From Gordonibacter massiliensis (ex Traore et al. 2017) (GTDB lineage Bacteria > Actinomycetota > Coriobacteriia > Coriobacteriales > Eggerthellaceae), in contig LT827128.1 of NCBI GenBank assembly GCA_900170005.1, forward strand, positions 62,001 to 126,000: a stretch of DNA of 64,000 nucleotides. The letters are read 5' to 3'. Below, one piece after another: positions 1-64,000 of this stretch. Positions within the stretch are counted from its first letter, which is position 1; each line of letters begins with the position of its first letter. The position numbers were made by a program, and so were the translations under genes. A model generated the notes under the pieces. The model searched no databases. It saw only the letters and a list, made by a program, of their open reading frames with translations, and was not told where the DNA came from.

Positions 1-25
1 GATACGCAACTAGGGACGTTTACCA

Positions 26-928
26 ATGAAAGGACAGTCTGTGGGAGAAGCGACGCTCTTTTTCTTAGAGAACGACGAGCTTGCCGTGCGCATCTCGTCG
101 GTGGGCGCGGAGTTGCAGAGCGTTGTGCGCGATGGCGTCGAGCGCATGTGGTCGGGCGATCCGGCCGTGTGGGGGCGGCGCGCGCCCTTGTTGTTTCCCC
201 TGATCGGTCGTTTGCGGGACGGGGAGTACGAGCTCGGCGGCCGCAGGATCGCCGCGCCGACGCACGGCTTTTGCCGGGATCGTGCGTTCGCCGCCTCGCA
301 GGCGTCGCGCACGCGGGTGCGCTTCGAGACGGCTTCCGACGAGGGAACCCGGGCCGTCTACCCGTTCGACTTTCGTCTGACCGTGGATTTCTCGCTTGAG
401 GGCGGCACCCTTGTCAAAACGCATACCGTGGAGAACACGGGCGTCCGGCCGATGCCGTTCGAGCTGGGAGGCCACGAGGCCTATGCGACGCGCCTGTTGC
501 CCGGCGAGCACATGAGCGACTACCACGTGCGTTTCGAGGGGTTCGACAAGATCGAGATGTTCGGGATGGACGAAGCGGGCATCCTCACGCTGCCGAAGAT
601 CGAAGTGTCGTTGGAGGACGGCCGCCTGGCGAAGACGCCCGAGCAACTGGGCATCGACACCGTCGTGCTGGAGAACGTGCCCGGCAGCGTCGCGACGCTG
701 GCTTGCTCCAAGAACGGCCTTTCGGTCACCGTAGAGTCCCCCGACTTCCCCTACCTGGGCATCTGGACGAAAGCAGAGCAGGATGACGCACGCTACCTGT
801 GCATCGAGCCGTGGTCGGCTTTGCCCGACGCCCGCTTCTCCCCGCGCGAGCTGGCCGAGAAACCCGGCGTGCGCACGCTCGAACCGAGGGAGAGCGCCGC
901 GCTGACATATAAGATGACGTTTCGGTAA
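26..928 (+). CDS. Aldose 1-epimerase family protein (LacX-like)
   Basis: This 300-residue protein belongs to the galactose mutarotase-like fold family that interconverts alpha and beta anomers of sugars or acts on sugar phosphates. The LacX-like subgroup is suggested by the opening pattern 'ISSVGAELQSV' followed by 'WSGDPAVWGRRAPLLFPLIGRLRDG' in two blocks, then 'THGF', and the later 'HEAY' and 'CIEPW' motifs typical of these proteins. The length matches the family (about 290-300). There is no signal peptide, so it should be cytosolic. Two starts are possible: ATG at 26 with a modest AGGGA upstream, or GTG at 41 with a better AAAGGA six bases upstream; the second would remove five residues. 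The true substrate cannot be read from the sequence. It stands alone on the plus strand. Confidence 0.85.
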   Translation: MKGQSVGEATLFFLENDELAVRISSVGAELQSVVRDGVERMWSGDPAVWGRRAPLLFPLIGRLRDGEYELGGRRIAAPTHGFCRDRAFAASQASRTRVRFETASDEGTRAVYPFDFRLTVDFSLEGGTLVKTHTVENTGVRPMPFELGGHEAYATRLLPGEHMSDYHVRFEGFDKIEMFGMDEAGILTLPKIEVSLEDGRLAKTPEQLGIDTVVLENVPGSVATLACSKNGLSVTVESPDFPYLGIWTKAEQDDARYLCIEPWSALPDARFSPRELAEKPGVRTLEPRESAALTYKMTFR

Positions 929-945
929 GAAAGAATTTCTCAAAG

Positions 946-1565
946 GCGAGAATAACGGGTGCTGCGACCGTCTCCCTGTTTCGCAAGCGAACCTTTGCCT
1001 AGCAAGACGTTGAGAATGCGAATCGTCTTGTCCTTGCTGAATCCCGTTCTCGATTCTATTTTCAATTGCGACGATGGCATTGGCGACGGCCTCGCGGAAA
1101 GCCTCTTCAGGCACAAGCTCAACGTCGACCCTCTCGCTGCCGTCAACTCGCTCGTAGCGGTAGTATTTGCGAAACATGTCGACCGCTCTTTCGAGTTGAG
1201 CGATGGTGGAGACGCCCTCGAAGATTTCGCGATCATCAGCTCATCGATGCTGGTGCCGAACTTGACGATATCCACTCCCTTGAAATTGTTTGAATCGGCG
1301 AGCAGGGCCGCAGCGTTGGTGTAGCCGTTGGAAACAGTGAGAAGCTCCAGCGTTTTCATGACGTCGCCGTCCAGTCGCCCGATTCAGATCTTGTCTCGCA
1401 AGCGTCTTTCCAGCAGGTCGAAGGTTAGGCTTTGCTTTTCGGCAGGAAGCTCGTCGTAAGTTTGGTTGCTGTCTTCCAGCATCAGCCTCCCATATTCCAG
1501 CCTGTCGACCTCAACGGTGGCGGAGTCGTTTCTGCGATATACAACGAAAACGCTTGCGTTGCATA
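946..1565 (-). pseudogene. Decayed AlbA_2/RecG-like ATP-binding transcriptional regulator
   Basis: Three reading-frame pieces on the minus strand together resemble the C-terminal half of the AlbA_2 (divergent AAA-4) regulators annotated as RecG-like. From 1560 to 1384 one frame reads 'RLMLEDSNQTYDELPAEKQ' like the segment before the ATPase part. From 1359 another reads 'GYTNAAALLADSNN' and 'GVDIVKFG'. A shifted frame then gives 'FRKYYRYERVDGSERV' and 'EEAFREAVANAIV'. The first frame resumes with 'TGFSKDKTIRILNVLL' and 'GRSTRYSRL', the usual winged-helix end. Stops and frameshifts separate the pieces, the central region after 'NAIV' is deleted, and the N-terminal DNA-binding half is missing. 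It cannot make a functional protein. The family name is from memory of its conserved motifs. Confidence 0.7.
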
Positions 1566-1714
1566 ATCGTTGCAACGATGAAGCACGGTGTTTTCCGCCC
1601 GTCGGTAAAAAAGATACTTCCGGTGCGCTTCGAATAAACGCATTCGTGACAAATTCGCAACCGTTGAAAGGGCTTTGATACGGTGCGCTCATAGAAACCT
1701 GAAAAGGAGTGGAT

Positions 1715-2935
1715 ATGGGCGCCAAAACCGCAACACGAAACGCAGCACGGAACCTGATCATAGCTCTTTTAGTCATGGCGCTGCTCTTGGCCCCGGGCAC
1801 CGCTTTCGCCAGCCAGGTGGGGCAAGACGGCATGACGCTCGATCTGACGACCGACAAAGCCGCGTACGTGGCCGGCGACACCATCACGGGAAAGGCCGTC
1901 TTCACGAACGGGAACGATTTTGCCGTGAGCGAGGCGGGGCTGTCGATCGACCTTCCCGAGGAGATCGAATTCACCACGACGGAAGCGCCGGTGTCGGTCG
2001 CGAGCATCGGCCCGGGCGAGTCCCTTGAAATCGACTTCCAAGCGAAGCTTCCCGTTTCCGCCGGTCCCGGCGGCGACGCGGACGCGACTAGCGGCGGCGG
2101 GGGCCTGGCGAAGACGGCCGATCCTACCGCCTTTCTGGCTATCGGCTTGATCGGCCTCGCCGCCTTGGCGGCGCTCGCGGCGGTCATCCTTCGGAAGAAG
2201 GGCAGGGGCGGATTCGGCACCTTGTCGGTGCTGCTTGCGGCGCTCCTCGTGGCTCCCGCTTTCGCGGCGGGCGGATCGGTCCAGGCATCGGCCGCACCGT
2301 CAGGCGTCTCGACGGCTGAGAGCATCAAGGTGCTCGGCAAGGACTTCTCCCTGGGCGCCACGGGCGTGTACGTCCTCCCGTCGCAGGCTTTCGACGTGTC
2401 GTTCTCGAAGGTGGACGATGCGACTGGCCAGCCTCTGGCCGGAGCGGCGTTCTCTCTGCGGAACCAGTCGGGCGGGGCTGCGCTCACCGCCACTTCGACC
2501 GACGCCGGGCTGGTCGTCTTTGCCGGTGTGGGATACGGCACCTACGACCTGCAGGAGACGCAGGAGCCGGCAGGCTACCAGCCGGACCCGACCGTCCACG
2601 TGGTGGAGGTGGGCGCGTCCGGCGTCACCATCGACGGCGCGCCCATGGCCGAGTTCTCCGTGCGCAACGCCAAGATGGAGAAGAGCGCGCCTCCGGTGAT
2701 CAATACGATCAGGGCGGGAGACTCTTTGGTTGTGGGCACCGGGGTGTCCGGTTCGACGGTGACAGTCACCTGGCCGGACAACTCGACGATAACGGCGGTG
2801 GTCGGCGTCGATGGGTACTGGTGGGTGCTTGTCCGCGGCGCATTGAATTGGGGCGAGGTTGTCTCTGCAACGCAGACCGAGCCCGGAAAACTCGTGAGCG
2901 ATTCCGTTCAGACGACTGTGCAAATGCGCGGTTGA
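1715..2935 (+). CDS. SpaA-type surface protein with an internal anchor-like segment
   Basis: This is a 406-residue exported protein. Residues 10-34 are a signal peptide ending 'AFAS'. A beta-sandwich-like domain follows (about 40-113), then a Gly-rich stretch, 'LAKTAD' resembling a degenerate sortase motif, a hydrophobic helix (139-160) and basic 'RKKGRGG'. Directly after it comes a second signal-like helix ending 'AFAAG' (169-186). Next is a SpaA/prealbumin-like domain (about 226-310), with 'FSKVDDATGQPLAGAAFSL' and 'YDLQETQEPAGY'. A short Ig-like C-terminal domain (about 325-406) ends without an anchor. The start is ATG 1715, five bases after AGGAG; an in-frame GTG at 1709 overlaps that site. 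SpaA domains form pilin or adhesin backbones in Gram-positives, so a cell-surface structural role is likely, though the partner is unknown. Confidence 0.75.
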   Translation: MGAKTATRNAARNLIIALLVMALLLAPGTAFASQVGQDGMTLDLTTDKAAYVAGDTITGKAVFTNGNDFAVSEAGLSIDLPEEIEFTTTEAPVSVASIGPGESLEIDFQAKLPVSAGPGGDADATSGGGGLAKTADPTAFLAIGLIGLAALAALAAVILRKKGRGGFGTLSVLLAALLVAPAFAAGGSVQASAAPSGVSTAESIKVLGKDFSLGATGVYVLPSQAFDVSFSKVDDATGQPLAGAAFSLRNQSGGAALTATSTDAGLVVFAGVGYGTYDLQETQEPAGYQPDPTVHVVEVGASGVTIDGAPMAEFSVRNAKMEKSAPPVINTIRAGDSLVVGTGVSGSTVTVTWPDNSTITAVVGVDGYWWVLVRGALNWGEVVSATQTEPGKLVSDSVQTTVQMRG

Positions 2936-3281
2936 CGCGTTTCGGAGCCTCAGCCGGTTCGTTGAAACCTGGACCGGCAGAGGCCGCAAGCTGCATGACG
3001 GTGAAGACGAACGGCCGGGCAACGTGCGGAGCCTTCTGAGGGCCTGGCGGTGGCGCTTCGGCAATGTGCGCCTAGATGCGTCTGGCAGACCGTGATAGAA
3101 TCCTCCCCGATGGCAGTGCATTTCCTTGGGAAAGAGCGGGCTGCGTCTTTCGTGCGGGTGTAAGCCTTTCCGGTTGTTCCACGAGCGCGGGCGTATTCTC
3201 CTGCGAGCGGCGCGGGTTGCACGAGAGGCGGCTGTTGGCCCGGTGCTGATGCGTTGCGCAGCGAAAGCGAGGTTTGTTGCA
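2936..3281 (+). promoter_or_regulatory. Intergenic region with a weak -10 element ahead of tag
   Basis: This gap holds no convincing gene. A -10-like TAGAAT at 3096-3101 could start a leader of about 180 nt running into tag, but no good -35 is visible. No terminator hairpin was seen after the surface-protein gene. Confidence 0.25.
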
Positions 3282-3863
3282 GTGGATGGGAGGATCAGGT
3301 GCTCGTGGGCGGGCAATATCCCGATATATGTCGACTATCACGACAACGAGTGGGGGAGGCCCACCCACGATGAGCGCGAGCTGTTCGAGCTGCTGGTTCT
3401 GGAGGGCGCGCAAGCGGGCCTCTCGTGGCTGACGATTCTGAAGAAGAGGGAAGCGTACCGCGAGGCGTTCGACGGCTTCGATCCTGCCAAGGTGGCGCTC
3501 TACGACGAGGCGAAGATCGAGGAGCTCATGGCGAACGAGGGAATCGTCCGCAATCGACGCAAGATCGAGGCGTCCGTAGTCAACGCGAAGCTGTTCCTGG
3601 ACGTGGTCGAGGAGTTCGGAAGCTTCGATGCGTTCATATGGGAATACGTAGACGGCGAGCCCATCGTGAACCATTGGAAAACCCAAGAAGACGTACCCGC
3701 GACCACGCCACTTTCCGATCGCATCAGCAAAGACCTCAAGAATCGCGGCTTCAAGTTCGTCGGCTCCACCATCGTGTACGCCTATATGCAGTCCATCGGC
3801 ATGGTGAACGACCATGTTGTTGATTGCTTCGTGCGCGAGGAGATGGAACGTCGGGCGGGGTAG
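3282..3863 (+). CDS. tag: DNA-3-methyladenine glycosylase I
   Basis: Tag removes 3-methyladenine from alkylated DNA as the first step of base-excision repair. The protein is 193 residues from GTG 3282, matching the family (about 187). The family pattern is clear: 'RCSWAG', 'YHDNEWG', 'LEGAQAGLSW' with the active-site Glu, and the C-terminal 'NDHVVDCF'. The Cys and His residues in the first, second and last of these are the known zinc ligands. I prefer the GTG at 3282 (GAGG nine bases upstream) because homologues begin just before 'RCSWAG'. The open frame continues back to 3126 but that extension has no family similarity. A strong hairpin follows the stop. Confidence 0.93.
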   Translation: MDGRIRCSWAGNIPIYVDYHDNEWGRPTHDERELFELLVLEGAQAGLSWLTILKKREAYREAFDGFDPAKVALYDEAKIEELMANEGIVRNRRKIEASVVNAKLFLDVVEEFGSFDAFIWEYVDGEPIVNHWKTQEDVPATTPLSDRISKDLKNRGFKFVGSTIVYAYMQSIGMVNDHVVDCFVREEMERRAG

Positions 3864-3920
3864 CGGATCTGCGTGAGAGCTGTGCGGCGCCTGATCGGTG
3901 GCGGTGCGAACGAGAACCGA

Positions 3921-3957
3921 AGAGACCGCGTCGAAGCACCGTTTCGACGCGGTCTCT
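3921..3957. terminator. Strong hairpin between convergent tag and SulP genes
   Basis: A near-perfect inverted repeat, AGAGACCGCGTCGAA / TTTCGACGCGGTCTCT with a short loop, sits between two convergent genes. Neither strand has a long T-run, so it may act as a transcription brake rather than a classic intrinsic terminator. Confidence 0.55.
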
Positions 3958-4051
3958 GCAAAAGGGTGCGATAGCGCGTATGTCGCATCGCCGGCGAAGC
4001 GACAGGGATCGTCGAAGCTCCAGCCGTCGGCCCGCCGCGCCCCCGTTGCCT

Positions 4052-5752
4052 CTAAAACACCGACTTCGCCCTCGGTCTCCCCGTTTCGCCTTCCTCCTCG
4101 AGCAGCGTGCGCGCGAAGGCGATGGCGTCGTCGATGTTGGCGCGGAAATGGTCTTCGCCCACCGCATCGACGAATCCGGCGCGCCGCATGGTGCGCAGAG
4201 GCTGCTCGTTCGCGTGCGAGAAGATGAGGCTCACCCCGTTCTCCTGGCAGTACGAATGCAGGTTCTCCAACGCGTTCATTCCCGTGGAGTCCAGCGAGGG
4301 CACGCCCCGCATGCGGATGATCAGGTACTTCGTGAACGATTTCACCGAGATGTCGCCGATGCGGTCGGTCATGCCGAAGAACATGGGGCCGTTGATCTCG
4401 TACACGCGGACGCTCTTGGGAAGCTCGCGCAGGTGGGTGACCTCGGAGTTCTCGTCGCCGTAGTACTTCCAGCCTTTGACCTCGGTCTCGGCGCTCACCT
4501 GCTTCATGAACAGGACCACGGTGATCAGCATGCCCACGGCGATGGCGGTCACGAGGTCGAACGCGACGGTCAGGCCGAACGTGAGCAGCAGGGTGGCCAC
4601 CGCGCCCTTCGACGACGTTTTGCTCAGATGCGCGAAGTTGCGCCAGCCCGACATGTTGTACGCCACGTGGAGCAGGATCGCCGCGATGGTTGGCATGGGG
4701 ATGAAGGCGGCGTAGGGCATGAAGAAGGCCAGCACGATGAGCAGGACCAATGAGTGTGTCATGCCGGCGACGGGGGTGCGGCCGCCGTTCTTCACGTTGG
4801 CGGCGGTGCGGGCGATGGCGCCGGTCGCCGGGATGCCGCCGAACAGCACCGACGCGATGTTGCCCCCGCCTTGGGCGATCAACTCCATGTTGCTGCGATG
4901 GTGCGAGCTGATCATGCTGTCGGCCACCACGCAGGAGAGCAGCGACTCGATGGCGGCCAGGATGGCGATGGTGATGCCGTTCGCCAGCTGGTCGCGGAAC
5001 AGGTCCATGCTCAGATGGGGAAGATGGAATTCCGGCAGGCCGCCGTTGACGGCGTACAGGTCGCCGATGGTGAGCACGTCCATGTCGAAGACGCCCACCA
5101 GGGCCACACCCGCGACGAGCGCGACCAGGGAGCCGGGGATCTTGTCGTTCACGCGGTTCCAGGCGAACAGGATCGTCAGGCACACCGCGCCCACCAGGAG
5201 CGCCTGCCAGTTCAGCGTGCCGATGCTCTGGGCGACGGCTTGCAGCTTGTCCATGGTCTCCACCGTCGGAGCGCCTTCGGGGAAGGTGAGGCCGAGGAAG
5301 TCCTTCGCCTGGCCGATGACCAAGGTGGCCGCGATGCCCGCGGTGAAGCCCGTGGTGATGGTATAGGGCACGAAGCGGATGATGGCCCCCAGCTTGAACA
5401 GCCCCATGAGGATGAGCAGCACGCCGGCGATGAGGGTGGCCGCCACCAGGCCCTCGATGCCGTCGGCGGCGACGATGCCCGCGACGATCGTGGCGAAGGC
5501 GGCGGTGGGCCCAGAGATCTGCACGCGGCTTCCTCCGAACAGCGCGATGAAGAACCCGGCGACGATGGCGGTGTACAGCCCCCGCTCGGGGCTCACGCCG
5601 GAGGCGATGGCCAAAGCGATGGAGAGGGGCAGCGCCACCACGGCCACCATGATCCCCGACACCACATCTCGAGGGAGCTGCTTCTTCAGTTCCTCCTTGT
5701 CGGTGTGCTTGATGATGCTGATGAGGATGGGTTTGAGTTTGTCGCGCTGCAA
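4052..5752 (-). CDS. SulP family anion transporter with STAS domain
   Basis: This 566-residue membrane protein belongs to the SLC26/SulP family of sulfate, bicarbonate or dicarboxylate transporters. After a basic N-terminus come about a dozen hydrophobic segments (residues 30-420). They include 'SGVSPERGLYTAIVAGF' and 'ISGPTAAFATIVAGI', the most conserved SulP blocks. A C-terminal STAS domain (about 445-545) contains 'VPSLDSTGMNAL', the phosphorylatable loop of anti-sigma-antagonist folds. The only start compatible with the frame is TTG at 5752; an AGAAGAGAAG stretch upstream is a weak ribosome site. Family members range from sulfate to bicarbonate uptake, so substrate is undetermined. It is transcribed alone, convergent with tag. 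Confidence 0.9.
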   Translation of the reverse strand: MQRDKLKPILISIIKHTDKEELKKQLPRDVVSGIMVAVVALPLSIALAIASGVSPERGLYTAIVAGFFIALFGGSRVQISGPTAAFATIVAGIVAADGIEGLVAATLIAGVLLILMGLFKLGAIIRFVPYTITTGFTAGIAATLVIGQAKDFLGLTFPEGAPTVETMDKLQAVAQSIGTLNWQALLVGAVCLTILFAWNRVNDKIPGSLVALVAGVALVGVFDMDVLTIGDLYAVNGGLPEFHLPHLSMDLFRDQLANGITIAILAAIESLLSCVVADSMISSHHRSNMELIAQGGGNIASVLFGGIPATGAIARTAANVKNGGRTPVAGMTHSLVLLIVLAFFMPYAAFIPMPTIAAILLHVAYNMSGWRNFAHLSKTSSKGAVATLLLTFGLTVAFDLVTAIAVGMLITVVLFMKQVSAETEVKGWKYYGDENSEVTHLRELPKSVRVYEINGPMFFGMTDRIGDISVKSFTKYLIIRMRGVPSLDSTGMNALENLHSYCQENGVSLIFSHANEQPLRTMRRAGFVDAVGEDHFRANIDDAIAFARTLLEEEGETGRPRAKSVF

Positions 5753-6141
5753 TGGTCTTCTCTTCTGGTGTCGGGCTCGTCTCGTCGTGCATTCCCGGCA
5801 GACGAGACGCCTCAGCTGGGCGCGGCGCTATCAAAGCGCAGGCGCTCTTCGGCGGCGATCTTCGTTTGCGATGGGGTTAGCGAAAGGATTCTAGCAGATG
5901 ACGAGCCGAATGGTGGAATATTACCGCTGAACACTACATTCGCGAGTTGCCACCACGTTCGGCGTTCGGAGGCGGTGCGCCCTGCCGGATATATTGAAGC
6001 AAAGAAGCCTGCGAATCGTATTCGGGCTTCTTATCAGGTATAGCGTTGCCAACGCGATTGCTCCGCACTGCTGAATGCGCTGTAGCGCGGGCAAGATTGT
6101 TGTTCTTGAAAAGGTTGCGGAACTTTTGCGCGAATTTGTAC
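5753..6141. other. Intergenic gap: SulP upstream region and downstream region of the nuclease gene
   Basis: The right part has visibly lower GC, continuing that of the nuclease gene. On the minus strand a -10-like TAGAAT (5888-5893) may serve the SulP gene, with no clear -35. The gap also contains the hairpin described separately. No protein gene is supported. Confidence 0.4.
6002..6032 (-). terminator. Hairpin downstream of the nuclease gene
   Basis: AAGAAGCC and GGGCTTCTT pair around an inner GAAT/ATTC stem. Read on the minus strand, the right arm AGGCTTCTTT ends in a short T-run. It lies about 110 nt past the nuclease stop codon. Confidence 0.5.
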
Positions 6142-7791
6142 TCAATACAACAAACCGAGATCATCCTCAACTTCTTTTTGCAAAGTGTAAAACTTTCTGT
6201 TCATGAGGTCAGATGGATGAACGCCGTTTGCTATAGCATTGAGATCGCTCCCGTCGATCATGAGAATGCTCTTTCCTTGGCATGCGAGCCTGGTCGATTG
6301 TTCAATAGCCACTTTGCTAAAACCTGACATCGATATAATCAGGCCTGTTTTACAGCCTTTCGCGTCCATAACGAAAGAGAGGTTGCGCAAAACGGAAACT
6401 CCCGTGATCTCGAGTCGATTTTTGCACTCTGCAAGCAAAATAGCGCCCATGTCCCAAGCGCTCTGGTCGAGTGAGGCATTCACGAAACAAAGATCTATCT
6501 CGCAATCGTCTGCCTTCACCCTTCGACCCGCCAGCAACCATCCTTCTACAGCGCTTAACATATAGGCAGCCAGATTTTCTAGGGCAATACCTTTATCTGA
6601 GACGGTCGAAGTTTTGCAAATTGTGAGCAGTTCGCGGAACCTTTCATGGCTGAAGGATTGCGCTTTGATTGGCATAGTCAGACCGTTCGGAAGATTCTGA
6701 TGCAAAATTGGCGCAATAGCATTCAATTGGTAGACCCTGGAAGGCATTTCAAGTGCAAAACGCCTTGTCAAAGACGATTCCTCTATGCCCCTCAAAGATG
6801 AAGCGGCTCTTTCGGCAGATGCCAAGAACGCTTGGAGAAAAGTGTCTTCATCTACGGCAGTCTCGCTTGCCTCGCAAGGAAGCCTCTCCTGCAGCATTGC
6901 CAAGCAACCACGATATACGTTTCGCGCTTCTTCCAGACTCCACTTTCGAACATAAACCGAGATGGCGCAGCAATACAAGAGGGCATTGAACCATTCGTCC
7001 GCAATCTCGTGTGGCAAGATGTCTACCCCATAGCTGTTTGCTGGATTCGATACGATCTGCTCTATGTCGACCTCTGTCCATCGGCCAACCACGGATGAGT
7101 CGGTTTGTTGACTGATGGGGAGTGCTCCTTCAGCCAAACTAATCCTTCTTGCACCCTCGAGAAGCAACTCCCATTCGTGCTCGATAGGATTGAAAAACGG
7201 CGCCACGATCCTTTTTCCGCGAAGTGGGTTGAGAAGAAACGAGGTTGTGAGCACCTGGCGCTTGAAAAGAACAGGCTCTTCCTGATCTATCCAGGCATCT
7301 GCAAATTGCTCAAGCGCAATCAGGCACTCATCCTTTCCGGGAAGACCATCTCCTGAGCTCATTACGAATAACTTGAACTTCGCTTCATCGTCGTATATTT
7401 GAAGATAGCTCGCTTTTGACCACGGCGTCATAGCTCTTGCTATTGGAACGCACAGATCAAGGAAGAGCTCGAAGCTCTCGTCGTAGTCAATCGTATGAGA
7501 GGGAGAACTGTTCGCAGAATCATCGTCAAAGTCGCCACGAATCGCCGAATCCATTGAAAACCCGAAAGACCTCCTAAGAAGAGAATCTTTGAACCTGTCA
7601 ACATCGTCTTCATGGCCGAAGAATCCGTATACTTCGGTTACATTCAAATCGCTTGCTGCTGCGATTGAAGCGTGCTCATCACGCAACTCGGCAATGCGTT
7701 CTAAAAAGTCCAAAGGATGGCTCAAAGTGTCTTTCGGGATAAATTCAAACTCTACTCCGTCGTCTAGCACGGAGATGTATAAAAGCTCCAT
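6142..7791 (-). CDS. Mrr-like restriction endonuclease-fold protein, low GC
   Basis: This is a 549-residue protein with an unrecognised N-terminal 400 residues and a C-terminal domain (about 400-520) of the Mrr/PD-(D/E)XK nuclease type. The domain shows 'KGIALENLA' (first helix Glu), 'CEIDLCF' (Asp 433), then 'LAECKN' (Glu 455, Lys 457), the expected D...ExK active site, and 'GLIISMSGFSKVA'. Such domains cut DNA in stand-alone modification-dependent restriction or serve as effectors of defence systems. No methyltransferase or helicase partner is adjacent. The start is ATG 7791 with GAGG five bases upstream; the frame is open further up but without similarity. Its GC content is far below that of the neighbours, which suggests recent acquisition. 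Function beyond 'nuclease-fold protein' is inferred. Confidence 0.7.
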   Translation of the reverse strand: MELLYISVLDDGVEFEFIPKDTLSHPLDFLERIAELRDEHASIAAASDLNVTEVYGFFGHEDDVDRFKDSLLRRSFGFSMDSAIRGDFDDDSANSSPSHTIDYDESFELFLDLCVPIARAMTPWSKASYLQIYDDEAKFKLFVMSSGDGLPGKDECLIALEQFADAWIDQEEPVLFKRQVLTTSFLLNPLRGKRIVAPFFNPIEHEWELLLEGARRISLAEGALPISQQTDSSVVGRWTEVDIEQIVSNPANSYGVDILPHEIADEWFNALLYCCAISVYVRKWSLEEARNVYRGCLAMLQERLPCEASETAVDEDTFLQAFLASAERAASSLRGIEESSLTRRFALEMPSRVYQLNAIAPILHQNLPNGLTMPIKAQSFSHERFRELLTICKTSTVSDKGIALENLAAYMLSAVEGWLLAGRRVKADDCEIDLCFVNASLDQSAWDMGAILLAECKNRLEITGVSVLRNLSFVMDAKGCKTGLIISMSGFSKVAIEQSTRLACQGKSILMIDGSDLNAIANGVHPSDLMNRKFYTLQKEVEDDLGLLY

Positions 7792-7919
7792 ATCATCCTC
7801 GTTCTGAATGCGCTGGCAACTGAAACTGCCCAATGAACTGATTCCATTTTTAGACAGAGCTTCTGTCTGGCGGTTACCTCTCTTGCCTGGGATCCCGACG
7901 TTCGAGTGAATATATGAAA

Positions 7920-7951
7920 CAGGGTGCTTCAGCACATCCTGAAGCACCCTG
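7920..7951 (-). terminator. Terminator after guaA
   Basis: A perfect 13-bp stem CAGGGTGCTTCAG / CTGAAGCACCCTG with a six-base loop. On the minus strand it is followed by TGTTTCAT. It lies 24 nt past the guaA stop and separates guaA from the nuclease gene on the same strand. Confidence 0.75.
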
Positions 7952-7974
7952 CCAATCTCATTAAAGAGCCTGTC

Positions 7975-8958
7975 TTACTCCCACTCGATTGTCCCGATGG
8001 GCTTCGGCGTGAGGTCGTACACCACGCGGCAGATGCCCGGCACCTCATCCAAAATCCTCGCCGTGATCTTCTTCAGCAGCGCCCAATCCAGCTCGGGCAC
8101 CTCAGCGGTCATGGCGTCCACCGTGTTGACCGCGCGGATGATGGCGGGCCACTCGAAGGCGCGCACGCCGTTGCGGACGCCGGTGGCGCGGAAGTCGGGG
8201 ACGCTTACGAAGTACTGCCACACCTTGCCCTCGAGGCCGGCCGCGGCGAACTCCTCGCGCAGGATGGCGTCGGCCTCGCGCAGCGCCTCCAGGCGGTCGC
8301 GCGTGATGGCGCCGAGGCAGCGCACGCCCAGGCCGGGGCCGGGGAAGGGCTGGCGCTCAACCATGGACTCGGGCAGTCCCAGCTCGCGGCCGATGACGCG
8401 CACCTCGTCCTTGTACAGCAGCTTTACGGGCTCGCACAGCTCGAACTGCAGGTCGTCGGGCAGGCCGCCCACGTTGTGGTGCGCCTTCACGCCATCGGAC
8501 TCAAGGATGTCGGGGTAGATAGTGCCCTGCGCGAGGAAGCTCACCTCGTCGCCCACTTTGCGGGCCTCCTCCTCGAACACGCGGATGAACTCGGCGCCGA
8601 TGATCTTGCGCTTGGCCTCCGGCTCGGCCACGCCGTCGAGCAGCTCGAGGAAGCGATCCGTCGCGTCGACGTACACGAGGTTCGCGTCCAGCTGGTTCTG
8701 GAACACGTCCACCACCTGCTCGCTCTCGCCCTTGCGCATGAGGCCGTGGTTCACGTGCACGCAGATGAGCTGCTTGCCGATGGCCTTGATCAGCAGCGCC
8801 GCCACCACCGACGAGTCCACGCCGCCGGACAGCGCCAGCAGCACCTTCTGGTCGCCGACCTGGGCGCGGATCGCGTCGACCTGCTCGTCGATGAACGCCT
8901 TTGCCAGCTCGGGCGTGGTGATTCGCTCCATATCCTCGGGGCGCTTGTTCGAATCCAT
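7975..8958 (-). CDS. guaA: GMP synthase ATP-pyrophosphatase subunit, no amidotransferase domain
   Basis: The 327-residue product matches the C-terminal two-thirds of GMP synthase, which converts XMP to GMP using ATP. The ATP-pyrophosphatase P-loop 'LALSGGVDSS' is at residues 41-50. 'QGTIYPDILES', 'HHNVGGLP' and 'RQPFPGPGLGVR' are family signatures, and the dimerisation domain ends 'PKPIGTIEWE'. Typical bacterial GuaA is about 510-525 residues with an N-terminal class I glutamine amidotransferase. That domain is absent here and is not in the neighbouring DNA. The start ATG 8958 has an AGGAGG six bases upstream, so truncation by a wrong start is unlikely. The enzyme must use a separate glutaminase subunit encoded elsewhere, as in archaea, or free ammonia. 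A TATAAT lies upstream on the minus strand (9011-9016). Confidence 0.9.
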   Translation of the reverse strand: MDSNKRPEDMERITTPELAKAFIDEQVDAIRAQVGDQKVLLALSGGVDSSVVAALLIKAIGKQLICVHVNHGLMRKGESEQVVDVFQNQLDANLVYVDATDRFLELLDGVAEPEAKRKIIGAEFIRVFEEEARKVGDEVSFLAQGTIYPDILESDGVKAHHNVGGLPDDLQFELCEPVKLLYKDEVRVIGRELGLPESMVERQPFPGPGLGVRCLGAITRDRLEALREADAILREEFAAAGLEGKVWQYFVSVPDFRATGVRNGVRAFEWPAIIRAVNTVDAMTAEVPELDWALLKKITARILDEVPGICRVVYDLTPKPIGTIEWE

Positions 8959-9010
8959 GCGGGACCTCCTCGTGTTCGACCCGGCGCGAGCCGGTTTTTC
9001 TCGTGGGGAG

Positions 9011-9016
9011 ATTATA
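9011..9016 (-). promoter_or_regulatory. Probable -10 element of guaA
   Basis: A TATAAT reads on the minus strand 53 nt ahead of the guaA start. No good -35 is visible, so the promoter call rests on the -10 and its position. Confidence 0.45.
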
Positions 9017-9106
9017 GCGGAAAGCAACGCCGTTCGAGAGGCAGGTAGGGGCGAACTCCCGGCATTTCGCCCGATGGACGGGCGGTTGCTTGGGCGCTCG
9101 ATACTG

Positions 9107-9270
9107 TCGGAGTCTTGCGGTGGGTTGGTTGTGCCCGGTGCGTCGAAGATGTTGTCAGCGCTCATGCGCGCATGAGGAAAATGGCGCTCTGCCGGAGTCT
9201 GCCGGTTGGTCGATCGCGCCCAGTGCATCGGAGATGCTGCAGGCGTGCATGGGGCATGATGAAGATGGTT
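9107..9270. repeat. Imperfect tandem duplication (two units of about 80 bp)
   Basis: The segments 9107-9186 and 9192-9270 align as diverged direct repeats. Each runs GGAGTCT.GC..., TGCCC/CGCCC.GTGC.TCG..GATG, GC.TGCA/ATG..., then a run reading A/G-TGAAGAUGG-like at the end. Neither strand has a convincing gene through them. They lie 150-310 nt upstream of guaA, outside the nearby palindromic elements. Confidence 0.5.
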
Positions 9271-9342
9271 CTTTTTCCAAAGCCGCTTGTGACGGGCAAT
9301 TTCCAAGTTTCTGTCAACGAAACGCATGATTTCTTCGGGTAA

Positions 9343-9632
9343 GGGGGCTCTGCTGTTAAACCGCCATTGGCATTCCGCAGGCCAACGAGTTGTCATCCTG
9401 AGCGAGCGGAGCATTCGGCAGTCCGGCGGACCGTCGAACTCCCGAGCATGCGGAGCGGGCGCGGGGAGGCCCCGCGAAGCGGGGACGAAGGATCCCGCGC
9501 GGCGACAGCCTGAGGCGCCCCGGCTGGCGCCGCGCGGGATCCTTCGGCTTCGGCGGCTTTCGCCGCCTCCGCTCAGGATGACAATCCGGCCGGGTGTATG
9601 TCGATGCTGGTTTGCTGGTTCAACAGCGGGGC
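9343..9632. mobile_element. Palindromic element, 'GTCATCCTGAGC' family, copy 1
   Basis: An element of about 290 bp with inverted ends. The left end reads GGGGCTCTGCTGTTAAACC and the right end is the reverse of GAGCCCCGCTGTTGAACC. Inside, GTTGTCATCCTGAGCGAGCG near the left is mirrored by CTCAGGATGACAAT on the right, with inner arms GGATCCCGCGCGGC / GCCGCGCGGGATCC. No transposase is encoded. Related copies lie at 16629-16775, and core-only copies inside lhr (30017-30133) and tatD (35981-36141). Confidence 0.75.
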
Positions 9633-9718
9633 TCTGGGCTCTCCGCAAATCGGGGTCGGGCTTATGCGCTTGAGCCGTTGCCGACGAGCCGCTTGCACCC
9701 TCGGAGAAGGGCACTCGT

Positions 9719-9881
9719 GGCACAAAAATCACCGATGTCCCCCTTCTAGGACGCTCGCAAGAAGGTCGCGTTGCTTTTTGGAGTTTTGCGACCTGCGAAA
9801 ACGCGTTTGGTATGCCGAGGCGGGCGCGTAAGGGAGGTCTTTGGCGGGCGTCTTGATGGGGACATCGGTGATTTTTGTGCA
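9719..9881 (+). mobile_element. 163-bp MITE-like element, 'AAAATCACCG' family, copy A
   Basis: The ends are near-perfect inverted repeats: GCACAAAAATCACCGATGTC then CCC at 9720-9742, and the complementary GGGGACATCGGTGATTTTTG then TGC at 9858-9880. The interior carries GTTTTGCGACCTGCGAAAACG (9783-9803), a core shared with the other copies. No open frame is plausible. It lies 87 nt after the 'GTCATCCTGAGC' element. Confidence 0.8.
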
Positions 9882-9941
9882 GACGCAGAGGCGCTGGGCT
9901 TTCCGGAGGCCAAGGCGTTGGGTTTCGACGCCTGCGGGATG

Positions 9942-10349
9942 CTACAGACCGTCGGGGGAGATGTGGTCGATGCGCTTGAGAGCGGGGTGGGCGACGAGGG
10001 CTCCAACCACCGCGCCGAGGGCGTCGGGCAGCCAGCTTTCCAGGCCCATTCCCCATGCGAACAGCCGGTACAGCGCAACGGCTGCACCGAAGACGATGGC
10101 GATTGCCGCTGCGGCGGCGCAGGCTTGCGAAAGCGGCATGTGCTGCCAAAGCGCGTTCGCCAACAGGAAGCTCAGGCCAGCGAAAGCCGCGAACCGCACC
10201 ACAGGCGAGGCGGCCGCGAAGCCCAGGGCGATGGCGACGATGCCCGCCGCTACGAGGGCCCATCGTCCGAGCACGATAAAACGGCGAGCCGTGGAAGGCT
10301 TCGCCGGATGCCCTGCAGGGCGGGAGACGTGTCGTTGCTCTATGCTCAT
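9942..10349 (-). CDS. Small membrane protein, VanZ-like
   Basis: A 135-residue protein with about four hydrophobic segments. The spacing 'VVRFAAFAGLSFLL', then 'ALYRLF', then 'SWLPDALGAVVGALVAH' resembles the C-terminal half of VanZ-like proteins, in which an aromatic-rich helix is followed by a conserved Asp and Gly-rich helix. The similarity is partial: the usual 'DK..H' before the first block is absent. VanZ-like proteins are membrane proteins of unclear biochemical role, sometimes linked to glycopeptide resistance. The start ATG 10349 lacks a Shine-Dalgarno sequence. It is divergent from the padR operon, with more than 400 nt between. Confidence 0.5.
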   Translation of the reverse strand: MSIEQRHVSRPAGHPAKPSTARRFIVLGRWALVAAGIVAIALGFAAASPVVRFAAFAGLSFLLANALWQHMPLSQACAAAAAIAIVFGAAVALYRLFAWGMGLESWLPDALGAVVGALVAHPALKRIDHISPDGL

Positions 10350-10752
10350 GCAGCCAGCGTAGCGCAGCGGAGCCGCGCCTTTCGCGCGTCGCGTGGGCCG
10401 CAGCCCGTTCGTTGCCGTCGCGAAACGTGCCGGTAGCCATGCCCACCTGCGTAATGCCGCGCCCGTTTGGATGCGCTCGCAGGGCGAGCCTCGGTGCAGC
10501 CGCCCGCCGCCGCGCGTGCGGCACAAGCCGGAAGGACCTCCGCCGACGATCGCCGCGCCACCGCCCGCAGCCCACTTGGTGTCGCTTCCGGCGACGGCGT
10601 CGCGTGCGGTTTCGAAGTCGCAAGCGCCGATGCCCCCGTCGTTGAAAGCCGACGCGCTTGCCCCGTTCTCCTCCGAGGACCGTTCAGCTCGCCTGCCTCC
10701 GTCCGCCAACTGTGCTTCATTGCCCGTTTCCTCAAGGCCTACGATATTAATA
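10350..10752. other. Intergenic region upstream of padR without a supported gene
   Basis: About 400 bp of high-GC sequence. Open frames exist on both strands but none has a ribosome site or recognisable motif. The palindromic padR operator begins at its right edge. Confidence 0.4.
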
Positions 10753-10807
10753 TACTGTGCGCCGCACACTAACGTGTGATATATGATATAGTGTGCAACA
10801 CACAGTA
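10753..10807 (+). promoter_or_regulatory. Two-half inverted operator before padR
   Basis: TACTGTG-N5-CACACTA (10753-10771) is mirrored by TAGTGTG-N5-CACAGTA (10789-10807), giving a 55-bp dyad whose half-sites are exact reverse complements. The AT-rich centre (GTGATATATGATATA) probably contains the promoter. The right half ends 18 nt before the padR start, so bound PadR would block transcription of its own operon. Confidence 0.75.
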
Positions 10808-10824
10808 AAGGAAAGGAGGGGCGC

Positions 10825-11262
10825 ATGGGGGGCGGAGACACGGTTTCGAGCATGGTGCTGGAGCTGCGGCGCGGCACGCTGGTCATGTTGGTGCTCAGCC
10901 AGCTTCGCGAGCCCGCCTACGGGTACGCGCTGGTGAAAACGCTTGCCGACCACGGCATTCCCATCGAGGCCAACACGCTGTACCCGCTGATGCGCCGCCT
11001 TGAGTCGCAAGGGCTGCTGACGAGCGAATGGGACAACGGCGGCTCGAAGCCGCGCAAGTACTACCGAACCACCGACGAGGGGCTGCGGGTGCTGCGCGAA
11101 GTGGAGGATCAGTGGCACGTGCTGTGCGGCGGGGTGAACGCGTTGCTTCGCGCGGGAGAAGAGGCCGATGGCCCCGCTGGTGTCGAATCGCACGAACAGG
11201 CGCCAAACGCGAAAAAGGCCGGCAACGGCGAAGGGAAGGAACGAAACGATGGCACACGATAA
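10825..11262 (+). CDS. PadR family transcriptional regulator
   Basis: This 145-residue protein has the PadR winged helix at residues 12-95. It includes 'LRRGTLVMLVLSQL', 'PAYGYALVKTL', 'ANTLYPLMRRLESQGLL' and 'PRKYYRTTDEG', the standard order of helices and wing. PadR proteins are dimeric repressors, usually released by a small phenolic or other hydrophobic ligand. The C-terminal tail (110-145) is charged and not conserved. A GGAAAGGAGG lies just before ATG 10825. The gene overlaps the next gene by 14 nt, and the dyad at 10753-10807 suggests autoregulation. Confidence 0.93.
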   Translation: MGGGDTVSSMVLELRRGTLVMLVLSQLREPAYGYALVKTLADHGIPIEANTLYPLMRRLESQGLLTSEWDNGGSKPRKYYRTTDEGLRVLREVEDQWHVLCGGVNALLRAGEEADGPAGVESHEQAPNAKKAGNGEGKERNDGTR

Positions 11263-12244
11263 CGACTTGATCGAGCGCTACCTGTACGCCGTCACGCGGC
11301 ACCTGCCCGCCGGCCAGCGCGCGGACGTGGCCGACGAGCTGCGCACGCTGATATCCGATATGCTCGACGAGCGCTGCGGCACGCTGCCGCCCACGGCGAA
11401 GGACGTTCGCGTGGTGCTCACCGAATTGGGCACGCCGGGGGAGATGGTGCGCAAGTACACCGACGGGGAGGGGAAGTGCCTCATCGGACAGCCGTACTAC
11501 TCGCAGTACCTGTTCGTGCTGAAGATCGTGCTGGCTTGCACGACCGGCGGCATTGCCGTGGCGGGCGTGCTGTCGCTGGCCTCAGGGACTTCCGGGGGCG
11601 TGCTGATCGAAGGTCTCGGCTGGCTGGGCACGTTGGTCACGGCGCTGGCCTTCGCGTTCTCGTTCGTGACGGTGCTGTTCGCCGTGTTCTCGCACAAGGG
11701 CGTGGAAGTGGAGGTGATGGGGTCGCTCGACGACCTGCCGCCGGTGCCGCGCGAGACGAAGGCGTCCACACGGGGCGACGCTGTGGCGGGCATCGTGTTC
11801 TCCGTGGTGTTCGCGGCCGTGTTCCTGCTGTTCCCTGACGTGCTGAATGCGCTATCGCACCGCGGGGACGGCGTGCCGTTCAACCCGTTCGATGTGGAGG
11901 CCATCCGCGCCTCGGCCTGGGTCATCATCGCGTGGACGCTTTTGTGCGTGGCCGGTGAAAGCTTCAAGCTGGTCGAAGGCCGTTACTCGATGCGGCTTCT
12001 GGCGGTGGCGCTGGTGGTGGACGTGGTGGCGGCGGCGCTTGTGGTGTTCTGGCTGTCGAACTACCAGATCATCGACGGGCAGGCTCTGGTCGGGGCACTG
12101 GAGTCGACGGGCGACGACGTGGGCGGGACCGTTCGTTGGGTGCTGGTGAACGTGCAGGTGGCGTTCTGCGGGCTCGTGCTGCTGGCGCTGGCCATCGACG
12201 CCATCGATGCGACGGTGCGAACGCTCAAAGCCCGGCATTCGTAG
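11249..12244 (+). CDS. HAAS-domain membrane protein, partner of PadR
   Basis: The 331-residue product starts with a cytosolic region of about 85 residues. 'LIERYLYAVTRHLP', 'RADVADELRTLISDML' and 'ELGTPGEMVRKY' match the HAAS signalling domain that almost always accompanies PadR regulators in Gram-positives. Six or so transmembrane segments follow (about 92-325). HAAS proteins are thought to sense membrane or ligand state and relay it to PadR, so this pair looks like a small sensory module. ATG 11249 follows AAGGGAAGGA. It overlaps padR, implying co-translation. No transporter follows in the same operon. Confidence 0.8.
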   Translation: MAHDNDLIERYLYAVTRHLPAGQRADVADELRTLISDMLDERCGTLPPTAKDVRVVLTELGTPGEMVRKYTDGEGKCLIGQPYYSQYLFVLKIVLACTTGGIAVAGVLSLASGTSGGVLIEGLGWLGTLVTALAFAFSFVTVLFAVFSHKGVEVEVMGSLDDLPPVPRETKASTRGDAVAGIVFSVVFAAVFLLFPDVLNALSHRGDGVPFNPFDVEAIRASAWVIIAWTLLCVAGESFKLVEGRYSMRLLAVALVVDVVAAALVVFWLSNYQIIDGQALVGALESTGDDVGGTVRWVLVNVQVAFCGLVLLALAIDAIDATVRTLKARHS

Positions 12245-12401
12245 CGGCCGCGGCCGGCACTCCGCCTTCCGACGGGAATGCGGGGCGTTCTTCTCGGTTT
12301 TCGCCCCTATCGGTATCTGCTTGTAGGATAATGTCGTAGATTTGCGTACGCGGCCGTCAGGGGACGGGCCGTGCCGAGTGCGATGCGAGAGGGGTTTGCC
12401 A

Positions 12402-13793
12402 ATGAGCGATAAACCGACGCCGACCATGGGGGCCAAGGACAGTCCGGACGCGGTGTACGATGCGCGCCCGCTGGGCGTGCCGAAGATGACGCTGTTCGGC
12501 CTGCAGCATATGTTCGCCATGTTCGGGGCCACGGTGCTCGTGCCGGCGCTGACGGGGCTCTCCGTCTCGGCCACGCTGCTGTTCGCGGGGTTGGGCACGC
12601 TGCTGTTCCACTTCCTGGCGAAGGGGAAGGTGCCGGCGTTTCTGGGGTCGTCGTTCGCGTTCATCGCGGGCTACGCGGCCATCGCGCCGAACGGCGAGGC
12701 GAACCTGCTGCCGTACGCGTGCCTGGGCGTGGCGTGCGCGGGCCTGCTGTACCTGGTGCTGTCGGCGCTGTTCCGCGTGTTCGGCCCCGACCGCGTCATG
12801 CGCTTCTTCCCGCCCGTGGTCACCGGGCCCATCGTCATCTGCATCGGGCTCATCCTGGCCAGCTCGGCTATCACGAACGCCTCCTCCAACTGGCTCATCG
12901 CCGTGGTGGCCATCGCCGTCATCGTGGTGTGCAACATCTGGGGCAAGGGCATGATCAAGATCATCCCCATCTTGCTGGGCGTGGTCGTGTCCTATATCGT
13001 GGCCGCGTTCGCGGGCGAGGTCGGCTTCGCCTCCGTGGCCGCGGCGCCGTGGATCGGCCTGCCGGTGGCGTGGGACAACACCGTGTTCGCGCTGTTCGGC
13101 GACAACTTCGACGCGGGATTGGCCATCACGGCCATCATCACCATCATGCCGCTGGCGTTCGCCACGATGATCGAGCACATCGGCGACGTGTCGGCCATCA
13201 GCTCCACGTGCAACCGCAACTACATTGCCGAGCCCGGCCTGCACCGCACGCTGTTGGGCGACGGCTTGGCCACCATTTTGGCGTCGCTCTTCGGCGCGCC
13301 GGCGAACACCACCTACGGCGAGAACACGGGCGTGCTGGCGCTGACCCGCGTGTTCGATCCGCGCGTCATCCGCATCGCGGCGTGCTTCGCCATCGTGTTC
13401 TCGTTCTCGCCGAAGTTCGCGGCCGTGGTGGCGGCCATGCCGGCGTGCGTGGTGGGCGGCGTGTCGCTCGTGCTGTACGGCATGATATCGGCCGTGGGCA
13501 TCCGCAACCTGGTGGAGAACCACGTGGACTTCATGAAGAGCCGCAACGTGCTTATCACGGCGCTCATCCTGGTGCTGTCGCTGGGCATCGCCTACAGTGC
13601 GGCGGGCGCCATCGTGCTGCCGCTGGGCGGCATCACCATCTCACTGTCGGGTTTGGCCGTGGGCTCGGTCGTGGGCATTCTGATGAACGTGATCCTGCCG
13701 GGCCACGAAGAGGCCGTCGGCGCGCCGCGCGAGCCGGAGGAGATGCCCGACGTGCCCATGCCACTGGAGGACATCCGGCCGGCGAACGGGTAA
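12402..13793 (+). CDS. uraA: NCS2 family uracil/xanthine permease
   Basis: This 463-residue integral membrane protein carries the NCS2 nucleobase transporter pattern. It has 'FGLQHMFAMFGATVLVP' early (first helix with the conserved QH), 'PPVVTGPIVICIGLILA' (helix 5), 'MIEHIGDV' with the substrate-binding Glu, and 'ANTTYGENTGVLALTRV', which replaces the equivalent UraA block. Uracil:proton symport is the best guess because of the GENTG sequence. The start ATG 12402 has GAGAGGGG upstream; the frame extends to 12342 without similarity. It is monocistronic, ending in a strong terminator. Its position is not next to pyrimidine biosynthesis genes. Confidence 0.9.
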   Translation: MSDKPTPTMGAKDSPDAVYDARPLGVPKMTLFGLQHMFAMFGATVLVPALTGLSVSATLLFAGLGTLLFHFLAKGKVPAFLGSSFAFIAGYAAIAPNGEANLLPYACLGVACAGLLYLVLSALFRVFGPDRVMRFFPPVVTGPIVICIGLILASSAITNASSNWLIAVVAIAVIVVCNIWGKGMIKIIPILLGVVVSYIVAAFAGEVGFASVAAAPWIGLPVAWDNTVFALFGDNFDAGLAITAIITIMPLAFATMIEHIGDVSAISSTCNRNYIAEPGLHRTLLGDGLATILASLFGAPANTTYGENTGVLALTRVFDPRVIRIAACFAIVFSFSPKFAAVVAAMPACVVGGVSLVLYGMISAVGIRNLVENHVDFMKSRNVLITALILVLSLGIAYSAAGAIVLPLGGITISLSGLAVGSVVGILMNVILPGHEEAVGAPREPEEMPDVPMPLEDIRPANG

Positions 13794-13886
13794 GACGCAG
13801 TCGCACGCTCCCGGTGCGAGAGCGCGCGACTTAATGGCTTCGCAGTGCGGCGGCACGGAGCGCGAACGCCCGGTCTTTGCGAACGC

Positions 13887-13930
13887 AACGCGACCCCTCT
13901 GCTTGACGCGGAGGGGTCGCGTTTTTTCTT
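13887..13930 (+). terminator. Intrinsic terminator after uraA
   Basis: The stem ACGCGACCCCTC / GAGGGGTCGCGT is followed directly by TTTTTTCTT. This is the clearest rho-independent terminator in the window. Confidence 0.9.
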
Positions 13931-14007
13931 CGGGCCGGCGAGACGGCGCGGTGCCGGAGGGGATTCGAGCACATTGCCGGCAGGGGCTTCGCGCGTTGTC
14001 GGCGAGT

Positions 14008-14244
14008 TTAGCGCAGCGTGGCTTTGTACAGGTCCTCCACCTTCTTGCGGGCCCACGGGGTTTTGCGCAGGAACTTGAGCGAGCTTTTGATGCTGGGGTC
14101 GTTGGCGAAGCAGTTGATGCGGACGCGGCTGGCCAAGTCGTCCCAACCGTACTCGTCCACCAGGCGGGTGAGCATCGCCTCCAGCGTCACGCCGTGCAGC
14201 GGGTCGTTGGGGTGTTCTCGCTCGATGGGGTTGTCGTTCGGCAT
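14008..14244 (-). CDS. VF530 family DNA-binding protein
   Basis: A 78-residue protein with the VF530 (DUF2132) signature: '[17 protein letters not shown]', '[15 protein letters not shown]' and '[19 protein letters not shown]'. The family is a small helical fold shown in one member to bind DNA; its cellular role is unknown. The start ATG 14244 has GAGGAGGG eight bases upstream, and the length fits the family. It is convergent with uraA and divergent from the tetR gene. Confidence 0.88.
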
Positions 14245-14315
14245 GCTGGCGGCCCTCCTCGGTTTCGCTTGACGCCTTCCATGATGCCATATTCGGGGGA
14301 GGCGGCGCCGCGCGC

Positions 14316-14358
14316 TTGACTTCGGCTTCGAACGCCTATATATTACATACGTAATATA
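14316..14358 (+). promoter_or_regulatory. Promoter with palindromic operator before the TetR gene
   Basis: TTGACT (14316-14321) and TATATT (14339-14344) are 17 bp apart. The -10 is part of the dyad TATATTAC-ATAC-GTAATATA (14339-14358), a likely self-repression site for the TetR protein encoded 26 nt downstream. Confidence 0.75.
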
Positions 14359-14383
14359 ACAAGTGCAATCTATAGGAGGGGCC

Positions 14384-14938
14384 ATGCCGGAGCAGAGGGT
14401 TTCGCAGGAGCAGGTGCTGGATGCCGCGCTCGCCATCGTGCGGGAGCGGGGCGAGTCGGCGCTTTCCGCTCGGTCGGTGGCGGATCGGGCCGGCTGCTCC
14501 GTTCAGCCCATCTACAGCCTGTTCGGCGATATGCAAGGGCTGGTGAGGGCGCTGTACGAGCACGCCCGCACCTGGGTGGCGGGCTACAACCGCGAGCACG
14601 AGGGCGATGGGCGCAACCCTTTCGAGGCGAACGGCTTGGCGCACTTGCGACTCGCCCAGACGGAGACGAACCTGTTCCGCTTTTTGTACCTGTCGCCCCA
14701 TCTGCAGCCGGACAGCTTCGAGGATCTGTTCGCCAGCGTGGCGCTCGACGGCGTCGAGGAGTGCATCGCCCAGATGGGCGACCTCGATTTGGATGCGGCC
14801 CGCGACCTGTACCTGGACATGATCATCTACACGCACGGCTTGGCGGCCATGCTGGCGAACGGCGCCGGCTTCGACGTTGACAAGATGCGCGACCGGCTGA
14901 ACGCCGCTTCCCTCGCGTTTCTGGCGAAGGCGCGGTGA
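14384..14938 (+). CDS. TetR family transcriptional regulator
   Basis: This 184-residue protein has an N-terminal TetR helix-turn-helix (residues 8-50: '[38 protein letters not shown]'-type pattern) and an all-helical ligand/dimerisation domain with a WHG-like arrangement ('[14 protein letters not shown]'). ATG 14384 follows AGGAGG by five bases; an upstream in-frame ATG at 14363 has no ribosome site. The gene overlaps the next coding start (GTG at 14935) by 4 nt, so it probably controls the ferredoxin-type membrane protein together with itself. Confidence 0.9.
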
Positions 14939-15756
14939 GGGTGATGGCGCGTTCTGCGGAAGAGGCGCGAAGGCCCGCGACGGGCGCTCGCATCCGCCGC
15001 GCGACGGGGAAGCGCCAGCGTGCTCGGCGATTGGCGCTGACGGTGTCGTTCCTGCTGTTTCCCATCACCATATTCTACTTCTCGCCGGTGCTCGTCATCG
15101 AAGGCGCGCTTGCGGGAGCGGTGGTGGGCAGCATGCTCGTGTTTTTGCTGCAGTTCGCGTCGGCGCTCGTGCTTCGCCGCGCGTTTTGCGGGTGGCTGTG
15201 CGCGGCGGGCGGGCTGCAGGAGATAGAGGCCGATGCGGTAGGCAAGCCGGCGAGGCTGGGGTGGCGCACGCGCATCAAGTACGTCATCTGGGTGCCGTGG
15301 CTCGCCTCCATCGTGGCGTGCGCCTGGATGGCGGGCGGCTTCTCGACGATCGACCCGCTGGCCGGCATTCCGGGCGGCGTGTCGCTGAACAACCCGCTGG
15401 GGTTGGGCATCTACTTCGGCATCGTGGCGCTGTTCTTCGTTCCCAACCTGTTTTTGGGACGGCGGGCCATGTGCCATTGCATCTGCTGGATGGCGCCTTT
15501 CATGGTGCTAGGCGGGAAACTGGGGCACGCGATGCGCGCACTGCAGCTGCACGTCGACGCGCGGCCGGAGACGTGCATCGGATGCGGAAAGTGCTCGAAG
15601 GCGTGCCCTATGAGCCTGGACGTGCAGGCTTTGCTGCAGGGCGGGGCCATCGCGGATGCCGAGTGCATCCAGTGCGGCGCGTGCGCGGACACGTGCCCGA
15701 AGGACACGCTCTCGCTGCGATTCGGGCGGATGGGAAGGCGCACGGGCGGCGCGTAG
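14935..15756 (+). CDS. NapH-like membrane-bound 4Fe-4S ferredoxin protein
   Basis: This 273-residue protein combines membrane helices (about 34-53, 56-80, 117-135, 155-175) with NapH/NosR-type Cys motifs. 'CGWLCAAGG' lies at 85-93 and 'CHCICW' at 180-185. A C-terminal two-cluster ferredoxin has Cys 214, 217, 220, 224 and Cys 244, 247, 250, 254. Such proteins pass electrons between the quinone pool and a soluble or periplasmic partner. No reductase is adjacent, so the partner is unknown. Starts at GTG 14935 (overlapping the tetR stop), GTG 14941 or ATG 14944 are all possible; they change only the first three residues. Confidence 0.82.
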   Translation: MRVMARSAEEARRPATGARIRRATGKRQRARRLALTVSFLLFPITIFYFSPVLVIEGALAGAVVGSMLVFLLQFASALVLRRAFCGWLCAAGGLQEIEADAVGKPARLGWRTRIKYVIWVPWLASIVACAWMAGGFSTIDPLAGIPGGVSLNNPLGLGIYFGIVALFFVPNLFLGRRAMCHCICWMAPFMVLGGKLGHAMRALQLHVDARPETCIGCGKCSKACPMSLDVQALLQGGAIADAECIQCGACADTCPKDTLSLRFGRMGRRTGGA

Positions 15757-15820
15757 GCGCGCGTTCGGCGTGGCCCGGCGGATTCCGCGCGTCGGGCACG
15801 TGTCCTTTAGCCGACCGTGC

Positions 15821-15826
15821 TATACT
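15821..15826 (+). promoter_or_regulatory. Likely -10 element of the yjdF leader
   Basis: TATACT lies just upstream of the structured leader. No strong -35 is visible at the expected spacing. Confidence 0.45.
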
Positions 15827-15834
15827 GCCCCTGC

Positions 15835-16007
15835 GAAGATGAAAACACGACCCCGTCGGGTAGTCGGGGTGCGGTGGGGCGGTGCAAACCGCCCGGAGCG
15901 TGTCGTCATGGTGGGCGAAGCGCTTCGGGCACGCAGCATCCCCTTCCGTCAGTAACCTGCCTCCTTGGTTGTCCCTTCTTCGTTCGTTCACAACGACATA
16001 AGGAGGA
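15835..16007 (+). promoter_or_regulatory. yjdF-type riboswitch leader with ribosome-site sequestration
   Basis: The leader has compact hairpins (CCCCG...CGGGG at 15851-15868, GGGCGGT/ACCGCCC at 15877-15894) and ends with TCCGTCAGTAACC, in the style of the yjdF RNA motif. It sits directly before a yjdF gene, where that riboswitch, known to bind azaaromatic compounds, occurs. An anti-ribosome-site CCTCCTT (15960-15966) is exactly complementary to the AAGGAGG (16000-16006) of yjdF, and flanking TTGT/ACAA extend the pairing. Control of translation is therefore likely. The motif identity is from memory and gene context, not a covariance search. Confidence 0.7.
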
Positions 16008-16010
16008 TTC

Positions 16011-16454
16011 ATGCAGGTCAACACATCATCGACGTTGACGGTGCTTCACGACGGCCAATTCTGGGTGGGCATATGCGAGCAGCGCGACGGCTCGCGCTAC
16101 GGGGCGTGCCGCTTCGTGTTCGGCCCCGAGCCGAAGGACGAGGAGGTGCTCGCCTTCGTGTGCCGGCACTGGGACCGCCTGGATTTCCGCATGCGCGACG
16201 AAGGGGACGCGGCCGAAAACGGGTCGGCACCGGTCGGCGCGCGCAATCCGAAGCGCGCCCAGCGCGAGGCGCGCAAGACGCTCGAGGCCGCCCGGCGCGG
16301 CGTGGGCACGAAAGCGCAGCAGGCGCTGTCGGCGGCCTACGAGGAGCGCAAGGACGAGCGCCGGTCGGACACTCGCGAACTCCGTGAGGCCGAGGAGCGC
16401 CGTGCCTTCGAGCTGCGCACGCTGAAGCGCAAGCGGAAGCATCGCGGGCATTGA
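16011..16454 (+). CDS. yjdF: YjdF family protein (DUF2992)
   Basis: The 147-residue product matches YjdF. It opens with 'LTVLHDGQFWVGICE', then 'RFVFGPEPKDEEVLAFV', 'NPKRAQREARK', 'GVGTKAQQAL' and a basic coiled C-terminus rich in Lys, Arg and Glu. The function is unknown; in Firmicutes the family is controlled by a riboswitch sensing azaaromatics and is thought to help cope with such toxic compounds. ATG 16011 follows AAGGAGG at four bases' distance. It appears monocistronic. Confidence 0.9.
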   Translation: MQVNTSSTLTVLHDGQFWVGICEQRDGSRYGACRFVFGPEPKDEEVLAFVCRHWDRLDFRMRDEGDAAENGSAPVGARNPKRAQREARKTLEAARRGVGTKAQQALSAAYEERKDERRSDTRELREAEERRAFELRTLKRKRKHRGH

Positions 16455-16628
16455 TCGGGGCTTTTGCGGAAGGCTGACCGGGTCGCCGACGGGTGCGTCT
16501 TTGACGTTTGGTCGGTGTGCTCGCGTTGTCTGCGAACACCGGCATTTTTCCGGTCGTTCGGCCCGCTCCGCTTCGCGCGCGGGATGCGGCGTTTGCCCGT
16601 ATTGGCGGGGTGCTTTTGCCGAAAGTGT

Positions 16629-16775
16629 CCTCCGCTGTTAAACCAGCATCGATACGCACCCGGCCGGGTTGTCATCCTGAGCATGCAACAGCCCACTGGA
16701 CTGTCGAATGCTCCGCTCGCTCGGGATGACAACGCGCTGTCTTGCGGAATGCCAATATTGGTTTAACGGCGGAAG
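16629..16775. mobile_element. Palindromic element, 'GTCATCCTGAGC' family, copy 2
   Basis: The left end CCTCCGCTGTTAAACC and the right end GGTTTAACGGCGGAAGG are inverted. Inside, GGTTGTCATCCTGAGCATGC is mirrored by GCTCGGGATGACAACGC. It is about half the length of copy 1 at 9343-9632, whose GGCCGGGTG/CACCCGGCC segment it shares. Confidence 0.75.
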
Positions 16776-16794
16776 GCTGAGCTTGATCGGTTTC

Positions 16795-16957
16795 TGCGCA
16801 AAAATCACCGACGTCCCCCCCAACGCGGGGCCCTTAAAACCCCTTCGACCACGCACCTTGGCAAAATCACGGTGTTCTCCCAGCTCGCGGAATCCAGTCT
16901 GGGTGCGACGACCGCGCTGAAGGTTCAAGCAACGGGGACATCGGCGATTTTTGCACC
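16795..16957 (-). mobile_element. 163-bp MITE-like element, 'AAAATCACCG' family, copy B
   Basis: The ends TGCGCAAAAATCACCGACGTC and GACATCGGCGATTTTTGCA are inverted. The interior core is in reverse orientation relative to copy A: GTTCTCCCAGCTCGC at 16874-16888 is the complement of the 'GCGAGCTGGGA' seen in copy D. It lies 20 nt after a 'GTCATCCTGAGC' element, repeating the pairing seen at 9.3-9.9 kb. Confidence 0.78.
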
Positions 16958-17438
16958 GCAAACCCACCTTCCGCTGCTAAACCAAATTGAACCTAGGCCT
17001 GTGCGAGGCTGCGCGGCGCCCGGTTGCTGTCGGTCGCTGCGCGGAGGCGTTTCGGCCGCGATCCCACAGCGGAATCGGCCCGTTGCGCACAAGAACCCCG
17101 ACGTATGGGTTCGAAGGGTTCCGAAAGGCGCTTTCGAGCCGGCCGCCGGAGCTCTTGGCCGCATGCTCCGGCAAGACAATAATTCCGACCGGGGGCTTTG
17201 CGGGCGGGGCGAGAGCCGTGTCGGGGCACCCCCGGAGCGGTTGCCCCGCCTTCGTTCGAAAGGGAGCGCGAGGCGCGCAAGGTGCGCGCGGGCTTTCGCC
17301 GAGGTGGTCCGGCGGCTCGGCAACAGCCGTTTGACGTGGGTGAAACGGCTTGTCCCATAATTGTGGGCGCGTAGGTCACACCTATGCGGCAACCCGTACC
17401 ATAACCGGATGGCATATCGGTTGCGGCTAAGGAGTTGC

Positions 17439-19163
17439 ATGAAACGGGTAATCGTGGTGGGAGCGGGGGTCGCCGGACTGGCGGCGGCCATCCGGTTGCG
17501 GTGCGCGGGGTACGACGTTGCTCTGTATGAGAAGGAGCCGCAGGTCGGCGGCAAGATGAGCCGCATTCGGGAAAACGGGTACACCTTCGACGTCGGTCCC
17601 ACCATCGTGATGATGCCGGCGCTGTACCGCGAGGTGTTCGAGCTGGCCGGTCGCGATCCGGACGACTACATACCCATGCGGAAGGTCGAGCCGCTCATGG
17701 AGATATCGTTCGGCCCGGGCGAGCGGCTGAGGCTGTCGAACGACCTGTCCGACCTCACGGCCGGCCTCGAGGGCGTGAGCGAGGACGACGCGCAGGGCTA
17801 CTTCGAGTACCTGGCGCTGCTGTACAAGCGCTACCGCATAGCCAAGGACAACTTCCTGCAGCGCTCGTTTCGCGGACCGGCCGATTTCTACAACCCGAAG
17901 AGCCTCCTGGCGGGCTTCCGGCTGCACACGCTGGGCGACGCGTACTCGTCGGTGTCGCGCTACGTGAAGGACGACCGCCTGCGCAAGGCGCTGGCGTTCC
18001 AGACGCTCTACATCGGCATCTCCCCGTACGAGGGGCCCTCCCTGTACATGATCATTCCCATGATCGAGCTGCTGTACGGCGTGTGGTTCATGCCCGGAGG
18101 CATGTACGCCATGGCCGAAGGCATGGGGCGCCTGTTCGAGGAGCTGGGCGGCGAGCTGCGCACGTCGGTGCCCGTGGAGCGCATCGCGGTCGAGGGCGGG
18201 CGCGCCGTGGGCGTGGTTGCGAACGGCGAGCTGGTGCGCGCCGACTGCGTGGTGTGCGACGCGGACTTCCCGTACGCCATGAAAGAGCTCGTGGGCGACG
18301 AGCGGGCGCGCGGGCGCTACACCGACGAGAAGATAGAAGGCATGGAGTACTCGTGCTCGTGCTTCATCCTGTACCTGGGGCTGGACAAACGCTATCCCGA
18401 CGACACGGTGCACTCCATCAGGTTCGCGCCGGACTTCGAGCGCAACATCGCCGACATCTTCGACGGTGCCCGCTTTCCGGACGATCCGTCGTTCTACTGC
18501 TACGCGCCCACGTCGCTGGATCCGTCGCTCGCGCCCGAGGGCGGCAGCACGCTCTACGTGCTGGTGCCGGTACCGCCTTCGTCGGAACAGGGCCCCTCTT
18601 GGGACGCCGACGAGGTGGCCGCGTACCGCGACAAAGTGCTTGACCTGGTGGAGCGCGAGACGGTGTACGAGGACGTGCGCGACCACATCGCGTTCGAGCG
18701 CGTCTACACGCCGCTCGACTTCGCCGAGCGGTTCAACGCCTACCGGGGAGCCACGTTCGGGCTGCGGCCCACGCTGCGGCAAAGCAACTACTGGCGGCCG
18801 CACAACAAGGCCGAGCGCTGCGAGGGGCTGTACTTCTGCGGCAGCAGCACGCATCCGGGAGCCGGCGTGCCCATCGTGCTCTTGAGCGCGAAGCTGGCGG
18901 CCGACGAGCTCGTGGCCGACGACCGCGCCACGACGGCGGCCGATCGGGCGGTGGCGGGCCAGGTGGCCGTGGTGGCCGCGCGCGGGGCGGCCGCCGCCGA
19001 AGGCACGACGGGCGGAATGAGCGTCGGTGCGGTTGCGAGCGGCCCGACGCCTGCCGGAGCCGCCACCGGCTTTACGGCAGCGGCCGGCGTCCCGGCGGCG
19101 AACCGTTCGGAGGGCGCCGTCGTCGGTTCGGGGGCGCCCGGCGGCGGGGAAGGCGGTGCGTGA
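17439..19163 (+). CDS. crtI: CrtI-type phytoene (or diapophytoene) desaturase
   Basis: This 574-residue flavoprotein would introduce double bases of conjugation into phytoene to give coloured carotenoids. Residues 3-40 form the FAD dinucleotide fold ('VIVVGAGVAGLAAAIRL', 'VALYEKEPQVGGKM'). The middle holds 'YTFDVGPTIVMMP', and the conserved C-terminal block is 'GLYFCGSSTHPGAGVP'. After that, about 80 residues (494-574) rich in Ala, Gly and Thr extend beyond the usual end. ATG 17439 follows AAGGAG. It is the first gene of a three-gene operon with crtB and a prenyl-kinase-like fusion. Whether the substrate is C30 or C40 cannot be decided, and no cyclase gene is present. Confidence 0.9.
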   Translation: MKRVIVVGAGVAGLAAAIRLRCAGYDVALYEKEPQVGGKMSRIRENGYTFDVGPTIVMMPALYREVFELAGRDPDDYIPMRKVEPLMEISFGPGERLRLSNDLSDLTAGLEGVSEDDAQGYFEYLALLYKRYRIAKDNFLQRSFRGPADFYNPKSLLAGFRLHTLGDAYSSVSRYVKDDRLRKALAFQTLYIGISPYEGPSLYMIIPMIELLYGVWFMPGGMYAMAEGMGRLFEELGGELRTSVPVERIAVEGGRAVGVVANGELVRADCVVCDADFPYAMKELVGDERARGRYTDEKIEGMEYSCSCFILYLGLDKRYPDDTVHSIRFAPDFERNIADIFDGARFPDDPSFYCYAPTSLDPSLAPEGGSTLYVLVPVPPSSEQGPSWDADEVAAYRDKVLDLVERETVYEDVRDHIAFERVYTPLDFAERFNAYRGATFGLRPTLRQSNYWRPHNKAERCEGLYFCGSSTHPGAGVPIVLLSAKLAADELVADDRATTAADRAVAGQVAVVAARGAAAAEGTTGGMSVGAVASGPTPAGAATGFTAAAGVPAANRSEGAVVGSGAPGGGEGGA

Positions 19164-20068
19164 TGCGGGCCCCGAGCGACGCGTTCGAGGCGCGTGCCGA
19201 CGACTTCGCCTGGTGCGAGGATGTGATCAGACGAAACTCTCACAGTTTCTATCGTGCGTTCTCGCTTCTGCCTCCGCGCAAGCGCAAGGGCGTGTATGCC
19301 GTGTACGCGTTCTGCCGCGCGGCGGACGATTGCGTGGACGTTGATGCCAGCAAGGAGCGGCTGGACGGGTTGCAGCGCGACTTGGAGCGGTTCTGCGCCG
19401 GCGCGGTGCCGCGCGCGCCGTTGTGGCGGGCGCTGGACGCGGTGTTCTCCGTGTTCGACATGGACGAGGGGCCCTTCTTCGACATGCTGGAGGGGCAGCG
19501 GCGCGATTTGGCGTTCCGCCAGCCCGCCGACATGGAGGAGCTCGAGGACTACGGCTATTACGTGGCGGGTTCGGTGGGGCTCATGCTGCTGCCGCTGCTG
19601 CGCTCCGGGCGGCCCGTCGACGATGCGCTGCGGGAGGACGCCGTGGCGTTGGGCGTGGCCATGCAGCTGACGAACATCCTGCGCGACGTGGGCGAGGATC
19701 GGGATGCCGGACGCGTCTACCTGCCCGCCTCCGTGCTAGAGGACGCCGGCTGCACGCGCGATGACCTGGCGGCGCGCCGGGCGGGTGCGGCGTTCCGGGC
19801 GGCATGGGAGCGCGTGGCACGGCGTTCCGAAGAGCTCTACCGCCCCATGCAGCGCGACATCCTGCGGCTGGACGAGGACAGCCGCTTGCCCACGCTTTCG
19901 TCGCTGTTTCTGTACCGCGGCATCATGGATCAGGTGCGCGCCGACGGCTATAGCTGCTTGGAGAGGCGCAACGTCGTTCCGAAGGAACGCGCGACGGCGC
20001 TCGTCGGCGAGGCGCGTGCGCTGCTCGCCGATGCGCAGGGCGCGGCTGCGGCCTGGGAAGGCAGGTGA
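19163..20068 (+). CDS. crtB: Phytoene/dehydrosqualene synthase
   Basis: The 301-residue product condenses two prenyl diphosphates head to head, the first committed carotenoid step. Both Asp-rich magnesium sites are present: 'AADDCVDVD' (54-62) and 'QLTNILRDVGEDRDAGRVYLP' in two adjoining blocks (about 167-187). 'GYYVAGSVGLML' is also typical. The length fits CrtB/CrtM. The stop of crtI overlaps the start (TGATG), with GGGGAAGG upstream, showing translational coupling. The family is certain; C30 versus C40 specificity is not. Confidence 0.92.
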   Translation: MRAPSDAFEARADDFAWCEDVIRRNSHSFYRAFSLLPPRKRKGVYAVYAFCRAADDCVDVDASKERLDGLQRDLERFCAGAVPRAPLWRALDAVFSVFDMDEGPFFDMLEGQRRDLAFRQPADMEELEDYGYYVAGSVGLMLLPLLRSGRPVDDALREDAVALGVAMQLTNILRDVGEDRDAGRVYLPASVLEDAGCTRDDLAARRAGAAFRAAWERVARRSEELYRPMQRDILRLDEDSRLPTLSSLFLYRGIMDQVRADGYSCLERRNVVPKERATALVGEARALLADAQGAAAAWEGR

Positions 20069-21783
20069 CGGACATGCGAAACGCGGTTGGCATGGGGTTG
20101 TCGGTGCTGTACGTGCTGGCGGTGCTGGGGGCGTCGAGCCTGCTTGCCCGGCGCGGCATGGGCGAGGAGGGCACGCGCAAGCTCGTGCACATCGCTTTGG
20201 GAGGCTGGTGGGTGGTCGCGGCGCTGTTCTTCACGTCGCCGTGGTGGGCGGCCGCACTGCCGGCCGCGTTCATCGTGGTGAACGCGCTGGCCTGGCGCAG
20301 GCAGAAGCTCGCGTTCATGGCGCGCGGCGAGGGCGAGGACACGCCCGGCACGGTTTACTACGCCGTGTCGCTCACCCTGCTCGCGCTGTTCTCGTTCGGC
20401 GTCGGCGCGCCGTACGTGGGTGCGCTCGGCGTGTTCTGCATGGCGTTCGGCGACGGGTTCGCGGCCGTGCTGGGCAAGCGGTTCGGACGCCGCGCACTGC
20501 CGGGGGCGGGCGGCGGGAAGTCGCTCGTGGGCACGGCCGTGATGTTCGCGGCGAGCTTCGCCTCGTGCGCGGGAGTGCTGCTGGCGGCAGGGTCGGCAGG
20601 ATGGCAGGGCGCCGTGCCGTCGTTCGCGGCAGCTGCGGGAGCGGGGACCGCTGCGGGCGGCGCCGGGCTCGCGGCCGGGGTCTCGGGCCTTGTCTTGCTC
20701 GTGTCGCTGGGACTGGCCGCGCTCGCCGCGTTTCTGGAGGCGGCGTCGCCGGCCGGCCTCGACAACCTGAGCGTGCCGTTGGGCGTGACGGGGCTGTACG
20801 CGGCGCTGTTCCTGCCGGCGACGGGCTACGCGCCGCTGCTTGCGGGCCTGCTGCTCTCGGGCGCAGTGGCGTTGGCGGCGTTGAGGCTCGGGCTGCTCAC
20901 CGTGCCGGGCACGCTGGGCGCCGTGGGCGTGGGCACGCTGGCCTTCGCGTTCGGCGGTTGGCCCCTGTGGCTTCTGCTCATGTGGTTCTTCGGCAGCTCG
21001 AACGTGGCGTCGAGGCTCATGCGCCGGGTGCGCGGAGCGCGGGCGGGCGAGAAGCGCGGCGGTCCTCGCAAGTTGCGCCAGGTGCTGGCGAACAGCGTGC
21101 CGTTCCTCGCGTGCGCGGCGGCTTACGCGGCGACGGGGGAGGCGTGGTTCCTCATCGTGTCGGCCGGGGCGTTGGCGGCGAGCACGGCCGACACGTGGGC
21201 GTCCGAGATCGGCACGTACAGCCGCAAGCCGCCGGTGAGCATCGTCACGCGCCGGCCCATGCAGCGCGGGCTTTCGGGCGGCGTGAGCCCGCTTGGGCTG
21301 GCGGCCACCGTTGTGGGCGCCGCGACCTCGGCCTTTTTGGCCATGTTCCTGTTCCATGCATTCGGCTTCGCGGTGCCTACGGGGCCCGAGGCGTTCCTGT
21401 TCATCATCGCGTGCGGCGTCGCAGGCTCGGTGGTGGACAGCTTCCTGGGCGCGCTGCTGCAGGCGAAGTACCGGGCGCCGGGTGAAGCGGGGGCGGATGC
21501 CGGCGACCGTGCCCGCGGCGGCAACGCATCGGGCGGAGCGGCCGGGACCGGTGCCGCCGCCCGCGCCTGCGCTCTGGCCGGGGCCGGCGCGGCTGCGCTG
21601 GGGGACGGCTCCCTTGGCGACGCCGCGCTTGCCGAGGGCGACGGGGCCCTGGTGGAGGCTGCGCCCGCCCGCGGAGCGGCGGGCTACACGCTGGTGTCCG
21701 GATACGCCTGGGTCACGAACGACGCCGCGAACCTTTTGAGCGGCGTCGCCGTGGTGGCGCTGGGGTTGCTGGCGGCGCTGTAG
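20065..21783 (+). CDS. Fusion of dolichol/phytol kinase-like and DUF92 (VTE6-like) domains
   Basis: This 572-residue membrane protein joins two families usually found separately. Residues 1-265 resemble CTP-dependent prenol kinases (VTE5/dolichol kinase). They show 'TRKLVHIALGGWW', 'FGDGFAAVLGKRFG', 'GGGKSLVGT' and 'FLEAASPAGLDN'. Residues 280-572 are DUF92/TMEM19: 'PGTLGAVGVGTLAF', 'STADTWASEIG', 'QRGLSGGVSPLG', 'VVDSFLGALLQAKY' and 'TNDAANLLSG'. In plants VTE5 phosphorylates phytol and VTE6 adds the second phosphate. A fused pair would turn a prenyl alcohol into its diphosphate. Here it overlaps crtB (GTG 20065), suggesting salvage or supply of the carotenoid precursor. A low-complexity insert (about 475-535) interrupts the second domain. 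Confidence 0.8.
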   Translation: MTDMRNAVGMGLSVLYVLAVLGASSLLARRGMGEEGTRKLVHIALGGWWVVAALFFTSPWWAAALPAAFIVVNALAWRRQKLAFMARGEGEDTPGTVYYAVSLTLLALFSFGVGAPYVGALGVFCMAFGDGFAAVLGKRFGRRALPGAGGGKSLVGTAVMFAASFASCAGVLLAAGSAGWQGAVPSFAAAAGAGTAAGGAGLAAGVSGLVLLVSLGLAALAAFLEAASPAGLDNLSVPLGVTGLYAALFLPATGYAPLLAGLLLSGAVALAALRLGLLTVPGTLGAVGVGTLAFAFGGWPLWLLLMWFFGSSNVASRLMRRVRGARAGEKRGGPRKLRQVLANSVPFLACAAAYAATGEAWFLIVSAGALAASTADTWASEIGTYSRKPPVSIVTRRPMQRGLSGGVSPLGLAATVVGAATSAFLAMFLFHAFGFAVPTGPEAFLFIIACGVAGSVVDSFLGALLQAKYRAPGEAGADAGDRARGGNASGGAAGTGAAARACALAGAGAAALGDGSLGDAALAEGDGALVEAAPARGAAGYTLVSGYAWVTNDAANLLSGVAVVALGLLAAL

Positions 21784-22054
21784 CGCAAGGCCCGGCGCCG
21801 CATGGAGGGCGGCCTGCACGTCCGCATGGCGAACGCGCGGCTTCGCCCCGCGCAGCCGAGCTCCCTCGCGGGTCGCGTTCCCCTGCCTTTGTTTCGACTC
21901 GTTAAAGCCGGACGCGCCCGCCCCCAAGAGGCTTATAATGGCCGACAGCAGAGCGACTCGTCGCCGGCCTTCCGCTTGGTTTTCCATGCGCGAGGCGGCG
22001 AATTCGCAGAGGCCGGTGCCTGCGTTCGCCGGCACGGCTCGGAAAGGGGCGGGC
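21784..22054 (+). promoter_or_regulatory. Intergenic region with a -10 element before the M20 peptidase gene
   Basis: TATAAT at 21934-21939 lies 115 nt before the peptidase start. No matching -35 is obvious. The coding frame continues up to 21938, but that segment is not family-like. Confidence 0.4.
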
Positions 22055-23506
22055 ATGGTTGCACTCATGGTTATCTTGGCGATCGTCGTCGTTTTGGCGG
22101 TGGTCCTCGTGGCGAACGCGGCTCGCTTGAAGCCCACGCCCGTCATCGATCCGCTGCCGGAAAGCGCCGATCGCGGCGACGACGCCGCAGTCGAGCGCTT
22201 CCGCGAGCTGCTGCGCAGCGCCACCGTGTGGGACCTGCGCAATCCGGACGCCGACCGCACGGCCTTCGACGGGTTCGTGCCCAAGCTGCGCCGGCTGTAC
22301 CCCGGCGTGTTCGAGCATTTGGAGCTGGAGCTGGTGGACGGCTACGGCATCTCGCTTCTGTGGAAGGGCGCGAACCGCGAGCTCGCCCCCGTCGTGCTCA
22401 TGGCCCACCACGACGTGGTGGCGGCCGACCCCGAGGGCTGGACGCACGACCCCTTCGCCGCCGACGTCGAGGACGGTAGGGTGTTCGCGCGCGGGGCCGT
22501 TGATACGAAGTGCGTGTGGGCGGCCCTCATGGAGTCCGCCGAGCGCCTGCTGGCCGAAGGCTACGTGCCGCCGCGCGACGTGTACTTCTTCTCGTCGAAC
22601 ACCGAGGAGGACGGCGGCGACACGGCGCCCCACATGGTCGAGCGCCTGCGGGACGCGGGCCGGGTGCCGTATATGGTGCTCGACGAGGGCGGCGCGGTCA
22701 TCGACAACCCGCCTCTGGGCGTGAAAGGCCAGTTCGCCGTCGTGGGCGTGTCGGAGAAGGGCGTGTTCAACGCGAGCGTGACCACGAACTCCGAGGGAGG
22801 CCACGCTGCCACGCCCTCGCTTGAGGACGCCACGGCGAAGCTCGTGGCGGGATTGGACGCGCTTCAGAAGAACCCGCCGACCTCGAAGCTGTCCGCGCCG
22901 GTGGCGGCCATGCTCCGGGAGCTGGCGGCGCATGGCGGCTTCGCCCTGCGCATCGTGTTCGGCAACCTCTGGCTCTTCCGGCCCGTCGTCGCGCGCATCA
23001 TGCAGGGCGGCGCCGAGACGGCGGCCATGGTGCGCACCACCTACGCGCTCACGCAGCTCGAAGGAGCGCCGGCGCACAACATCATTCCCAAGCACGCGCA
23101 CGCCACGGTGAACGTGCGCGTGGATCCGGGCGAGACGGTGGACGAGGCTTTCTCCCGCATCAAAGCGCGCTTCGACGACCGAACGGAGTTCTCGCTGTTC
23201 GAGGTGAGCGAGCCCTCGCCCGTCTCGCCGTTCGAGGACGACCCCGCGTTCGACTACCTGCGCCGCGTCATCCACGCCGTGTACCCTGCGGCCGGCATCG
23301 CGCCCTACGTGCAGTCCGGCTGCAGCGACGCGCGCCATTTCGCGCGCGTCTGCCCGCGTACGTACCGCTTCGCGGGCTTCCTGTTCAAGGGCGACCAGCG
23401 CTCCCGCGTCCACGGGCAGGACGAGAACCTGGACGTGGACTCGTACCAGCGCGGCGTGGGGTTCTACACCGAGCTCATCCGCCATCTGGACCAGCTAGGG
23501 GAGTAG
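22055..23506 (+). CDS. M20 family metallopeptidase (carboxypeptidase PM20D1-like), membrane-anchored
   Basis: A 483-residue protein starting with one hydrophobic helix (residues 2-22). The M20 di-zinc catalytic domain follows: 'VLMAHHDVVAADPEGW' (first zinc His and catalytic Asp), 'ARGAVDTKCVW' (bridging Asp), 'NTEEDGGDTA' (catalytic Glu pair), 'DEGGAV' and, near the end, 'VHGQDENLDVDSY' with a zinc His. A lid domain includes 'GHAATPS'. The family hydrolyses N-acyl amino acids or dipeptides. ATG 22055 has GGAAAGGGG upstream and makes the helix the true N-terminus. It is probably followed in an operon by the MFS gene 90 nt on. Confidence 0.88.
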   Translation: MVALMVILAIVVVLAVVLVANAARLKPTPVIDPLPESADRGDDAAVERFRELLRSATVWDLRNPDADRTAFDGFVPKLRRLYPGVFEHLELELVDGYGISLLWKGANRELAPVVLMAHHDVVAADPEGWTHDPFAADVEDGRVFARGAVDTKCVWAALMESAERLLAEGYVPPRDVYFFSSNTEEDGGDTAPHMVERLRDAGRVPYMVLDEGGAVIDNPPLGVKGQFAVVGVSEKGVFNASVTTNSEGGHAATPSLEDATAKLVAGLDALQKNPPTSKLSAPVAAMLRELAAHGGFALRIVFGNLWLFRPVVARIMQGGAETAAMVRTTYALTQLEGAPAHNIIPKHAHATVNVRVDPGETVDEAFSRIKARFDDRTEFSLFEVSEPSPVSPFEDDPAFDYLRRVIHAVYPAAGIAPYVQSGCSDARHFARVCPRTYRFAGFLFKGDQRSRVHGQDENLDVDSYQRGVGFYTELIRHLDQLGE

Positions 23507-23596
23507 CCGGGCCCGACGAGCGGACGCGGTCGGCGGGCAAGGCGGGACAGGGAAGCGCACTCGCAGAAGCGGGTGCCGGAAAGCGAAGGATGGAAC

Positions 23597-24949
23597 ATGG
23601 CAGAGGCGGCGGCACGCAAGCAGGGGAAGTTCTTCTACGGGTGGTGGATCGTTATCGGCGGCTTGCTGATCATGGCCACGTGCTACACGGTGTTCGTGAA
23701 CTGCATCCCGCTGTTCCAGACGCACATCGTGCAGGATCTGGGGCTCACGGTGGGGCAGTTCAACACGGGCGTTTCCATCACCACGGTGGTGGCGGTGTTC
23801 GCGTCGCTCGTCATCGGCAAGCTCACGGACAAGTGCTCCGCACGCGTGCTGGGGGCGGTGACGGTGCTCACCAGCTCGGTGGTGCTCGTGGGGCTGTCGT
23901 TCATCACGCAGCTGTGGCAGCTGTACGCGCTGTGCGTGGTAGCCGGCATGGTGGTGGTGGCCGGCACGCGCCTTTTGGTGTCGGTGATCATCTCGAACTG
24001 GTTCACGCTCAAGCGCGGCCTGGCCGTGTCCATCGCTCTCTCGGGTTCGGGCATAGGCGGCGTGATCCTCTCTCCGGCTACGAGCGCCATGATCGAGGCG
24101 TCCGGTTGGCGCGCGGCGTTTTTGCTGTTGGCCGTAGTGTGCCTGGTGGCGGCGCTGCCGCTGGCGGTGGTTGCGTTCCGCACGCGCCCGAGCGACAAGG
24201 GGCTCGAGCCCTACGGCGCGGGCCAAGTCGAGCAGCAGAAGGCCGACCGCTCGCCCGACGAGCCGGTCACGGTGTCAGTGGGTTGGAAGGCGCTGCGCAA
24301 TAGCGCCGCGTTCTGGCTGCTGGTGGTGGGCTTCGTGGCCATGGGCGTCACGAACGGGTGCATCATCACCAACTCCATCGCGAACATGACGAGCGTGACG
24401 GTGGGCGGCACGGAGGTGGTGTCCGGCGGGCACTCCGTGCTGTGGGCCGGTTCGGTGTGGTCGTTCTACCTGGCCGTGGTTATCGTGGCGAAAATCGCGC
24501 TCGGGGCCATCTATGACCGCTTCGGCATGCGGGCGGGCACGGTGCTGGGCACCCTCACGTCGGTGCTGGCGGGCGTCATGCTGCTGTTCCCGGCCACCGA
24601 TTGGGGCCCGATCCTGGCGTGCCTGTTCTTCGGGTTCGCCACGTGCATGGGCACGGTGGCGCCGCCCATCATGGTGGTGAAGGAGTACGGCAAGAAGGAC
24701 CTGGGCACCGTCACGGGAATCGTGACGGCGTTCGAGCTGTTGGGTGCGGCGGCAGGCGCGGTGATCTCGGGCGTGATGTTCGACGCGTACCTGTCGTTCG
24801 CGCCCGTGTGGATCATGGTGATCGTGGCGTCTGTGGTCATGGGGGCGACCCTGCTGGCGTCCATCCCCGCCGCGCGCTGGTTGGTGGAGCGCCGCCGCGC
24901 CGCAGGTGCGCCCGAGCTGGACGCGGAAGGGTTCGAGATCGTGCCGTAG
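23597..24949 (+). CDS. MFS transporter, oxalate/formate antiporter-like
   Basis: A 450-residue protein with 12 predicted membrane helices. The opening 'FFYGWWIVIGGLLIM' with 'FQTHIVQDLGLTVGQFN', the A-motif-like 'GKLTDKCSARVLG', and the second-half counterpart 'GAIYDRFGMRAGTVLG' fit the OFA/monocarboxylate branch of MFS. The substrate is likely a small organic anion, but no substrate residue can be assigned. ATG 23597 follows GAAGGA; the frame is open upstream from 23573. It may be co-transcribed with the M20 peptidase. Confidence 0.83.
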   Translation: MAEAAARKQGKFFYGWWIVIGGLLIMATCYTVFVNCIPLFQTHIVQDLGLTVGQFNTGVSITTVVAVFASLVIGKLTDKCSARVLGAVTVLTSSVVLVGLSFITQLWQLYALCVVAGMVVVAGTRLLVSVIISNWFTLKRGLAVSIALSGSGIGGVILSPATSAMIEASGWRAAFLLLAVVCLVAALPLAVVAFRTRPSDKGLEPYGAGQVEQQKADRSPDEPVTVSVGWKALRNSAAFWLLVVGFVAMGVTNGCIITNSIANMTSVTVGGTEVVSGGHSVLWAGSVWSFYLAVVIVAKIALGAIYDRFGMRAGTVLGTLTSVLAGVMLLFPATDWGPILACLFFGFATCMGTVAPPIMVVKEYGKKDLGTVTGIVTAFELLGAAAGAVISGVMFDAYLSFAPVWIMVIVASVVMGATLLASIPAARWLVERRRAAGAPELDAEGFEIVP

Positions 24950-24975
24950 CCGACGGGCTCGGGCAACCTCGTAGA

Positions 24976-25083
24976 GGGACTGTATCGAAAAGATCGTTTC
25001 GCCAGCCCCGTAGGGCAAGGGCAGAGCCCTTGCCCTACGGGGCGACCTCAAGGAGCGCACATTCGCCTCTTTTGATGGCCCCT
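24976..25083. mobile_element. Short palindromic element, 'CTGTATCAAAAG' family, copy 1
   Basis: The ends GAGGGACTGTATCGAAAAG and CTCTTTTGATGGCCCCT are inverted. The centre is a perfect hairpin, CCCCGTAGGGCAAGGGC / GCCCTTGCCCTACGGGG, at about 25006-25043. The larger copy is at 49853-50014. It follows the MFS gene and may terminate it. No transposase is encoded. Confidence 0.65.
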
Positions 25084-25130
25084 GCGAGGGGATGGCGACT
25101 CTTCGGCTCGCGACGCATGCTGAATCTATG

Positions 25131-25158
25131 TTATAGTGAAACTATCTCTTAAGAGATA
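25131..25158 (+). promoter_or_regulatory. -10 element and 18-bp palindromic operator before the DUF3990 gene
   Basis: TATAGT (about 25132-25137) is followed by the perfect palindrome CTATCTCTTAAGAGATAG (25141-25158), which ends 10 nt before the start codon. This is the arrangement expected for an autoregulated toxin-antitoxin operon. Confidence 0.75.
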
Positions 25159-25168
25159 GGAGTTGCGT

Positions 25169-25852
25169 ATGGAAAGGTTCGCGACGCTCTACCACGGCTC
25201 GAGTGAGATCGTGGAGCGCCCCGTTTTTGGCAGGGGGCGATCCTACAACGACTACGGCCGGGGTTTCTACTGCACCGAGCATGCCGAGCTCGCTCGGGAG
25301 TGGGCCTGCGCGGCTGCCGACGCCGACGGGTACGTCAATCGCTACGACTTCGATGCGGACGGACTGTCCGTCATCGACCTCGCGTCCGACGCGTACGGGG
25401 TGCTCCACTGGCTCGCGCTGCTTTTGGAGAATCGCATCGTCGATACAAGCCTGCCGGTCGCGCGGCAGGGCTCGGCGTACCTGCGCGAGCGGTTCGCCGT
25501 CGACGTGTCGGCATGCGACGTGATCGTGGGCTACCGCGCGGACGACAGCTACTTCTCCTTCGCGCGGGCTTTCCTCAACAACGCCCTGTCGGTCGAGCAG
25601 CTTGCGAGCGCCATGAGGCTGGGTGATCTGGGCGAGCAGGTGATGCTGAAGAGCCCGCGCGCTTTCGAGTGCATCCGGTTCGTGTCCGCCGAGCCTGTTG
25701 CCAGCGCTCGATACTACCCGAAGCGCAAGCTGCGCGACGACAGCGCGCGGGCCCGGTACCGCACCGAGGTGCGGCAGCAGGGCATCGAGGGCCTGTACTT
25801 GCGCGATATCGTTTTAGGGAAAGTGGGGCCCGACGATGAGCGCCTACGATAA
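25169..25852 (+). CDS. DUF3990 domain protein, putative ADP-ribosyltransferase-fold toxin
   Basis: The 227-residue protein matches DUF3990 through nearly its whole length. It shows 'LYHGSSEIVERP', 'YNDYGRGFYCTE', 'LLENRIVD', 'CDVIVGYRADDSYFSFARAF' and 'LGEQVMLKS'. As I recall, DUF3990 is grouped with ADP-ribosyltransferase-like folds, in which the early His and Tyr would bind NAD; here these could be the His of 'LYHGS' and a Tyr of 'GFYCT'. ATG 25169 follows TAGGAG. The next gene, an XRE-type protein, overlaps by 17 nt. That pairing plus the operator suggests a toxin-antitoxin module, but toxicity is inference. Confidence 0.75.
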   Translation: MERFATLYHGSSEIVERPVFGRGRSYNDYGRGFYCTEHAELAREWACAAADADGYVNRYDFDADGLSVIDLASDAYGVLHWLALLLENRIVDTSLPVARQGSAYLRERFAVDVSACDVIVGYRADDSYFSFARAFLNNALSVEQLASAMRLGDLGEQVMLKSPRAFECIRFVSAEPVASARYYPKRKLRDDSARARYRTEVRQQGIEGLYLRDIVLGKVGPDDERLR

Positions 25853-26477
25853 GTCGTATCTACGCGACGCCATGGAGACTTTGGCCGAGGCGTTCGATTA
25901 CGCGGCGCGCGACCCGCGGCTGGGATCTCAGCGCTTCTTCGACCTGTTCGTGCAAACCGGGGTGGCCGATGCGTTCGGAGGCGGATCGCCGCGCTACGTT
26001 GCGGGCGTCTCGGGCATCGAACTCGTGCTGTTGACGTGCGAGCGTGCGGGTCTGCCGCTTGCCGTGGATCGCGATACGCTGCATGCGCCCCTCGACCGTG
26101 CGCCGGAGTACTGGTACGGTTGGATGCTCGCCTACGTTCAGTGGCGGTCGGGGCGGACGTTCTCGGCGCTGCACGCGGCGGTCGGCGTGGAGGAGCTGGA
26201 GCAGCTGTACGGGCCGCTGCACGAGGCGTCGGAGGAGCGCGCCGCCGACGGGATAGAGGCCCTGATCGAGCGCAAGACGAGGCCCACGAGGCTCAAGGCG
26301 ACTCGCGCAGCGCGTGGCATGACCCAGGAGCAGGTGGCGGAAGCGTCCGGCGTGTCGCTGCGGGCCATCCAGCAATACGAGCAGCGGGCGAAGGACATCA
26401 ACGGCGCTCGCGCCATGAAGCTGTTCTCCCTGGCCCGCACGCTCGGTTGCACCATGGAGGACCTGCTGGAGTTCTGA
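25836..26477 (+). CDS. XRE-type DNA-binding protein, putative antitoxin
   Basis: A 213-residue protein with an uncharacterised N-terminal region of about 145 residues ('YVAGVSGIELVLLTCERAGL', 'YWYGWMLAYVQWRSGRTF') and a C-terminal Cro/C1 helix-turn-helix (about 150-210: 'LKATRAARGMTQEQVAEASG', 'LRAIQQYEQ'). In pairs with DUF3990 such a protein likely binds both the toxin (N-terminal half) and the operator (C-terminal half). Its start lies inside the preceding gene, implying coupled translation. It ends before a 110-nt gap to lhr. Confidence 0.75.
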   Translation: MSAYDKSYLRDAMETLAEAFDYAARDPRLGSQRFFDLFVQTGVADAFGGGSPRYVAGVSGIELVLLTCERAGLPLAVDRDTLHAPLDRAPEYWYGWMLAYVQWRSGRTFSALHAAVGVEELEQLYGPLHEASEERAADGIEALIERKTRPTRLKATRAARGMTQEQVAEASGVSLRAIQQYEQRAKDINGARAMKLFSLARTLGCTMEDLLEF

Positions 26478-26590
26478 TCGCGCGGGGCGGGCGTTTCGCA
26501 ACGGGTGGGATGCGGGGACTTTCGGGCGCGGCGCTTGCGGTAAGATGGACGATGTCGCTTGATCGCCTACGGAAAGGAGCGGCCTGAACC

Positions 26591-29500
26591 ATGGACGCTG
26601 CGAACGACGCGTTGCCCCACGCCGCTCTCGACCGGTTCACCGGGGCGGTGCGGGATTGGTTCCTCGAGGCGTTTCCCGGGCCGACGCCGGTGCAGGAACG
26701 GGCGTGGGAGGCCATCGAGGACGGGGAGAACGCGCTGGTCATCGCACCCACCGGGTCGGGCAAGACGCTTGCGGCGTTCCTGTTCGCCATCGACGCGCTC
26801 ATGCGCGAGAAGGCGGGTGCGGGCAGCGTGTCCGACGTTGGCGGTGCTGCGGACGGCGGAGCGGCAGAGGATGTGGGAGGCACCGCGTCGGCTAAGCCCG
26901 CCAAGGGCGTGCGCGTGCTGTACGTGTCGCCGCTGAAGGCGCTGGGGGCCGACGTGGAGCGCAACCTGCAGGCGCCGCTCGCGGGCATCGCGGCGCGGCT
27001 TGCGGCCGAGGGCGCGAAGGCCCCGAGCGTGCGCACGGGCATGCGCACGGGCGACACCACGCCCGACCAGCGCCGCTCGCTTCTGCGCAACCCTCCCGAC
27101 ATCCTCATCACCACGCCGGAATCGCTCTACCTCATGCTCACGTCGCAGGCGCGTGAGACGCTGCGCACCGTCGAGACCGTCATCGTGGACGAGGTGCATG
27201 CGCTGGCCGGCAACAAGCGCGGCGCCCACCTGGCGCTCAGCCTCGAGCGGTTGGACGACCTGCTCGAACAGCCGGCGCAGCGCGTCGGGCTCTCGGCCAC
27301 GGTGCGGCCGCGCGAAGAGGTGGCGCGCTTTCTGGGCGGGCCGCACCCCGTAAGCGTCATCGCGGCGGAGGGGCGGCCCGATCTGGACGTGCGGGTGGTG
27401 GTGCCCGTGCGCGACATGACCGCCATCCCGACGTTCCCGGGCGCCGACGCGCACGGCGCGGGCGGTGCGCGGGGCGGGCGCGGCGGGGGCCCGCGGCGCG
27501 CGCCGGCCGAGGAGGCGTGGAAGTCGGACCGGGCGCTGCGAGCTCACCTGGCGGGATCGTCGGCGAAGGGCGCCACGCCCGACAGCCGCGCGGGATCGTC
27601 GTCCATCTGGCCGCTCATCGAGGCGTCCATTCTGGACGAGGTGCTGGCCCACCGCACCACCATCGTGTTCGTGAACTCGCGCGGGCTGTGCGAGAAGCTC
27701 ACCGCGCGGCTGAACGAGCTGTACGCGAAGCGCGAAGGTCTGCTGGCGCCCGGCGGCAACGCCGACGGCGGGGCGTCGTCGCATATCCGCTCCGACCTCG
27801 GCTCCACGAGCGAGCTGGCGCAGGGAGCCCCCGAGATCATCGCGAAGGCGCACCACGGCTCGGTGTCGAAGGAGAAGCGCCTGCAGGTGGAGCGCGAGCT
27901 GAAGAGCGGCGAGCTGCCGTGCGTGGTGGCCACCTCGTCGCTGGAGCTGGGCATCGACATGGGCTCGATCGACTTGGTGCTGCAGGTGGCCGCGCCGCCG
28001 AGCGTGGCGAGCGGCCTGCAGCGCATCGGCCGCGCGAACCACCGGGTGGGCGGGCGTTCGGCGGGCTCCATCTACCCGCGCACGCGCACGGAGATCATCG
28101 ACGCCGCCGTGGTGGCCGAGGGCATGTGCGCCGGCTCCATCGAGGCCACCGCGCTCGTGCGCAACCCGCTGGACGTGCTGGCGCAGCAGACGGTGGCCGC
28201 CGTGGCCATGGGCGGCGCGACCGCCGACGGCTGGTATGAAACGGTACGCCGCGCGGCGCCGTTCTCGGAGCTGCCGCGCCGCGCGTTCGACTCGGTGCTC
28301 GACATGCTGTCCGGCCGCTACGCCTCGGCCGACCTGGCCGAGTTCGCGCCGCGCATCGTGTGGGACCGCGAGAGCGGCGCGCTCACGCCGCGCCCGTCCG
28401 CCCAGCGTCTGGCCGTGACGGCGGCGGGCACGATTCCCGACCGCGGCATGTTCTCGGTCGTGCTGCCGGAGGGCGACGGCAACGAAGGGCGTCGACGCGT
28501 GGGCGAGCTGGACGAGGAGATGGTGTACGAGTCGCGCGTGGGCGACATCATCGCGCTCGGCACCAGCTCGTGGCGCATCAGCGAGATCACGCGCGACCGC
28601 GTGATCGTGGAGCCGGCGCCGGGCCGCTCGGCGCGCCTGCCGTTTTGGCACGGCGAGGGCGTGGGCCGTCCCGCCGAGACGGGGCGGGCGCGCGGCGCGT
28701 TTCTGCGCGCGCTGGCCGCGGGCATCGACGACGAGCCGGCGGGAGAAGCCGACCTGCTGGCCGACGCGGCGTCGCGCCTCGACCCCGCCCTGCGCGAGCG
28801 CCTGGCGGCGGACGGCTTGGACGAGGACGCGCAGCGCAACCTGGCCGCCCTCGTGCGCGCGCAGCGCGAGGCCACGGGCACGGTGCCCGACGACAAGACG
28901 CTCGTGGTGGAGCGGTGCGAGGACGAGACGGGCGACTGGCGCGTCATGCTGCACTCGCCCTACGGCCGCCGCGTGCACGAGCCGTGGGCCATGGCGGTGC
29001 AGGACCGCGTGGAGAGCACGCTCGGCTTCGATCCGCAGGCCATGGCCGCCGACGACGGCATCCTGCTGCGCGTGCCCATGACCGAGACGCGCCTGCCGGG
29101 CGCGGAGCTGTTCGTGTTCGATCCGGACGAGCTCGTGCGCGTCGTGCGGGACCGGGTGGACAAGACGGCCCTGTTCGCCGCGCGGTTCCGCGAGTGCGCG
29201 GCGCGCGCCCTGCTCATGTCGCCCACGCAGCCGGGCAAACGCGCTCCGCTGTGGCAGCAGCGTCTCAAGGCGGGCCAACTGCTGGAGGCGGCGCGCGGCG
29301 AGCGCGACTTCCCTATTCTGTTGGAAACGGCGCGCGAGTGCCTGCAGGACGTGTACGACCTGGGCGCGCTCCACGAGCTCATGGAGGGGCTCGCGGCCGG
29401 CGCCGTGCGCGTGGTGGAGGCGCAGACGAGCATCCCGTCGCCCTTCGCCGGGCCGCTGCTGTTCGGCTACGTGGGCGAGCACCTGTACCAGGGCGACCTG

Positions 29501-32101
29501 CCGCATGCGGAGCGCCGGGCGTCGCTGCTGTCGCTCGACCCGGCGCTGCTGGGCGAGCTTCTGGGCTCGGCCGACATGGCGGAGCTGCTGGATGCGCAGG
29601 TGGTGGCCGAGGTGGAGGAGAAGCTGCAGCGCACGGCGCCAGACCGCCGCGCCCGCGGCGCGGAGGGTGCGGCCGACCTGCTGCGCGTGCTGGGCCCGCT
29701 GTCCACCGAAGAAGTGGCGCTGCGCCTGGAACCGCCGCAAAGCATTGGCTCGCAGCCCGAAGCGGAAACCCTAGGAATGGAGATCCCCGGAACGAAAGCC
29801 CTCGGAATAGAGATCCCTGGAATGAATGCCTCCGTAGGGGCGCTCTCCAGAGCGCCCGTTCCGGCGCAGCCGGAAAGCATCGGAGAGGCGGCGAGCGCGG
29901 ACGAAACTCCCGCCCAATATGAGGACAAAACTCCCAACGGCTCCCTCGCGGGCGGACACCCCGGCGGCCATCCTACAGACGAATACCCTATTGGTCATCT
30001 TGCGGACGAAGCCTCCCTTTGTCATCCTGAGCGACCGAAGGGAGTCGAAGGATCCCGTGCGGCGTCAGCCGAAAGCCTCAGGGACGCAGCGGCTGGGGAA
30101 ACAGCGGCTGCAGACGAGGTGCGGGATGACGGTGCTACTGCCGCTCCTTCTGCCACCCCGGTCGAGGCCCTCGCCGTGCTCGAGGAGCTGCAAGAGGCGA
30201 AGCGCGCCTTCCTCGCCACGATCGGCGGCGCGGAGCGTTGGGCGGCGGTTGAGGACGCAGGTCGCTTGCGCGAGGCGCTGGGCACGGCCGTGCCCGCGTG
30301 GGTTCCGGCCGCGTTCCTCGATGCTGCGGACGATCGCGCGCCGCTCGACGACCTGCTCGCGCGTTACGCGCGCACGCACGGACCCTTCGCCGACGAGGAG
30401 GCGGCGGCCCGCTTCGGCATCGGGCCCGCCGTGGCGCGCGAGAGCCTGCGCCGCCTGGCCGCGCAGGGCAAGCTCGTGCAGGGTCGGTTCGGGCAGGCAC
30501 CGGGCGGGGAAGGCGAGCGCAGCTGGGTGTCGGCGGAGGTGTTCCGGCGCTTGCGGTCGCTCTCGCTCGCGAAGGCGCGCGCCGCCGTGCGCGCGGTGCC
30601 GCCGGACGCCTACGTGCGCTACGTGCTGGACCTGCAGGGCGTCGGCGACGGCGCGGCGCTCGAGGGCGTCGACGGGGTGGCGCAGGTCATCGCCCAGTTC
30701 GAGGGCGTGTTCCTGCCGGCTGCCGCATGGGAGGGCTCCGTGTTCCCCAGCCGCGTGCGCGACTACCGTCCCTCGATGCTCGACGAGCTCATCGCTTCGG
30801 GCGACGTGGTGTGGGCGGGTGCCCGCCGCGAGGGCGACGGCGCGGCGGACGACGGCCGGGCGCGCGGTCGGTCCGCGCAGCGGAAAGCGACGTCCCCATC
30901 GACGCTCGTGGCCTTCTACCCCACGGACTCGCCGCTCGCTCCCGTGCGCCCGGATGCGGAGGACGCCCCGTTTGAGGCCGTCGTCGACGCCACCGCCTCC
31001 GGCCCGTCGGTGGAGGAAGCGGTGGTGGAGGCGCTCGGCAGCGGCTACGGCCTGTTCTTCCGCCAGATAGCCGATGCCGTGCGACGCAGGATGGAGCCCG
31101 AACGCGTCGGCGAGGCTGCCGTGGCCGAGGCGCTCCTAGACCTGGCTTGGAGCGGGCGCGCCACGAACGACACGTTCGCACCGGTTCGCGCCGTCGACAC
31201 CGGAAGCTCGGCCGCGCGCCAGCGTCCCGCCCCGAAGCGGCGCGCGAGCAGCCGGCGATCGGGGCGTCGCTACGCCGTCGCGCCGGCGGCTGGGAGCGGC
31301 GCGGCTCGCGTTGCCTCGGAGGGTTTCGGCGCGCCGGCGGCGGTGTGCTCCGGCCGTTGGTCGCTGCTCGCGCCCTCTCCGGAAAACGACACCGTGCGCG
31401 CTTTGGCGCTGGTCGAATCCATCCTCGACCGCTACGGCGTGCTCTCGCGTGACGTGGCGGCGCTCGCCGGCGCGTCCGGCGGCTTGGGCGCGCTCATGCC
31501 CGTGCTACGGCAGATGGAGGACGCGGGCGACGTGCTGCGGGGCGTGTTCGTGAAGGGCCTCGGCCCGGCCCAGTTCGCCGCTCGCGAGACGGTGGACGTG
31601 CTGCGCGCCTATGCCGGGGGCGACGAGGCGGCCGAGCGAGGGGAAAGCCGTGCGGATCGCGGCACCGAGACCGTCGTGCTCGCCGCGGACGATCCGGCGA
31701 GCCTGTTCGGATGCGGTGTTCCGTGGCCGCCCCTTGCTGCATCCGGCGCCCCGGCCGCGTGCGACGAGCCGGCCGCACGCCCCTCGCGCCGTCCGGGTAG
31801 CCTCGTGTGCGTGCGCGGCGGCCGACTCGCGCTGTACGCCACGGCGGGGCTGCGCTCCATCCTGTCGTTCACGGAGGATCCCGAGGCGCTTCGCGACGCC
31901 GTGGCCGCCCTCGTCGCGCACGCGGCGCGCGCCGCCCGGCGGGAGGGGGCGGAAGGCGCGCGGAAGAAGCTGGCGGTGGAGTCGTTCAACGGCCTGCCCG
32001 TGCTCTCCACGCCGTTCGCCGACGTGTTGCAGGAGGCGGGCCTCGTCCGCCTGCCCGACGGCATGCGCCTGTACGTGGACCCGTTCTCGCGCGGCGTGTG
32101 A
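26591..32101 (+). CDS. lhr: Lhr-type large DEAD/H ATP-dependent helicase with repeat-derived linker
   Basis: At 1836 residues this exceeds known Lhr proteins (about 1500). Helicase core: Walker A 'APTGSGKT' (52-59), 'DEVH' (200-203), 'SAT' (235-237), later 'SSLELGIDMGSIDLVLQ' and 'QRIGRANHRVGG'. The Lhr core then continues with 'YESRVGDIIALG' and the large winged-helix/C-terminal region. Lhr proteins unwind DNA or RNA-DNA hybrids with 3'-5' polarity in repair. Residues about 1055-1190 form a low-complexity linker encoded by short repeats: a twofold 'GIEIPG'/'GMEIPG' motif, a segment of the 'CCGTAGGGGCGCTC' family and a full 'GTCATCCTGAGC' palindrome ('CHPERPKGVEGS'), all in frame. A Gly/Arg-rich insert is near 287-305. 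ATG 26591 lies 9 nt after GGAAAGGAG. Confidence 0.9.
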   Translation: MDAANDALPHAALDRFTGAVRDWFLEAFPGPTPVQERAWEAIEDGENALVIAPTGSGKTLAAFLFAIDALMREKAGAGSVSDVGGAADGGAAEDVGGTASAKPAKGVRVLYVSPLKALGADVERNLQAPLAGIAARLAAEGAKAPSVRTGMRTGDTTPDQRRSLLRNPPDILITTPESLYLMLTSQARETLRTVETVIVDEVHALAGNKRGAHLALSLERLDDLLEQPAQRVGLSATVRPREEVARFLGGPHPVSVIAAEGRPDLDVRVVVPVRDMTAIPTFPGADAHGAGGARGGRGGGPRRAPAEEAWKSDRALRAHLAGSSAKGATPDSRAGSSSIWPLIEASILDEVLAHRTTIVFVNSRGLCEKLTARLNELYAKREGLLAPGGNADGGASSHIRSDLGSTSELAQGAPEIIAKAHHGSVSKEKRLQVERELKSGELPCVVATSSLELGIDMGSIDLVLQVAAPPSVASGLQRIGRANHRVGGRSAGSIYPRTRTEIIDAAVVAEGMCAGSIEATALVRNPLDVLAQQTVAAVAMGGATADGWYETVRRAAPFSELPRRAFDSVLDMLSGRYASADLAEFAPRIVWDRESGALTPRPSAQRLAVTAAGTIPDRGMFSVVLPEGDGNEGRRRVGELDEEMVYESRVGDIIALGTSSWRISEITRDRVIVEPAPGRSARLPFWHGEGVGRPAETGRARGAFLRALAAGIDDEPAGEADLLADAASRLDPALRERLAADGLDEDAQRNLAALVRAQREATGTVPDDKTLVVERCEDETGDWRVMLHSPYGRRVHEPWAMAVQDRVESTLGFDPQAMAADDGILLRVPMTETRLPGAELFVFDPDELVRVVRDRVDKTALFAARFRECAARALLMSPTQPGKRAPLWQQRLKAGQLLEAARGERDFPILLETARECLQDVYDLGALHELMEGLAAGAVRVVEAQTSIPSPFAGPLLFGYVGEHLYQGDLPHAERRASLLSLDPALLGELLGSADMAELLDAQVVAEVEEKLQRTAPDRRARGAEGAADLLRVLGPLSTEEVALRLEPPQSIGSQPEAETLGMEIPGTKALGIEIPGMNASVGALSRAPVPAQPESIGEAASADETPAQYEDKTPNGSLAGGHPGGHPTDEYPIGHLADEASLCHPERPKGVEGSRAASAESLRDAAAGETAAADEVRDDGATAAPSATPVEALAVLEELQEAKRAFLATIGGAERWAAVEDAGRLREALGTAVPAWVPAAFLDAADDRAPLDDLLARYARTHGPFADEEAAARFGIGPAVARESLRRLAAQGKLVQGRFGQAPGGEGERSWVSAEVFRRLRSLSLAKARAAVRAVPPDAYVRYVLDLQGVGDGAALEGVDGVAQVIAQFEGVFLPAAAWEGSVFPSRVRDYRPSMLDELIASGDVVWAGARREGDGAADDGRARGRSAQRKATSPSTLVAFYPTDSPLAPVRPDAEDAPFEAVVDATASGPSVEEAVVEALGSGYGLFFRQIADAVRRRMEPERVGEAAVAEALLDLAWSGRATNDTFAPVRAVDTGSSAARQRPAPKRRASSRRSGRRYAVAPAAGSGAARVASEGFGAPAAVCSGRWSLLAPSPENDTVRALALVESILDRYGVLSRDVAALAGASGGLGALMPVLRQMEDAGDVLRGVFVKGLGPAQFAARETVDVLRAYAGGDEAAERGESRADRGTETVVLAADDPASLFGCGVPWPPLAASGAPAACDEPAARPSRRPGSLVCVRGGRLALYATAGLRSILSFTEDPEALRDAVAALVAHAARAARREGAEGARKKLAVESFNGLPVLSTPFADVLQEAGLVRLPDGMRLYVDPFSRGV
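29775..29830 (+). repeat. Direct repeat inside lhr encoding 'GIEIPG' units
   Basis: Two adjacent units of about 27 bp, GGAATGGAGATCCC.GGAA and GGAATAGAGATCCC.GGAA, encode repeated 'G(M/I)EIPG' hexapeptides in the helicase linker. They keep the reading frame. Confidence 0.6.
29827..29878 (+). repeat. 'CCGTAGGGGCGCTC' repeat inside lhr
   Basis: The stretch CCGTAGGGGCGCTCTCCAGA plus GCGCCCGTTCCGG is almost identical to 48950-48990, in an intergenic element. Both translate to 'VGALSRAPVP' in this frame, showing that the linker derives from the repeat. Confidence 0.75.
30017..30133 (+). repeat. 'GTCATCCTGAGC' palindrome inside lhr
   Basis: The left arm TTTGTCATCCTGAGCGACCG and right arm GTGCGGGATGACGG flank GTCGAAGGATCCCGTGCGGC. 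It is the same family as the intergenic element at 9343-9632. It encodes 'CHPERPKGVEGSRAAS' without stop codons. Confidence 0.8.
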
Positions 32102-32297
32102 GGCGAGTCTTCGTCTTGCTGGCGGCCGTCATGCCCGTCACCTGGGCATGCGAACAGATTGAGAATCGCTTGCAGGCATTCTGTGGCCGACCGGTAGCAA
32201 TTGGGTGAAAAAAGAAGCCGTCGCGCGCCGATGCGGTATGTTCGAGAGGGGCAAGCGCCCCGAAAAGCCGATGCGAGACGGACAAGGAGGATGCGGC

Positions 32298-33332
32298 ATG
32301 GCGCGGAGCACGGACGGAAAGGGCAAGCTGGGCGGGCTGTTCGACGACCTGTCGATGGCCCAGGTCGTCGCGGGCGCGCTCGCGGCCGTCACCTCCATGC
32401 TGCTGGCCTCGCAGATAGGCATCTACGGATCGGTGATCGGCGTGGGCGTGGGCTCCGTCGTGTCGGCCGTGGCGTCCCAGCTGTACAAGAAGTTCCTCGC
32501 CGCGTCGGCCGAGAAGCTGCGCGAGTTGAAGCCGGGCGAGACCGGCTACGTGCCGTCCGAGGAAGCGGAAAACCCTGCGACGACGGCCCGTAGGGGCCGC
32601 ACGGCGGCGGACGCCGCAAAGACGGCGCGCCTGGGCGCCGCGTCGGAGCCGGCCGTTCCGCTCGGATCGGCAGCGCGCCGCATGCGCACGCCGCGTGCCG
32701 ACGACGCCGCCCTGCAGGGCGACCCGTCGGTCCGCAAGGCACGCGAGCGCCGCGATCGCAAGAAGAAGGTGCAGCGCGGGGTGGTCGTCGTGTCCGTCGT
32801 GTCGGCCATCGCCGCCGTGGCCGTCTCCGCCGTCGTCATCGACCTTGCCACCACGGGGCAGGGCGTGGGCGCGAAAACGCCGCCCATCGTCGCCCCTCAG
32901 GAGCAGAAGGCGGACGGCGACGCGGAGAGCGCCCCGGATGCGTCCAAGGACGCCGCGCCGGAGGCGTCGAAGGATCCGGCGAAGGACGCGTCCTCGAACG
33001 GCTCCTCGAACGGGGATGCGCCCTCGAACGCGGGGAACGGCCAGGGATCGTCCGGTTCTTCCGGCTCCACGGACCCGTCCGGCGGATCCCAAGGCGAAGG
33101 CGGCTCGACGGAAGGCGGCCAGCCCGGCAGCGGCTCGCAGGATCCGGCTTCGAAACCGGGCTCGGACGGATCGTCGTCCGGCTCCGGCCAATCGGGCTCG
33201 AACCAGTCTGGAAGCGGATCGGGCTCGTCATCCGGTTCGTCGTCCGGCTCGACGGGCGGTTCCGCCTCCGGCGCGTCGTCCGGCAAGGCGGCGACCCAGG
33301 CGGGAACCGCCTTGCCGGTTGATCGCGCGTAG
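32298..33332 (+). CDS. Membrane protein with Ser/Gly-rich extracellular tail, unknown function
   Basis: A 344-residue protein I do not recognise. Two hydrophobic segments come first (residues about 18-55, 'VVAGALAAVTSMLLASQIG' and 'SVIGVGVGSVVSAVA'). A basic cytosolic stretch of about 110 residues is followed by a third helix (about 170-190, 'GVVVVSVVSAIAAVAVSAVV'). Then come about 140 residues composed almost only of Ser, Gly, Pro, Asp and Asn with no anchoring motif. The topology suggests a cytosolic middle and a long flexible external tail. ATG 32298 has AAGGAGG eight bases upstream; the frame runs back to 32205. It is convergent with the glutaredoxin-like gene. Confidence 0.65.
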   Translation: MARSTDGKGKLGGLFDDLSMAQVVAGALAAVTSMLLASQIGIYGSVIGVGVGSVVSAVASQLYKKFLAASAEKLRELKPGETGYVPSEEAENPATTARRGRTAADAAKTARLGAASEPAVPLGSAARRMRTPRADDAALQGDPSVRKARERRDRKKKVQRGVVVVSVVSAIAAVAVSAVVIDLATTGQGVGAKTPPIVAPQEQKADGDAESAPDASKDAAPEASKDPAKDASSNGSSNGDAPSNAGNGQGSSGSSGSTDPSGGSQGEGGSTEGGQPGSGSQDPASKPGSDGSSSGSGQSGSNQSGSGSGSSSGSSSGSTGGSASGASSGKAATQAGTALPVDRA

Positions 33333-33343
33333 CCGGTTTCGCC

Positions 33344-33580
33344 CTAGAGGTACTTTTCGGTCAGGTACGCCATGCACTCGTCGTTGCCGTTGACGAGCCT
33401 CTCTCCGTCCCACAGGTAGGGGATGAGGTCGGCGTTGCCTCCCAGTTCCAGCAGCTCTTGGTAGGGCTCCTCCTGCTCGACGTCGCGTTTGTCCAGCTCG
33501 ATGCCGTGCTCCTCGGCGAAGTGGGTCAGGATGGAGCAGGTGGGGCACGGGGCCCAGTAGTACAGGATCGGCTTGTCCAT
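33344..33580 (-). CDS. Glutaredoxin-like thiol-disulfide protein
   Basis: A 78-residue thioredoxin-fold protein with the redox motif 'APCPTCSIL' (CPTC, residues 12-15), a downstream 'LIPYLWDG' cis-Pro loop and a C-terminal helix. This matches small glutaredoxin/NrdH-like proteins, which reduce disulfides using glutathione or thioredoxin reductase. No partner reductase is adjacent. AGAGGA lies seven bases ahead of ATG 33580. The exact subgroup is uncertain. Confidence 0.75.
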   Translation of the reverse strand: MDKPILYYWAPCPTCSILTHFAEEHGIELDKRDVEQEEPYQELLELGGNADLIPYLWDGERLVNGNDECMAYLTEKYL

Positions 33581-33705
33581 GTTCGATTCCTCTCGCTCGC
33601 GCGTTCGTCCCTGCGGGCGCGCCGCCCGCTTTGCTCTCCAGTATAGTCCTTGGCTCGGCGCCGGCGTCCGTGCAATCCGTTACCGAGCATTTCGCCGCAG
33701 ATGGC

Positions 33706-33711
33706 TATAAT
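33706..33711 (+). promoter_or_regulatory. -10 element placing the transcript start at the ATG (leaderless gene?)
   Basis: A consensus TATAAT is only six bases ahead of ATG 33718. Initiation about 7 nt after the -10 would fall on the start codon. No ribosome-binding sequence precedes the ATG. No good -35 is seen. Confidence 0.5.
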
Positions 33712-33717
33712 AACCGT

Positions 33718-34629
33718 ATGGAGGATTTGACGGTCAACATTCCCGACGTCGCGCTCATCATCGAGGGCGGCGGCATGCGCGCCAGCTACACGGCGGGCGC
33801 GGTGGTCACGCTTCTGGAGCGCGGCCTGCATTTCGGGTGCGCCTACGGCATTTCGGCCGGGTCGAGCCACGCGGTGAACTACGTCTCGCGCGACATCCCC
33901 CGGACGAAGGCGTCGTTCGTGGACTTGGTGCGCGACCCGCGCTTCGGCGGTGCGCGCAGCTTCCTGCGCGGCGACGGCTTCTTCAACGCGCCCTACCTGT
34001 ACGGGGGCATCGCCGAGGAGCTGGCGGGAACGGATGCCGTGATGGCGTTCGACTTCGACACGTTCGCGGCGAATGAGGCCGACGTGCACATCGAGGGGTT
34101 CGAATGGGACACGGGCGAGACGGTGCCCTGGACGAAGACCGATTGCCCCACGATGCGCGACATGATGCTGCGCGTGCGCGCCAGCTCCACCATGCCGCTG
34201 TTCATGCCGCCCACGGTGATAGACGGGCGTACGTACCTGGACGGCGGCCTGGGAACCAGCTGGGGCATCCTTCTGGACGCGGCGCGCCGCGACGGGTTCG
34301 AGCGGTTCTTCATCATCCGCTCCCAGGAGCGCGGCTACCGCAAGAAGCCTCTGGGGCCGGGCGTCCAGGCGCTGTTCCGCGCGGCGTTCCGCAAGCATCC
34401 GCTGGTGGCCGAGCGCTCCATCGAGCGATGGCGCCCGTACAACGCCCTGCTCGACGAGATCGAGCGCTTGGAGCGCGAGGGCTCGGCATGCGTGTTCTAC
34501 CCCGAGCGCATGACGGTGACCAACCGGGAGACGGACTACGCGAAGCTGCAAGACGCCTACGAGCGCGGCTACGCCCAGGCCCAGCGCGAGGCCGACTCCT
34601 GGGAAGCATGGCTGCAGGCGGGGCGGTAG
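33718..34629 (+). CDS. Patatin-like phospholipase
   Basis: The 303-residue product has the patatin lipase elements: the oxyanion loop 'EGGGMRASYTAG', the nucleophile elbow 'YGISAGSS' (G-x-S-x-G) and the catalytic Asp in 'TYLDGGLG'. The C-terminal part resembles the family of bacterial patatins with a trailing helix ('YAKLQDAYERGYAQA'). These enzymes hydrolyse acyl chains of membrane lipids. It lacks a signal peptide. ATG 33718 is taken because family similarity begins there; it may be leaderless. The paralogue at 38216 shares its whole layout. The next gene starts one base after the stop. Confidence 0.85.
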   Translation: MEDLTVNIPDVALIIEGGGMRASYTAGAVVTLLERGLHFGCAYGISAGSSHAVNYVSRDIPRTKASFVDLVRDPRFGGARSFLRGDGFFNAPYLYGGIAEELAGTDAVMAFDFDTFAANEADVHIEGFEWDTGETVPWTKTDCPTMRDMMLRVRASSTMPLFMPPTVIDGRTYLDGGLGTSWGILLDAARRDGFERFFIIRSQERGYRKKPLGPGVQALFRAAFRKHPLVAERSIERWRPYNALLDEIERLEREGSACVFYPERMTVTNRETDYAKLQDAYERGYAQAQREADSWEAWLQAGR

Positions 34630-34630
34630 G

Positions 34631-35143
34631 ATGCAACTGGGAATCACCATACCGCTGCAACGGTTCCTGCGCCTGCCGCGTCCGCCGTACGGCGAGGTGG
34701 ACGACCTCTTCTTCTGCTGGGAGGCGCACCGCGTGACGCTCGGCGGGCGCGACGTGCTGCTCCTGGCGAACGCGGGCAACCGGTTCGTGGCGGCCGCGTG
34801 CATGCAGCCCGCCGACTGGCGCGCATGGGAGGACGTGGCGGTTGAGGCGATTCGCCGCGCGCTGGCCGCATCGGGGTTCGGCGAGCGCGAGATAGGCGCC
34901 TATCTGTTCTTCGCCGGCGCGTCCGAGGTGACGCGGACGCACGGCCGCCGCCCGGTGGCCTTCCTGAACGTGCTGGTGGACAAGCTGCTGGCGTTCCCCT
35001 TCGATACGGACTGCGCGTTTCCGGCCGATCTGTGCCGTTTCGCGAACGAGCGCCTGCCCGGCAAGGCGGCGATGTTCGAAGGGGCGGGGCTCGCCGCCGA
35101 GCGCTTCGCGCAAGACGTGCGAAGAGTGGGGGTATCCGTTTGA
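34631..35143 (+). CDS. DUF6933-like protein of unknown function
   Basis: A 170-residue cytosolic protein. The pattern 'FFCWEAHRVTLGGRDVLLLANAGNRFV' and 'RRPVAFLNVLVDKL' resembles the DUF6933 family (proteins with a 'LFSWHAN...VLVNDKNRY' motif), whose function is unknown. The gene begins two bases after the patatin stop (TAGGATG), so the two are translationally coupled. This suggests joint use, though no interaction is known. ATG 34631 has GGGCGG upstream, a weak site consistent with coupling. Confidence 0.6.
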   Translation: MQLGITIPLQRFLRLPRPPYGEVDDLFFCWEAHRVTLGGRDVLLLANAGNRFVAAACMQPADWRAWEDVAVEAIRRALAASGFGEREIGAYLFFAGASEVTRTHGRRPVAFLNVLVDKLLAFPFDTDCAFPADLCRFANERLPGKAAMFEGAGLAAERFAQDVRRVGVSV

Positions 35144-35215
35144 CGCGCACGGCGCCGCGCCGGTCGCGCGGGGCGGCGCGCAATGCTACCATGGGGGCCG
35201 ACAGAAAGGATGCCG

Positions 35216-35971
35216 ATGGTTGCAGGCGGCGACGGGGCCACGTCAAAACTCGAACTGATCATGGGGCGCGCGGGCGTGGAGCGCCTGGCGGCCTCCACCG
35301 TCATGGTGCTGGGCTTGGGCGGCGTGGGCTCGAACTGCGTGGAGGCGCTCGCGCGCGGCGGCGTGGGCGGCCTGGTCGTGGTGGACCACGACGTGGTGCA
35401 GGCCAGCAACATCAACCGGCAGGCCATTGCCTTCCACAGCACCCTCGGACGCAAGAAAACCGACGTGGTGCGCGCCATGGTGGCCGACATCAACCCGTCG
35501 GCGCGCGTGGAGCCGCTCGATACGTTCGTGCTGGCCGAGAACGTGCCCGAGCTGCTGGGCACGTACCGCGACCGGGTCGACTACGTGGTGGACGCCATCG
35601 ACACCGTATCCACGAAGCTGGCCATCGCGCAGTACGCCGACGCGCAGGGTATTCGCCTGATCAGCAGCATGGGCGCGGCCAACAAGCTGCGTCCCGAGTG
35701 CTTCCGCGCGGCCGACGTGTACGACACGGTGAACTGCCCGCTCTGCCGCATCATGCGCAAGGAGGGGCGCAAGCGCGGCATCCGGCACCTGCGCGTGCTG
35801 TACTCGTGCGAGGAGCCGGTGCGCGTGCCGGTGCGCGAGGGGGCTGCCCGGCGCGAGCGGTCGAATTTGGGCACGGCGTCGTACGTGCCGCCCATCATGG
35901 GGCAGATGATCGCCGGCGAGGTCCTGCGCGAGCTGGCGGGCGTGGATGCGGACGCGGGGAGCGCGCGATGA
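35216..35971 (+). CDS. tcdA: tRNA threonylcarbamoyladenosine dehydratase (TcdA/E1-like)
   Basis: A 251-residue ThiF/E1-like enzyme. Its Rossmann loop 'VLGLGGVGSNCVEALARGG', 'DHDVVQASNINRQ' and 'DAIDTVSTKLAI' match TcdA (CsdL), which uses ATP to close t6A37 in tRNA to its cyclic form. The middle 'SSMGAANKLRPE' and 'CPLCRIMRKEGRKRG' are also typical. ATG 35216 follows AGAAAGGA; a second ATG at 35210 overlaps it. It overlaps tatD by 4 nt (ATGA). A ThiF paralogue role cannot be fully excluded. Confidence 0.88.
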   Translation: MVAGGDGATSKLELIMGRAGVERLAASTVMVLGLGGVGSNCVEALARGGVGGLVVVDHDVVQASNINRQAIAFHSTLGRKKTDVVRAMVADINPSARVEPLDTFVLAENVPELLGTYRDRVDYVVDAIDTVSTKLAIAQYADAQGIRLISSMGAANKLRPECFRAADVYDTVNCPLCRIMRKEGRKRGIRHLRVLYSCEEPVRVPVREGAARRERSNLGTASYVPPIMGQMIAGEVLRELAGVDADAGSAR

Positions 35972-36903
35972 CGACCGCCGCTTGTCATCCTGAGCATTCG
36001 ACGGTCCAGCGCACTGTCGAGGCCCCGAGCACGCGAAGCGAGCGCTGGGAGGCGTCGCGAAGCGACGACGCGAAGGCCGCCCCAGCTTGTCATCCTGAGC
36101 GGAGGCCGAAGGCCGAAGTCGAAGGATCTCCTGCGGAGTCGGCGGAGGGGCTGTTCGACCTGCATTGCCACCTTGACTTCGCGGAAGACCCCGCCGAACT
36201 GGCGGCCGGGTTGGCCGAACGGGGCGTCGGGTGCCTGTCCGTGACGGTGACGCCCGAAGGCTACGGGCGCGCCGCCGACCTGCTGGGCGCGTGCGGGAAC
36301 GTGCGGGTGGGCGCCGGCCTGCATCCGTGGTGGGTGGAGGCCGGGCCGGCGGGCGAAGACGCGGCCGAGCGGGCGGCGGCCAACGCGGCCGCATCCCGGT
36401 ACGTCGGCGAGGTGGGCCTCGACTTCGGCACCGCGCACGCCTCCACGCGGGACGCCCAGATCGCCGCGTTCGAGCGCATCGCGCGCGCCTGCGCCGCCGA
36501 GGGCGGCAAGGTGCTCTCGATCCATGCCGTGAAATCGGCGGGCAAGGTGCTGGACGTGCTGGAGCGCGCGGGCGCGCTAGCCGAGAACACCTGCATCTTC
36601 CACTGGTTCTCCGGCACGTCCGACGAGCTGCAGCGCGCCATCCGCGCCGGCTGCTGCTTCTCGGTGGGCCCCCATATGCTGGCGTCGAAACGCGGCCGCG
36701 CCTACGCGCAGGCCGTTCCCGCCAAGCGCCTGCTGCTGGAAACCGACGAACCGCCTGTCAGCGGCGCGCCGGTTCCGCCGGAGGAGTTCGCCCGTCTGCT
36801 GCAGAGCGCTCTGGCCGAGGTGGCCGCGCTGCGCCGTGAAGATCCCGTTGTCCTTTCCGACCGCATCGCCCGAACCAGCCGGGATCTGCTGGCGCGCCCC
36901 TGA
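35968..36903 (+). CDS. tatD: TatD family metal-dependent hydrolase with repeat-encoded N-terminus
   Basis: A 311-residue TIM-barrel phosphoesterase/DNase of the TatD family. Metal-binding signatures appear as 'LHCHLDFAE' (residues about 62-69), 'VGEVGLDFG', 'SIHAVKSAG', 'FHWFSG' and 'LLLETDEP'. The family acts on DNA ends or nucleotides and is involved in repair or turnover. The start overlaps the tcdA stop (ATGA at 35968-35971). Residues 5-55 come from two tandem 'GTCATCCTGAGC' repeats and do not look like any TatD. Homologues begin at about residue 60, so this leader is a repeat insertion behind the native start. It probably forms an unstructured tail. Confidence 0.85.
   Translation: MTTAACHPEHSTVQRTVEAPSTRSERWEASRSDDAKAAPACHPERRPKAEVEGSPAESAEGLFDLHCHLDFAEDPAELAAGLAERGVGCLSVTVTPEGYGRAADLLGACGNVRVGAGLHPWWVEAGPAGEDAAERAAANAAASRYVGEVGLDFGTAHASTRDAQIAAFERIARACAAEGGKVLSIHAVKSAGKVLDVLERAGALAENTCIFHWFSGTSDELQRAIRAGCCFSVGPHMLASKRGRAYAQAVPAKRLLLETDEPPVSGAPVPPEEFARLLQSALAEVAALRREDPVVLSDRIARTSRDLLARP
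35981..36141 (+). repeat. Tandem 'GTCATCCTGAGC' repeats at the tatD start
   Basis: Two partial copies, beginning CTTGTCATCCTGAGC at 35981 and at 36086, lie within the first 60 codons of tatD. The second continues GTCGAAGGATCTCCTGCGG like the intergenic family. Both lack the outer GCTGTTAAACC ends. Confidence 0.8.
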
Positions 36904-36939
36904 AGCACGGGGGATCGACCGCCCGGTGCCGCGACCATA

Positions 36940-37029
36940 GGCGGCGCCGAGAACCTGTACCTCTCGTTCGGCTTCTCCTTCACGGGGAAGGTCGAGAACG
37001 GTGAGCACTACTACGATCTGCGCCTGTAA
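36940..37029 (+). pseudogene. C-terminal remnant of a GNAT acetyltransferase
   Basis: Ninety bases read 'ENLYLSFGFSFTGKVENG' then 'EHYYDLRL' and a stop, the pattern that ends many GNAT N-acetyltransferases (beta-strand with 'YxxxGF...TGE'). The acetyl-CoA-binding core is absent. It lies in the frame right after the tatD stop with no start of its own. Confidence 0.5.
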
Positions 37030-37061
37030 CGTTCTCGCATGGAGACGCCGCGCCGCCCGCG

Positions 37062-37535
37062 TCAACGCAAGAGGCTCGCGAACCTCGCGAGCGCTTTGGA
37101 GCAGGAATAGCCCTGTACGAGCCCCGCTTTCGTCGTGAAGGCGGTGAGGACGGCCTGCGCGCCGCCTCCCTCCGGGCGCACCTCCACCACCACGACCGCC
37201 GGGTTCGCCAGGATGCCTTTGCTGAAGTAGGCGACGAAGGGGAACGCGGTCGGGGCTTCGCGCAGCGTCAGCAGATCCTTTCCCAGGCGAGCGGCCGCGT
37301 TCTTCACCTGCGCCACGGCCTCGGGGAACGGAACGGAAAGCGGCACGACCTCCGTTTCGGTGCGCAGCTTGCCGGCTTTGGCGTACGCCGCCGACGAGTC
37401 GGCGGTGCCCGCTCCTCCGGCAAGGGCCTCCAAGGGGTCTCCGCTCAACACGCCGTCGAGGAAGGCGAGGGGGTTCGCGCCCGACACGGCCTGCCCTTTC
37501 GCCAGGATGTTCCTGATCTCGTTCGTGGCTTGCAT
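37062..37535 (-). CDS. Conserved hypothetical protein, unknown function
   Basis: A 157-residue soluble alpha/beta protein I cannot assign. The N-terminal third is helical and Gly/Ala-rich ('AFLDGVLSGDPLEALAGG'). The remainder alternates strands and helices ('AVAQVKNAAARLGKDLL', 'AVVVVEVRPEGGGAQAVLTAF'). It has one Cys and no membrane segment. ATG 37535 has AAAGGAG five bases upstream, a strong ribosome site that fixes the start and supports expression. The neighbours, on the other strand, give no clue. Confidence 0.6.
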   Translation of the reverse strand: MQATNEIRNILAKGQAVSGANPLAFLDGVLSGDPLEALAGGAGTADSSAAYAKAGKLRTETEVVPLSVPFPEAVAQVKNAAARLGKDLLTLREAPTAFPFVAYFSKGILANPAVVVVEVRPEGGGAQAVLTAFTTKAGLVQGYSCSKALARFASLLR

Positions 37536-37802
37536 GTTCGGCTCCTTTCGGCGGGCGACGGTGCGGCCGGCTTTTCGCCGGGGCTTCGCATCCATGGTAG
37601 GCCCCCATGCACATCAAACGATACTGGCGACGGCGGTGCTCCCCGCGATGCTCGGGGCTGGGCGGCCAAGGCGCCTTTCCGACCTTCTCACGCGATCCCA
37701 ACGTCGTGTTGACGCTTGCGGTTCGGGTGGCGGGTTACGGACGGGCCTTCGATACCATGGGGCCGATAGGCTGCAACGGTTCGCTGCGGAAGGAGGCACC
37801 CG

Positions 37803-38165
37803 ATGGAGATGGGCTCGCTGCCCGAATGGTTCACGGCATGCGCCGAGCTGCTGGCGGTGTGCACGGCGCTGTTCCTTCCCCAGATCACCGCCCGCCACGC
37901 GCGCATGGAGAGCTACGTGCGCATGCGCCGTGTGACGAAAGGGCTGCTGACCTCGTTCGCGGACGATCGCGAGAGCCACGGTGCCGAGCCCGTCGACGAA
38001 CTCGAGAGCGCCAAGGACCTGCAGCTCTACCTGCGCGTGGCGTTCTTCGCGCTGAGCGAACCGCGCGAGATCGAGCTGCGCGACGAAGTGCAGAGGCTGT
38101 ATCGCGTTCTCGCGCGCCCGCAGCCCGACATAGCGGCCGTGCGCAAGGAGATCGCGGCCCTGTAA
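37803..38165 (+). CDS. Small single-pass protein, unknown function
   Basis: A 120-residue protein with one N-terminal hydrophobic segment (residues 9-26, 'FTACAELLAVCTALFLP') and an amphipathic, charged helical rest. I recognise no family. ATG 37803 follows AAGGAGG by seven bases, a strong site. It precedes the second patatin gene by 50 nt on the same strand and may be co-transcribed with it. Confidence 0.6.
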   Translation: MEMGSLPEWFTACAELLAVCTALFLPQITARHARMESYVRMRRVTKGLLTSFADDRESHGAEPVDELESAKDLQLYLRVAFFALSEPREIELRDEVQRLYRVLARPQPDIAAVRKEIAAL

Positions 38166-38215
38166 AGCTCGCGCGGGCGCTTAGGCGGCGGGCGAGCAGG
38201 GATGGAGGAGCGACG

Positions 38216-39094
38216 ATGGAGAGCACCGTGCACGGCGTGGCGCTCGTGTTCGAGGGCGGCGGCATGCGCAACTCGTACTCGGCGGGCGCGCTTTCGGTGA
38301 TGCTGGAGAACGGGCTGTACTTCGACGACGTGTACGGCCTGTCCGCGGGTGCGACGAACGCGGTGGACTACCTGTCGCGCGATGCGCGCCGCGCGAAGGC
38401 GTCGTTCACCGCGTGCCTCGTGGGACCCTCGTTTCGGTGGTGGCTCGCGCCGCTCGCGTTCGCGGACGGCCTCGGGGCGCTACGCCGCGGCGACGGCGAG
38501 GCGCGAACCGGCTGTGCGCTGCCATTCGACTTCGCGGCGTTCCAGGCGAACCCGGCGCGGCTCACGCTGCAGGCCGTCGATCGCGACAGCGGCGAAACGG
38601 CGTACTTCGCGCGCGGAGATTTTCCCACGCAGGAGGCGCTCATGGAGCGCGTGCGCGCCTCGCTGAGCTACCCCATCGTGTTCCCGCCCACGCGCATCGA
38701 CGGCCGTGCGCTGTACGACGGCGGCATCGGCGACGGGGCCGGCATCATGCTGCCGCGCGCGAAGGCCGACGGCTTGCGGCGGTTCTTCGTCGTATGCACG
38801 CGCCCGCGCGGTTTCCGCCGACCCGAACGCCCCAACCGCCTCTACGACGCGTTCTTCTGGAGGCGCCCCCGCATGCGCGTGGCGCTGGACACGTGGGCTC
38901 GACGCTACAACGCCGAGCTCGACCTGCTCGCGCGTTTGGAGGCCGAGGGCAGCGCCTACGTGTTCTACGCGAACGACCAGGGCGTCGCGAACACCGAGCG
39001 CGACCAGGCGAAGCTCGTCGCCAACTTCGCACGCGGAAAGGCCCAGGCCGAATCCGAGCTCGGCGCGTGGGAGCGGTTCCTGGACAAGCGCTGA
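38216..39094 (+). CDS. Patatin-like phospholipase (second paralogue)
   Basis: The 292-residue product repeats the design of the patatin at 33718: 'EGGGMRNSYSAGAL' (oxyanion loop), 'YGLSAGAT' (Ser nucleophile) and 'LYDGGIGDG' (catalytic Asp). The ends are also alike ('AKLVANFARGKAQAESELGAWERFL'). The two are clearly paralogues rather than a recent duplication, as many positions differ. A GGAGGAG lies seven bases before ATG 38216. It is probably in one unit with the small membrane protein upstream. Confidence 0.85.
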   Translation: MESTVHGVALVFEGGGMRNSYSAGALSVMLENGLYFDDVYGLSAGATNAVDYLSRDARRAKASFTACLVGPSFRWWLAPLAFADGLGALRRGDGEARTGCALPFDFAAFQANPARLTLQAVDRDSGETAYFARGDFPTQEALMERVRASLSYPIVFPPTRIDGRALYDGGIGDGAGIMLPRAKADGLRRFFVVCTRPRGFRRPERPNRLYDAFFWRRPRMRVALDTWARRYNAELDLLARLEAEGSAYVFYANDQGVANTERDQAKLVANFARGKAQAESELGAWERFLDKR

Positions 39095-39696
39095 TGTGGT
39101 GCGGCAAAGTGGTCGCTTGACACGTGCCTGGGGCTTGCGTCAAAAGCCCCCGTGGTTGCACGCTCATGCCGCGCCGTCGAGCCCGCCGTCGAGCCGAAAT
39201 CGGCCTGGGCCGTTCGGAGCCGCGCGGCACCGGATCGCCGTCGGGTGCCGCGCAGAGGACGCGTGGCGCGTCGACGAAGGTTTTGATGCGGCGGATCGCC
39301 CTTGAAGCGCACGAAAATCACCGCTGTGAAGCTCGCGGCTTTGAGGGTCGGCGCGAACGCGTTTTTCGAGCTGGGAAAACGTTCGCGGCATGCGAGGCGG
39401 GGACGGGCGAGGGCCCTTCGAGGACGCGTCGGGGCCGTCGAATCGCTTCACAGCGGTGATTTTCGTGCGTTTCGGTGGTTGCTGAAGGCATCGAACTCAA
39501 GGCGTTCGCCACGCTGCTCGGCATCGAGTTCAAGCTGAACGTGCGCGATATGAGCATGGTGGTCTGGTCGCACTGGCCGTGGCGTGCACGGCCGTGGCCG
39601 TTCGGTTCTTACGATGGGAAAAGGGCAAAAACGGTCGAGCACGTGCGGGCGCGTACGGTAGAGTGGGGTCGCGACGGTTGAAAGGGGCGGTGCGGA
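39095..39696. other. Intergenic region with a MITE and a decayed membrane-helix fragment
   Basis: About 600 bp. It contains copy D of the 'AAAATCACCG' element. After it, from about 39480 to 39640, two frames read 'LLGIEFKLNVRDM' and, shifted, 'EHGGLVALAVACTAVAVRF' then 'LRWEKGK'. Together these resemble the end of a CorA-like metal transporter, but too little remains to be sure. Nothing else is supported. Confidence 0.3.
39307..39469 (+). mobile_element. 163-bp MITE-like element, 'AAAATCACCG' family, copy D
   Basis: The ends GCGCACGAAAATCACCGCTG plus TGAAGC and the mirrored GCTTCACAGCGGTGATTTTC plus GTGCG form perfect 25-bp inverted repeats. The end sequence differs from the other copies after 'AAAATCACCG' but does so symmetrically. 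The inner core TTTTTCGAGCTGGGAAAACG (39362-39381) is shared with them. Confidence 0.78.
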
Positions 39697-40581
39697 GTGA
39701 ACGACCAGGTGCTGGCGGTGCAGCGGATGCAAGACCACCTTGAGGCGCACGTCGAGGACGACGTGTCGATCGAGGACTTGGCCGCCGTGTCGCTGTTCTC
39801 GCCGTGGCATTCCTACCGGCTGTTCAAGCGCTACACGGGCATGACGCCGGCCGACTACCAGCGCCGCCTGCGCCTCTCGCATTCGGCCGCGCGCCTGCGC
39901 GAGGAGGGACGGCGCGTGGCCGACGTCGCGTTCGAGTCGGGCTTCGGCAGCGTGGACGGCTACCAGCGCGCGTTTTTGCGCGAGTTCGGCTGCAACCCGG
40001 GCGCCTACGCGGCCGAGCCGGTGCCCATCGGGCTGTTCATCCCCTACGGCGTGAAGTTCGAGGAGCTGCGCCACGCGCACGAGCCCGCCTCGACGGGGGA
40101 GGCGCGCACCGTGCTGGTGCAGGTGGTGGAGAAGCCGGCGCGGCGCGTGGTGCTGAAGCGCGGCGTGCGGGCGTTCGACTACTTCTCGTACGGCGAGGAG
40201 GTGGGCAGCGAGGTGTGGGGCCTGATCACGAGCATGGAGCAGCTGGGCGGCGAGCCGGTGAGCCTGTGGTTGCCGCCGCACCTCCGCCCGGCTGGCACGT
40301 CCGTTTACGTGCAGGGCGCGGAGATGCCCGCCGGATTCGACGGCCCCGTGCCGGACGGTTTCGACGTCGTCGATCTGCCGGCCGCCACCTACCTCTCGTT
40401 TCGGGGCGAGCCCTTCCGCGAGGAGGATTTCCTCGGTGCCGTACGATCCGTGCAGCGCGCGATGGAGCGCTACGACCCGGCCGCTATCGGCCACGCATGG
40501 GACGACGACAACCCCCGCGTGCAGTACGAGCCCGATCCGGTTGCCGGCTACGTGGAGATGCGCGCGGTGAAACGGGCGTAG
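39697..40581 (+). CDS. AraC family regulator with GyrI-like effector domain
   Basis: A 294-residue activator. The N-terminal AraC double helix-turn-helix spans residues 5-105 ('SIEDLAAVSLFSPWHSYRLFK', 'GMTPADYQRRLRLSHSAARL', 'VADVAFESGFGSVDGYQRAF'). A C-terminal GyrI/SOUL-like ligand domain follows (about 130-290: 'PARRVVLKRGVRAFDYF', 'YEPDPVAGYVEM'). This layout resembles Rob/BmrR-type multidrug-responsive regulators. The start GTG 39697 has AAAGGGGCGG upstream. Target genes are not apparent; the downstream sigma-factor operon is 180 nt away. Confidence 0.88.
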   Translation: MNDQVLAVQRMQDHLEAHVEDDVSIEDLAAVSLFSPWHSYRLFKRYTGMTPADYQRRLRLSHSAARLREEGRRVADVAFESGFGSVDGYQRAFLREFGCNPGAYAAEPVPIGLFIPYGVKFEELRHAHEPASTGEARTVLVQVVEKPARRVVLKRGVRAFDYFSYGEEVGSEVWGLITSMEQLGGEPVSLWLPPHLRPAGTSVYVQGAEMPAGFDGPVPDGFDVVDLPAATYLSFRGEPFREEDFLGAVRSVQRAMERYDPAAIGHAWDDDNPRVQYEPDPVAGYVEMRAVKRA

Positions 40582-40758
40582 GCGAGCGGTTCGTGCGTGG
40601 AGGCGCACAGCCCTGCCACCGCATGACTGGTCCTGCCCGTTTGCCCGGTGGCGACAAGAAGGTGCAGTATTCTGGGAGGCGCTTCTCCAAAACGTTTCAG
40701 GTTTTTCGCGCGGGGCCGCACATGTGGCCCCGTTCTTCCGTTAGGGAGGGTAGAGGAG

Positions 40759-41274
40759 GTGAAGCGGGGCTTGAAGAGCAGGCTGCGAGACGGCGAGGCG
40801 TTCGATCGCTTGGTCGAAGAACATTACGACGACGTGCTGGCGTACTGCCGACGGCATGCGCCGTCCTACGACGACGCACCAGACGTGGCGCAGGAGGCGT
40901 TCCTGCGCTTCGTGCGCAGTGGGCGCTCGCCGCGCGAGGGCAAGCCGCTCGCGTACCTGTTCACCATCGCGCGCAACCTCTGCATCGACGCCGCGCGGGT
41001 GCGGCGGCTTCCCGTCGGGCCTCTCGACGCGGACGTGCCCGACGGCTCGCCCGACGCCGATCCGGCGATCGCGATCGGGGGCGGCGAGGTGGGCGTGCTG
41101 GTCGACGCGCTCTCCCCTGAGCTGCGCGACGTAGTGGAGCTGCGCTTCGGCCAGGGGTTCAAGGTGGGCGAGATCGCGGACGTGCTGGGGGTCTCGCGGT
41201 TCGCGGTGAGCCGGCGGCTCAACCGGGCGCTCTCGGAGCTGCGGCGAGGGCTGGAAGGAAAGGACGAGGCATGA
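40759..41274 (+). CDS. ECF-type sigma-70 family RNA polymerase sigma factor
   Basis: A 171-residue sigma factor with region 2 (residues 10-80: 'FDRLVEEHYDDVLAYCRRH', 'APDVAQEAFLRFVRSG', 'PLAYLFTIARNLCIDAAR') and region 4 (about 112-165: 'LSPELRDVVELRFGQGF', 'GEIADVLGVSRFAVSRRLN'). Such factors direct RNA polymerase to stress or envelope promoters. GTG 40759 has GGAGGG eight bases upstream; the frame continues back to 40648 without similarity. It overlaps the next gene by 4 nt, as sigma/anti-sigma pairs commonly do. Confidence 0.9.
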   Translation: MKRGLKSRLRDGEAFDRLVEEHYDDVLAYCRRHAPSYDDAPDVAQEAFLRFVRSGRSPREGKPLAYLFTIARNLCIDAARVRRLPVGPLDADVPDGSPDADPAIAIGGGEVGVLVDALSPELRDVVELRFGQGFKVGEIADVLGVSRFAVSRRLNRALSELRRGLEGKDEA

Positions 41275-42110
41275 GCGACGTGGGAAAGCGGGACATGGAG
41301 CGGCTGCTGCGGGCGCACTACCGTGCCGAGCGCGGCGCGCCGGACGACGCGTCGAAGGCGGCGGTTCTCGCCGCCGTGCGCGCGGCGGTGGCGTCGGAGC
41401 AGCCGTCGGGAGCGGGCGCGGAAGCCGCGGCGGGCGCAACCTCGGGCGAGCGGGGCCGCGGGGCGACGTTCGCCGGGTTCGTCGCCGCCCAGGCGCGCTT
41501 CATCCATCCGCGCGTATGGGCGGCCCAGCTCGCGCTCGTGGCCGTCATGGCGGTCCTCTGCCTGCCGTCGAGCGGCATGGCGCACGGCTTCCCGGTCGCG
41601 TCGGGCATGCTGGCGGCGGCGACGGTGCTGGTGGGCCTGCCCGAGCTGCTGGCCAGCGCTGCGCACCGCGTGGCCGAGCTCGAGTACGCCTGCCGCTTCG
41701 ACTGCCGCGCGGTCGCGTTGGCGCGGCTGATCGTGCTGGGGTGTTCGGACGTGGTGACGGTCACCGCCATCGCGCTTGCGGCGCCCGTCATGCTCGGCGC
41801 CGATCCCTTCGCGTCGCTCGTGCACGCGTGCGTTCCCTACTTCCTCTCGTGCGCGGGCGCGCTGCTCGTGGCGCGCCGCTGCCCCTCGTCGCAGGCGTTG
41901 CCGCTGTCGTGCGCGTGGGCGCTGCTGGCGATCGCGGGCACGTATGCGGCGTTCTACCTCGTCCCCGATGCGTACGCCCAGGCGTCGACGTGGGCATGGG
42001 CGCTCGTGGCGGCGGCCTCGCTCGGCTGGGCCGCGCGCGAAGTGCGCACGTGGATTCGCGGCATCGAGGGCGGCCTCGACGTGTTCGCCCCCGCGTCGGC
42101 TCCCCGATGA
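41271..42110 (+). CDS. Six-helix membrane protein, candidate sigma-factor partner
   Basis: A 279-residue protein with a cytosolic N-terminal segment of about 75 residues and about six membrane helices. It has no zinc-binding anti-sigma (ZAS) His/Cys motif and I do not recognise a family. Starting at ATG 41271 inside the sigma gene stop (ATGA), it is co-translated with the sigma factor and is followed 59 nt later by an ABC transporter. The position suggests an anti-sigma or sensory role, but that is inference only. Confidence 0.65.
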   Translation: MSDVGKRDMERLLRAHYRAERGAPDDASKAAVLAAVRAAVASEQPSGAGAEAAAGATSGERGRGATFAGFVAAQARFIHPRVWAAQLALVAVMAVLCLPSSGMAHGFPVASGMLAAATVLVGLPELLASAAHRVAELEYACRFDCRAVALARLIVLGCSDVVTVTAIALAAPVMLGADPFASLVHACVPYFLSCAGALLVARRCPSSQALPLSCAWALLAIAGTYAAFYLVPDAYAQASTWAWALVAAASLGWAAREVRTWIRGIEGGLDVFAPASAPR

Positions 42111-42169
42111 GCCCGGCGGTGCCGGCGAATCCCGGAATTCGATGACCCTACGATGACAAGGAGCATGGC

Positions 42170-43051
42170 ATGGACCTGACGATAGACCGTCTGACCAAGC
42201 AGTTCGGATCGAAGATCGCGGTCGACCGCGTGTCGACCCGGTTGACGCCCGGCGTGTACGGCCTTCTGGGGGCGAACGGCGCGGGCAAGACCACCCTCAT
42301 GCGCATGGTGTGCGATGTGCTGCGCCCCACGTCCGGCGAGATACGCTTCGACGGCCGCGACGTGCGCCTGCTCGGCGACGAGTACCGCGCGCGGCTGGGT
42401 TACCTTCCGCAGGACTTCGGCTACTACCCCGATTTCTCGGCGCTCGACTTCATGTGCTACCTGGCGGCGCTCAAGGGGCTCGATCGCCGCGCGGCGCGCC
42501 GCCGCTCGCTCGAGCTGCTGGAAACGGTGGGCCTCGCCGACGTGGCGCGGCAGAAGGTGCGCACGTTCTCGGGCGGCATGAAGCAGCGCCTGGGCATCGC
42601 GCAAGCCGTGCTGAACGACCCTGCGGTGCTGGTGCTGGACGAGCCCACGGCCGGGCTCGACCCGAAGGAGCGCGTGCGGTTCCGCAACCTCATCGCCAGC
42701 TTCGCGCAGGACAAGATCGTCGTCCTGTCCACGCACATCGTGTCGGACGTCGAGTACATCGCCGATGAGATCCTCGTCATGCGCGCAGGCGCGTTCATCA
42801 TGCAGGGAGCGCCAACGGATGTGGTGGCCTCGGTGGCGGGGAAGGTGTGGGAGTGCCATGTGGACGTGCGGCAGGCGGACGAGCTGGCGGCGACCAGCTG
42901 CGTGAGCAACGTCCATTACGCCGCGGACGGACACGCCGTGGCGCGCGTCGTGGCCGACGAGGCTCCGGTGGCCGGCGCGAGGGCGCTCGATCCCACGCTG
43001 GAAGATGTGTACCTGTACGTGTTCCGCGACGAGGTGGTTCCGCTGTCCTGA
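42170..43051 (+). CDS. ABC transporter ATP-binding protein
   Basis: A 293-residue nucleotide-binding subunit with Walker A 'GANGAGKTT' (about 33-41), Q-loop 'YLPQDFGYY', signature 'FSGGMKQRLG', Walker B 'VLVLDEPTAGLD' and switch 'LSTHIVSD'. The C-terminal 80 residues are typical of ABC-2 exporters handling peptides or drugs. AAGGAG lies before ATG 42170. The permease follows after 166 nt. With the sigma factor upstream, this looks like a regulated export or resistance operon. Confidence 0.92.
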   Translation: MDLTIDRLTKQFGSKIAVDRVSTRLTPGVYGLLGANGAGKTTLMRMVCDVLRPTSGEIRFDGRDVRLLGDEYRARLGYLPQDFGYYPDFSALDFMCYLAALKGLDRRAARRRSLELLETVGLADVARQKVRTFSGGMKQRLGIAQAVLNDPAVLVLDEPTAGLDPKERVRFRNLIASFAQDKIVVLSTHIVSDVEYIADEILVMRAGAFIMQGAPTDVVASVAGKVWECHVDVRQADELAATSCVSNVHYAADGHAVARVVADEAPVAGARALDPTLEDVYLYVFRDEVVPLS

Positions 43052-43217
43052 CGGACGGCGGAACGTGCCGACGCTGCGAAGCGTCGATGCGCTCGATCTC
43101 GCCTCTTTTTCGCTTGCCCTCACGTGCGAAGCACGCTCGGCCGCGAAACGGGGCGATCTCGAGCACCTCGACGCTTCTCGCTGACTTTTATTCAACTGGT
43201 GGGAGAAGGAATATACC

Positions 43218-44483
43218 ATGCTTGATCTGGTAAAGTTCGAGTTCAAGAAGTTGCTCGTGCGCCGCACGTCGCTCATCGCCTGCGCGGGCATCCTCGTGAT
43301 GCTGTGCGGGATCATGACGCTCAACATCGTGCAGACGAAGACGGCGTCCGACGCGGGCGAGGTGCTGAACGGCGCCGCCGCCATCGCGCACCAGAAGGAG
43401 AAGGCCGCCGCGCACGAGGGCGTGTTGACGGTCGAGCGCGTGCGGGAAGAGGTGGCCGCCTACAAGGCGCTCGCGTTCTCGAAGGTGGATCCCGCCGACG
43501 TGGCCGGCCTGAGCGACGACGCGGCGTACGCGCTCATGAAGCAAGCGTACGACGAAGACGAGTTCCGCGCGATCTACGACTCCTACTATTCCTACCTGCT
43601 CTCGCCGTGGAAGGTGGGAGCCCTCGAGTCGTACCAGGTGGCGGCGCAGCTTGACGACGGCGCCGCCGGCGGGTTCTACGAGGCCGTCGCGGGCAAGCTG
43701 CAACGCACGCTCGACAACGGCATGGGCGGTACGTGGACGTATTCCGACGCCGAACGAGCGTACTGGATGGACAAGCAGGACGGGGTGGGCGAGCCTTTGG
43801 CCTACGGCTACGCGGGCGGGTGGAGCGACGTGCTGGCGTGCCTCGGGTTCTTCGCGTTCGCGATGGTGGCCGTCTGCATCGCGCTCACGCCCGTGTTCTC
43901 GGGAGAGTACCAAGACCGCACCGACGCCGTGTTGCTCTCGTCGCGCTACGGGCGCTCGAAGCTGGTGGCGGCGAAGATCGTGGCGGCGCTCGCGTTCGCC
44001 ACGGCCTACTTCGCGCTGGCGGCGCTCGTCATCATGGGCGCGGCGCTCGCGTTCTTCGGCGCCGAGGGCGGGGATCTGCCGGTGCAGGTGCTGTCGCTGT
44101 CCATCCCGTACGACCTTACGATGGCCGAGGCGACCTGGACGGCGGTGGGGATAGCCTACCTCATGACCCTCGGATTCGCCGGCCTCACGCTGCTGTTGTC
44201 GTCGAAGCTGCGTTCCCAGCTGGCCATCTTCGCCACCTGTGCGGTGCTCGTCTTCCTCACGGGCATGATCCCCTCCGGCGGCAACGCCGTGCTGCTGCAC
44301 GCGCTGTACCTGTTCCCGATCAACGGCTTGAACGATCAGGTGCTGTTCAACTCGCTCGTATCGTATCCGGTCGGGTCGTTTGCGATCGACCTTGTGGGCC
44401 TGCTTGCGTGCGTCTACGCCCTCGTGCTGGCGGCGTGCGTGCCCCTAGCCGCCCGCGCGTTCAGGCGGCACCAGGTGGTGTAG
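43218..44483 (+). CDS. ABC-2 type permease with large external loop
   Basis: A 421-residue membrane subunit. One helix near the N-terminus (residues 19-38, 'LIACAGILVMLCGIMTLNI') is followed by about 150 extracellular residues rich in Lys, Glu and Tyr, then five helices (about 195-415). This arrangement is common among ABC-2 permeases of the bacitracin/lantibiotic-resistance type. ATG 43218 follows AGAAGGAA. Paired with the ATPase at 42170. The substrate is unknown. It is convergent with the XRE gene 22 nt away. Confidence 0.82.
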   Translation: MLDLVKFEFKKLLVRRTSLIACAGILVMLCGIMTLNIVQTKTASDAGEVLNGAAAIAHQKEKAAAHEGVLTVERVREEVAAYKALAFSKVDPADVAGLSDDAAYALMKQAYDEDEFRAIYDSYYSYLLSPWKVGALESYQVAAQLDDGAAGGFYEAVAGKLQRTLDNGMGGTWTYSDAERAYWMDKQDGVGEPLAYGYAGGWSDVLACLGFFAFAMVAVCIALTPVFSGEYQDRTDAVLLSSRYGRSKLVAAKIVAALAFATAYFALAALVIMGAALAFFGAEGGDLPVQVLSLSIPYDLTMAEATWTAVGIAYLMTLGFAGLTLLLSSKLRSQLAIFATCAVLVFLTGMIPSGGNAVLLHALYLFPINGLNDQVLFNSLVSYPVGSFAIDLVGLLACVYALVLAACVPLAARAFRRHQVV

Positions 44484-44505
44484 AAAGCGGGATTGCGGTG
44501 CGCCT

Positions 44506-44952
44506 CTACCTCCAGCGCTTGAGGTGGGGGAGCAGAGCGCCCATGAACGAGACGGCTTCGTCACGGGTGATGTGGCACGATTCGGCCATTTCAGGGGCGG
44601 CCTCCTCGATGAGCTCCCCCATCGACTCGTCGCCCACGAACGCGCCGTCCTGGTAGCACATCGAGCAGAAGTCGTCCGAGCGGCCGCCGTCGGCCTCGCT
44701 GCCGTGGTCGCTTTCCTGGAAGAACGGCATGCCGCAGCTTTGGCAGTAGTCGCCGTCGGGCATCTCCAGCAGCTGCATGAGCGGCATGTCGAATGTGGCG
44801 GCGATGAGCTTGCACATGTCCACGCTCGGCTCGGTCTCGCCGTTCTCCCAGCGCGAGACGGCCTGGCGGGTGACGTAGAGCTTGCGCGCCACGTCCTCCT
44901 GCGTGAGGTCGCGCTCCTTGCGCATGCGCGCGAGGGTCTCTCCGATGGCCAT
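44506..44952 (-). CDS. XRE family regulator with zinc-ribbon-like C-terminus
   Basis: A 148-residue protein. The N-terminal Cro/C1 helix-turn-helix (residues 3-60: 'LARMRKERDLTQEDVARKLYV', 'RQAVSRWENGETEPS') is followed by 'YCQSCGMPF' and 'DDFCSMCYQDG', two CxxC pairs typical of a putative zinc ribbon found in this group of regulators. It is annotated in related genomes as a helix-turn-helix regulator of unknown target. ATG 44952 has AAAGGA six bases upstream; the longer frame upstream is not family-like. Confidence 0.85.
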   Translation of the reverse strand: MAIGETLARMRKERDLTQEDVARKLYVTRQAVSRWENGETEPSVDMCKLIAATFDMPLMQLLEMPDGDYCQSCGMPFFQESDHGSEADGGRSDDFCSMCYQDGAFVGDESMGELIEEAAPEMAESCHITRDEAVSFMGALLPHLKRWR

Positions 44953-45333
44953 GAGGGGTCCTTTCGTCGGGGCGAGGGCGACTCGTCGGCCGGCTCGGCC
45001 GCCGCCCCATTGAACCACGGCGCGTGCTTCGGCGTAAAGCAACGTAATGTTGCGAAACGCGGATTGGTTACGGCGGGAACCGCGCGTCCGTGGGTTTCAG
45101 GTTTCGCACGCTAACGGTTTCTGCCTCATCGATCTGGTTAGGTGCCTCATCATTGGGCTAATATGATGTACATAATTGGTCAATGAGGTAGAACCGACGC
45201 GCACGGCCTTCTTGCAGGTAGGCGGCGATTCATCCGTTCGCGTGAAATCGAAGCCGAGTCGCCGGAATCCCTCCGAACGCGTGAATGTCCGGGGAGGGCA
45301 TTGCCTGCTTCCCCCGCTACCCGCGCCGCTCGT
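44953..45333. other. Intergenic region upstream of the XRE gene with a dyad
   Basis: About 380 bp between the XRE start and the cydC end. It contains an AT-rich patch with an inverted repeat (45143-45190) described separately. A 67-codon open frame at 45176 has no ribosome site and is not reported as a gene. Confidence 0.4.
45122..45190. promoter_or_regulatory. TGCCTCAT repeats and inverted partner
   Basis: TGCCTCAT occurs at 45122-45129 and 45143-45150. The second, extended to TGCCTCATCATTG, is mirrored by CAATGAGGTA (45181-45190) around an AT-rich centre with TAATATGAT. This looks like an operator plus promoter, but no gene begins at a sensible distance on the plus strand. Confidence 0.4.
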
Positions 45334-47079
45334 TTACCCCGCCGCGATCCCGCGGTCGAAGGCCAGCAGGCGGCGGTAGCGCTCGCTCGTGCGTTCCAGC
45401 TCGGCGGGAGCGCCCTCCATCTCCAGCTTGCCGTTCTCCACGAACACGACGCGGTCCATGGCCGACACGCCCTGCAGGTGGTGGGTGATCATGATGAGCG
45501 TTTTGCCCTGGGCGTTCTCGACGAACGTATCCAGCAGCGCGCGCTCGGTCACGGGGTCCAGGCCCACCGTGGGCTCGTCCAGCAGGATGACGGGCGTGTC
45601 CTGCAACAGCACGCGGGCGAGCGCGATGCGGTGGCGCTCGCCGCCCGAGAAGCGCATGCCGGCTTCGTCCACCAGGGTGTCCAGGCCCTCGGGCAGGCGG
45701 CGGGCCAGGTCGGCCAGACCCACGTGGGCGAGCACCTCCCACACCTCGTCGTCGGTGGCGGCGGGGTTGCCGATGCGCAGGTTCTCGCGCAGCGTCATGT
45801 TGAACAGGTACGTCTGCTGCTGGATGACGCCGATGTGCTTCGCCATGTCGTCCCCGAAGCGGCTCGCGGGCACGCCGTTCAGCGTGACGCTCCCCGACGT
45901 GGGCGCCAGGTCGCCGCGGATGAGTGAGGCCAGTGTGCTCTTGCCCGAGCCGCTGCGCCCCAAGACGGCGACCTTCTGGCCCTGCGGGATGGTCAGGCTC
46001 ACGTCGTCGAGCACGACGCGCGCAGAGCCGGGGTAGCTGAACGCCACGTGGTCGATGGCGATGGCGAGGGGGGCCTCCACGTCGGGCGCGGGTTCGCTCT
46101 GCTCGGCCGCCTGCGGCAGCTCGTTCAGGCGGCGGACGGAATCGCGGTAGACGCATCCCTCCGTGGCCGCCGCCGGCAGCGGCGCAAACGCGTCGATGAG
46201 GGGGAAGAAGCCCAGCACGAACGCGGCTATCCAGTTCGACGCCCCGCCGGGCGCGCCGCCGAAGTAGCCGCCGGCCCACACGAGCAGACACGCCGCCGCG
46301 ATGCCGAACACCGCCGTGGACGCCAGGTCGCGCCGGCGGGCAAAGCGGTCGAGGCGCGCGTTCTCGTCGCGCATGGCCTGCTCGGCGGCTTGATGGCGCG
46401 AGAGGTACTCCGCGCCGCGCCGCGCGAATATCCAGTCGGACGCGCCCAGCACGTTGTCGGTGAGCTCGCCGTACAGCTCGTTCTTCATGGCTTTGCGGCG
46501 CTCGACGCGCGCGCGGTTCGCGAGCATCGACACGAGCGGCACCAAGAACACCTCCACGCCCAGCACGAGCGCGAAGGCCAGCGCGAACCACGGCGAGAAC
46601 AGCCCGACCGCGATCACGGCCAGCGCGTACACGAGCCACGCCACCACGGTGGGGAACACCGCGCGCAAATACAGGTTCTGCAGATGCCCGATGTCCTCGG
46701 CCAGCAGCCCCAGGATGTCGCCCGTGCGGTGGCTGCGGCGGAAGAACACGGCGTCGCCCTCCAGCGTCTCGTACAGTTTGAGGCGCAGGCTGCTCGTCAT
46801 GCGCAGCACCCAGTCGTGGCTGGTCAGGCGCTCGAGGTACTGCAGGATGGGCTTGCCGATGCCGAAGATGCGCACGAAGAGCGTGGGCAGGTGCACCATG
46901 AGGATGCTGCCGGGCATCTCGGCCGCCGCGCTGATGAGGAAGCCGGACGTCACCATGAGCCCGCTCGCGAACCCGAACGTGGCAACGCCCAGGAACAGCG
47001 CCAGCGCGAGCGCCTTCCAGTAGCGCTTGAAGAAGGGCATGACCCAGCGGTCGGCCTGACGGGCGGCGTTCCGGCTCAT
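45334..47079 (-). CDS. cydC: Thiol reductant ABC exporter subunit CydC
   Basis: A 581-residue half-transporter with six membrane helices (about 18-310) and an ATPase domain (about 345-575). The ATPase shows Walker A 'LGRSGSGKST', 'QQQTYLFNMTLREN', signature 'FSGGERHRIALARVLL' and Walker B 'VILLDEPTVGLDP'. CydCD exports cysteine or glutathione to the outer face of the membrane and is required for cytochrome bd assembly. It overlaps cydD by 4 nt (ATGA), confirming the pair. cydAB are not in this window. Confidence 0.88.
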   Translation of the reverse strand: MSRNAARQADRWVMPFFKRYWKALALALFLGVATFGFASGLMVTSGFLISAAAEMPGSILMVHLPTLFVRIFGIGKPILQYLERLTSHDWVLRMTSSLRLKLYETLEGDAVFFRRSHRTGDILGLLAEDIGHLQNLYLRAVFPTVVAWLVYALAVIAVGLFSPWFALAFALVLGVEVFLVPLVSMLANRARVERRKAMKNELYGELTDNVLGASDWIFARRGAEYLSRHQAAEQAMRDENARLDRFARRRDLASTAVFGIAAACLLVWAGGYFGGAPGGASNWIAAFVLGFFPLIDAFAPLPAAATEGCVYRDSVRRLNELPQAAEQSEPAPDVEAPLAIAIDHVAFSYPGSARVVLDDVSLTIPQGQKVAVLGRSGSGKSTLASLIRGDLAPTSGSVTLNGVPASRFGDDMAKHIGVIQQQTYLFNMTLRENLRIGNPAATDDEVWEVLAHVGLADLARRLPEGLDTLVDEAGMRFSGGERHRIALARVLLQDTPVILLDEPTVGLDPVTERALLDTFVENAQGKTLIMITHHLQGVSAMDRVVFVENGKLEMEGAPAELERTSERYRRLLAFDRGIAAG

Positions 47080-48794
47080 CGCGCGCCCCCTTCCAGCTGC
47101 GCGGCCAAGTGCGCGAACGCGCCCCCCGAGGCCCTCAGCTCGGCCAGCGTGCCCTGCTCGGCCACGCGCCCGTCCTCCATGCACACGATGGAGTCCATGT
47201 CGTGCATCCAATGCAACCGGTGCGTGGCGAAGAACACGAGGCGCCCCTCCATGAGCGGCAGCATGCGCTCCTTCAGCTCCATCTCCGTCTCGATGTCCAG
47301 ATGCGCGGTGGGCTCGTCGAACAGGAGCACCTTGCGTCCGCGGTCGAGGAACGCGCGCGCGAGCGCGATGCGCTGCGCCTGCCCGCCGGACAGCGCCCGC
47401 GCGCCCTCGCCGATGCGCGTGTCCAGCCCCTTGGGCAGCTCGCTCATCAGCTCGTCCAGCCCCACCACCTCGACGGCCCGCGCGACTTCCGCGTCGGTGG
47501 CGTCGGGGCGGTAGAACACGATGTTGTCGCGCAGCGTGGCGTGGAAGATATAGGGGTCCTGCGGGATGTAGACCACCTGGCTCTGCCATGCGTCCTGCCG
47601 GAAGCCGCCCGTCTGCACGCCGTCGATGCTCACGGAGCCCTCGTCGGGCGACGCGAAGCCGCCCAGCAGGTTCACCAGCGTGCTCTTGCCCGATCCGCTC
47701 GCGCCGATGATGCCGATCTTCTGGAAGCCCTCGGCCGCGAGCGACACGCCTTCGAGCGCCTTGAACTCCGGGTACGAGAAGCCCACGCCGACGAGCGCGA
47801 GGTGGGCGCTCTCGTTCCAAACGGGCAGCGGAAGCTCGTCGGGCGGGTCGTCGGGCGCGTCCACGAGCGCGCGTATCGAGGCGAGCGCGTTCTTGCCGTC
47901 GAGCGAGGCGTGGTAGTCGGCCGCGAACTCGCGGATGGGGCGGAAGTACTCGGGCGCGATCACGAGCAGCGCGAGCGCGGGGAACAGCGTGACCGAGCCG
48001 TCGATCAAACGGAAACCCAGCATGAACGCCACGGCCGCCACCGACAGCGTGGCGAACGTGTCGAGCACCAGGCTGGAGAGGTTCGCCACCTTGAGCGTGC
48101 GCATGGTGGCCTCGCGGAAGCGCTCGCTCACCTCGTAGATGCTCTTGCCGTAGCGTTTGGACATGCCGAACAGCTTGAGCGTGTCGATGCCGCGCAGCGT
48201 GTCGATGAAGTGGTTCGACATGATCTCGAACGTGCGGTGCTGGCGCGACGCCTTCTCCTTGGCCGTGTGCCCCATGATGACCATGTACAGGATGATGAAG
48301 GGGAAGGCCACGAACATGATGAGCCCCGACACCCAGTCGAGCGCGAAGGCCGCCACCAGCAGGATGGTGGGGATGAGGGCGATGCCCGTGATCTTGGGCA
48401 GGATGAGCTTGAAGTACGTCTCCACCTGGTCGGCGCCCTCGAGCACCGCCGCCGTCACGCTGCCGGTGCCGTGCGTCTGCACGAGCCGGGCGTTCGTGGT
48501 GAACACCTTGCCCAGCAGCGCCTGACGCAGCGCGTTCGCCTGCTCGTAGGCGTAGCGGTCGAGCATGCCGGACTGCACGTAGAGCACGCCCTGCCTGCCG
48601 ACGAAGCACGCGAAGAACACGGCCACGAGCAGGGCTTGGTCTGCCACCGTGTCGCCGAGCCAAAGGTTCGTCACGGCCGTGGACAGCGACCACGCCTGCC
48701 CCAGCACCGCGAACGCCTGCAGCACGGCGAACGCCGCCAGCAGCCCGAGGATGCGCTTGATCCCCGGCAGCGCGAAGATGGCCTTGTCGATCAT
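47076..48794 (-). CDS. cydD: Thiol reductant ABC exporter subunit CydD
   Basis: A 572-residue ABC half-transporter, first gene of the cydDC pair. The membrane domain (about 12-300) includes 'RQGVLYVQSGMLDRYAYEQA' in the CydD position and 'DTLRGIDTLKLFG'. The ATPase carries 'IGASGSGKST', 'VYIPQDPYIFHATLRDNI', 'LSGGQAQRIALARAFLD' and 'VLLFDEPTAHLD'. AAGGGAAG precedes ATG 48794. It works with CydC as a heterodimer. An unrelated heterodimeric exporter cannot be fully excluded because cydAB are absent, but the sequence blocks favour CydD. Confidence 0.87.
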   Translation of the reverse strand: MIDKAIFALPGIKRILGLLAAFAVLQAFAVLGQAWSLSTAVTNLWLGDTVADQALLVAVFFACFVGRQGVLYVQSGMLDRYAYEQANALRQALLGKVFTTNARLVQTHGTGSVTAAVLEGADQVETYFKLILPKITGIALIPTILLVAAFALDWVSGLIMFVAFPFIILYMVIMGHTAKEKASRQHRTFEIMSNHFIDTLRGIDTLKLFGMSKRYGKSIYEVSERFREATMRTLKVANLSSLVLDTFATLSVAAVAFMLGFRLIDGSVTLFPALALLVIAPEYFRPIREFAADYHASLDGKNALASIRALVDAPDDPPDELPLPVWNESAHLALVGVGFSYPEFKALEGVSLAAEGFQKIGIIGASGSGKSTLVNLLGGFASPDEGSVSIDGVQTGGFRQDAWQSQVVYIPQDPYIFHATLRDNIVFYRPDATDAEVARAVEVVGLDELMSELPKGLDTRIGEGARALSGGQAQRIALARAFLDRGRKVLLFDEPTAHLDIETEMELKERMLPLMEGRLVFFATHRLHWMHDMDSIVCMEDGRVAEQGTLAELRASGGAFAHLAAQLEGGAR

Positions 48795-48948
48795 GGCTCG
48801 CTTCCCTTGCGATCTCGTTTCCGGCTCGTGCCCATAAATGATACTTCTATAGTAACATAAAAGGAAGGAACCGCGCCAGCATGAAAGCAGGACGTTCGAT
48901 CGCCCTTCTTCCCGTTGTCATCCGGGGTGAGCTGCGGGCCTCCATTGC

Positions 48949-49060
48949 CCCCGTAGGGGCGCTCTCCAGAGCGCCCGTTCCGGTGAAGCCGGAAAACCAA
49001 CCAACACTCGCGTTCTCGCGCTCCGCGCGAGCGGGGGCTCTGGAGAGCGCCCCTACGGAG
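48949..49060. repeat. Palindromic 'CCGTAGGGGCGCTC' repeat
   Basis: CCGTAGGGGCGCTCTCCAGA plus GCGCCCG on the left is mirrored by GGGGGCTCTGGAGAGCGCCC plus CTACGG on the right, about 110 bp overall. A GTTGTCATCCGGGGTGAGC just upstream (48914-48932) resembles an end of the 'GTCATCCTGAGC' family, suggesting one element next to another. The left arm also lies inside lhr. Confidence 0.75.
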
Positions 49061-49098
49061 ATCGTCCGACCAAGGAAGCGCCCCTGTCCGCCCCGAAC

Positions 49099-49674
49099 TT
49101 AGCGCCAGTCGGCCTCGTCGGCGAACTGCCAGCCCAGTAGTGCGTCGCCGATCAGGTGGAACGTGAAGGGCAGGGGCTTTTTCAGCTTGCCGTTGTCGAT
49201 GTTCTCGGCGATGCCCTCCAGCTCGGCGAGCAGGTCGAAGAACGTGACCTCGTCCAGCGACGGCATGCCGGCCGCAATCTCGTCCGCCGAGATGGTCATG
49301 ATCTGCAGGACGATGTCGAGATAGCCGCCGAGCTGCGCGTTGCTTCGCTGCAGCGCCTCCACGTCGTCCTTGTCGAAGAACGATTCTTCGACGCAGTACC
49401 AACCGACGGCGTCGTCGTCTTCTTCCATGAGGTCGCTGATGACGATGCCGTGCTCCGGCAGGTCATCCACGTGGTAGCATGAAACCAGCGTCTCGGGCGT
49501 CACGAGCGGCTCGTCGTTGTCGTCGAGGTCGCTCATCACGTACACGATGCGCGCGACCAGCCCGTTCTCCACCACGTCCAGCGACAGGCCGTAGTGGTAT
49601 CCCGGGTCGGCGTGGCGCGTTCCCCAATAGAGATCGCCGTTGTTCTCGATCAGCGTTTTGACGGTAGCGGCCAC
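49099..49674 (-). CDS. Acidic conserved hypothetical protein, unknown function
   Basis: A 191-residue very acidic soluble protein with no recognised family. The N-terminal part alternates short strands ('NGDLYWGTRHADPGYHYGL', 'GLVARIVYVMSDLDDNDEP'). The C-terminal part is helical ('TFFDLLAELEGIAENIDNG'). There is no signal peptide or membrane helix. The start is GTG 49674 with an AAGGGGG-type ribosome site five bases upstream. The neighbours give no functional clue. Confidence 0.6.
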   Translation of the reverse strand: MAATVKTLIENNGDLYWGTRHADPGYHYGLSLDVVENGLVARIVYVMSDLDDNDEPLVTPETLVSCYHVDDLPEHGIVISDLMEEDDDAVGWYCVEESFFDKDDVEALQRSNAQLGGYLDIVLQIMTISADEIAAGMPSLDEVTFFDLLAELEGIAENIDNGKLKKPLPFTFHLIGDALLGWQFADEADWR

Positions 49675-50176
49675 AGGGCCCCCTTTGCATCGACGGTGCG
49701 CGAACGTTCAGACGATTATAGAGCAACCGCGACGTTATTGCCCGCATCCTTGCCATTCCAAGCATGATGCTGCCACAAAAGCACCGCCAAGGTATTCGTA
49801 GTGCAAGGACTCTGACCTTGCCGCCCGGTAAGGAACGTTTTCGCAGGCCGACGGGGCTGTATCAAAAGTCGCGAAAACATGTGCCCTCCGAGGCTGCCCT
49901 GTAGGGCAAGGGCTCTGCCCTTGCCGTCAACCTGCGGAGGCGTTGCCTGTTGGGCGGCAAGGGCAGAGCCCTTGCCCTACAAGACAAGCGAAGCGGCACT
50001 CTTGATGCAGCCCCCCCTATGGAGTGGCTGCATAGGGCACGTGTTCATCGGCCTTCGGCATGTTCACGCCCGTGCAGCTCGCGATGCGCTAGAATGGCGG
50101 GGGATTTCTCGACGTCCGCGCCTCTCGCCGCTTTGCGCGGGAGCGACGCCGGCGTCACGACGGAAGGGGTACGCCT
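49675..50176. other. Intergenic region with a palindromic element before ridA
   Basis: About 500 bp. Besides the element at 49853-50014 it holds no supported gene. A minus-strand A/T-rich patch near 49715-49735 may carry the promoter of the acidic-protein gene. Confidence 0.4.
49853..50014. mobile_element. Palindromic element, 'CTGTATCAAAAG' family, copy 2
   Basis: The ends GGGGCTGTATCAAAAG and CTCTTGATGCAGCCCC are inverted. The inside is a long hairpin, CTGTAGGGCAAGGGCTCTGC and its mirror GCAGAGCCCTTGCCCTACA, separated by about 37 nt. It is 162 bp and encodes nothing. The core hairpin matches the copy at 24976-25083. Confidence 0.7.
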
Positions 50177-50560
50177 ATGGAGGCCATCGCAACATCCGAA
50201 GCTCCGGCGGCCATCGGGCCGTACGCGCAGGGGGTCGTCTCGAGGGGGCTGCTGTTCGCCTCGGGGCAGATCGCGCTCGACCCGGTCACGGGCGAGCTCG
50301 TGGGCGACACCGCGGCGGAGCAGGCCGCGCAGGCGATGCGCAACGTGGCCGCCCTGCTCGCGGCGGCCGGCACCGATTTCGACCACGTGGTGAAGGCCAC
50401 GTGCTTCCTCGCCGACATGGACGACTTCGCCGCCTTCAACGAGGAGTACGCGAAATGGTTCGGCACCCGACGCCCGGCCCGCTCGGCCGTGGAGGTGGCG
50501 CGGCTGCCGAAGGGCGCGCTCGTGGAGGTGGAAGTTGTGGCCGAGGTCCCGCAAGGCTGA
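50177..50560 (+). CDS. ridA: RidA family reactive-intermediate deaminase
   Basis: A 127-residue trimeric-barrel protein. The family blocks 'APAAIGPYAQGVVSRGLLFASGQIALDP' (in parts), 'QAMRNVAALLAAAG', 'VVKATCFLADMDDFAAFNEEY' and 'RSAVEVARLPKGALVEVE' are complete, with the conserved active-site Arg in 'RSAVEV'. RidA hydrolyses reactive enamine/imine intermediates of amino-acid metabolism. GGAAGGGG lies seven bases before ATG 50177. It is on the same strand as thrH, 150 nt upstream of it. Confidence 0.93.
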   Translation: MEAIATSEAPAAIGPYAQGVVSRGLLFASGQIALDPVTGELVGDTAAEQAAQAMRNVAALLAAAGTDFDHVVKATCFLADMDDFAAFNEEYAKWFGTRRPARSAVEVARLPKGALVEVEVVAEVPQG

Positions 50561-50710
50561 GTGCGCGAAACCTCGCGATTGGCGAGACCGTTCGCCGTCT
50601 CTCGGTGTGGACATCCGAGCGACGGGAAACAGGCGTTTCGGGCTTTCCCCGACGGGGATGCTCGGGTATGCTGCATTCAGGCAACGACGTTGAAGAGAAG
50701 GGTTGTGCCC

Positions 50711-51313
50711 ATGTATGTGACCTGCCTTGATTTGGAGGGCGTGCTCGTGCCCGAGATATGGATCGCGTTCGCCGAGGCGAGCGGCATCCCGGAGCTCAAG
50801 CGCACGACGCGCGACGAGCCCGACTACGACAAGCTCATGAAGTTCCGCCTGGACACGCTCAAGGAGCACGGTCTGGGCCTGGCGGAGATCCAGCGCACCA
50901 TCGCCACCATCGACCCGCTGCCGGGCGCGAAGGAGTTCTTGGACGAGCTGCGCGCGCAGATGCAGGTTATCATAATCAGCGACACGTTCACCCAGTTCGC
51001 GAGCCCCCTCATGGAGAAGCTGGGGTGGCCTACCATCTTCTGCAACGAACTGGATATGACGTCCGACGGCGAGATCGCGGGCATTCGCATGCGCTGCCCC
51101 GAGTCCAAGCTCACCACGGTGCGCGCGCTGCAATCGTGCGGCTTCGACACCATCGCCGCCGGTGACAGCTTCAACGATCTGGGTATGATCAAGGCGAGCA
51201 AGGCCGGTTTCCTGTTCCGCAGCACCGACGCCATCAAGGCCGACAACCCCGACCTCCCCGCGTTCGAGGAGTTCGACGATCTGCTGGCGGCCATCAAGCA
51301 AGCCGCGGCGTAG
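50711..51313 (+). CDS. thrH: Bifunctional phosphoserine phosphatase/homoserine phosphotransferase ThrH
   Basis: A 200-residue HAD hydrolase. Its motif I 'TCLDLEGVLVPEIW' (residues 4-17), 'RDEPDYDKLMKFRLDTL', motif II 'VIIISDTFTQF', and motif IV 'GDSFNDLGMI' match ThrH. ThrH removes phosphate from phosphoserine and can transfer it to homoserine, linking serine and threonine synthesis. ATG 50711 follows GAGAAGGG by eight bases; the open frame extends upstream to 50561 without similarity. It precedes the crcB pair closely. Confidence 0.9.
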   Translation: MYVTCLDLEGVLVPEIWIAFAEASGIPELKRTTRDEPDYDKLMKFRLDTLKEHGLGLAEIQRTIATIDPLPGAKEFLDELRAQMQVIIISDTFTQFASPLMEKLGWPTIFCNELDMTSDGEIAGIRMRCPESKLTTVRALQSCGFDTIAAGDSFNDLGMIKASKAGFLFRSTDAIKADNPDLPAFEEFDDLLAAIKQAAA

Positions 51314-51340
51314 GGCGACAGGGCGGGCGAGGAAGCCGTC

Positions 51341-51781
51341 GTGCTCCGATATTACCTTCTCATAGGCGGCATGGGCTTTTTGGGGGCCGTGATCCGCTTC
51401 GCGCTCGAGAACGTGGTGGGGCAGTCGGGCTTTCCCGTGGGCACGCTCGCCATCAACGTGACGGCGTGCTTCGTGCTCGTGATCGTCTACAGCTACGTCG
51501 GGCGCCGTCTGCATGTGTCGCTTTCCCTGGTGCGGGGCATGGGCGTGGGCTTCTTGGGAGCGTTCAGCACGCTTTCCGCGTTCTCCAACGAGACGCTGGG
51601 CTTGTGGCAGAGCGGCGGCTACCTCACGGCGGCCCTGTACGTTGCCGTCACGTCGATCGGCTGCTTTCTGGCCGCGCTTGCGGGGGTCTACTGCAGCCGC
51701 GGTTTCGCCCAGCTTCGCCTGCGCCGGCTGCGCGCGAAGCGGGCTCAGGCGAGGCGCGAAGGCGAAAGGGGCGCGAAATGA
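51341..51781 (+). CDS. crcB: Fluoride channel subunit CrcB (first copy)
   Basis: A 146-residue four-helix protein of the CrcB/Fluc family, which exports fluoride as a dual-topology dimer. 'GGMGFLGAVIRFALE', 'PVGTLAINVTACF' and 'GFLGAFSTLSAFSNET' include the Asn and the Phe/Ser/Thr track of the pore. The C-terminus has a basic tail. The start GTG 51341 has GCGAGGAAG upstream. It overlaps the second crcB by 4 nt. Two adjacent crcB genes imply a heterodimeric channel with the subunits in opposite orientation. No fluoride riboswitch was recognised upstream. Confidence 0.9.
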   Translation: MLRYYLLIGGMGFLGAVIRFALENVVGQSGFPVGTLAINVTACFVLVIVYSYVGRRLHVSLSLVRGMGVGFLGAFSTLSAFSNETLGLWQSGGYLTAALYVAVTSIGCFLAALAGVYCSRGFAQLRLRRLRAKRAQARREGERGAK

Positions 51782-52143
51782 TCGCCGCGGTTCTCGCCGT
51801 GGGCTTGGGCGGTGCGCTGGGGGCCGTGACGCGCGCCTGGTGCACCGACCATGTCGGCCCGCATCTGCCCGAGCAGCTGCCGTGGGCGACGCTCGGCATC
51901 AACGTGGTCGCGTGCTTCGCCATCGGGATCGTGGCCCATGTCGTAATGGACAGCCTGGTGCAGACCATGATTTGCGTGGGGTTTCTGGGAGGGTTCAGCA
52001 CGATGTCCACCATGTGCTACGAGGCGGTCGGCTACTTCATGAAGGGTGACTACCGGCGCTGCTTCGGCTACCTGGCGGTCTCGTACGCCACGGCGCTGGG
52101 GGCGACCGCGCTCGGATTCGCCGTTGCCGCCGCATTGTCGTAG
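51778..52143 (+). CDS. crcB: Fluoride channel subunit CrcB (second copy)
   Basis: A 121-residue partner of the preceding CrcB. It shows 'GLGGALGAVTRAWCTD', 'PWATLGINVVACFAIG' and 'GFLGGFSTMSTMCYEA', the same pore signature. Its short N-terminal region and different charge balance fit an opposite insertion in the membrane. ATG 51778 overlaps the stop of the first copy (ATGA). Confidence 0.9.
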   Translation: MIAAVLAVGLGGALGAVTRAWCTDHVGPHLPEQLPWATLGINVVACFAIGIVAHVVMDSLVQTMICVGFLGGFSTMSTMCYEAVGYFMKGDYRRCFGYLAVSYATALGATALGFAVAAALS

Positions 52144-52384
52144 GCCCCGAGGGGCGAGCTGCACCGTTCGTGCGATATGAGGGGTTGGGCCTTGCTCTTG
52201 CCGGCGTCTGCGACGCGGCGGGTTCCTGGAGGGCTGTCGGCATGCTGCCGGAGCCGCCGGGTCGCTGCCGCTCGATGATTCGGAGGCGTCGCGGGCTCGC
52301 GAGGGTTGCGCGCCGCGCGGGCTTTCGGGGCGGTGCCGGTTCGGCGCGTGCTACCATGGCTGCCGACGAAAAGGAGGTCCTGCT

Positions 52385-53221
52385 TTGCCTATCATCCGCC
52401 TTGACGGTGTGGACGACCCGCGGCTCGCGGTGTACTCGGGCATGACCGACGCGCAGCTGCGCGACTGCCCGGATTTCGAGCACGGGCTGTTCATCGGCGA
52501 GTCTGCGAAGGTGATCGACCGCGCGCTGGCCGCCGGAGTGCGTCCGGTTTCGCTGTTTTTGGAGGAGAAATGGCTCGCGCAAACGCAGCCGCTCATCGAG
52601 CGTTTGTGCGCGGCCGACCCCGCGTTCCCGGTGCTCGTGGCCACGCGCGAGCAGTTCCACGTCGTGACGGGCTACGAGGTGACGCGCGGCGCGCTGGCCG
52701 CGTTCGAGCGTCCGCCGCTGCCGCGCGTTGAGGACTTGCTGGAGGACGCGCGGCGCGTGGCCGTGTTGGAGGACGTGACGAACTACACGAACATCGGCGC
52801 CGTGTTCCGCTCTGCTGCGGCGCTCGGCATCGACGCCGTGCTGGTGACGCCCTCGTGCCACGACCCGCTGTACCGCCGCGCCGCGCGCGTGTCCATGGGG
52901 ACGGTGTTCCAGGTGCCGTGGACCCGCATCGGCAGCAAGCGCGACTGGGCTGCCGAGGGCGTGGGGCTCTTGCGCTCGCTGGGCTTCAAGACCGCCGCGC
53001 TCGCGTTGTCGGACGATTCCCTGCCGCTCCACGACCCGCGCCTGCAGGCTTGCGACAAGCTGGCCCTCGTGCTGGGCACCGAGGGCGACGGCCTGGCCGC
53101 CTCCACCATCGCGGCCTGCGACTACACGGTGCGCATCCCCATGGACCACGACGTGGACTCCCTCAACGTGGCGGCCGCCAGCGCCGTGGCCTTCTGGGAG
53201 CTTAGGACGAAATGGCGGTAG
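52385..53221 (+). CDS. TrmH/SpoU family rRNA or tRNA 2'-O-methyltransferase
   Basis: A 278-residue SPOUT enzyme. After an N-terminal L30e-like substrate domain (residues 1-105) come the three SPOUT motifs: 'NYTNIGAVFRSAAALG' (I), 'LALVLGTEGDGLA' (II) and 'IPMDHDVDSLNVAAASAVAFW' (III, in two adjoining blocks). They form the knot that binds S-adenosylmethionine and the conserved Arg/Asn/Glu active site. The exact nucleotide is not assignable. The start is TTG 52385 with AAAAGGAGG six bases upstream, which is decisive because no ATG lies near. Confidence 0.9.
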   Translation: MPIIRLDGVDDPRLAVYSGMTDAQLRDCPDFEHGLFIGESAKVIDRALAAGVRPVSLFLEEKWLAQTQPLIERLCAADPAFPVLVATREQFHVVTGYEVTRGALAAFERPPLPRVEDLLEDARRVAVLEDVTNYTNIGAVFRSAAALGIDAVLVTPSCHDPLYRRAARVSMGTVFQVPWTRIGSKRDWAAEGVGLLRSLGFKTAALALSDDSLPLHDPRLQACDKLALVLGTEGDGLAASTIAACDYTVRIPMDHDVDSLNVAAASAVAFWELRTKWR

Positions 53222-53603
53222 GTGCTCGACCGACGCGTCGAACGACATCGAGCCTTCTAGTTGCGCGTTGGCACCGAGAATCACCTTGGTGCGCTCCGGT
53301 TGGTACAAAAATCACCGATGCCCCCTTGTTTTCCGGGTTGAAAGCCCGTAGAAAGCCCTTCGCGGTTTGCCGCTGTCTGGTTTTGCGAGGCGTTTGCCCA
53401 GATCGCAAACTTTAGGACTGTTCGCAGGGGGATGCATAGATGGGGACGTCGGTGATTTTTGTGCAAAAGGCGGCTCGGCGCGTTCCGGCGGCGCCTGCGC
53501 TTGGGGTGTGCGGGCGAGCGAAGATGGGGGGCGCTTGCGGATCGCTTTAGCCGAGCTTCTGTCACATGGGCGAGCCTGTCTTGCGTGCAAGTCGCTTCTC
53601 GAA
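53222..53603. other. Intergenic region downstream of the methyltransferase and ldh
   Basis: Convergent genes flank about 380 bp that holds copy C of the 'AAAATCACCG' element and no supported gene. A truncated end-like GAATCACCTTGGTGC occurs at 53278-53292, just left of the element. Confidence 0.5.
53302..53464 (-). mobile_element. 163-bp MITE-like element, 'AAAATCACCG' family, copy C
   Basis: The ends GTACAAAAATCACCGATGCC and GGACGTCGGTGATTTTTGTG are inverted. The core CGTTTGCCCAGATCGCAAAC (53391-53410) is in the reverse orientation compared with copies A and D. It lies between two convergent genes. Confidence 0.78.
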
Positions 53604-54560
53604 TTACCCCAAATCCAACTCCGCCATCACCTTCTTCAGCGCGTCGGCCGACTCGTGCAGCCTCGCCAGCTCGCCCTCCGACAGCGGCGCCGGCACCTGG
53701 TACTCGATGCCGTCCTTGCCCACCACGGCCGGCATCGACAGCACCACGTCGTGCAGGCTGTGCACGCCGTGCTGGTAGTTCGACACGGGAAGAATGGGCT
53801 TCTCGTCGCGGACGATGGCCTCGCAGATGCGCTTCACCGACATGGCTATGCCGTAGTAGGTGGCCTTCTTCTTCGCGATGATCTCGTAGGCGCTGTTCTT
53901 CACGTCCTCGGCGATGCGCTCCATGGCCTCCTCGTGCTCGAAGTGGCCGCGCAGCTCGCAGAAGTCGTTCACGGGGATGCCCGAGACGTTCGCCGTGCTC
54001 CACACCGCTATCTCGCTGTCGCCGTGCTCGCCGATGATGCGCGCGTGCACGTTGCGCGGGTCCACGCCCAGATGCTCGCCCAGGATGTACTTGAACCGCG
54101 CGGTGTCAAGCACCGTGCCCGAGCCGATCACGCGGTTCTCGGGCAGCCCCGAGAGCTTCAGGGCCACGTGGGTGAGGATGTCCACGGGGTTCGACACCAC
54201 GAGCAGGATGCCGGGGAAGTCGCGTCGCGCGATCTCGGGGACGATGGACTTGAAGATGCGCACGTTCTTGTGCACGAGGTCGAGGCGCGTCTCGCCCGGT
54301 TGCTGGTTCGCCCCGGCGGTGACGATGACGATGGCCGCGTCGGCGACGTCGTCGTAGTCGCCCGCGTAGATGTTCATGGGGCCGGCGAAGGGCATGCCAT
54401 GCGCGATGTCGAGCGCCTCGCCCTCGGCGCGCTCGCGGTCCACGTCCACGAGCACCATCTCGGTGAACAGCCCGCTCTGCATGAGGGCGAAGGCCGTGGC
54501 GGAGCCCACGAATCCGCATCCGATGATGGCGACTTTGCGATTGTCGACGGCTCTGGCCAT
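53604..54560 (-). CDS. ldh: L-lactate dehydrogenase
   Basis: A 318-residue NAD-dependent L-LDH. The NAD fold 'VAIIGCGFVGSATAFALM' (residues 10-27), 'DVDRERAEGEALDIAHG', 'TAGANQQPGETRLDLV' (mobile loop with the catalytic Arg region), 'VSNPVDILTH', 'GSGTVLDTARF' and the active-site His in 'IIGEHGDSE' are all present. The Gln of 'NQQPGETR' favours lactate over malate dehydrogenase, in which that position is Arg. AGGAAGGC precedes ATG 54560. It is divergent from the trp operon. Confidence 0.92.
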   Translation of the reverse strand: MARAVDNRKVAIIGCGFVGSATAFALMQSGLFTEMVLVDVDRERAEGEALDIAHGMPFAGPMNIYAGDYDDVADAAIVIVTAGANQQPGETRLDLVHKNVRIFKSIVPEIARRDFPGILLVVSNPVDILTHVALKLSGLPENRVIGSGTVLDTARFKYILGEHLGVDPRNVHARIIGEHGDSEIAVWSTANVSGIPVNDFCELRGHFEHEEAMERIAEDVKNSAYEIIAKKKATYYGIAMSVKRICEAIVRDEKPILPVSNYQHGVHSLHDVVLSMPAVVGKDGIEYQVPAPLSEGELARLHESADALKKVMAELDLG

Positions 54561-54669
54561 GGGAAAGCCTTCCTCTCGGTGGTTTGACGGCGTGCGGCAT
54601 CGAACCTACTGCAAGGCCGGAGGTTCGTCAAGGACGCGCGTCGAATGCACATCGCGCTTGTTCTTTCGT

Positions 54670-54699
54670 TTGACAAACGCGCGGGGGCGGGGGTATGAT
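54670..54699 (+). promoter_or_regulatory. trp operon promoter
   Basis: TTGACA (54670-54675) and TATGAT (54694-54699) are 18 bp apart, a near-consensus sigma-70 promoter. Transcription should start at about 54706, at the beginning of the T-box leader. Confidence 0.85.
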
Positions 54700-54705
54700 G
54701 CCTCC

Positions 54706-55000
54706 AGTTTTGAACGAAACCGCTGAAGTGGAAGTCAAAGCAGCCGTGCACGCACAGAGAGTCCGGGTGGCTGAGAGCCGGATCGAACGCAGGTTGCCAA
54801 ATGGACCACGGAGGGCGCGGTGAACGGCGGCGGAACGGGTTTCCGCCGGCTCAGTATTCGCGACGTGAGGGCATACGTCAGTTGCCGGAGGTATGAAGGT
54901 ACCTCGCAAAGCGCACGGCGCGAGCCGTGAAACAAGGTGGCACCGCGGGCAGCAAGCTCGTCCTTGGCAATGATGGTTTTGTCGAGGACGGGCTTTTTTC
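54706..55000 (+). promoter_or_regulatory. Tryptophan T-box leader
   Basis: The leader has the conserved T-box AACAAGGTGGCACCGCGG (54931-54948) and an upstream specifier loop with the Trp codon UGG (54802-54804). In the T-box the sequence UGGC would pair with the tRNA acceptor GCCA, and tRNA-Trp has G at that position. AGAGAGTC and the later hairpins fit stem I and II layouts. A terminator (54954-54999) competes with the antiterminator. Uncharged tRNA-Trp would therefore allow readthrough into trpE. Confidence 0.92.
54954..54999 (+). terminator. T-box-controlled terminator before trpE
   Basis: AGCTCGTCCTTGGC and GTCGAGGACGGGCT form the stem, followed by TTTTTC. It is the switchable terminator of the trp leader. 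Confidence 0.85.
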
Positions 55001-55037
55001 ATGCCCTCCCGACCAAGACGGAAGGAAGGTGCCGGCC

Positions 55038-56534
55038 ATGTACCCAACGCTCGAAGAGGTGCGCGCCATCGCCGCGGGCGGCGACTACCGTCGCGTGCCC
55101 GTGTGCTGCGAGCTCATGGCCGATCGGTTCACGCCGGTCGAGGTCATGCGCACGCTGCGTTCCGCGAGCTGCCACTGCTTTCTGCTGGAGAGCGCCGAGC
55201 AGGGTGGCGCGTGGGGCCGCTACTCGTTTCTGGGGTGCAACCCCACCCTCGAGCTCACCTGCACGAACGGCACGCTGCGCATACGCGAGGGCCGCGAGGG
55301 CGCTCCCTTGCGCGAGACGGTTGAGGAAACCGACCATCCCGGCCGCGCCATCCGCGCGGTGCTCGAGAGCTGCAAGAGCCCGCAGGTGCCGGGCATGCCT
55401 CCTCTGGCCGGCGGGCTGGTCGGCTACTTCTCGTACGACTACGTGAAGTACGCCGAGCCGCGCCTGCGCGCGGGCGAACTGGCCGATCGCGATTTCCGCG
55501 ACGTCGACCTCATGCTGTTCGACCAGGTGATCGCGTTCGACCACGCGCGCCAGAAGCTGCTCGTGGTGGGCGGCGTGCGCATGGACGACCCCGAGGGCCT
55601 CGAGGCCTCCTACGAGCGGGCGCACGCCGCCCTGCAAGACACGGTGGCCCTGCTGGAGAGCGGCGCCAAGGCGTACTTCCCGCCCCTGCGCCTGCGCGAG
55701 CCCTTGGCTCCGCGCTTCTCGCAGCAGGAGTACGGCGAGATGGTGGAGCGCGCGAAGCGCTACATACGCGAGGGCGACATCTTCCAAGTGGTGCTGTCGA
55801 ACCCGTTAACGGCCGCTGCGGAAGGCAGCCTGTTCGACGCGTACCGCGTGCTGCGCACGACGAACCCCTCGCCGTACCTGTTCTACTTCTCGAGCGACGA
55901 CGTGGAGATCGCGGGGGCCTCGCCGGAGACGTTGACGAAGCTGCAGGACGGCATGCTGCGCACGTTCCCTTTGGCGGGCACGCGCCCGAGGGGCGCGACC
56001 GACGAGGAGGACGCCGCCAACGAGCGCGCCCTGCTGGCCGACGAGAAGGAGCTGGCTGAACACAACATGCTGGTCGACCTGGGTCGCAACGATCTGGGCC
56101 GCGTGAGCGAGCTGGGCAGCGTGCGCGTGGAGCGGCACCTGGCCGTGCAGCGGTTCTCGCACGTCATGCACCTGGGCTCGGAGGTGCGCGGCCGTCTGCG
56201 CGCCGACCGCGACGCGGTGGACGCGCTCGACGCCATCCTGCCGGCCGGGACGCTCTCGGGCGCGCCGAAGCTGCGCGCCTGCCAGATCATCCGGGAGCTG
56301 GAGGGCGCGAAGCGCGGCATCTACGGCGGGGCGGTGGGGTACCTGGACTTCACGGGGAACATGGACACGTGCATATCCATACGGCTGGCGTACAAGAAGG
56401 ACGGGCGCGTGTGCGTGCAGTCGGGCGCGGGCATCGTGGCCGACAGCGACCCGGCCGCCGAGTTCGCCGAGTGCCGCAACAAGGCCCGCGCCGTGGTGGA
56501 CGCGCTCGCCGCGGCGGAAGGGGGCCTGCGATGA
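55038..56534 (+). CDS. trpE: Anthranilate synthase component I
   Basis: A 498-residue enzyme that makes anthranilate from chorismate with the TrpG glutaminase. The N-terminal region contains 'CCELMADRFTPVEVM' and 'FLLESAEQGGAWGRYSFLG', including the 'LLES' feedback-inhibition element. The catalytic half has 'REGDIFQVVLSNP', 'ASPETL', 'TFPLAGTRPRG', 'HNMLVDLGRNDLGRV' and 'AGTLSGAPKLRA'. ATG 55038 follows AAGGAAGG; the frame runs upstream through the leader but that is not protein. It overlaps trpG by 4 nt. Confidence 0.96.
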   Translation: MYPTLEEVRAIAAGGDYRRVPVCCELMADRFTPVEVMRTLRSASCHCFLLESAEQGGAWGRYSFLGCNPTLELTCTNGTLRIREGREGAPLRETVEETDHPGRAIRAVLESCKSPQVPGMPPLAGGLVGYFSYDYVKYAEPRLRAGELADRDFRDVDLMLFDQVIAFDHARQKLLVVGGVRMDDPEGLEASYERAHAALQDTVALLESGAKAYFPPLRLREPLAPRFSQQEYGEMVERAKRYIREGDIFQVVLSNPLTAAAEGSLFDAYRVLRTTNPSPYLFYFSSDDVEIAGASPETLTKLQDGMLRTFPLAGTRPRGATDEEDAANERALLADEKELAEHNMLVDLGRNDLGRVSELGSVRVERHLAVQRFSHVMHLGSEVRGRLRADRDAVDALDAILPAGTLSGAPKLRACQIIRELEGAKRGIYGGAVGYLDFTGNMDTCISIRLAYKKDGRVCVQSGAGIVADSDPAAEFAECRNKARAVVDALAAAEGGLR

Positions 56535-57109
56535 TCCTGCTCGTGGACAACTACGACAGCTTCGCCTACAACCTCTACCAGATGGCGGGAGCCGTCCGCC
56601 CCGACATACAGGTGGTGCGCAACGACGCCATTGACGCGGACGGCATCGCGGCGTTGGAGCCGGACACCCTCATCCTCTCGCCCGGCCCCGGCCGCCCCGA
56701 GAACGCGGGCGTGTGCATGGCGGCGGTCGAGCGCTTCGCGGCCACGGTGCCCATCTTGGGCGTGTGCCTGGGCCACCAGGCCATCTGCGCGGCGCTCGGC
56801 GCCACGGTGGGGTACGCGAAGGAGCTCATGCACGGCAAGGTGTCGCCGGTGGAGGCGACGGGGGAGAGCGCGCTGTTCGCGGGCCTGCCCCGCACGTTCC
56901 CGGTGGCACGCTACCACTCGCTGGCGGTGGACGGGCACACGCTGCCGCCCGCGCTGCGCGTGAGCGCGCGCACGGTCGACGGCGAGGTGATGGCCGTGGA
57001 GCACCGCGAGCTGCCCGTGTTCGGCGTGCAGTTCCATCCCGAGTCGGTGATGACGCCGCACGGGGACGCCATCGTCGGGAACTTCCTGGCGCTGGCCGGG
57101 CGGGCGTAA
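56531..57109 (+). CDS. trpG: Anthranilate synthase component II (glutamine amidotransferase)
   Basis: A 192-residue class I amidotransferase. '[16 protein letters not shown]' is the classic start, '[11 protein letters not shown]' forms the oxyanion loop and the catalytic Cys lies in '[11 protein letters not shown]' (near residue 80). His and Glu are in 'GVQFHPESV'. It supplies ammonia to TrpE. It is not fused to TrpD or TrpE. The 4-nt overlap with trpE points to equimolar synthesis. Confidence 0.95.
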
Positions 57110-57149
57110 GGCAGAGGAAAACGACGAACCGGAAAGGAAGTCGAGCACG

Positions 57150-58160
57150 ATGATAAAGGAAGCCATTCTCAAGCTGTCCCGCAAGGAGGACTTGACCTAC
57201 GCCGAGGCGGAGGAGGTGATGAACGAGATCATGAGCGGTGAGACGAGCGCCGTGCAGACGGCGTCGTACTTGACGGCGCTGGCCATGAAGGGCGAGACGG
57301 TGGACGAGATAACCGCGTCGGCCGCCGGCATGCGCGCGCATTGCGTGAAGCTGCTGCACGACCAAGACGTGCTGGAGATCGTGGGAACGGGCGGCGACGG
57401 CTCGAACTCGTTCAACATCTCCACGACGTCGGCCATGGTCATAGCCGCAGGCGGCGTTCCCGTTGCCAAGCACGGCAACCGTGCGGCCTCGTCGAAGTGC
57501 GGCGCGGCCGACGTGCTGGAGGCGCTGGGAGTGAACATCGCGGTGCCGCCCGAGCGCTCGACGGAGCTTCTGGGCGACATCGGCATCTGCTTTTTGTTCG
57601 CGCAGAACTACCACATAGCCATGAAGTACGTGGCTCCGGTGCGCAAGGAGCTGGCCATACGCACCGTGTTCAACATCTTAGGCCCGCTGTCGAATCCGGC
57701 GGGCGCGAACCGCGAGCTCATGGGCGTGTACGAGCAGGCGCTCGTGGAGCCGCTCGCGCAGGTCATGGCGAAGCTCGGCGTGGCGCGCGGCATGGTGGTG
57801 TTCGGACAGGACGGCCTGGACGAGATATCCATGTCCGCGCCCACGAGCGTGTGCGAGATACGCGACGGCTGGTTCCAGTCCTACGAGGTGGCGCCGGAGG
57901 ACTTCGGCTACGAGCGCTGCGCCAAAGACGAGCTGGTCGGCGGCACGCCGACGGAGAACGCGGCCATCGCGCGCGCCATCTTGGAGGGCGGCGAGCGGGG
58001 CGGCAAGCGTCAAGCCGTGTGCTTGAACGCGGGCGCGGCGCTCTACATCGGCGGCGTTGCGGACACGATGGCCCAGGGCGTGCGCCGGGCCGAGGAGCTC
58101 ATCGACTCCGGGGCGGCGCTGGCGAAGCTCGACGAGTTCGCGCGGGAGAGCAACCGATGA
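57150..58160 (+). CDS. trpD: Anthranilate phosphoribosyltransferase
   Basis: A 336-residue enzyme joining anthranilate to PRPP. '[15 protein letters not shown]' (residues about 78-92) is the PRPP-binding glycine-rich loop, '[21 protein letters not shown]' (in two parts) is the signature, and '[22 protein letters not shown]' is also diagnostic. GGAAAGGAAG lies nine bases ahead of ATG 57150. It overlaps trpC by 4 nt. Confidence 0.96.
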
Positions 58161-59131
58161 GCGCGGAGTCGTTCGAAGCGGTCGACGCGGCACGCGGCGC
58201 GGGCGGGCCGGGTGCTCCGTTCGTTGCAGGCGCGGAAAGCATTCTGGAGAAGATCGCCGCGTGCACGCGCGAGCGCGTAGAGGACGAGAAGCGCGTGCGG
58301 CCTTTGGCCGAAGTGCGCCGCGCGGCCGAAGAGCGGTTGGCGGCCGAGCGGGCGGTGGAGGGGCGGCCGACGGCCGAGCGGGCGGCTGCCGCGACGTCTG
58401 GAAGCGCGTCGTCCGCGCCCGACGCGCTCGCTGCGGCGCGTGGGCGGGCGCCGGACGCCCTCCCGTTCGAGCGCGCCCTCGCGCGGCCCGGCATCTCCTT
58501 CATCTGCGAGGTGAAGCGCGCCTCCCCCTCGAAGGGGCTTATCGCGCCCGACTTCCCCTATGTGGACATCGCGCGCGACTACGAGGCGGCGGGCGCCGCG
58601 GCCGTGTCGTGCTTGACGGAGCCCTTCTGGTTCCAAGGGCGCGACGAGTACCTAGCCGAGATCGCGCGGGCGGTGGACATCCCCGTGCTGCGCAAGGACT
58701 TCGTGGTGGACGAGTATATGGTGTACGGCGCGAAGGCCCTGGGCGCTCAGGCCGTGCTGCTCATCTGCTCCATCCTGGACGACGGGGAGCTGGCGGCCTA
58801 CCGGGTGCTTTGCGACGAGCTGAGGCTGTCCGCGCTCGCGGAGGCGCACACCGAGCGCGAGGTGGAACGGGCGCTTGCGGCCGGGGCGCGCGTGGTGGGC
58901 GTGAACAACCGCGATCTGGCCACGTTCGAAGTGGATCTGGACACGAGCCGCCGGCTGCGCGCGCTCGCGGGCCCCGAGGCGCTGTTCGTGGCCGAGAGCG
59001 GCATCCGCACGTGCGCCGACGTGGCGCGCCTGCGCGAGGACGGCGTGGATGCGGTGCTCGTGGGCGAGGCGCTCATGCGCGCCGCCGACAAGCGCGCCGC
59101 GTTGGACGAGCTGCGAGGGGAGGGCTCATGA
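58157..59131 (+). CDS. trpC: Indole-3-glycerol phosphate synthase with N-terminal insert
   Basis: A 324-residue TIM-barrel enzyme closing the indole ring. '[16 protein letters not shown]' (residues about 112-127), '[15 protein letters not shown]', '[19 protein letters not shown]' (parts), '[17 protein letters not shown]' and '[11 protein letters not shown]' are complete, with both catalytic Lys and Glu. Usual TrpC is about 260 residues. The extra length is an Ala/Arg/Glu-rich segment (about 45-97) with repeated 'AAERA'-type and 'GRPTAERA' units between the first helix and the barrel. It is in frame and probably solvent-exposed. Confidence 0.94.
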
Positions 59132-59772
59132 CGCGGATCAAGGTGTGCGGCCTCGTGCGCGCGGCCGACGTGGACGCCGTGAACGCGGCGCGACCCGACT
59201 TTGCCGGGTTCGTGGTGGACGTGCCCGCCAGCCGCCGCAGCGTGTCGCCCGCCGAGGTGCGCGCGCTCGCGGCGCGTCTGGACGCGGGCATCCAGGCGGT
59301 GGGCGTGTTCGTGGACGCGCCGGCGGCGACGGTGGCGGAGCTGCTGAACGACGGCACGCTCGACGCGGCGCAGCTGCACGGAAGCGAGGACGCGGCCTAT
59401 GTGTCGGCGTTGCGCGCGCTCACCGACAAACCGCTCGTGCAGGCCTTTCGCGTGGCGAGCGCCGCGGATGTCGCCCGCGCCGAGGCGAGCGCGGCCGATC
59501 GCGTGCTGCTCGACAGCGGCGCGGGCAGCGGGCGGACGTTCGACTGGAAGCTCGCCCGCGCCTGCAAGCGGCCGTTCTTCCTGGCGGGAGGGCTCGAGTC
59601 CGGCACCATCGCCCGGGCCGTCGAGGCGGCGCGGCCCTTCGGCGTGGATTTGAGCAGCGGGGTCGAGACGAACGGGGCGAAGGACCCCGAGAAGATCGCC
59701 CGGGCGGTAGCCGAAGCGCACGGCGCGGACGCGCCCGAAGCGGAAACGACGAGAGCAAGGGAGCAACGATGA
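59128..59772 (+). CDS. trpF: Phosphoribosylanthranilate isomerase
   Basis: A 214-residue TIM-barrel isomerase. '[17 protein letters not shown]' carries the catalytic Cys (residue 7), '[13 protein letters not shown]' and '[15 protein letters not shown]' are family blocks, and the catalytic Asp lies in '[15 protein letters not shown]'. The phosphate-binding 'FFLAGGL' and 'GVDLSSGVE' follow. ATG 59128 overlaps the trpC stop. A separate trpF (not fused to trpC) is the actinobacteria/Firmicutes pattern. Confidence 0.94.
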
Positions 59773-60953
59773 CCAAAGGAAGGTTCGGCGTGCACGGGGG
59801 CCAGTACATCCCCGAGACGCTGATGAACGCCGTGGGCGAGCTGGAAGAGGCCTACGCGCACTACCAGGAGGACCCGGAGTTCAACCGAGAGCTCGCGGAC
59901 CTGCTCAACAACTACGCGGGGCGCCCCTCGCGCCTCTACTTCGCCGGGCGCATGACGGAGGATCTGGGCGGCGCGAAGGTGTACCTCAAGCGCGAGGATC
60001 TGAACCATACCGGCGCCCACAAGATCAACAACGTGCTGGGCCAGGCGCTGCTGGCCAAGAAGATGGGGAAGACCCGCCTCATCGCCGAGACGGGCGCCGG
60101 CCAGCACGGCGTGGCCACCGCCACCGCGGCGGCGCTCATGGGGATGGAGTGCGAGGTGTTCATGGGCCGCGAGGACACCGAGCGCCAGGCGCTCAACGTG
60201 TACCGCATGCGCCTTTTGGGCGCGCAGGTGCACCCGGTGGACGAGGGCACGGCCACGCTCAAGGACGCCGTGTCCGCCACGTTCCGCGAGTGGACCACGC
60301 GCATCGACGACACGCACTACGTGCTGGGGTCGGTCATGGGCCCGCACCCGTTCCCCACCATCGTGCGCGACTTCCAAGCGGTCATCTCGCGCGAGATCAA
60401 GCAGCAGCTGGCCGAGCGCGAAGGGCGCCTGCCCGACGCGGTGCTGGCCTGCGTGGGCGGCGGCTCGAACGCCATCGGGGCGTTCTACCACTTCATCGAC
60501 GACCCGTCGGTGCGCCTGATCGGCTGCGAGGCGGCCGGGCGCGGCGTGGACGGCTTCGAGACGGCCGCCACCATCGCCACGGGGCGGCTCGGCATCTTCC
60601 ACGGCATGAAGAGCTACTTTTGCCAAGACGAGCACGGCCAGATCGCGCCCGTGTACTCCATCTCGGCCGGGCTCGACTACCCCGGCGTGGGGCCCGAGCA
60701 CGCGGCCCTGCACGACGCGGGGCGCGCCGAGTACGTGCCCGTCACCGACGACGAGGCGGTGGAGGCGTTCGAGTACCTGAGCCGCATGGAGGGCATCATC
60801 CCCGCCATCGAGTCGGCCCATGCGGTGGCGCACGCGCGCACGCTCGCGCCCGCCATGGGCAAGGACCAGATCATGGTCATCAACATCTCCGGGCGCGGCG
60901 ACAAGGACTGCGCCGCCATAGCCCGCTATCGAGGGGAGGACCTCCATGAGTAG
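59769..60953 (+). CDS. trpB: Tryptophan synthase beta subunit
   Basis: A 394-residue PLP enzyme that joins indole and serine. '[14 protein letters not shown]' starts the protein, the PLP lysine is in '[15 protein letters not shown]' (near residue 87), the indole-binding '[18 protein letters not shown]' follows, and '[10 protein letters not shown]' binds the cofactor phosphate. This is the TrpB1 type that works with TrpA. It starts at ATG 59769 overlapping the trpF stop and overlaps trpA by 8 nt. Confidence 0.97.
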
Positions 60954-61791
60954 CATCCAAGCGCCGGCCGCCCAGCCGGGAGGCGCGTCCGCCGCCGCGT
61001 CGGGCGCCGCCCGCGTCGCGCGCGCCTTCGCCTCCGGCAAGGCGTTCGTGCCGTTCGTCACCTGCGGCGACCCCGATCTGGAAACCACCGAGGAGCTGGT
61101 GGTGGCCATGGCCGAGGCCGGGGCCGATCTGGTGGAGCTGGGCATCCCGTTTTCGGATCCCACGGCGGAAGGGCCCGTCATCCAGGCCGCCAACCTGCGG
61201 GCGCTCGCCAAAGGCGTGACCACCGACCAGGTGTTCGAGCTGGTGGAGCGCGTGCGGAAACGCACGGACGTGCCGCTCGCGTTCATGACGTACGCCAACG
61301 TGCCGTTCTCCTTCGGAGCGGAGCGGTTCGCGCGCCGCATGGCCGAGACGGGGGTGGACGCGCTCATCCTGCCCGACATCCCCTTCGAGGAGAAGGAGGA
61401 GTTCGCGGCTCCCTGCCGTGCGGAGGGCGTTGCGTTCGTGTCGTTGGTCGCGCCCACGTCGCACGAGCGCGTGCAGATGATAGCGCGCGAGGCCGAAGGG
61501 TTCGTGTACTGCGTGTCGTCGCTCGGCGTGACGGGCGCGCGCGAGAACATCGCCACGGACGTGACGGCCCTGGTGGAGCGCGTGCGGCGGGCGCGGCCCG
61601 ACATCCCGTGCGCCGTGGGCTTCGGCATCGCCACGCCCGAGCAGGCCGCCGCCATGGCGGCCGTGTCGGACGGCGCCATCGTGGGCAGCGCCATCGTGCG
61701 CCTGGTCGCCGAGCACGGCCGCGCTTGCGTGGAACCGGTGGCCGCCTATGTGCGCGCTATGAAGGCCGCGGTGTCCGCCGTCGAGAATTGA
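60946..61791 (+). CDS. trpA: Tryptophan synthase alpha subunit
   Basis: A 281-residue TIM-barrel subunit cleaving indole-3-glycerol phosphate. '[19 protein letters not shown]' opens the core. The catalytic Glu is in '[19 protein letters not shown]', the catalytic Asp in '[10 protein letters not shown]', and '[15 protein letters not shown]' with '[10 protein letters not shown]' closes the phosphate site. GAGGGGAGGA precedes ATG 60946. The first 25 residues are a variable Ala-rich extension. It is the last trp gene. Confidence 0.96.
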
Positions 61792-61868
61792 TGGCGGCCC
61801 GCTCCCATTGCGCAGCGCTCTGCTATGATGCGGGGATGCAGTGATCGCATGCGAGCGGGGGAGGGTCA

Positions 61869-63707
61869 TTGGCGAAGCTATCGGTGGCGCCCAGGGCGAA
61901 AGACGACGAGCGCCTGGCCGCCTACGTGGAGAAATACGCGCGGCGCGTGGAGGCCATGCCGCCGGGCACGTGCCCGGTCGTGGCGCAGCTCGCGCTTCTG
62001 CAGGCGGGAGCGGCGCAGACGTGCGGGAAGTGCGTGCCGTGCCGCGACGGCCTGCCGCGCCTGGCGGCGCTGCTCGAGCGCGTGGCAGCCTGCGAGGCCG
62101 ACGAGAACGTGCTCGTTGAAGCCCGCGCGCTGGCCGAGATGATCCGCGACGCCTCCGACTGCGCCATCGGCTACGAGGCGGCGAACGCCGTGCTCGAGGG
62201 CATGGACGCCTTCGCCGACGAGTACGCGAGCCACGTGGAGCGCGGCGCGTGCCAGGAGGGCGTGGGGCAGACGGTCCCCTGCGAGACGCTCTGTCCGGCG
62301 CACGTGGACGTGCCCGGCTACCTGGCGCTCGTGGCGGGCGGCGACTACGCCGGGGCCGTCAACCTGGTGCGCAAGGACAACCCGTTCCCCACGGCGTGCG
62401 CGTTCGTGTGCGAGCATCCCTGCGAGACGCGGTGCCGCCGCACGCTTCTGGACGCGCCCGTCAACATCCGCGGCATCAAGCGCTACGCCGTCGACCAGGC
62501 TCCCGCCGACCGAGTGGCGCCGCCCGCGCACGGCGTGGACACCGCGAAGAACGTCGCCGTCATCGGAGGCGGGCCGAGCGGGCTCACCTGCGCCTACTTC
62601 CTCGCCCTCATGGGGCACCGCGTGACGGTGTTCGAGGCGCGCAGCCAGCTGGGCGGCATGATGCGCTACGGCATTCCCGCCTACCGCCTTCCGCGCGAGC
62701 GGCTGGACGAGGACATCCGCGGCATCCTGTCCGCCGGCTCCATCACGGCGCTCTGCGACACGCCGGTGGGCGCGCGCGAGATGGCCGAGATCGCCGAGAA
62801 CTACTACGCCGTGTACGTGGCCGTGGGCGCGCAGGCGGGCAAGACGCTCAAGATGGAGAACGCGGACGCCGCGGGCGTCATGTCGGCGGTGGAGCTGCTG
62901 GGCGCCATCGGCGACGGCGATTACCCCGACTTCACGGGCAAGAAGGTGGCCGTGGTGGGCGGGGGCAACGTGGCCATGGACTGCGCGCGCACGGCCGTGC
63001 GCGCCGGGGCCGCCGAGGTGTCGGTGGTGTACCGTCGTCGGCGGTGCGACATGACGGCGCTGCCGGCCGAGGTGGAGAGCGCCGTGGCCGAGGGCGTGGA
63101 GTTGATCGCGCTCGAGGCGCCGGCGGCCATCGAGGTGGACGGGGCCGGGCGCTGCGCCGCGCTCGTCACGCAGCCGCAAATGATCGGCGCCGTGCGCGGC
63201 GGCCGTCCGGCCCCCGTGCCGGCCGACAAGCCCCCGCGCCGCATCGAGGCCGACATCGTGCTCGTCGCGGTGGGGCAGGACATCGAGGCGGGACCGTTCG
63301 AGGACTTCGGGATGAAGACCACCTGGGGACGCTTCGACGCCGACGAGCATCTCGCGGCCGAGGGCCTTGGCAACGTGTTCGTGGGCGGTGACTGCCAAAC
63401 GGGCCCGTCCACGGTGATCCGCGCCATCGGCGCGGGCAAGGTCGCCGCGCGCAACATCGACGCTTACCTAGGGTATTCGCACAAACTCGTCTGCGACGCG
63501 CACGCCCCGGCGGCCGCGCCCAACGACCGCGCGCCCAAGGGCCGCGTGGAGCTGGCGGAACGCCCGGCCCGCGAGCGCAAGCGGGATTTCCTGGACGTGG
63601 AAGAGGGCATGAGCCGCGAGGAGGTCGAACAGGAGTGCGGGCGCTGCCTGCGCTGCGACGTCTTCGGCTGCGGATCGACCGAGGGAGGCAGGAGCCAGTA
63701 TGCCTAG
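61869..63707 (+). CDS. NADH/NADPH-linked FAD iron-sulfur oxidoreductase (GltD-like with NuoF-type cluster)
   Basis: A 612-residue electron-transfer protein. Residues about 30-115 resemble the C-terminal 4Fe-4S part of NuoF/HydB ('TCGKCVPCRDGLPRL'). Next is a GltD-like ferredoxin segment ('CETLCPAH', 'CEHPCETRCRR'). Then come FAD ('VIGGGPSGLTCAYFLALMG') and NAD(P) ('VVGGGNVAMDCARTAVR') folds, and C-terminal 'GGDCQTGPSTVIRAI'. It ends in a small Cys motif ('CGRCLRCDVFGC'). This arrangement matches beta subunits of glutamate synthase-like or hydrogenase-linked complexes. The start TTG 61869 follows GGGGGAGGG. It overlaps the next gene by 8 nt, which suggests a shared redox complex. Confidence 0.85.
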   Translation: MAKLSVAPRAKDDERLAAYVEKYARRVEAMPPGTCPVVAQLALLQAGAAQTCGKCVPCRDGLPRLAALLERVAACEADENVLVEARALAEMIRDASDCAIGYEAANAVLEGMDAFADEYASHVERGACQEGVGQTVPCETLCPAHVDVPGYLALVAGGDYAGAVNLVRKDNPFPTACAFVCEHPCETRCRRTLLDAPVNIRGIKRYAVDQAPADRVAPPAHGVDTAKNVAVIGGGPSGLTCAYFLALMGHRVTVFEARSQLGGMMRYGIPAYRLPRERLDEDIRGILSAGSITALCDTPVGAREMAEIAENYYAVYVAVGAQAGKTLKMENADAAGVMSAVELLGAIGDGDYPDFTGKKVAVVGGGNVAMDCARTAVRAGAAEVSVVYRRRRCDMTALPAEVESAVAEGVELIALEAPAAIEVDGAGRCAALVTQPQMIGAVRGGRPAPVPADKPPRRIEADIVLVAVGQDIEAGPFEDFGMKTTWGRFDADEHLAAEGLGNVFVGGDCQTGPSTVIRAIGAGKVAARNIDAYLGYSHKLVCDAHAPAAAPNDRAPKGRVELAERPARERKRDFLDVEEGMSREEVEQECGRCLRCDVFGCGSTEGGRSQYA

Positions 63708-64000
63708 CATCACGATAAACGACACGGCGCTCGTGGCGCCGGAGGGCGCGACCGTGTTGGAGGCGGCACGGGAGGCGGGCATCCGCATCCCCACGCTCTG
63801 CTACCTGAAGGACGTGAGCGCCGTTGGCGCGTGCCGCGTGTGCGTGGTGGACGTGGAGGGCGTGGACCATCCGGTGCCGTCGTGCTCGACCGCCGTGTGG
63901 GACGGCATGGCCGTGACCACCGACTCGCCGCGCCTGGCGACCTACCGGCGCATCGCGCTCGAGCTGCTCATGGCCGACCACGGGCGGGGCATGGGCGCCC
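63700..64000 (+). CDS. NuoG/[FeFe]-hydrogenase-like iron-sulfur subunit (partial at window end)
   Basis: Only the first 100 residues are visible. They contain a plant-type [2Fe-2S] ferredoxin fold ('VLEAAREAGIRIPTLCYL', then 'GACRVCVVDVEG' and 'PSCST', with Cys at about 34, 45, 48 and 62). The following 'LELLMADHG' begins the His/Cys 4Fe-4S module. This order opens NuoG, formate dehydrogenase alpha chains and group A [FeFe]-hydrogenases. Which of these it is depends on the missing part. ATG 63700 overlaps the preceding stop, with GGAGG upstream. Confidence 0.8.
   Translation, partial: MPSITINDTALVAPEGATVLEAAREAGIRIPTLCYLKDVSAVGACRVCVVDVEGVDHPVPSCSTAVWDGMAVTTDSPRLATYRRIALELLMADHGRGMGA

Follow-up and report, generated by a model that had tools for sequence, protein, structure and literature searches.

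An intact-looking yjdF riboswitch of a known class precedes yjdF in Gordonibacter and shares a nine-base L2 loop with its order

Sequence comparison indicates that the leader RNA of yjdF in this Gordonibacter genome is a genuine, intact-looking yjdF riboswitch of an already known class, and we consider it very probable that this yjdF/azaaromatic riboswitch acts as a translational ON switch for the adjoining yjdF gene. Within the window (the whole 64-kb stretch of DNA analysed), the sole gathering-level Rfam match was to RF01764, the azaaromatic/yjdF aptamer, at 15829-15992 on the + strand (56.8 bits against a cut-off of 45, E = 1.8e-8), and it covered model positions 1-101, i.e. the full length. 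An earlier note on this DNA had named the element a yjdF riboswitch and suggested a search with the Rfam model, which the above-cut-off match bears out; the interval given there (15835-16011) located the aptamer correctly and was slightly too short, as P1 begins at 15832. The same riboswitch scored 49.3 bits in searches of the whole genome and of the order (which we take to be Coriobacteriales or its GTDB equivalent), and the searches of the order, the phylum and the two Firmicutes classes used stricter filters at the cost of some weak matches. One RF01764 copy was found in the 3.95-Mb genome. A lineage model (R1), built from 38 relatives with the window excluded, scored the same place at 90.5 bits and gave no second riboswitch locus in this genome up to E = 1 (150 of 3,742 first-look candidates scored).

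The blocks AACAC, GGUAGU, CAGUA and GUCC, which the accessible text of the crystal-structure paper names as pocket positions (PMC10987639), were all found in the leader in the RF01764 alignment. The P1-P4 helix junction was recovered by the Rfam alignment as well as by model R1, and the leader (15829-16025) was more stably folded than all of 200 shuffles (z = -3.45). Features are collected in Table 1.

Table 1. Positions of the yjdF leader features in the window, with the basis of each assignment.
Feature	Position	Strand	Basis
Extended -10, TG-C-TATACT	15818-15826	+	Sequence; ends 5 bases before P1
P1 5' strand	15832-15839	+	Rfam alignment, lineage model R1, two-sided changes across relatives
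J1/2, conserved AACAC at 15844-15848, ligand-pocket side	15840-15849	+	Alignment; roles from PMC10987639 (accessible text)
P2 hairpin ACCCCG / CGGGGU with 9-nt loop L2 UCGGGUAGU (15856-15864)	15850-15870	+	Rfam alignment: one inserted G
P3 arm: long, imperfectly paired hairpin of 79 nt	15871-15949	+	Computed fold
J3/4 CAGUAACCU, pocket wall	15950-15958	+	Rfam alignment; PMC10987639 (accessible text)
P4 of the ligand-bound fold; a short hairpin, weakly held by G-U, C-G and C-G	15959-15969	+	Alignment, folding
Putative anti-ribosome-site strand CCUCCUUGGUUGU	15960-15972	+	Minimum free energy structures; comparative P4/site pairing
J4/1 GUCC; CC pairs with GG of L2 as the pocket floor	15971-15974	+	Role from PMC10987639 (accessible text)
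P1 3' strand	15977-15984	+	Rfam alignment, lineage model R1
yjdF ribosome-binding site AAGGAGG	16000-16006	+	Sequence
yjdF, 147 aa, DUF2992 / PF11208, ATG at 16011	16011-16454	+	Pfam

The class is common in this order. Of the 395 order genomes searched, 129 had an RF01764 match (127 above the cut-off), and each of the five genomes listed for the genus keeps a riboswitch copy. An even draw over the phylum gave matches in 18 of 396 genomes, all 18 within this order, and two draws of Firmicutes classes gave matches in 39 of 299 and 22 of 291 genomes. These draws, one per class (299 and 291 genomes), form the groups that we take, from Fictibacillus and Flintibacter, to be Bacilli and Clostridia. 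The earlier description of the RNA as known mainly from Firmicutes and lying here in a high-GC genome is outdated: Actinobacteria were already listed among its hosts in 2016 (PMC4793209) and, with 129 of the 395 order genomes matching, an actinobacterial high-GC host is no surprise. Of the remaining named loci beyond the order, ten were checked, and every one matched RF01764. Two loci of the order (L147 and L166) have a GGUAGGUAGC / AAGUAA core that is otherwise found in Clostridia and in named Firmicutes loci, and was perhaps acquired by transfer. Four named Firmicutes loci (L048, L054, L056 and L057) also carry an FMN riboswitch, on the other strand and about 1.4-1.8 kb past the point where the yjdF riboswitch begins.

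The gene context is that of the class. The open reading frame just downstream, called yjdF in the earlier note, is indeed a DUF2992 (YjdF) gene (Pfam, 148.1 bits, 2.1e-43) and the only DUF2992 match in the genome; its protein matched nothing in NCBIfam up to E = 0.001, and its nearest named relative, from Gordonibacter sp. 28C, is 89% identical. YjdF was encoded within 650 nt of the aptamer in 94/99, 26/27, 16/16 and 20/20 distinct rows of the four groups compared, the 99 being those of the order. Transcription probably starts at about the first base of P1, given that a -10-like hexamer stands 3-10 nt ahead of P1 in 95 of the 99 order rows (59 with TG), compared with 14% in shuffles of those upstream stretches. 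A consensus promoter scan that required a -35 box found no promoter at the leader, so a -35 element would be weak or lacking.

Other genes follow the riboswitch at some loci. Nearly identical copies in nine genomes of three families (L067, L068, L070-L074, L171 and L193) precede a 93-residue open reading frame, not yjdF, that keeps only the first few codons of yjdF. Further genes were examined in L068 alone among these nine mobile-copy loci: the riboswitch (about 4000-4100) is followed by a Mef(A)-like transporter gene at 4706-6001 (322 bits, cut-off 675) and an Msr-like ABC-F gene at 6263-7732 (672 bits, cut-off 680), and upstream lies a tyrosine-recombinase-like open reading frame (a weak match). 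Judged from these genes, L068 is probably a mobile macrolide-resistance island in which the riboswitch may be a bystander, the transporter having, by eye, its own promoter and leader; a search for plasmid-borne relatives of this type of copy gave no near match. In L118, L135, L167 and L169 the riboswitch precedes, in place of yjdF, a gene for a membrane protein with motifs that, by eye, we take to be CPBP-protease-like, and a Pfam scan of the first 80 residues of this protein gave no match. In the window itself, a repeat (16631-16773) lies just after yjdF; its ends are inverted repeats, TCCGCTGTTAAACCA / TGGTTTAACGGCGGA, and it contains a further inverted repeat inside. With 82 matches in the genome, whole or partial (its own included, some places counted on both strands), it looks like a MITE- or REP-like family. 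A second inverted repeat, with 28-nt arms that are 82% complementary, occupies 16791-16818 and 16934-16961. Further on, at 17361-20068, a gene of the flavin amine-oxidase family (phytoene-desaturase-like by eye) adjoins a squalene/phytoene synthase gene (Pfam), a pair that suggests carotenoid synthesis.

We assessed helix conservation in an alignment (A1) of 38 out of 40 sequences, diversity-picked from 81 with a short P3 and a nine-base L2 (L168 and L123 were left out by hand). Paired cells made up 90.1% of the total, compared with 84.8% in shuffles, and 53 cells were changed on both sides, compared with 19.6. Half of these two-sided changes fell in P1, at three pairs (in 12, 10 and 5 of the 38 sequences), with P3 and the outer pairs of P2 also contributing. 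Two of the five measures were indistinct from shuffles: neither the number of pairs with a two-sided change (9 versus 6.9; 48 of 500 shuffles did as well) nor the number of further pair types (22 versus 22.0; 329 of 500) showed an excess. P3 was paired in only 70% of cells, and P4 and the pairs beside L2 hardly vary in A1, which speaks neither for nor against them.

Pairing between the leader and the ribosome-binding site was examined separately. The complementarity pointed out in the earlier note, between CCTCCTT (15960-15966) and AAGGAGG (16000-16006), is present at those places, with seven Watson-Crick pairs plus an extension; in minimum free energy structures, 15960-15972 pairs with 15993-16006 through 13 pairs, two of them G-U, with one bulge at 15998. 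The pattern of CCTCCTT, 10-40 bases and AAGGAGG occurs once in the window in a search of both strands, compared with 0.00 expected from 100 shuffles, a descriptive count since the pattern was drawn from the observation itself. CCTCCTT alone occurs 10 times in the window (4.4 expected), and 424 of 20,000 shuffles of the 26-nt segment 15950-15975 pair with the ribosome site equally well. By itself the pairing is thus only modestly unusual, and the family model and the comparative test are the stronger evidence. The computed fold also allows CUGC (J3/4-P4) to pair with the GCAG of codons 1-2, but for this pairing we make no claim: CTGCC is found in P4 in 95 of the 99 order rows, ATGCAG in only 41.

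Across relatives, P4 strands match the ribosome sites of their own leaders better than those of others. The mean own-partner score was 19.40 against 16.39 (sd 0.35) when the 43 distinct P4 strands were freely re-dealt and 17.12 (sd 0.34) when they were re-dealt within the four groups, and none of 5,000 permutations reached it in either case, shared-ancestry effects being only partly removed by these permutations. One example is the CCCCCTC of L205 (Bacilli), matched with GAGGGGG; the top-scoring match, of 13 pairs, belongs to L040, a leader without an above-cut-off Rfam match. Dropping L040, or six rows that were doubtful or misparsed, left the outcome unchanged, and the test also holds without L219, L220 and L235, whose P4 strings are overlong parses. 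Within the order alone the test gave p = 0.15 with eight distinct P4 strands; P4 is nearly invariant there, and the test is therefore powerless on that subset. Such own-partner matching suggests that sequestration has been under selection across the family, and lends comparative backing to the sequestering stem that had been proposed for this leader. Computed without ligand, the off fold (-81.3 kcal/mol) is more stable than the aptamer fold (-75.5 kcal/mol), in a calculation that ignores ligand and tertiary contacts. The partition function gave 0.28-0.41 for the specific pairs between the anti-site strand and the site and 0.87-1.0 for each ribosome-site base being paired, and other partners are predicted to compete for the site in this ensemble.

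A different account of ON switching is that the bound aptamer, through a tRNA-like shape, acts on the ribosome to raise translation, with freeing of the site being secondary. Such an effect has been reported for the S. aureus and S. ratti aptamers (PMC9142559, accessible text). We consider it an unlikely main route here: selection on sequestration, to which the P4/site matching points, is something that this account does not need, and the 79-nt P3 arm would occupy the place of the anticodon arm described in PMC9142559.

The leader is unusual in two respects, its order-shared one-base-longer L2 and its long P3 side arm. The region of P3 (15867-15950) folds at -50.1 kcal/mol (z = -4.15, none of 200 shuffles as stable), and the interval from L2 to J3/4 is 85 nt here compared with a median of 23 among the 99 distinct order rows, reaching at least 60 nt in five of them, this leader included. 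L2 has nine bases in place of the usual eight, and the RF01764 model takes the extra base as one insertion. After cleaning, the order was represented by 100 distinct rows, of which 88 show a nine-base and 11 an eight-base loop, and one misread by the parser (L093) is also eight-base; outside the order, a nine-base loop was seen in none of 63 rows, four of which are ties by stem count yet have eight bases by sequence. Two false parses, the L209 row and one of the pair of L119 rows, were removed in this recount; the pairing, YjdF-distance and 99-row counts omit all rows led by L119 or L209, including the true L119 row, and restoring the latter left the pairing test unchanged. Parsing failed for 40 of the 257 sequences (the window plus 256 loci). 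Of those within the order, the mobile-element copies (L067, L068, L070-L074, L171 and L193) and L082, L156, L167, L169 and L170 show a nine-base loop, L147 and L166 an eight-base loop, and L079, L162, L173-L175 and L190 fall outside the L2 reading. Outside the order, L236, L247 and L252 have an eight-base and L245 a variant loop, L194, L212, L238, L246, L249, L251, L254 and L256 fall outside the reading, L038, L043, L053, L060 and L062 are without an above-cut-off Rfam match, and L051 lies in the same genome as the L194 copy. A tree of 155 YjdF proteins, with poor support at 71 of its 152 inner branches, requires four changes of loop class.

A loop one base over consensus could disturb the pocket. 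Three distinct relatives have L2 UUGAGUAGU together with J4/1 GUCU and with CC in place of CA in J3/4. When the extra base is placed between U51 and G53, this combination converts the crystal pair G53-C118 to A-U, a two-sided change seen in the 2 rows that carry it among the 38 of A1; on this evidence the floor of the pocket seems to be preserved, probably with the extra base bulged out. Could the extra base and the overgrown P3 instead mark a riboswitch that has lost its function? The leader does have the lowest Rfam score of the five genus genomes (49.3 bits, the other four scoring 56.3, 63.5, 65 and 74.8); however, its remaining pocket positions are intact, the nine-base loop is the rule in the order, the lineage model gives 90.5 bits and the other four listed genus genomes all keep a copy, and we rejected decay as very improbable. 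Rather unlikely, too, is that the nine-base loop of the order (UYGGGUAGU, closed by C-G and G-C) defines a distinct aptamer subtype whose pocket is remodelled, and whose ligand preference is altered, by the extra base between U51 and G53. If the subtype were real, preference might have moved toward plant or drug aromatics met by these gut actinobacteria. The order-wide change of one base is a ready test of whether the riboswitch's broad pocket has been retuned, and the subtype is the one departure worth a bench test. We found no description of a nine-base L2 in the accessible text of the class literature; figures, supplements and the Rfam seed alignment may show it.

Transcription termination is common among Firmicutes riboswitches, but as a mode of control here it is hardly credible and was rejected, as the scan of 15700-16600 was empty of terminator-like sites and the pairing strand aims at the ribosome site itself. 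Under translational control, transcription would begin at about P1 and, without ligand, the anti-ribosome strand would cover AAGGAGG and hide the yjdF ribosome site. A planar multi-ring nitrogen compound would enter the pocket of L2, J1/2, J3/4 and J4/1 and, once bound, would keep P1 and P4 closed and the anti-ribosome strand tied up, so that AAGGAGG is freed and YjdF is made. This ON-switch sequestration model has already been published, and ligand binding, the ON direction and the pocket structure are taken from the accessible text of the same papers (PMC4793209, PMC9142559 and PMC10987639); family membership, gene context, covariation, own-partner matching of P4 and ribosome site, and the empty terminator scan come from the present analysis. 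We infer that the leader RNA behaves like the published yjdF riboswitches and that the role of YjdF is to handle some toxic aromatic compound.

These results confirm a known riboswitch class in a gut-bacterial genus known to transform plant polyphenols, with comparative support for its sequestering mechanism, whereas published work, as far as its accessible text goes, is on Firmicutes examples (PMC4793209, PMC9142559, PMC10987639 and PMC2864571). Compared with the RF01764 examples in these sources (the R. gauvreauii crystal structure, the S. aureus and S. ratti aptamers and the B. subtilis representative), the Gordonibacter leader has in common the P1-P4 junction, the core blocks, a P4 strand complementary to the ribosome site and yjdF downstream; it differs in an L2 of nine rather than eight bases, in its 79-nt P3 arm and in lacking the optional hairpin before P2. 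Compared with other yjdF riboswitches of the order, its P3 arm is longer than most, whereas the nine-base L2, the nearly invariant P4 and J4/1 and the extended -10 just before P1 are shared.
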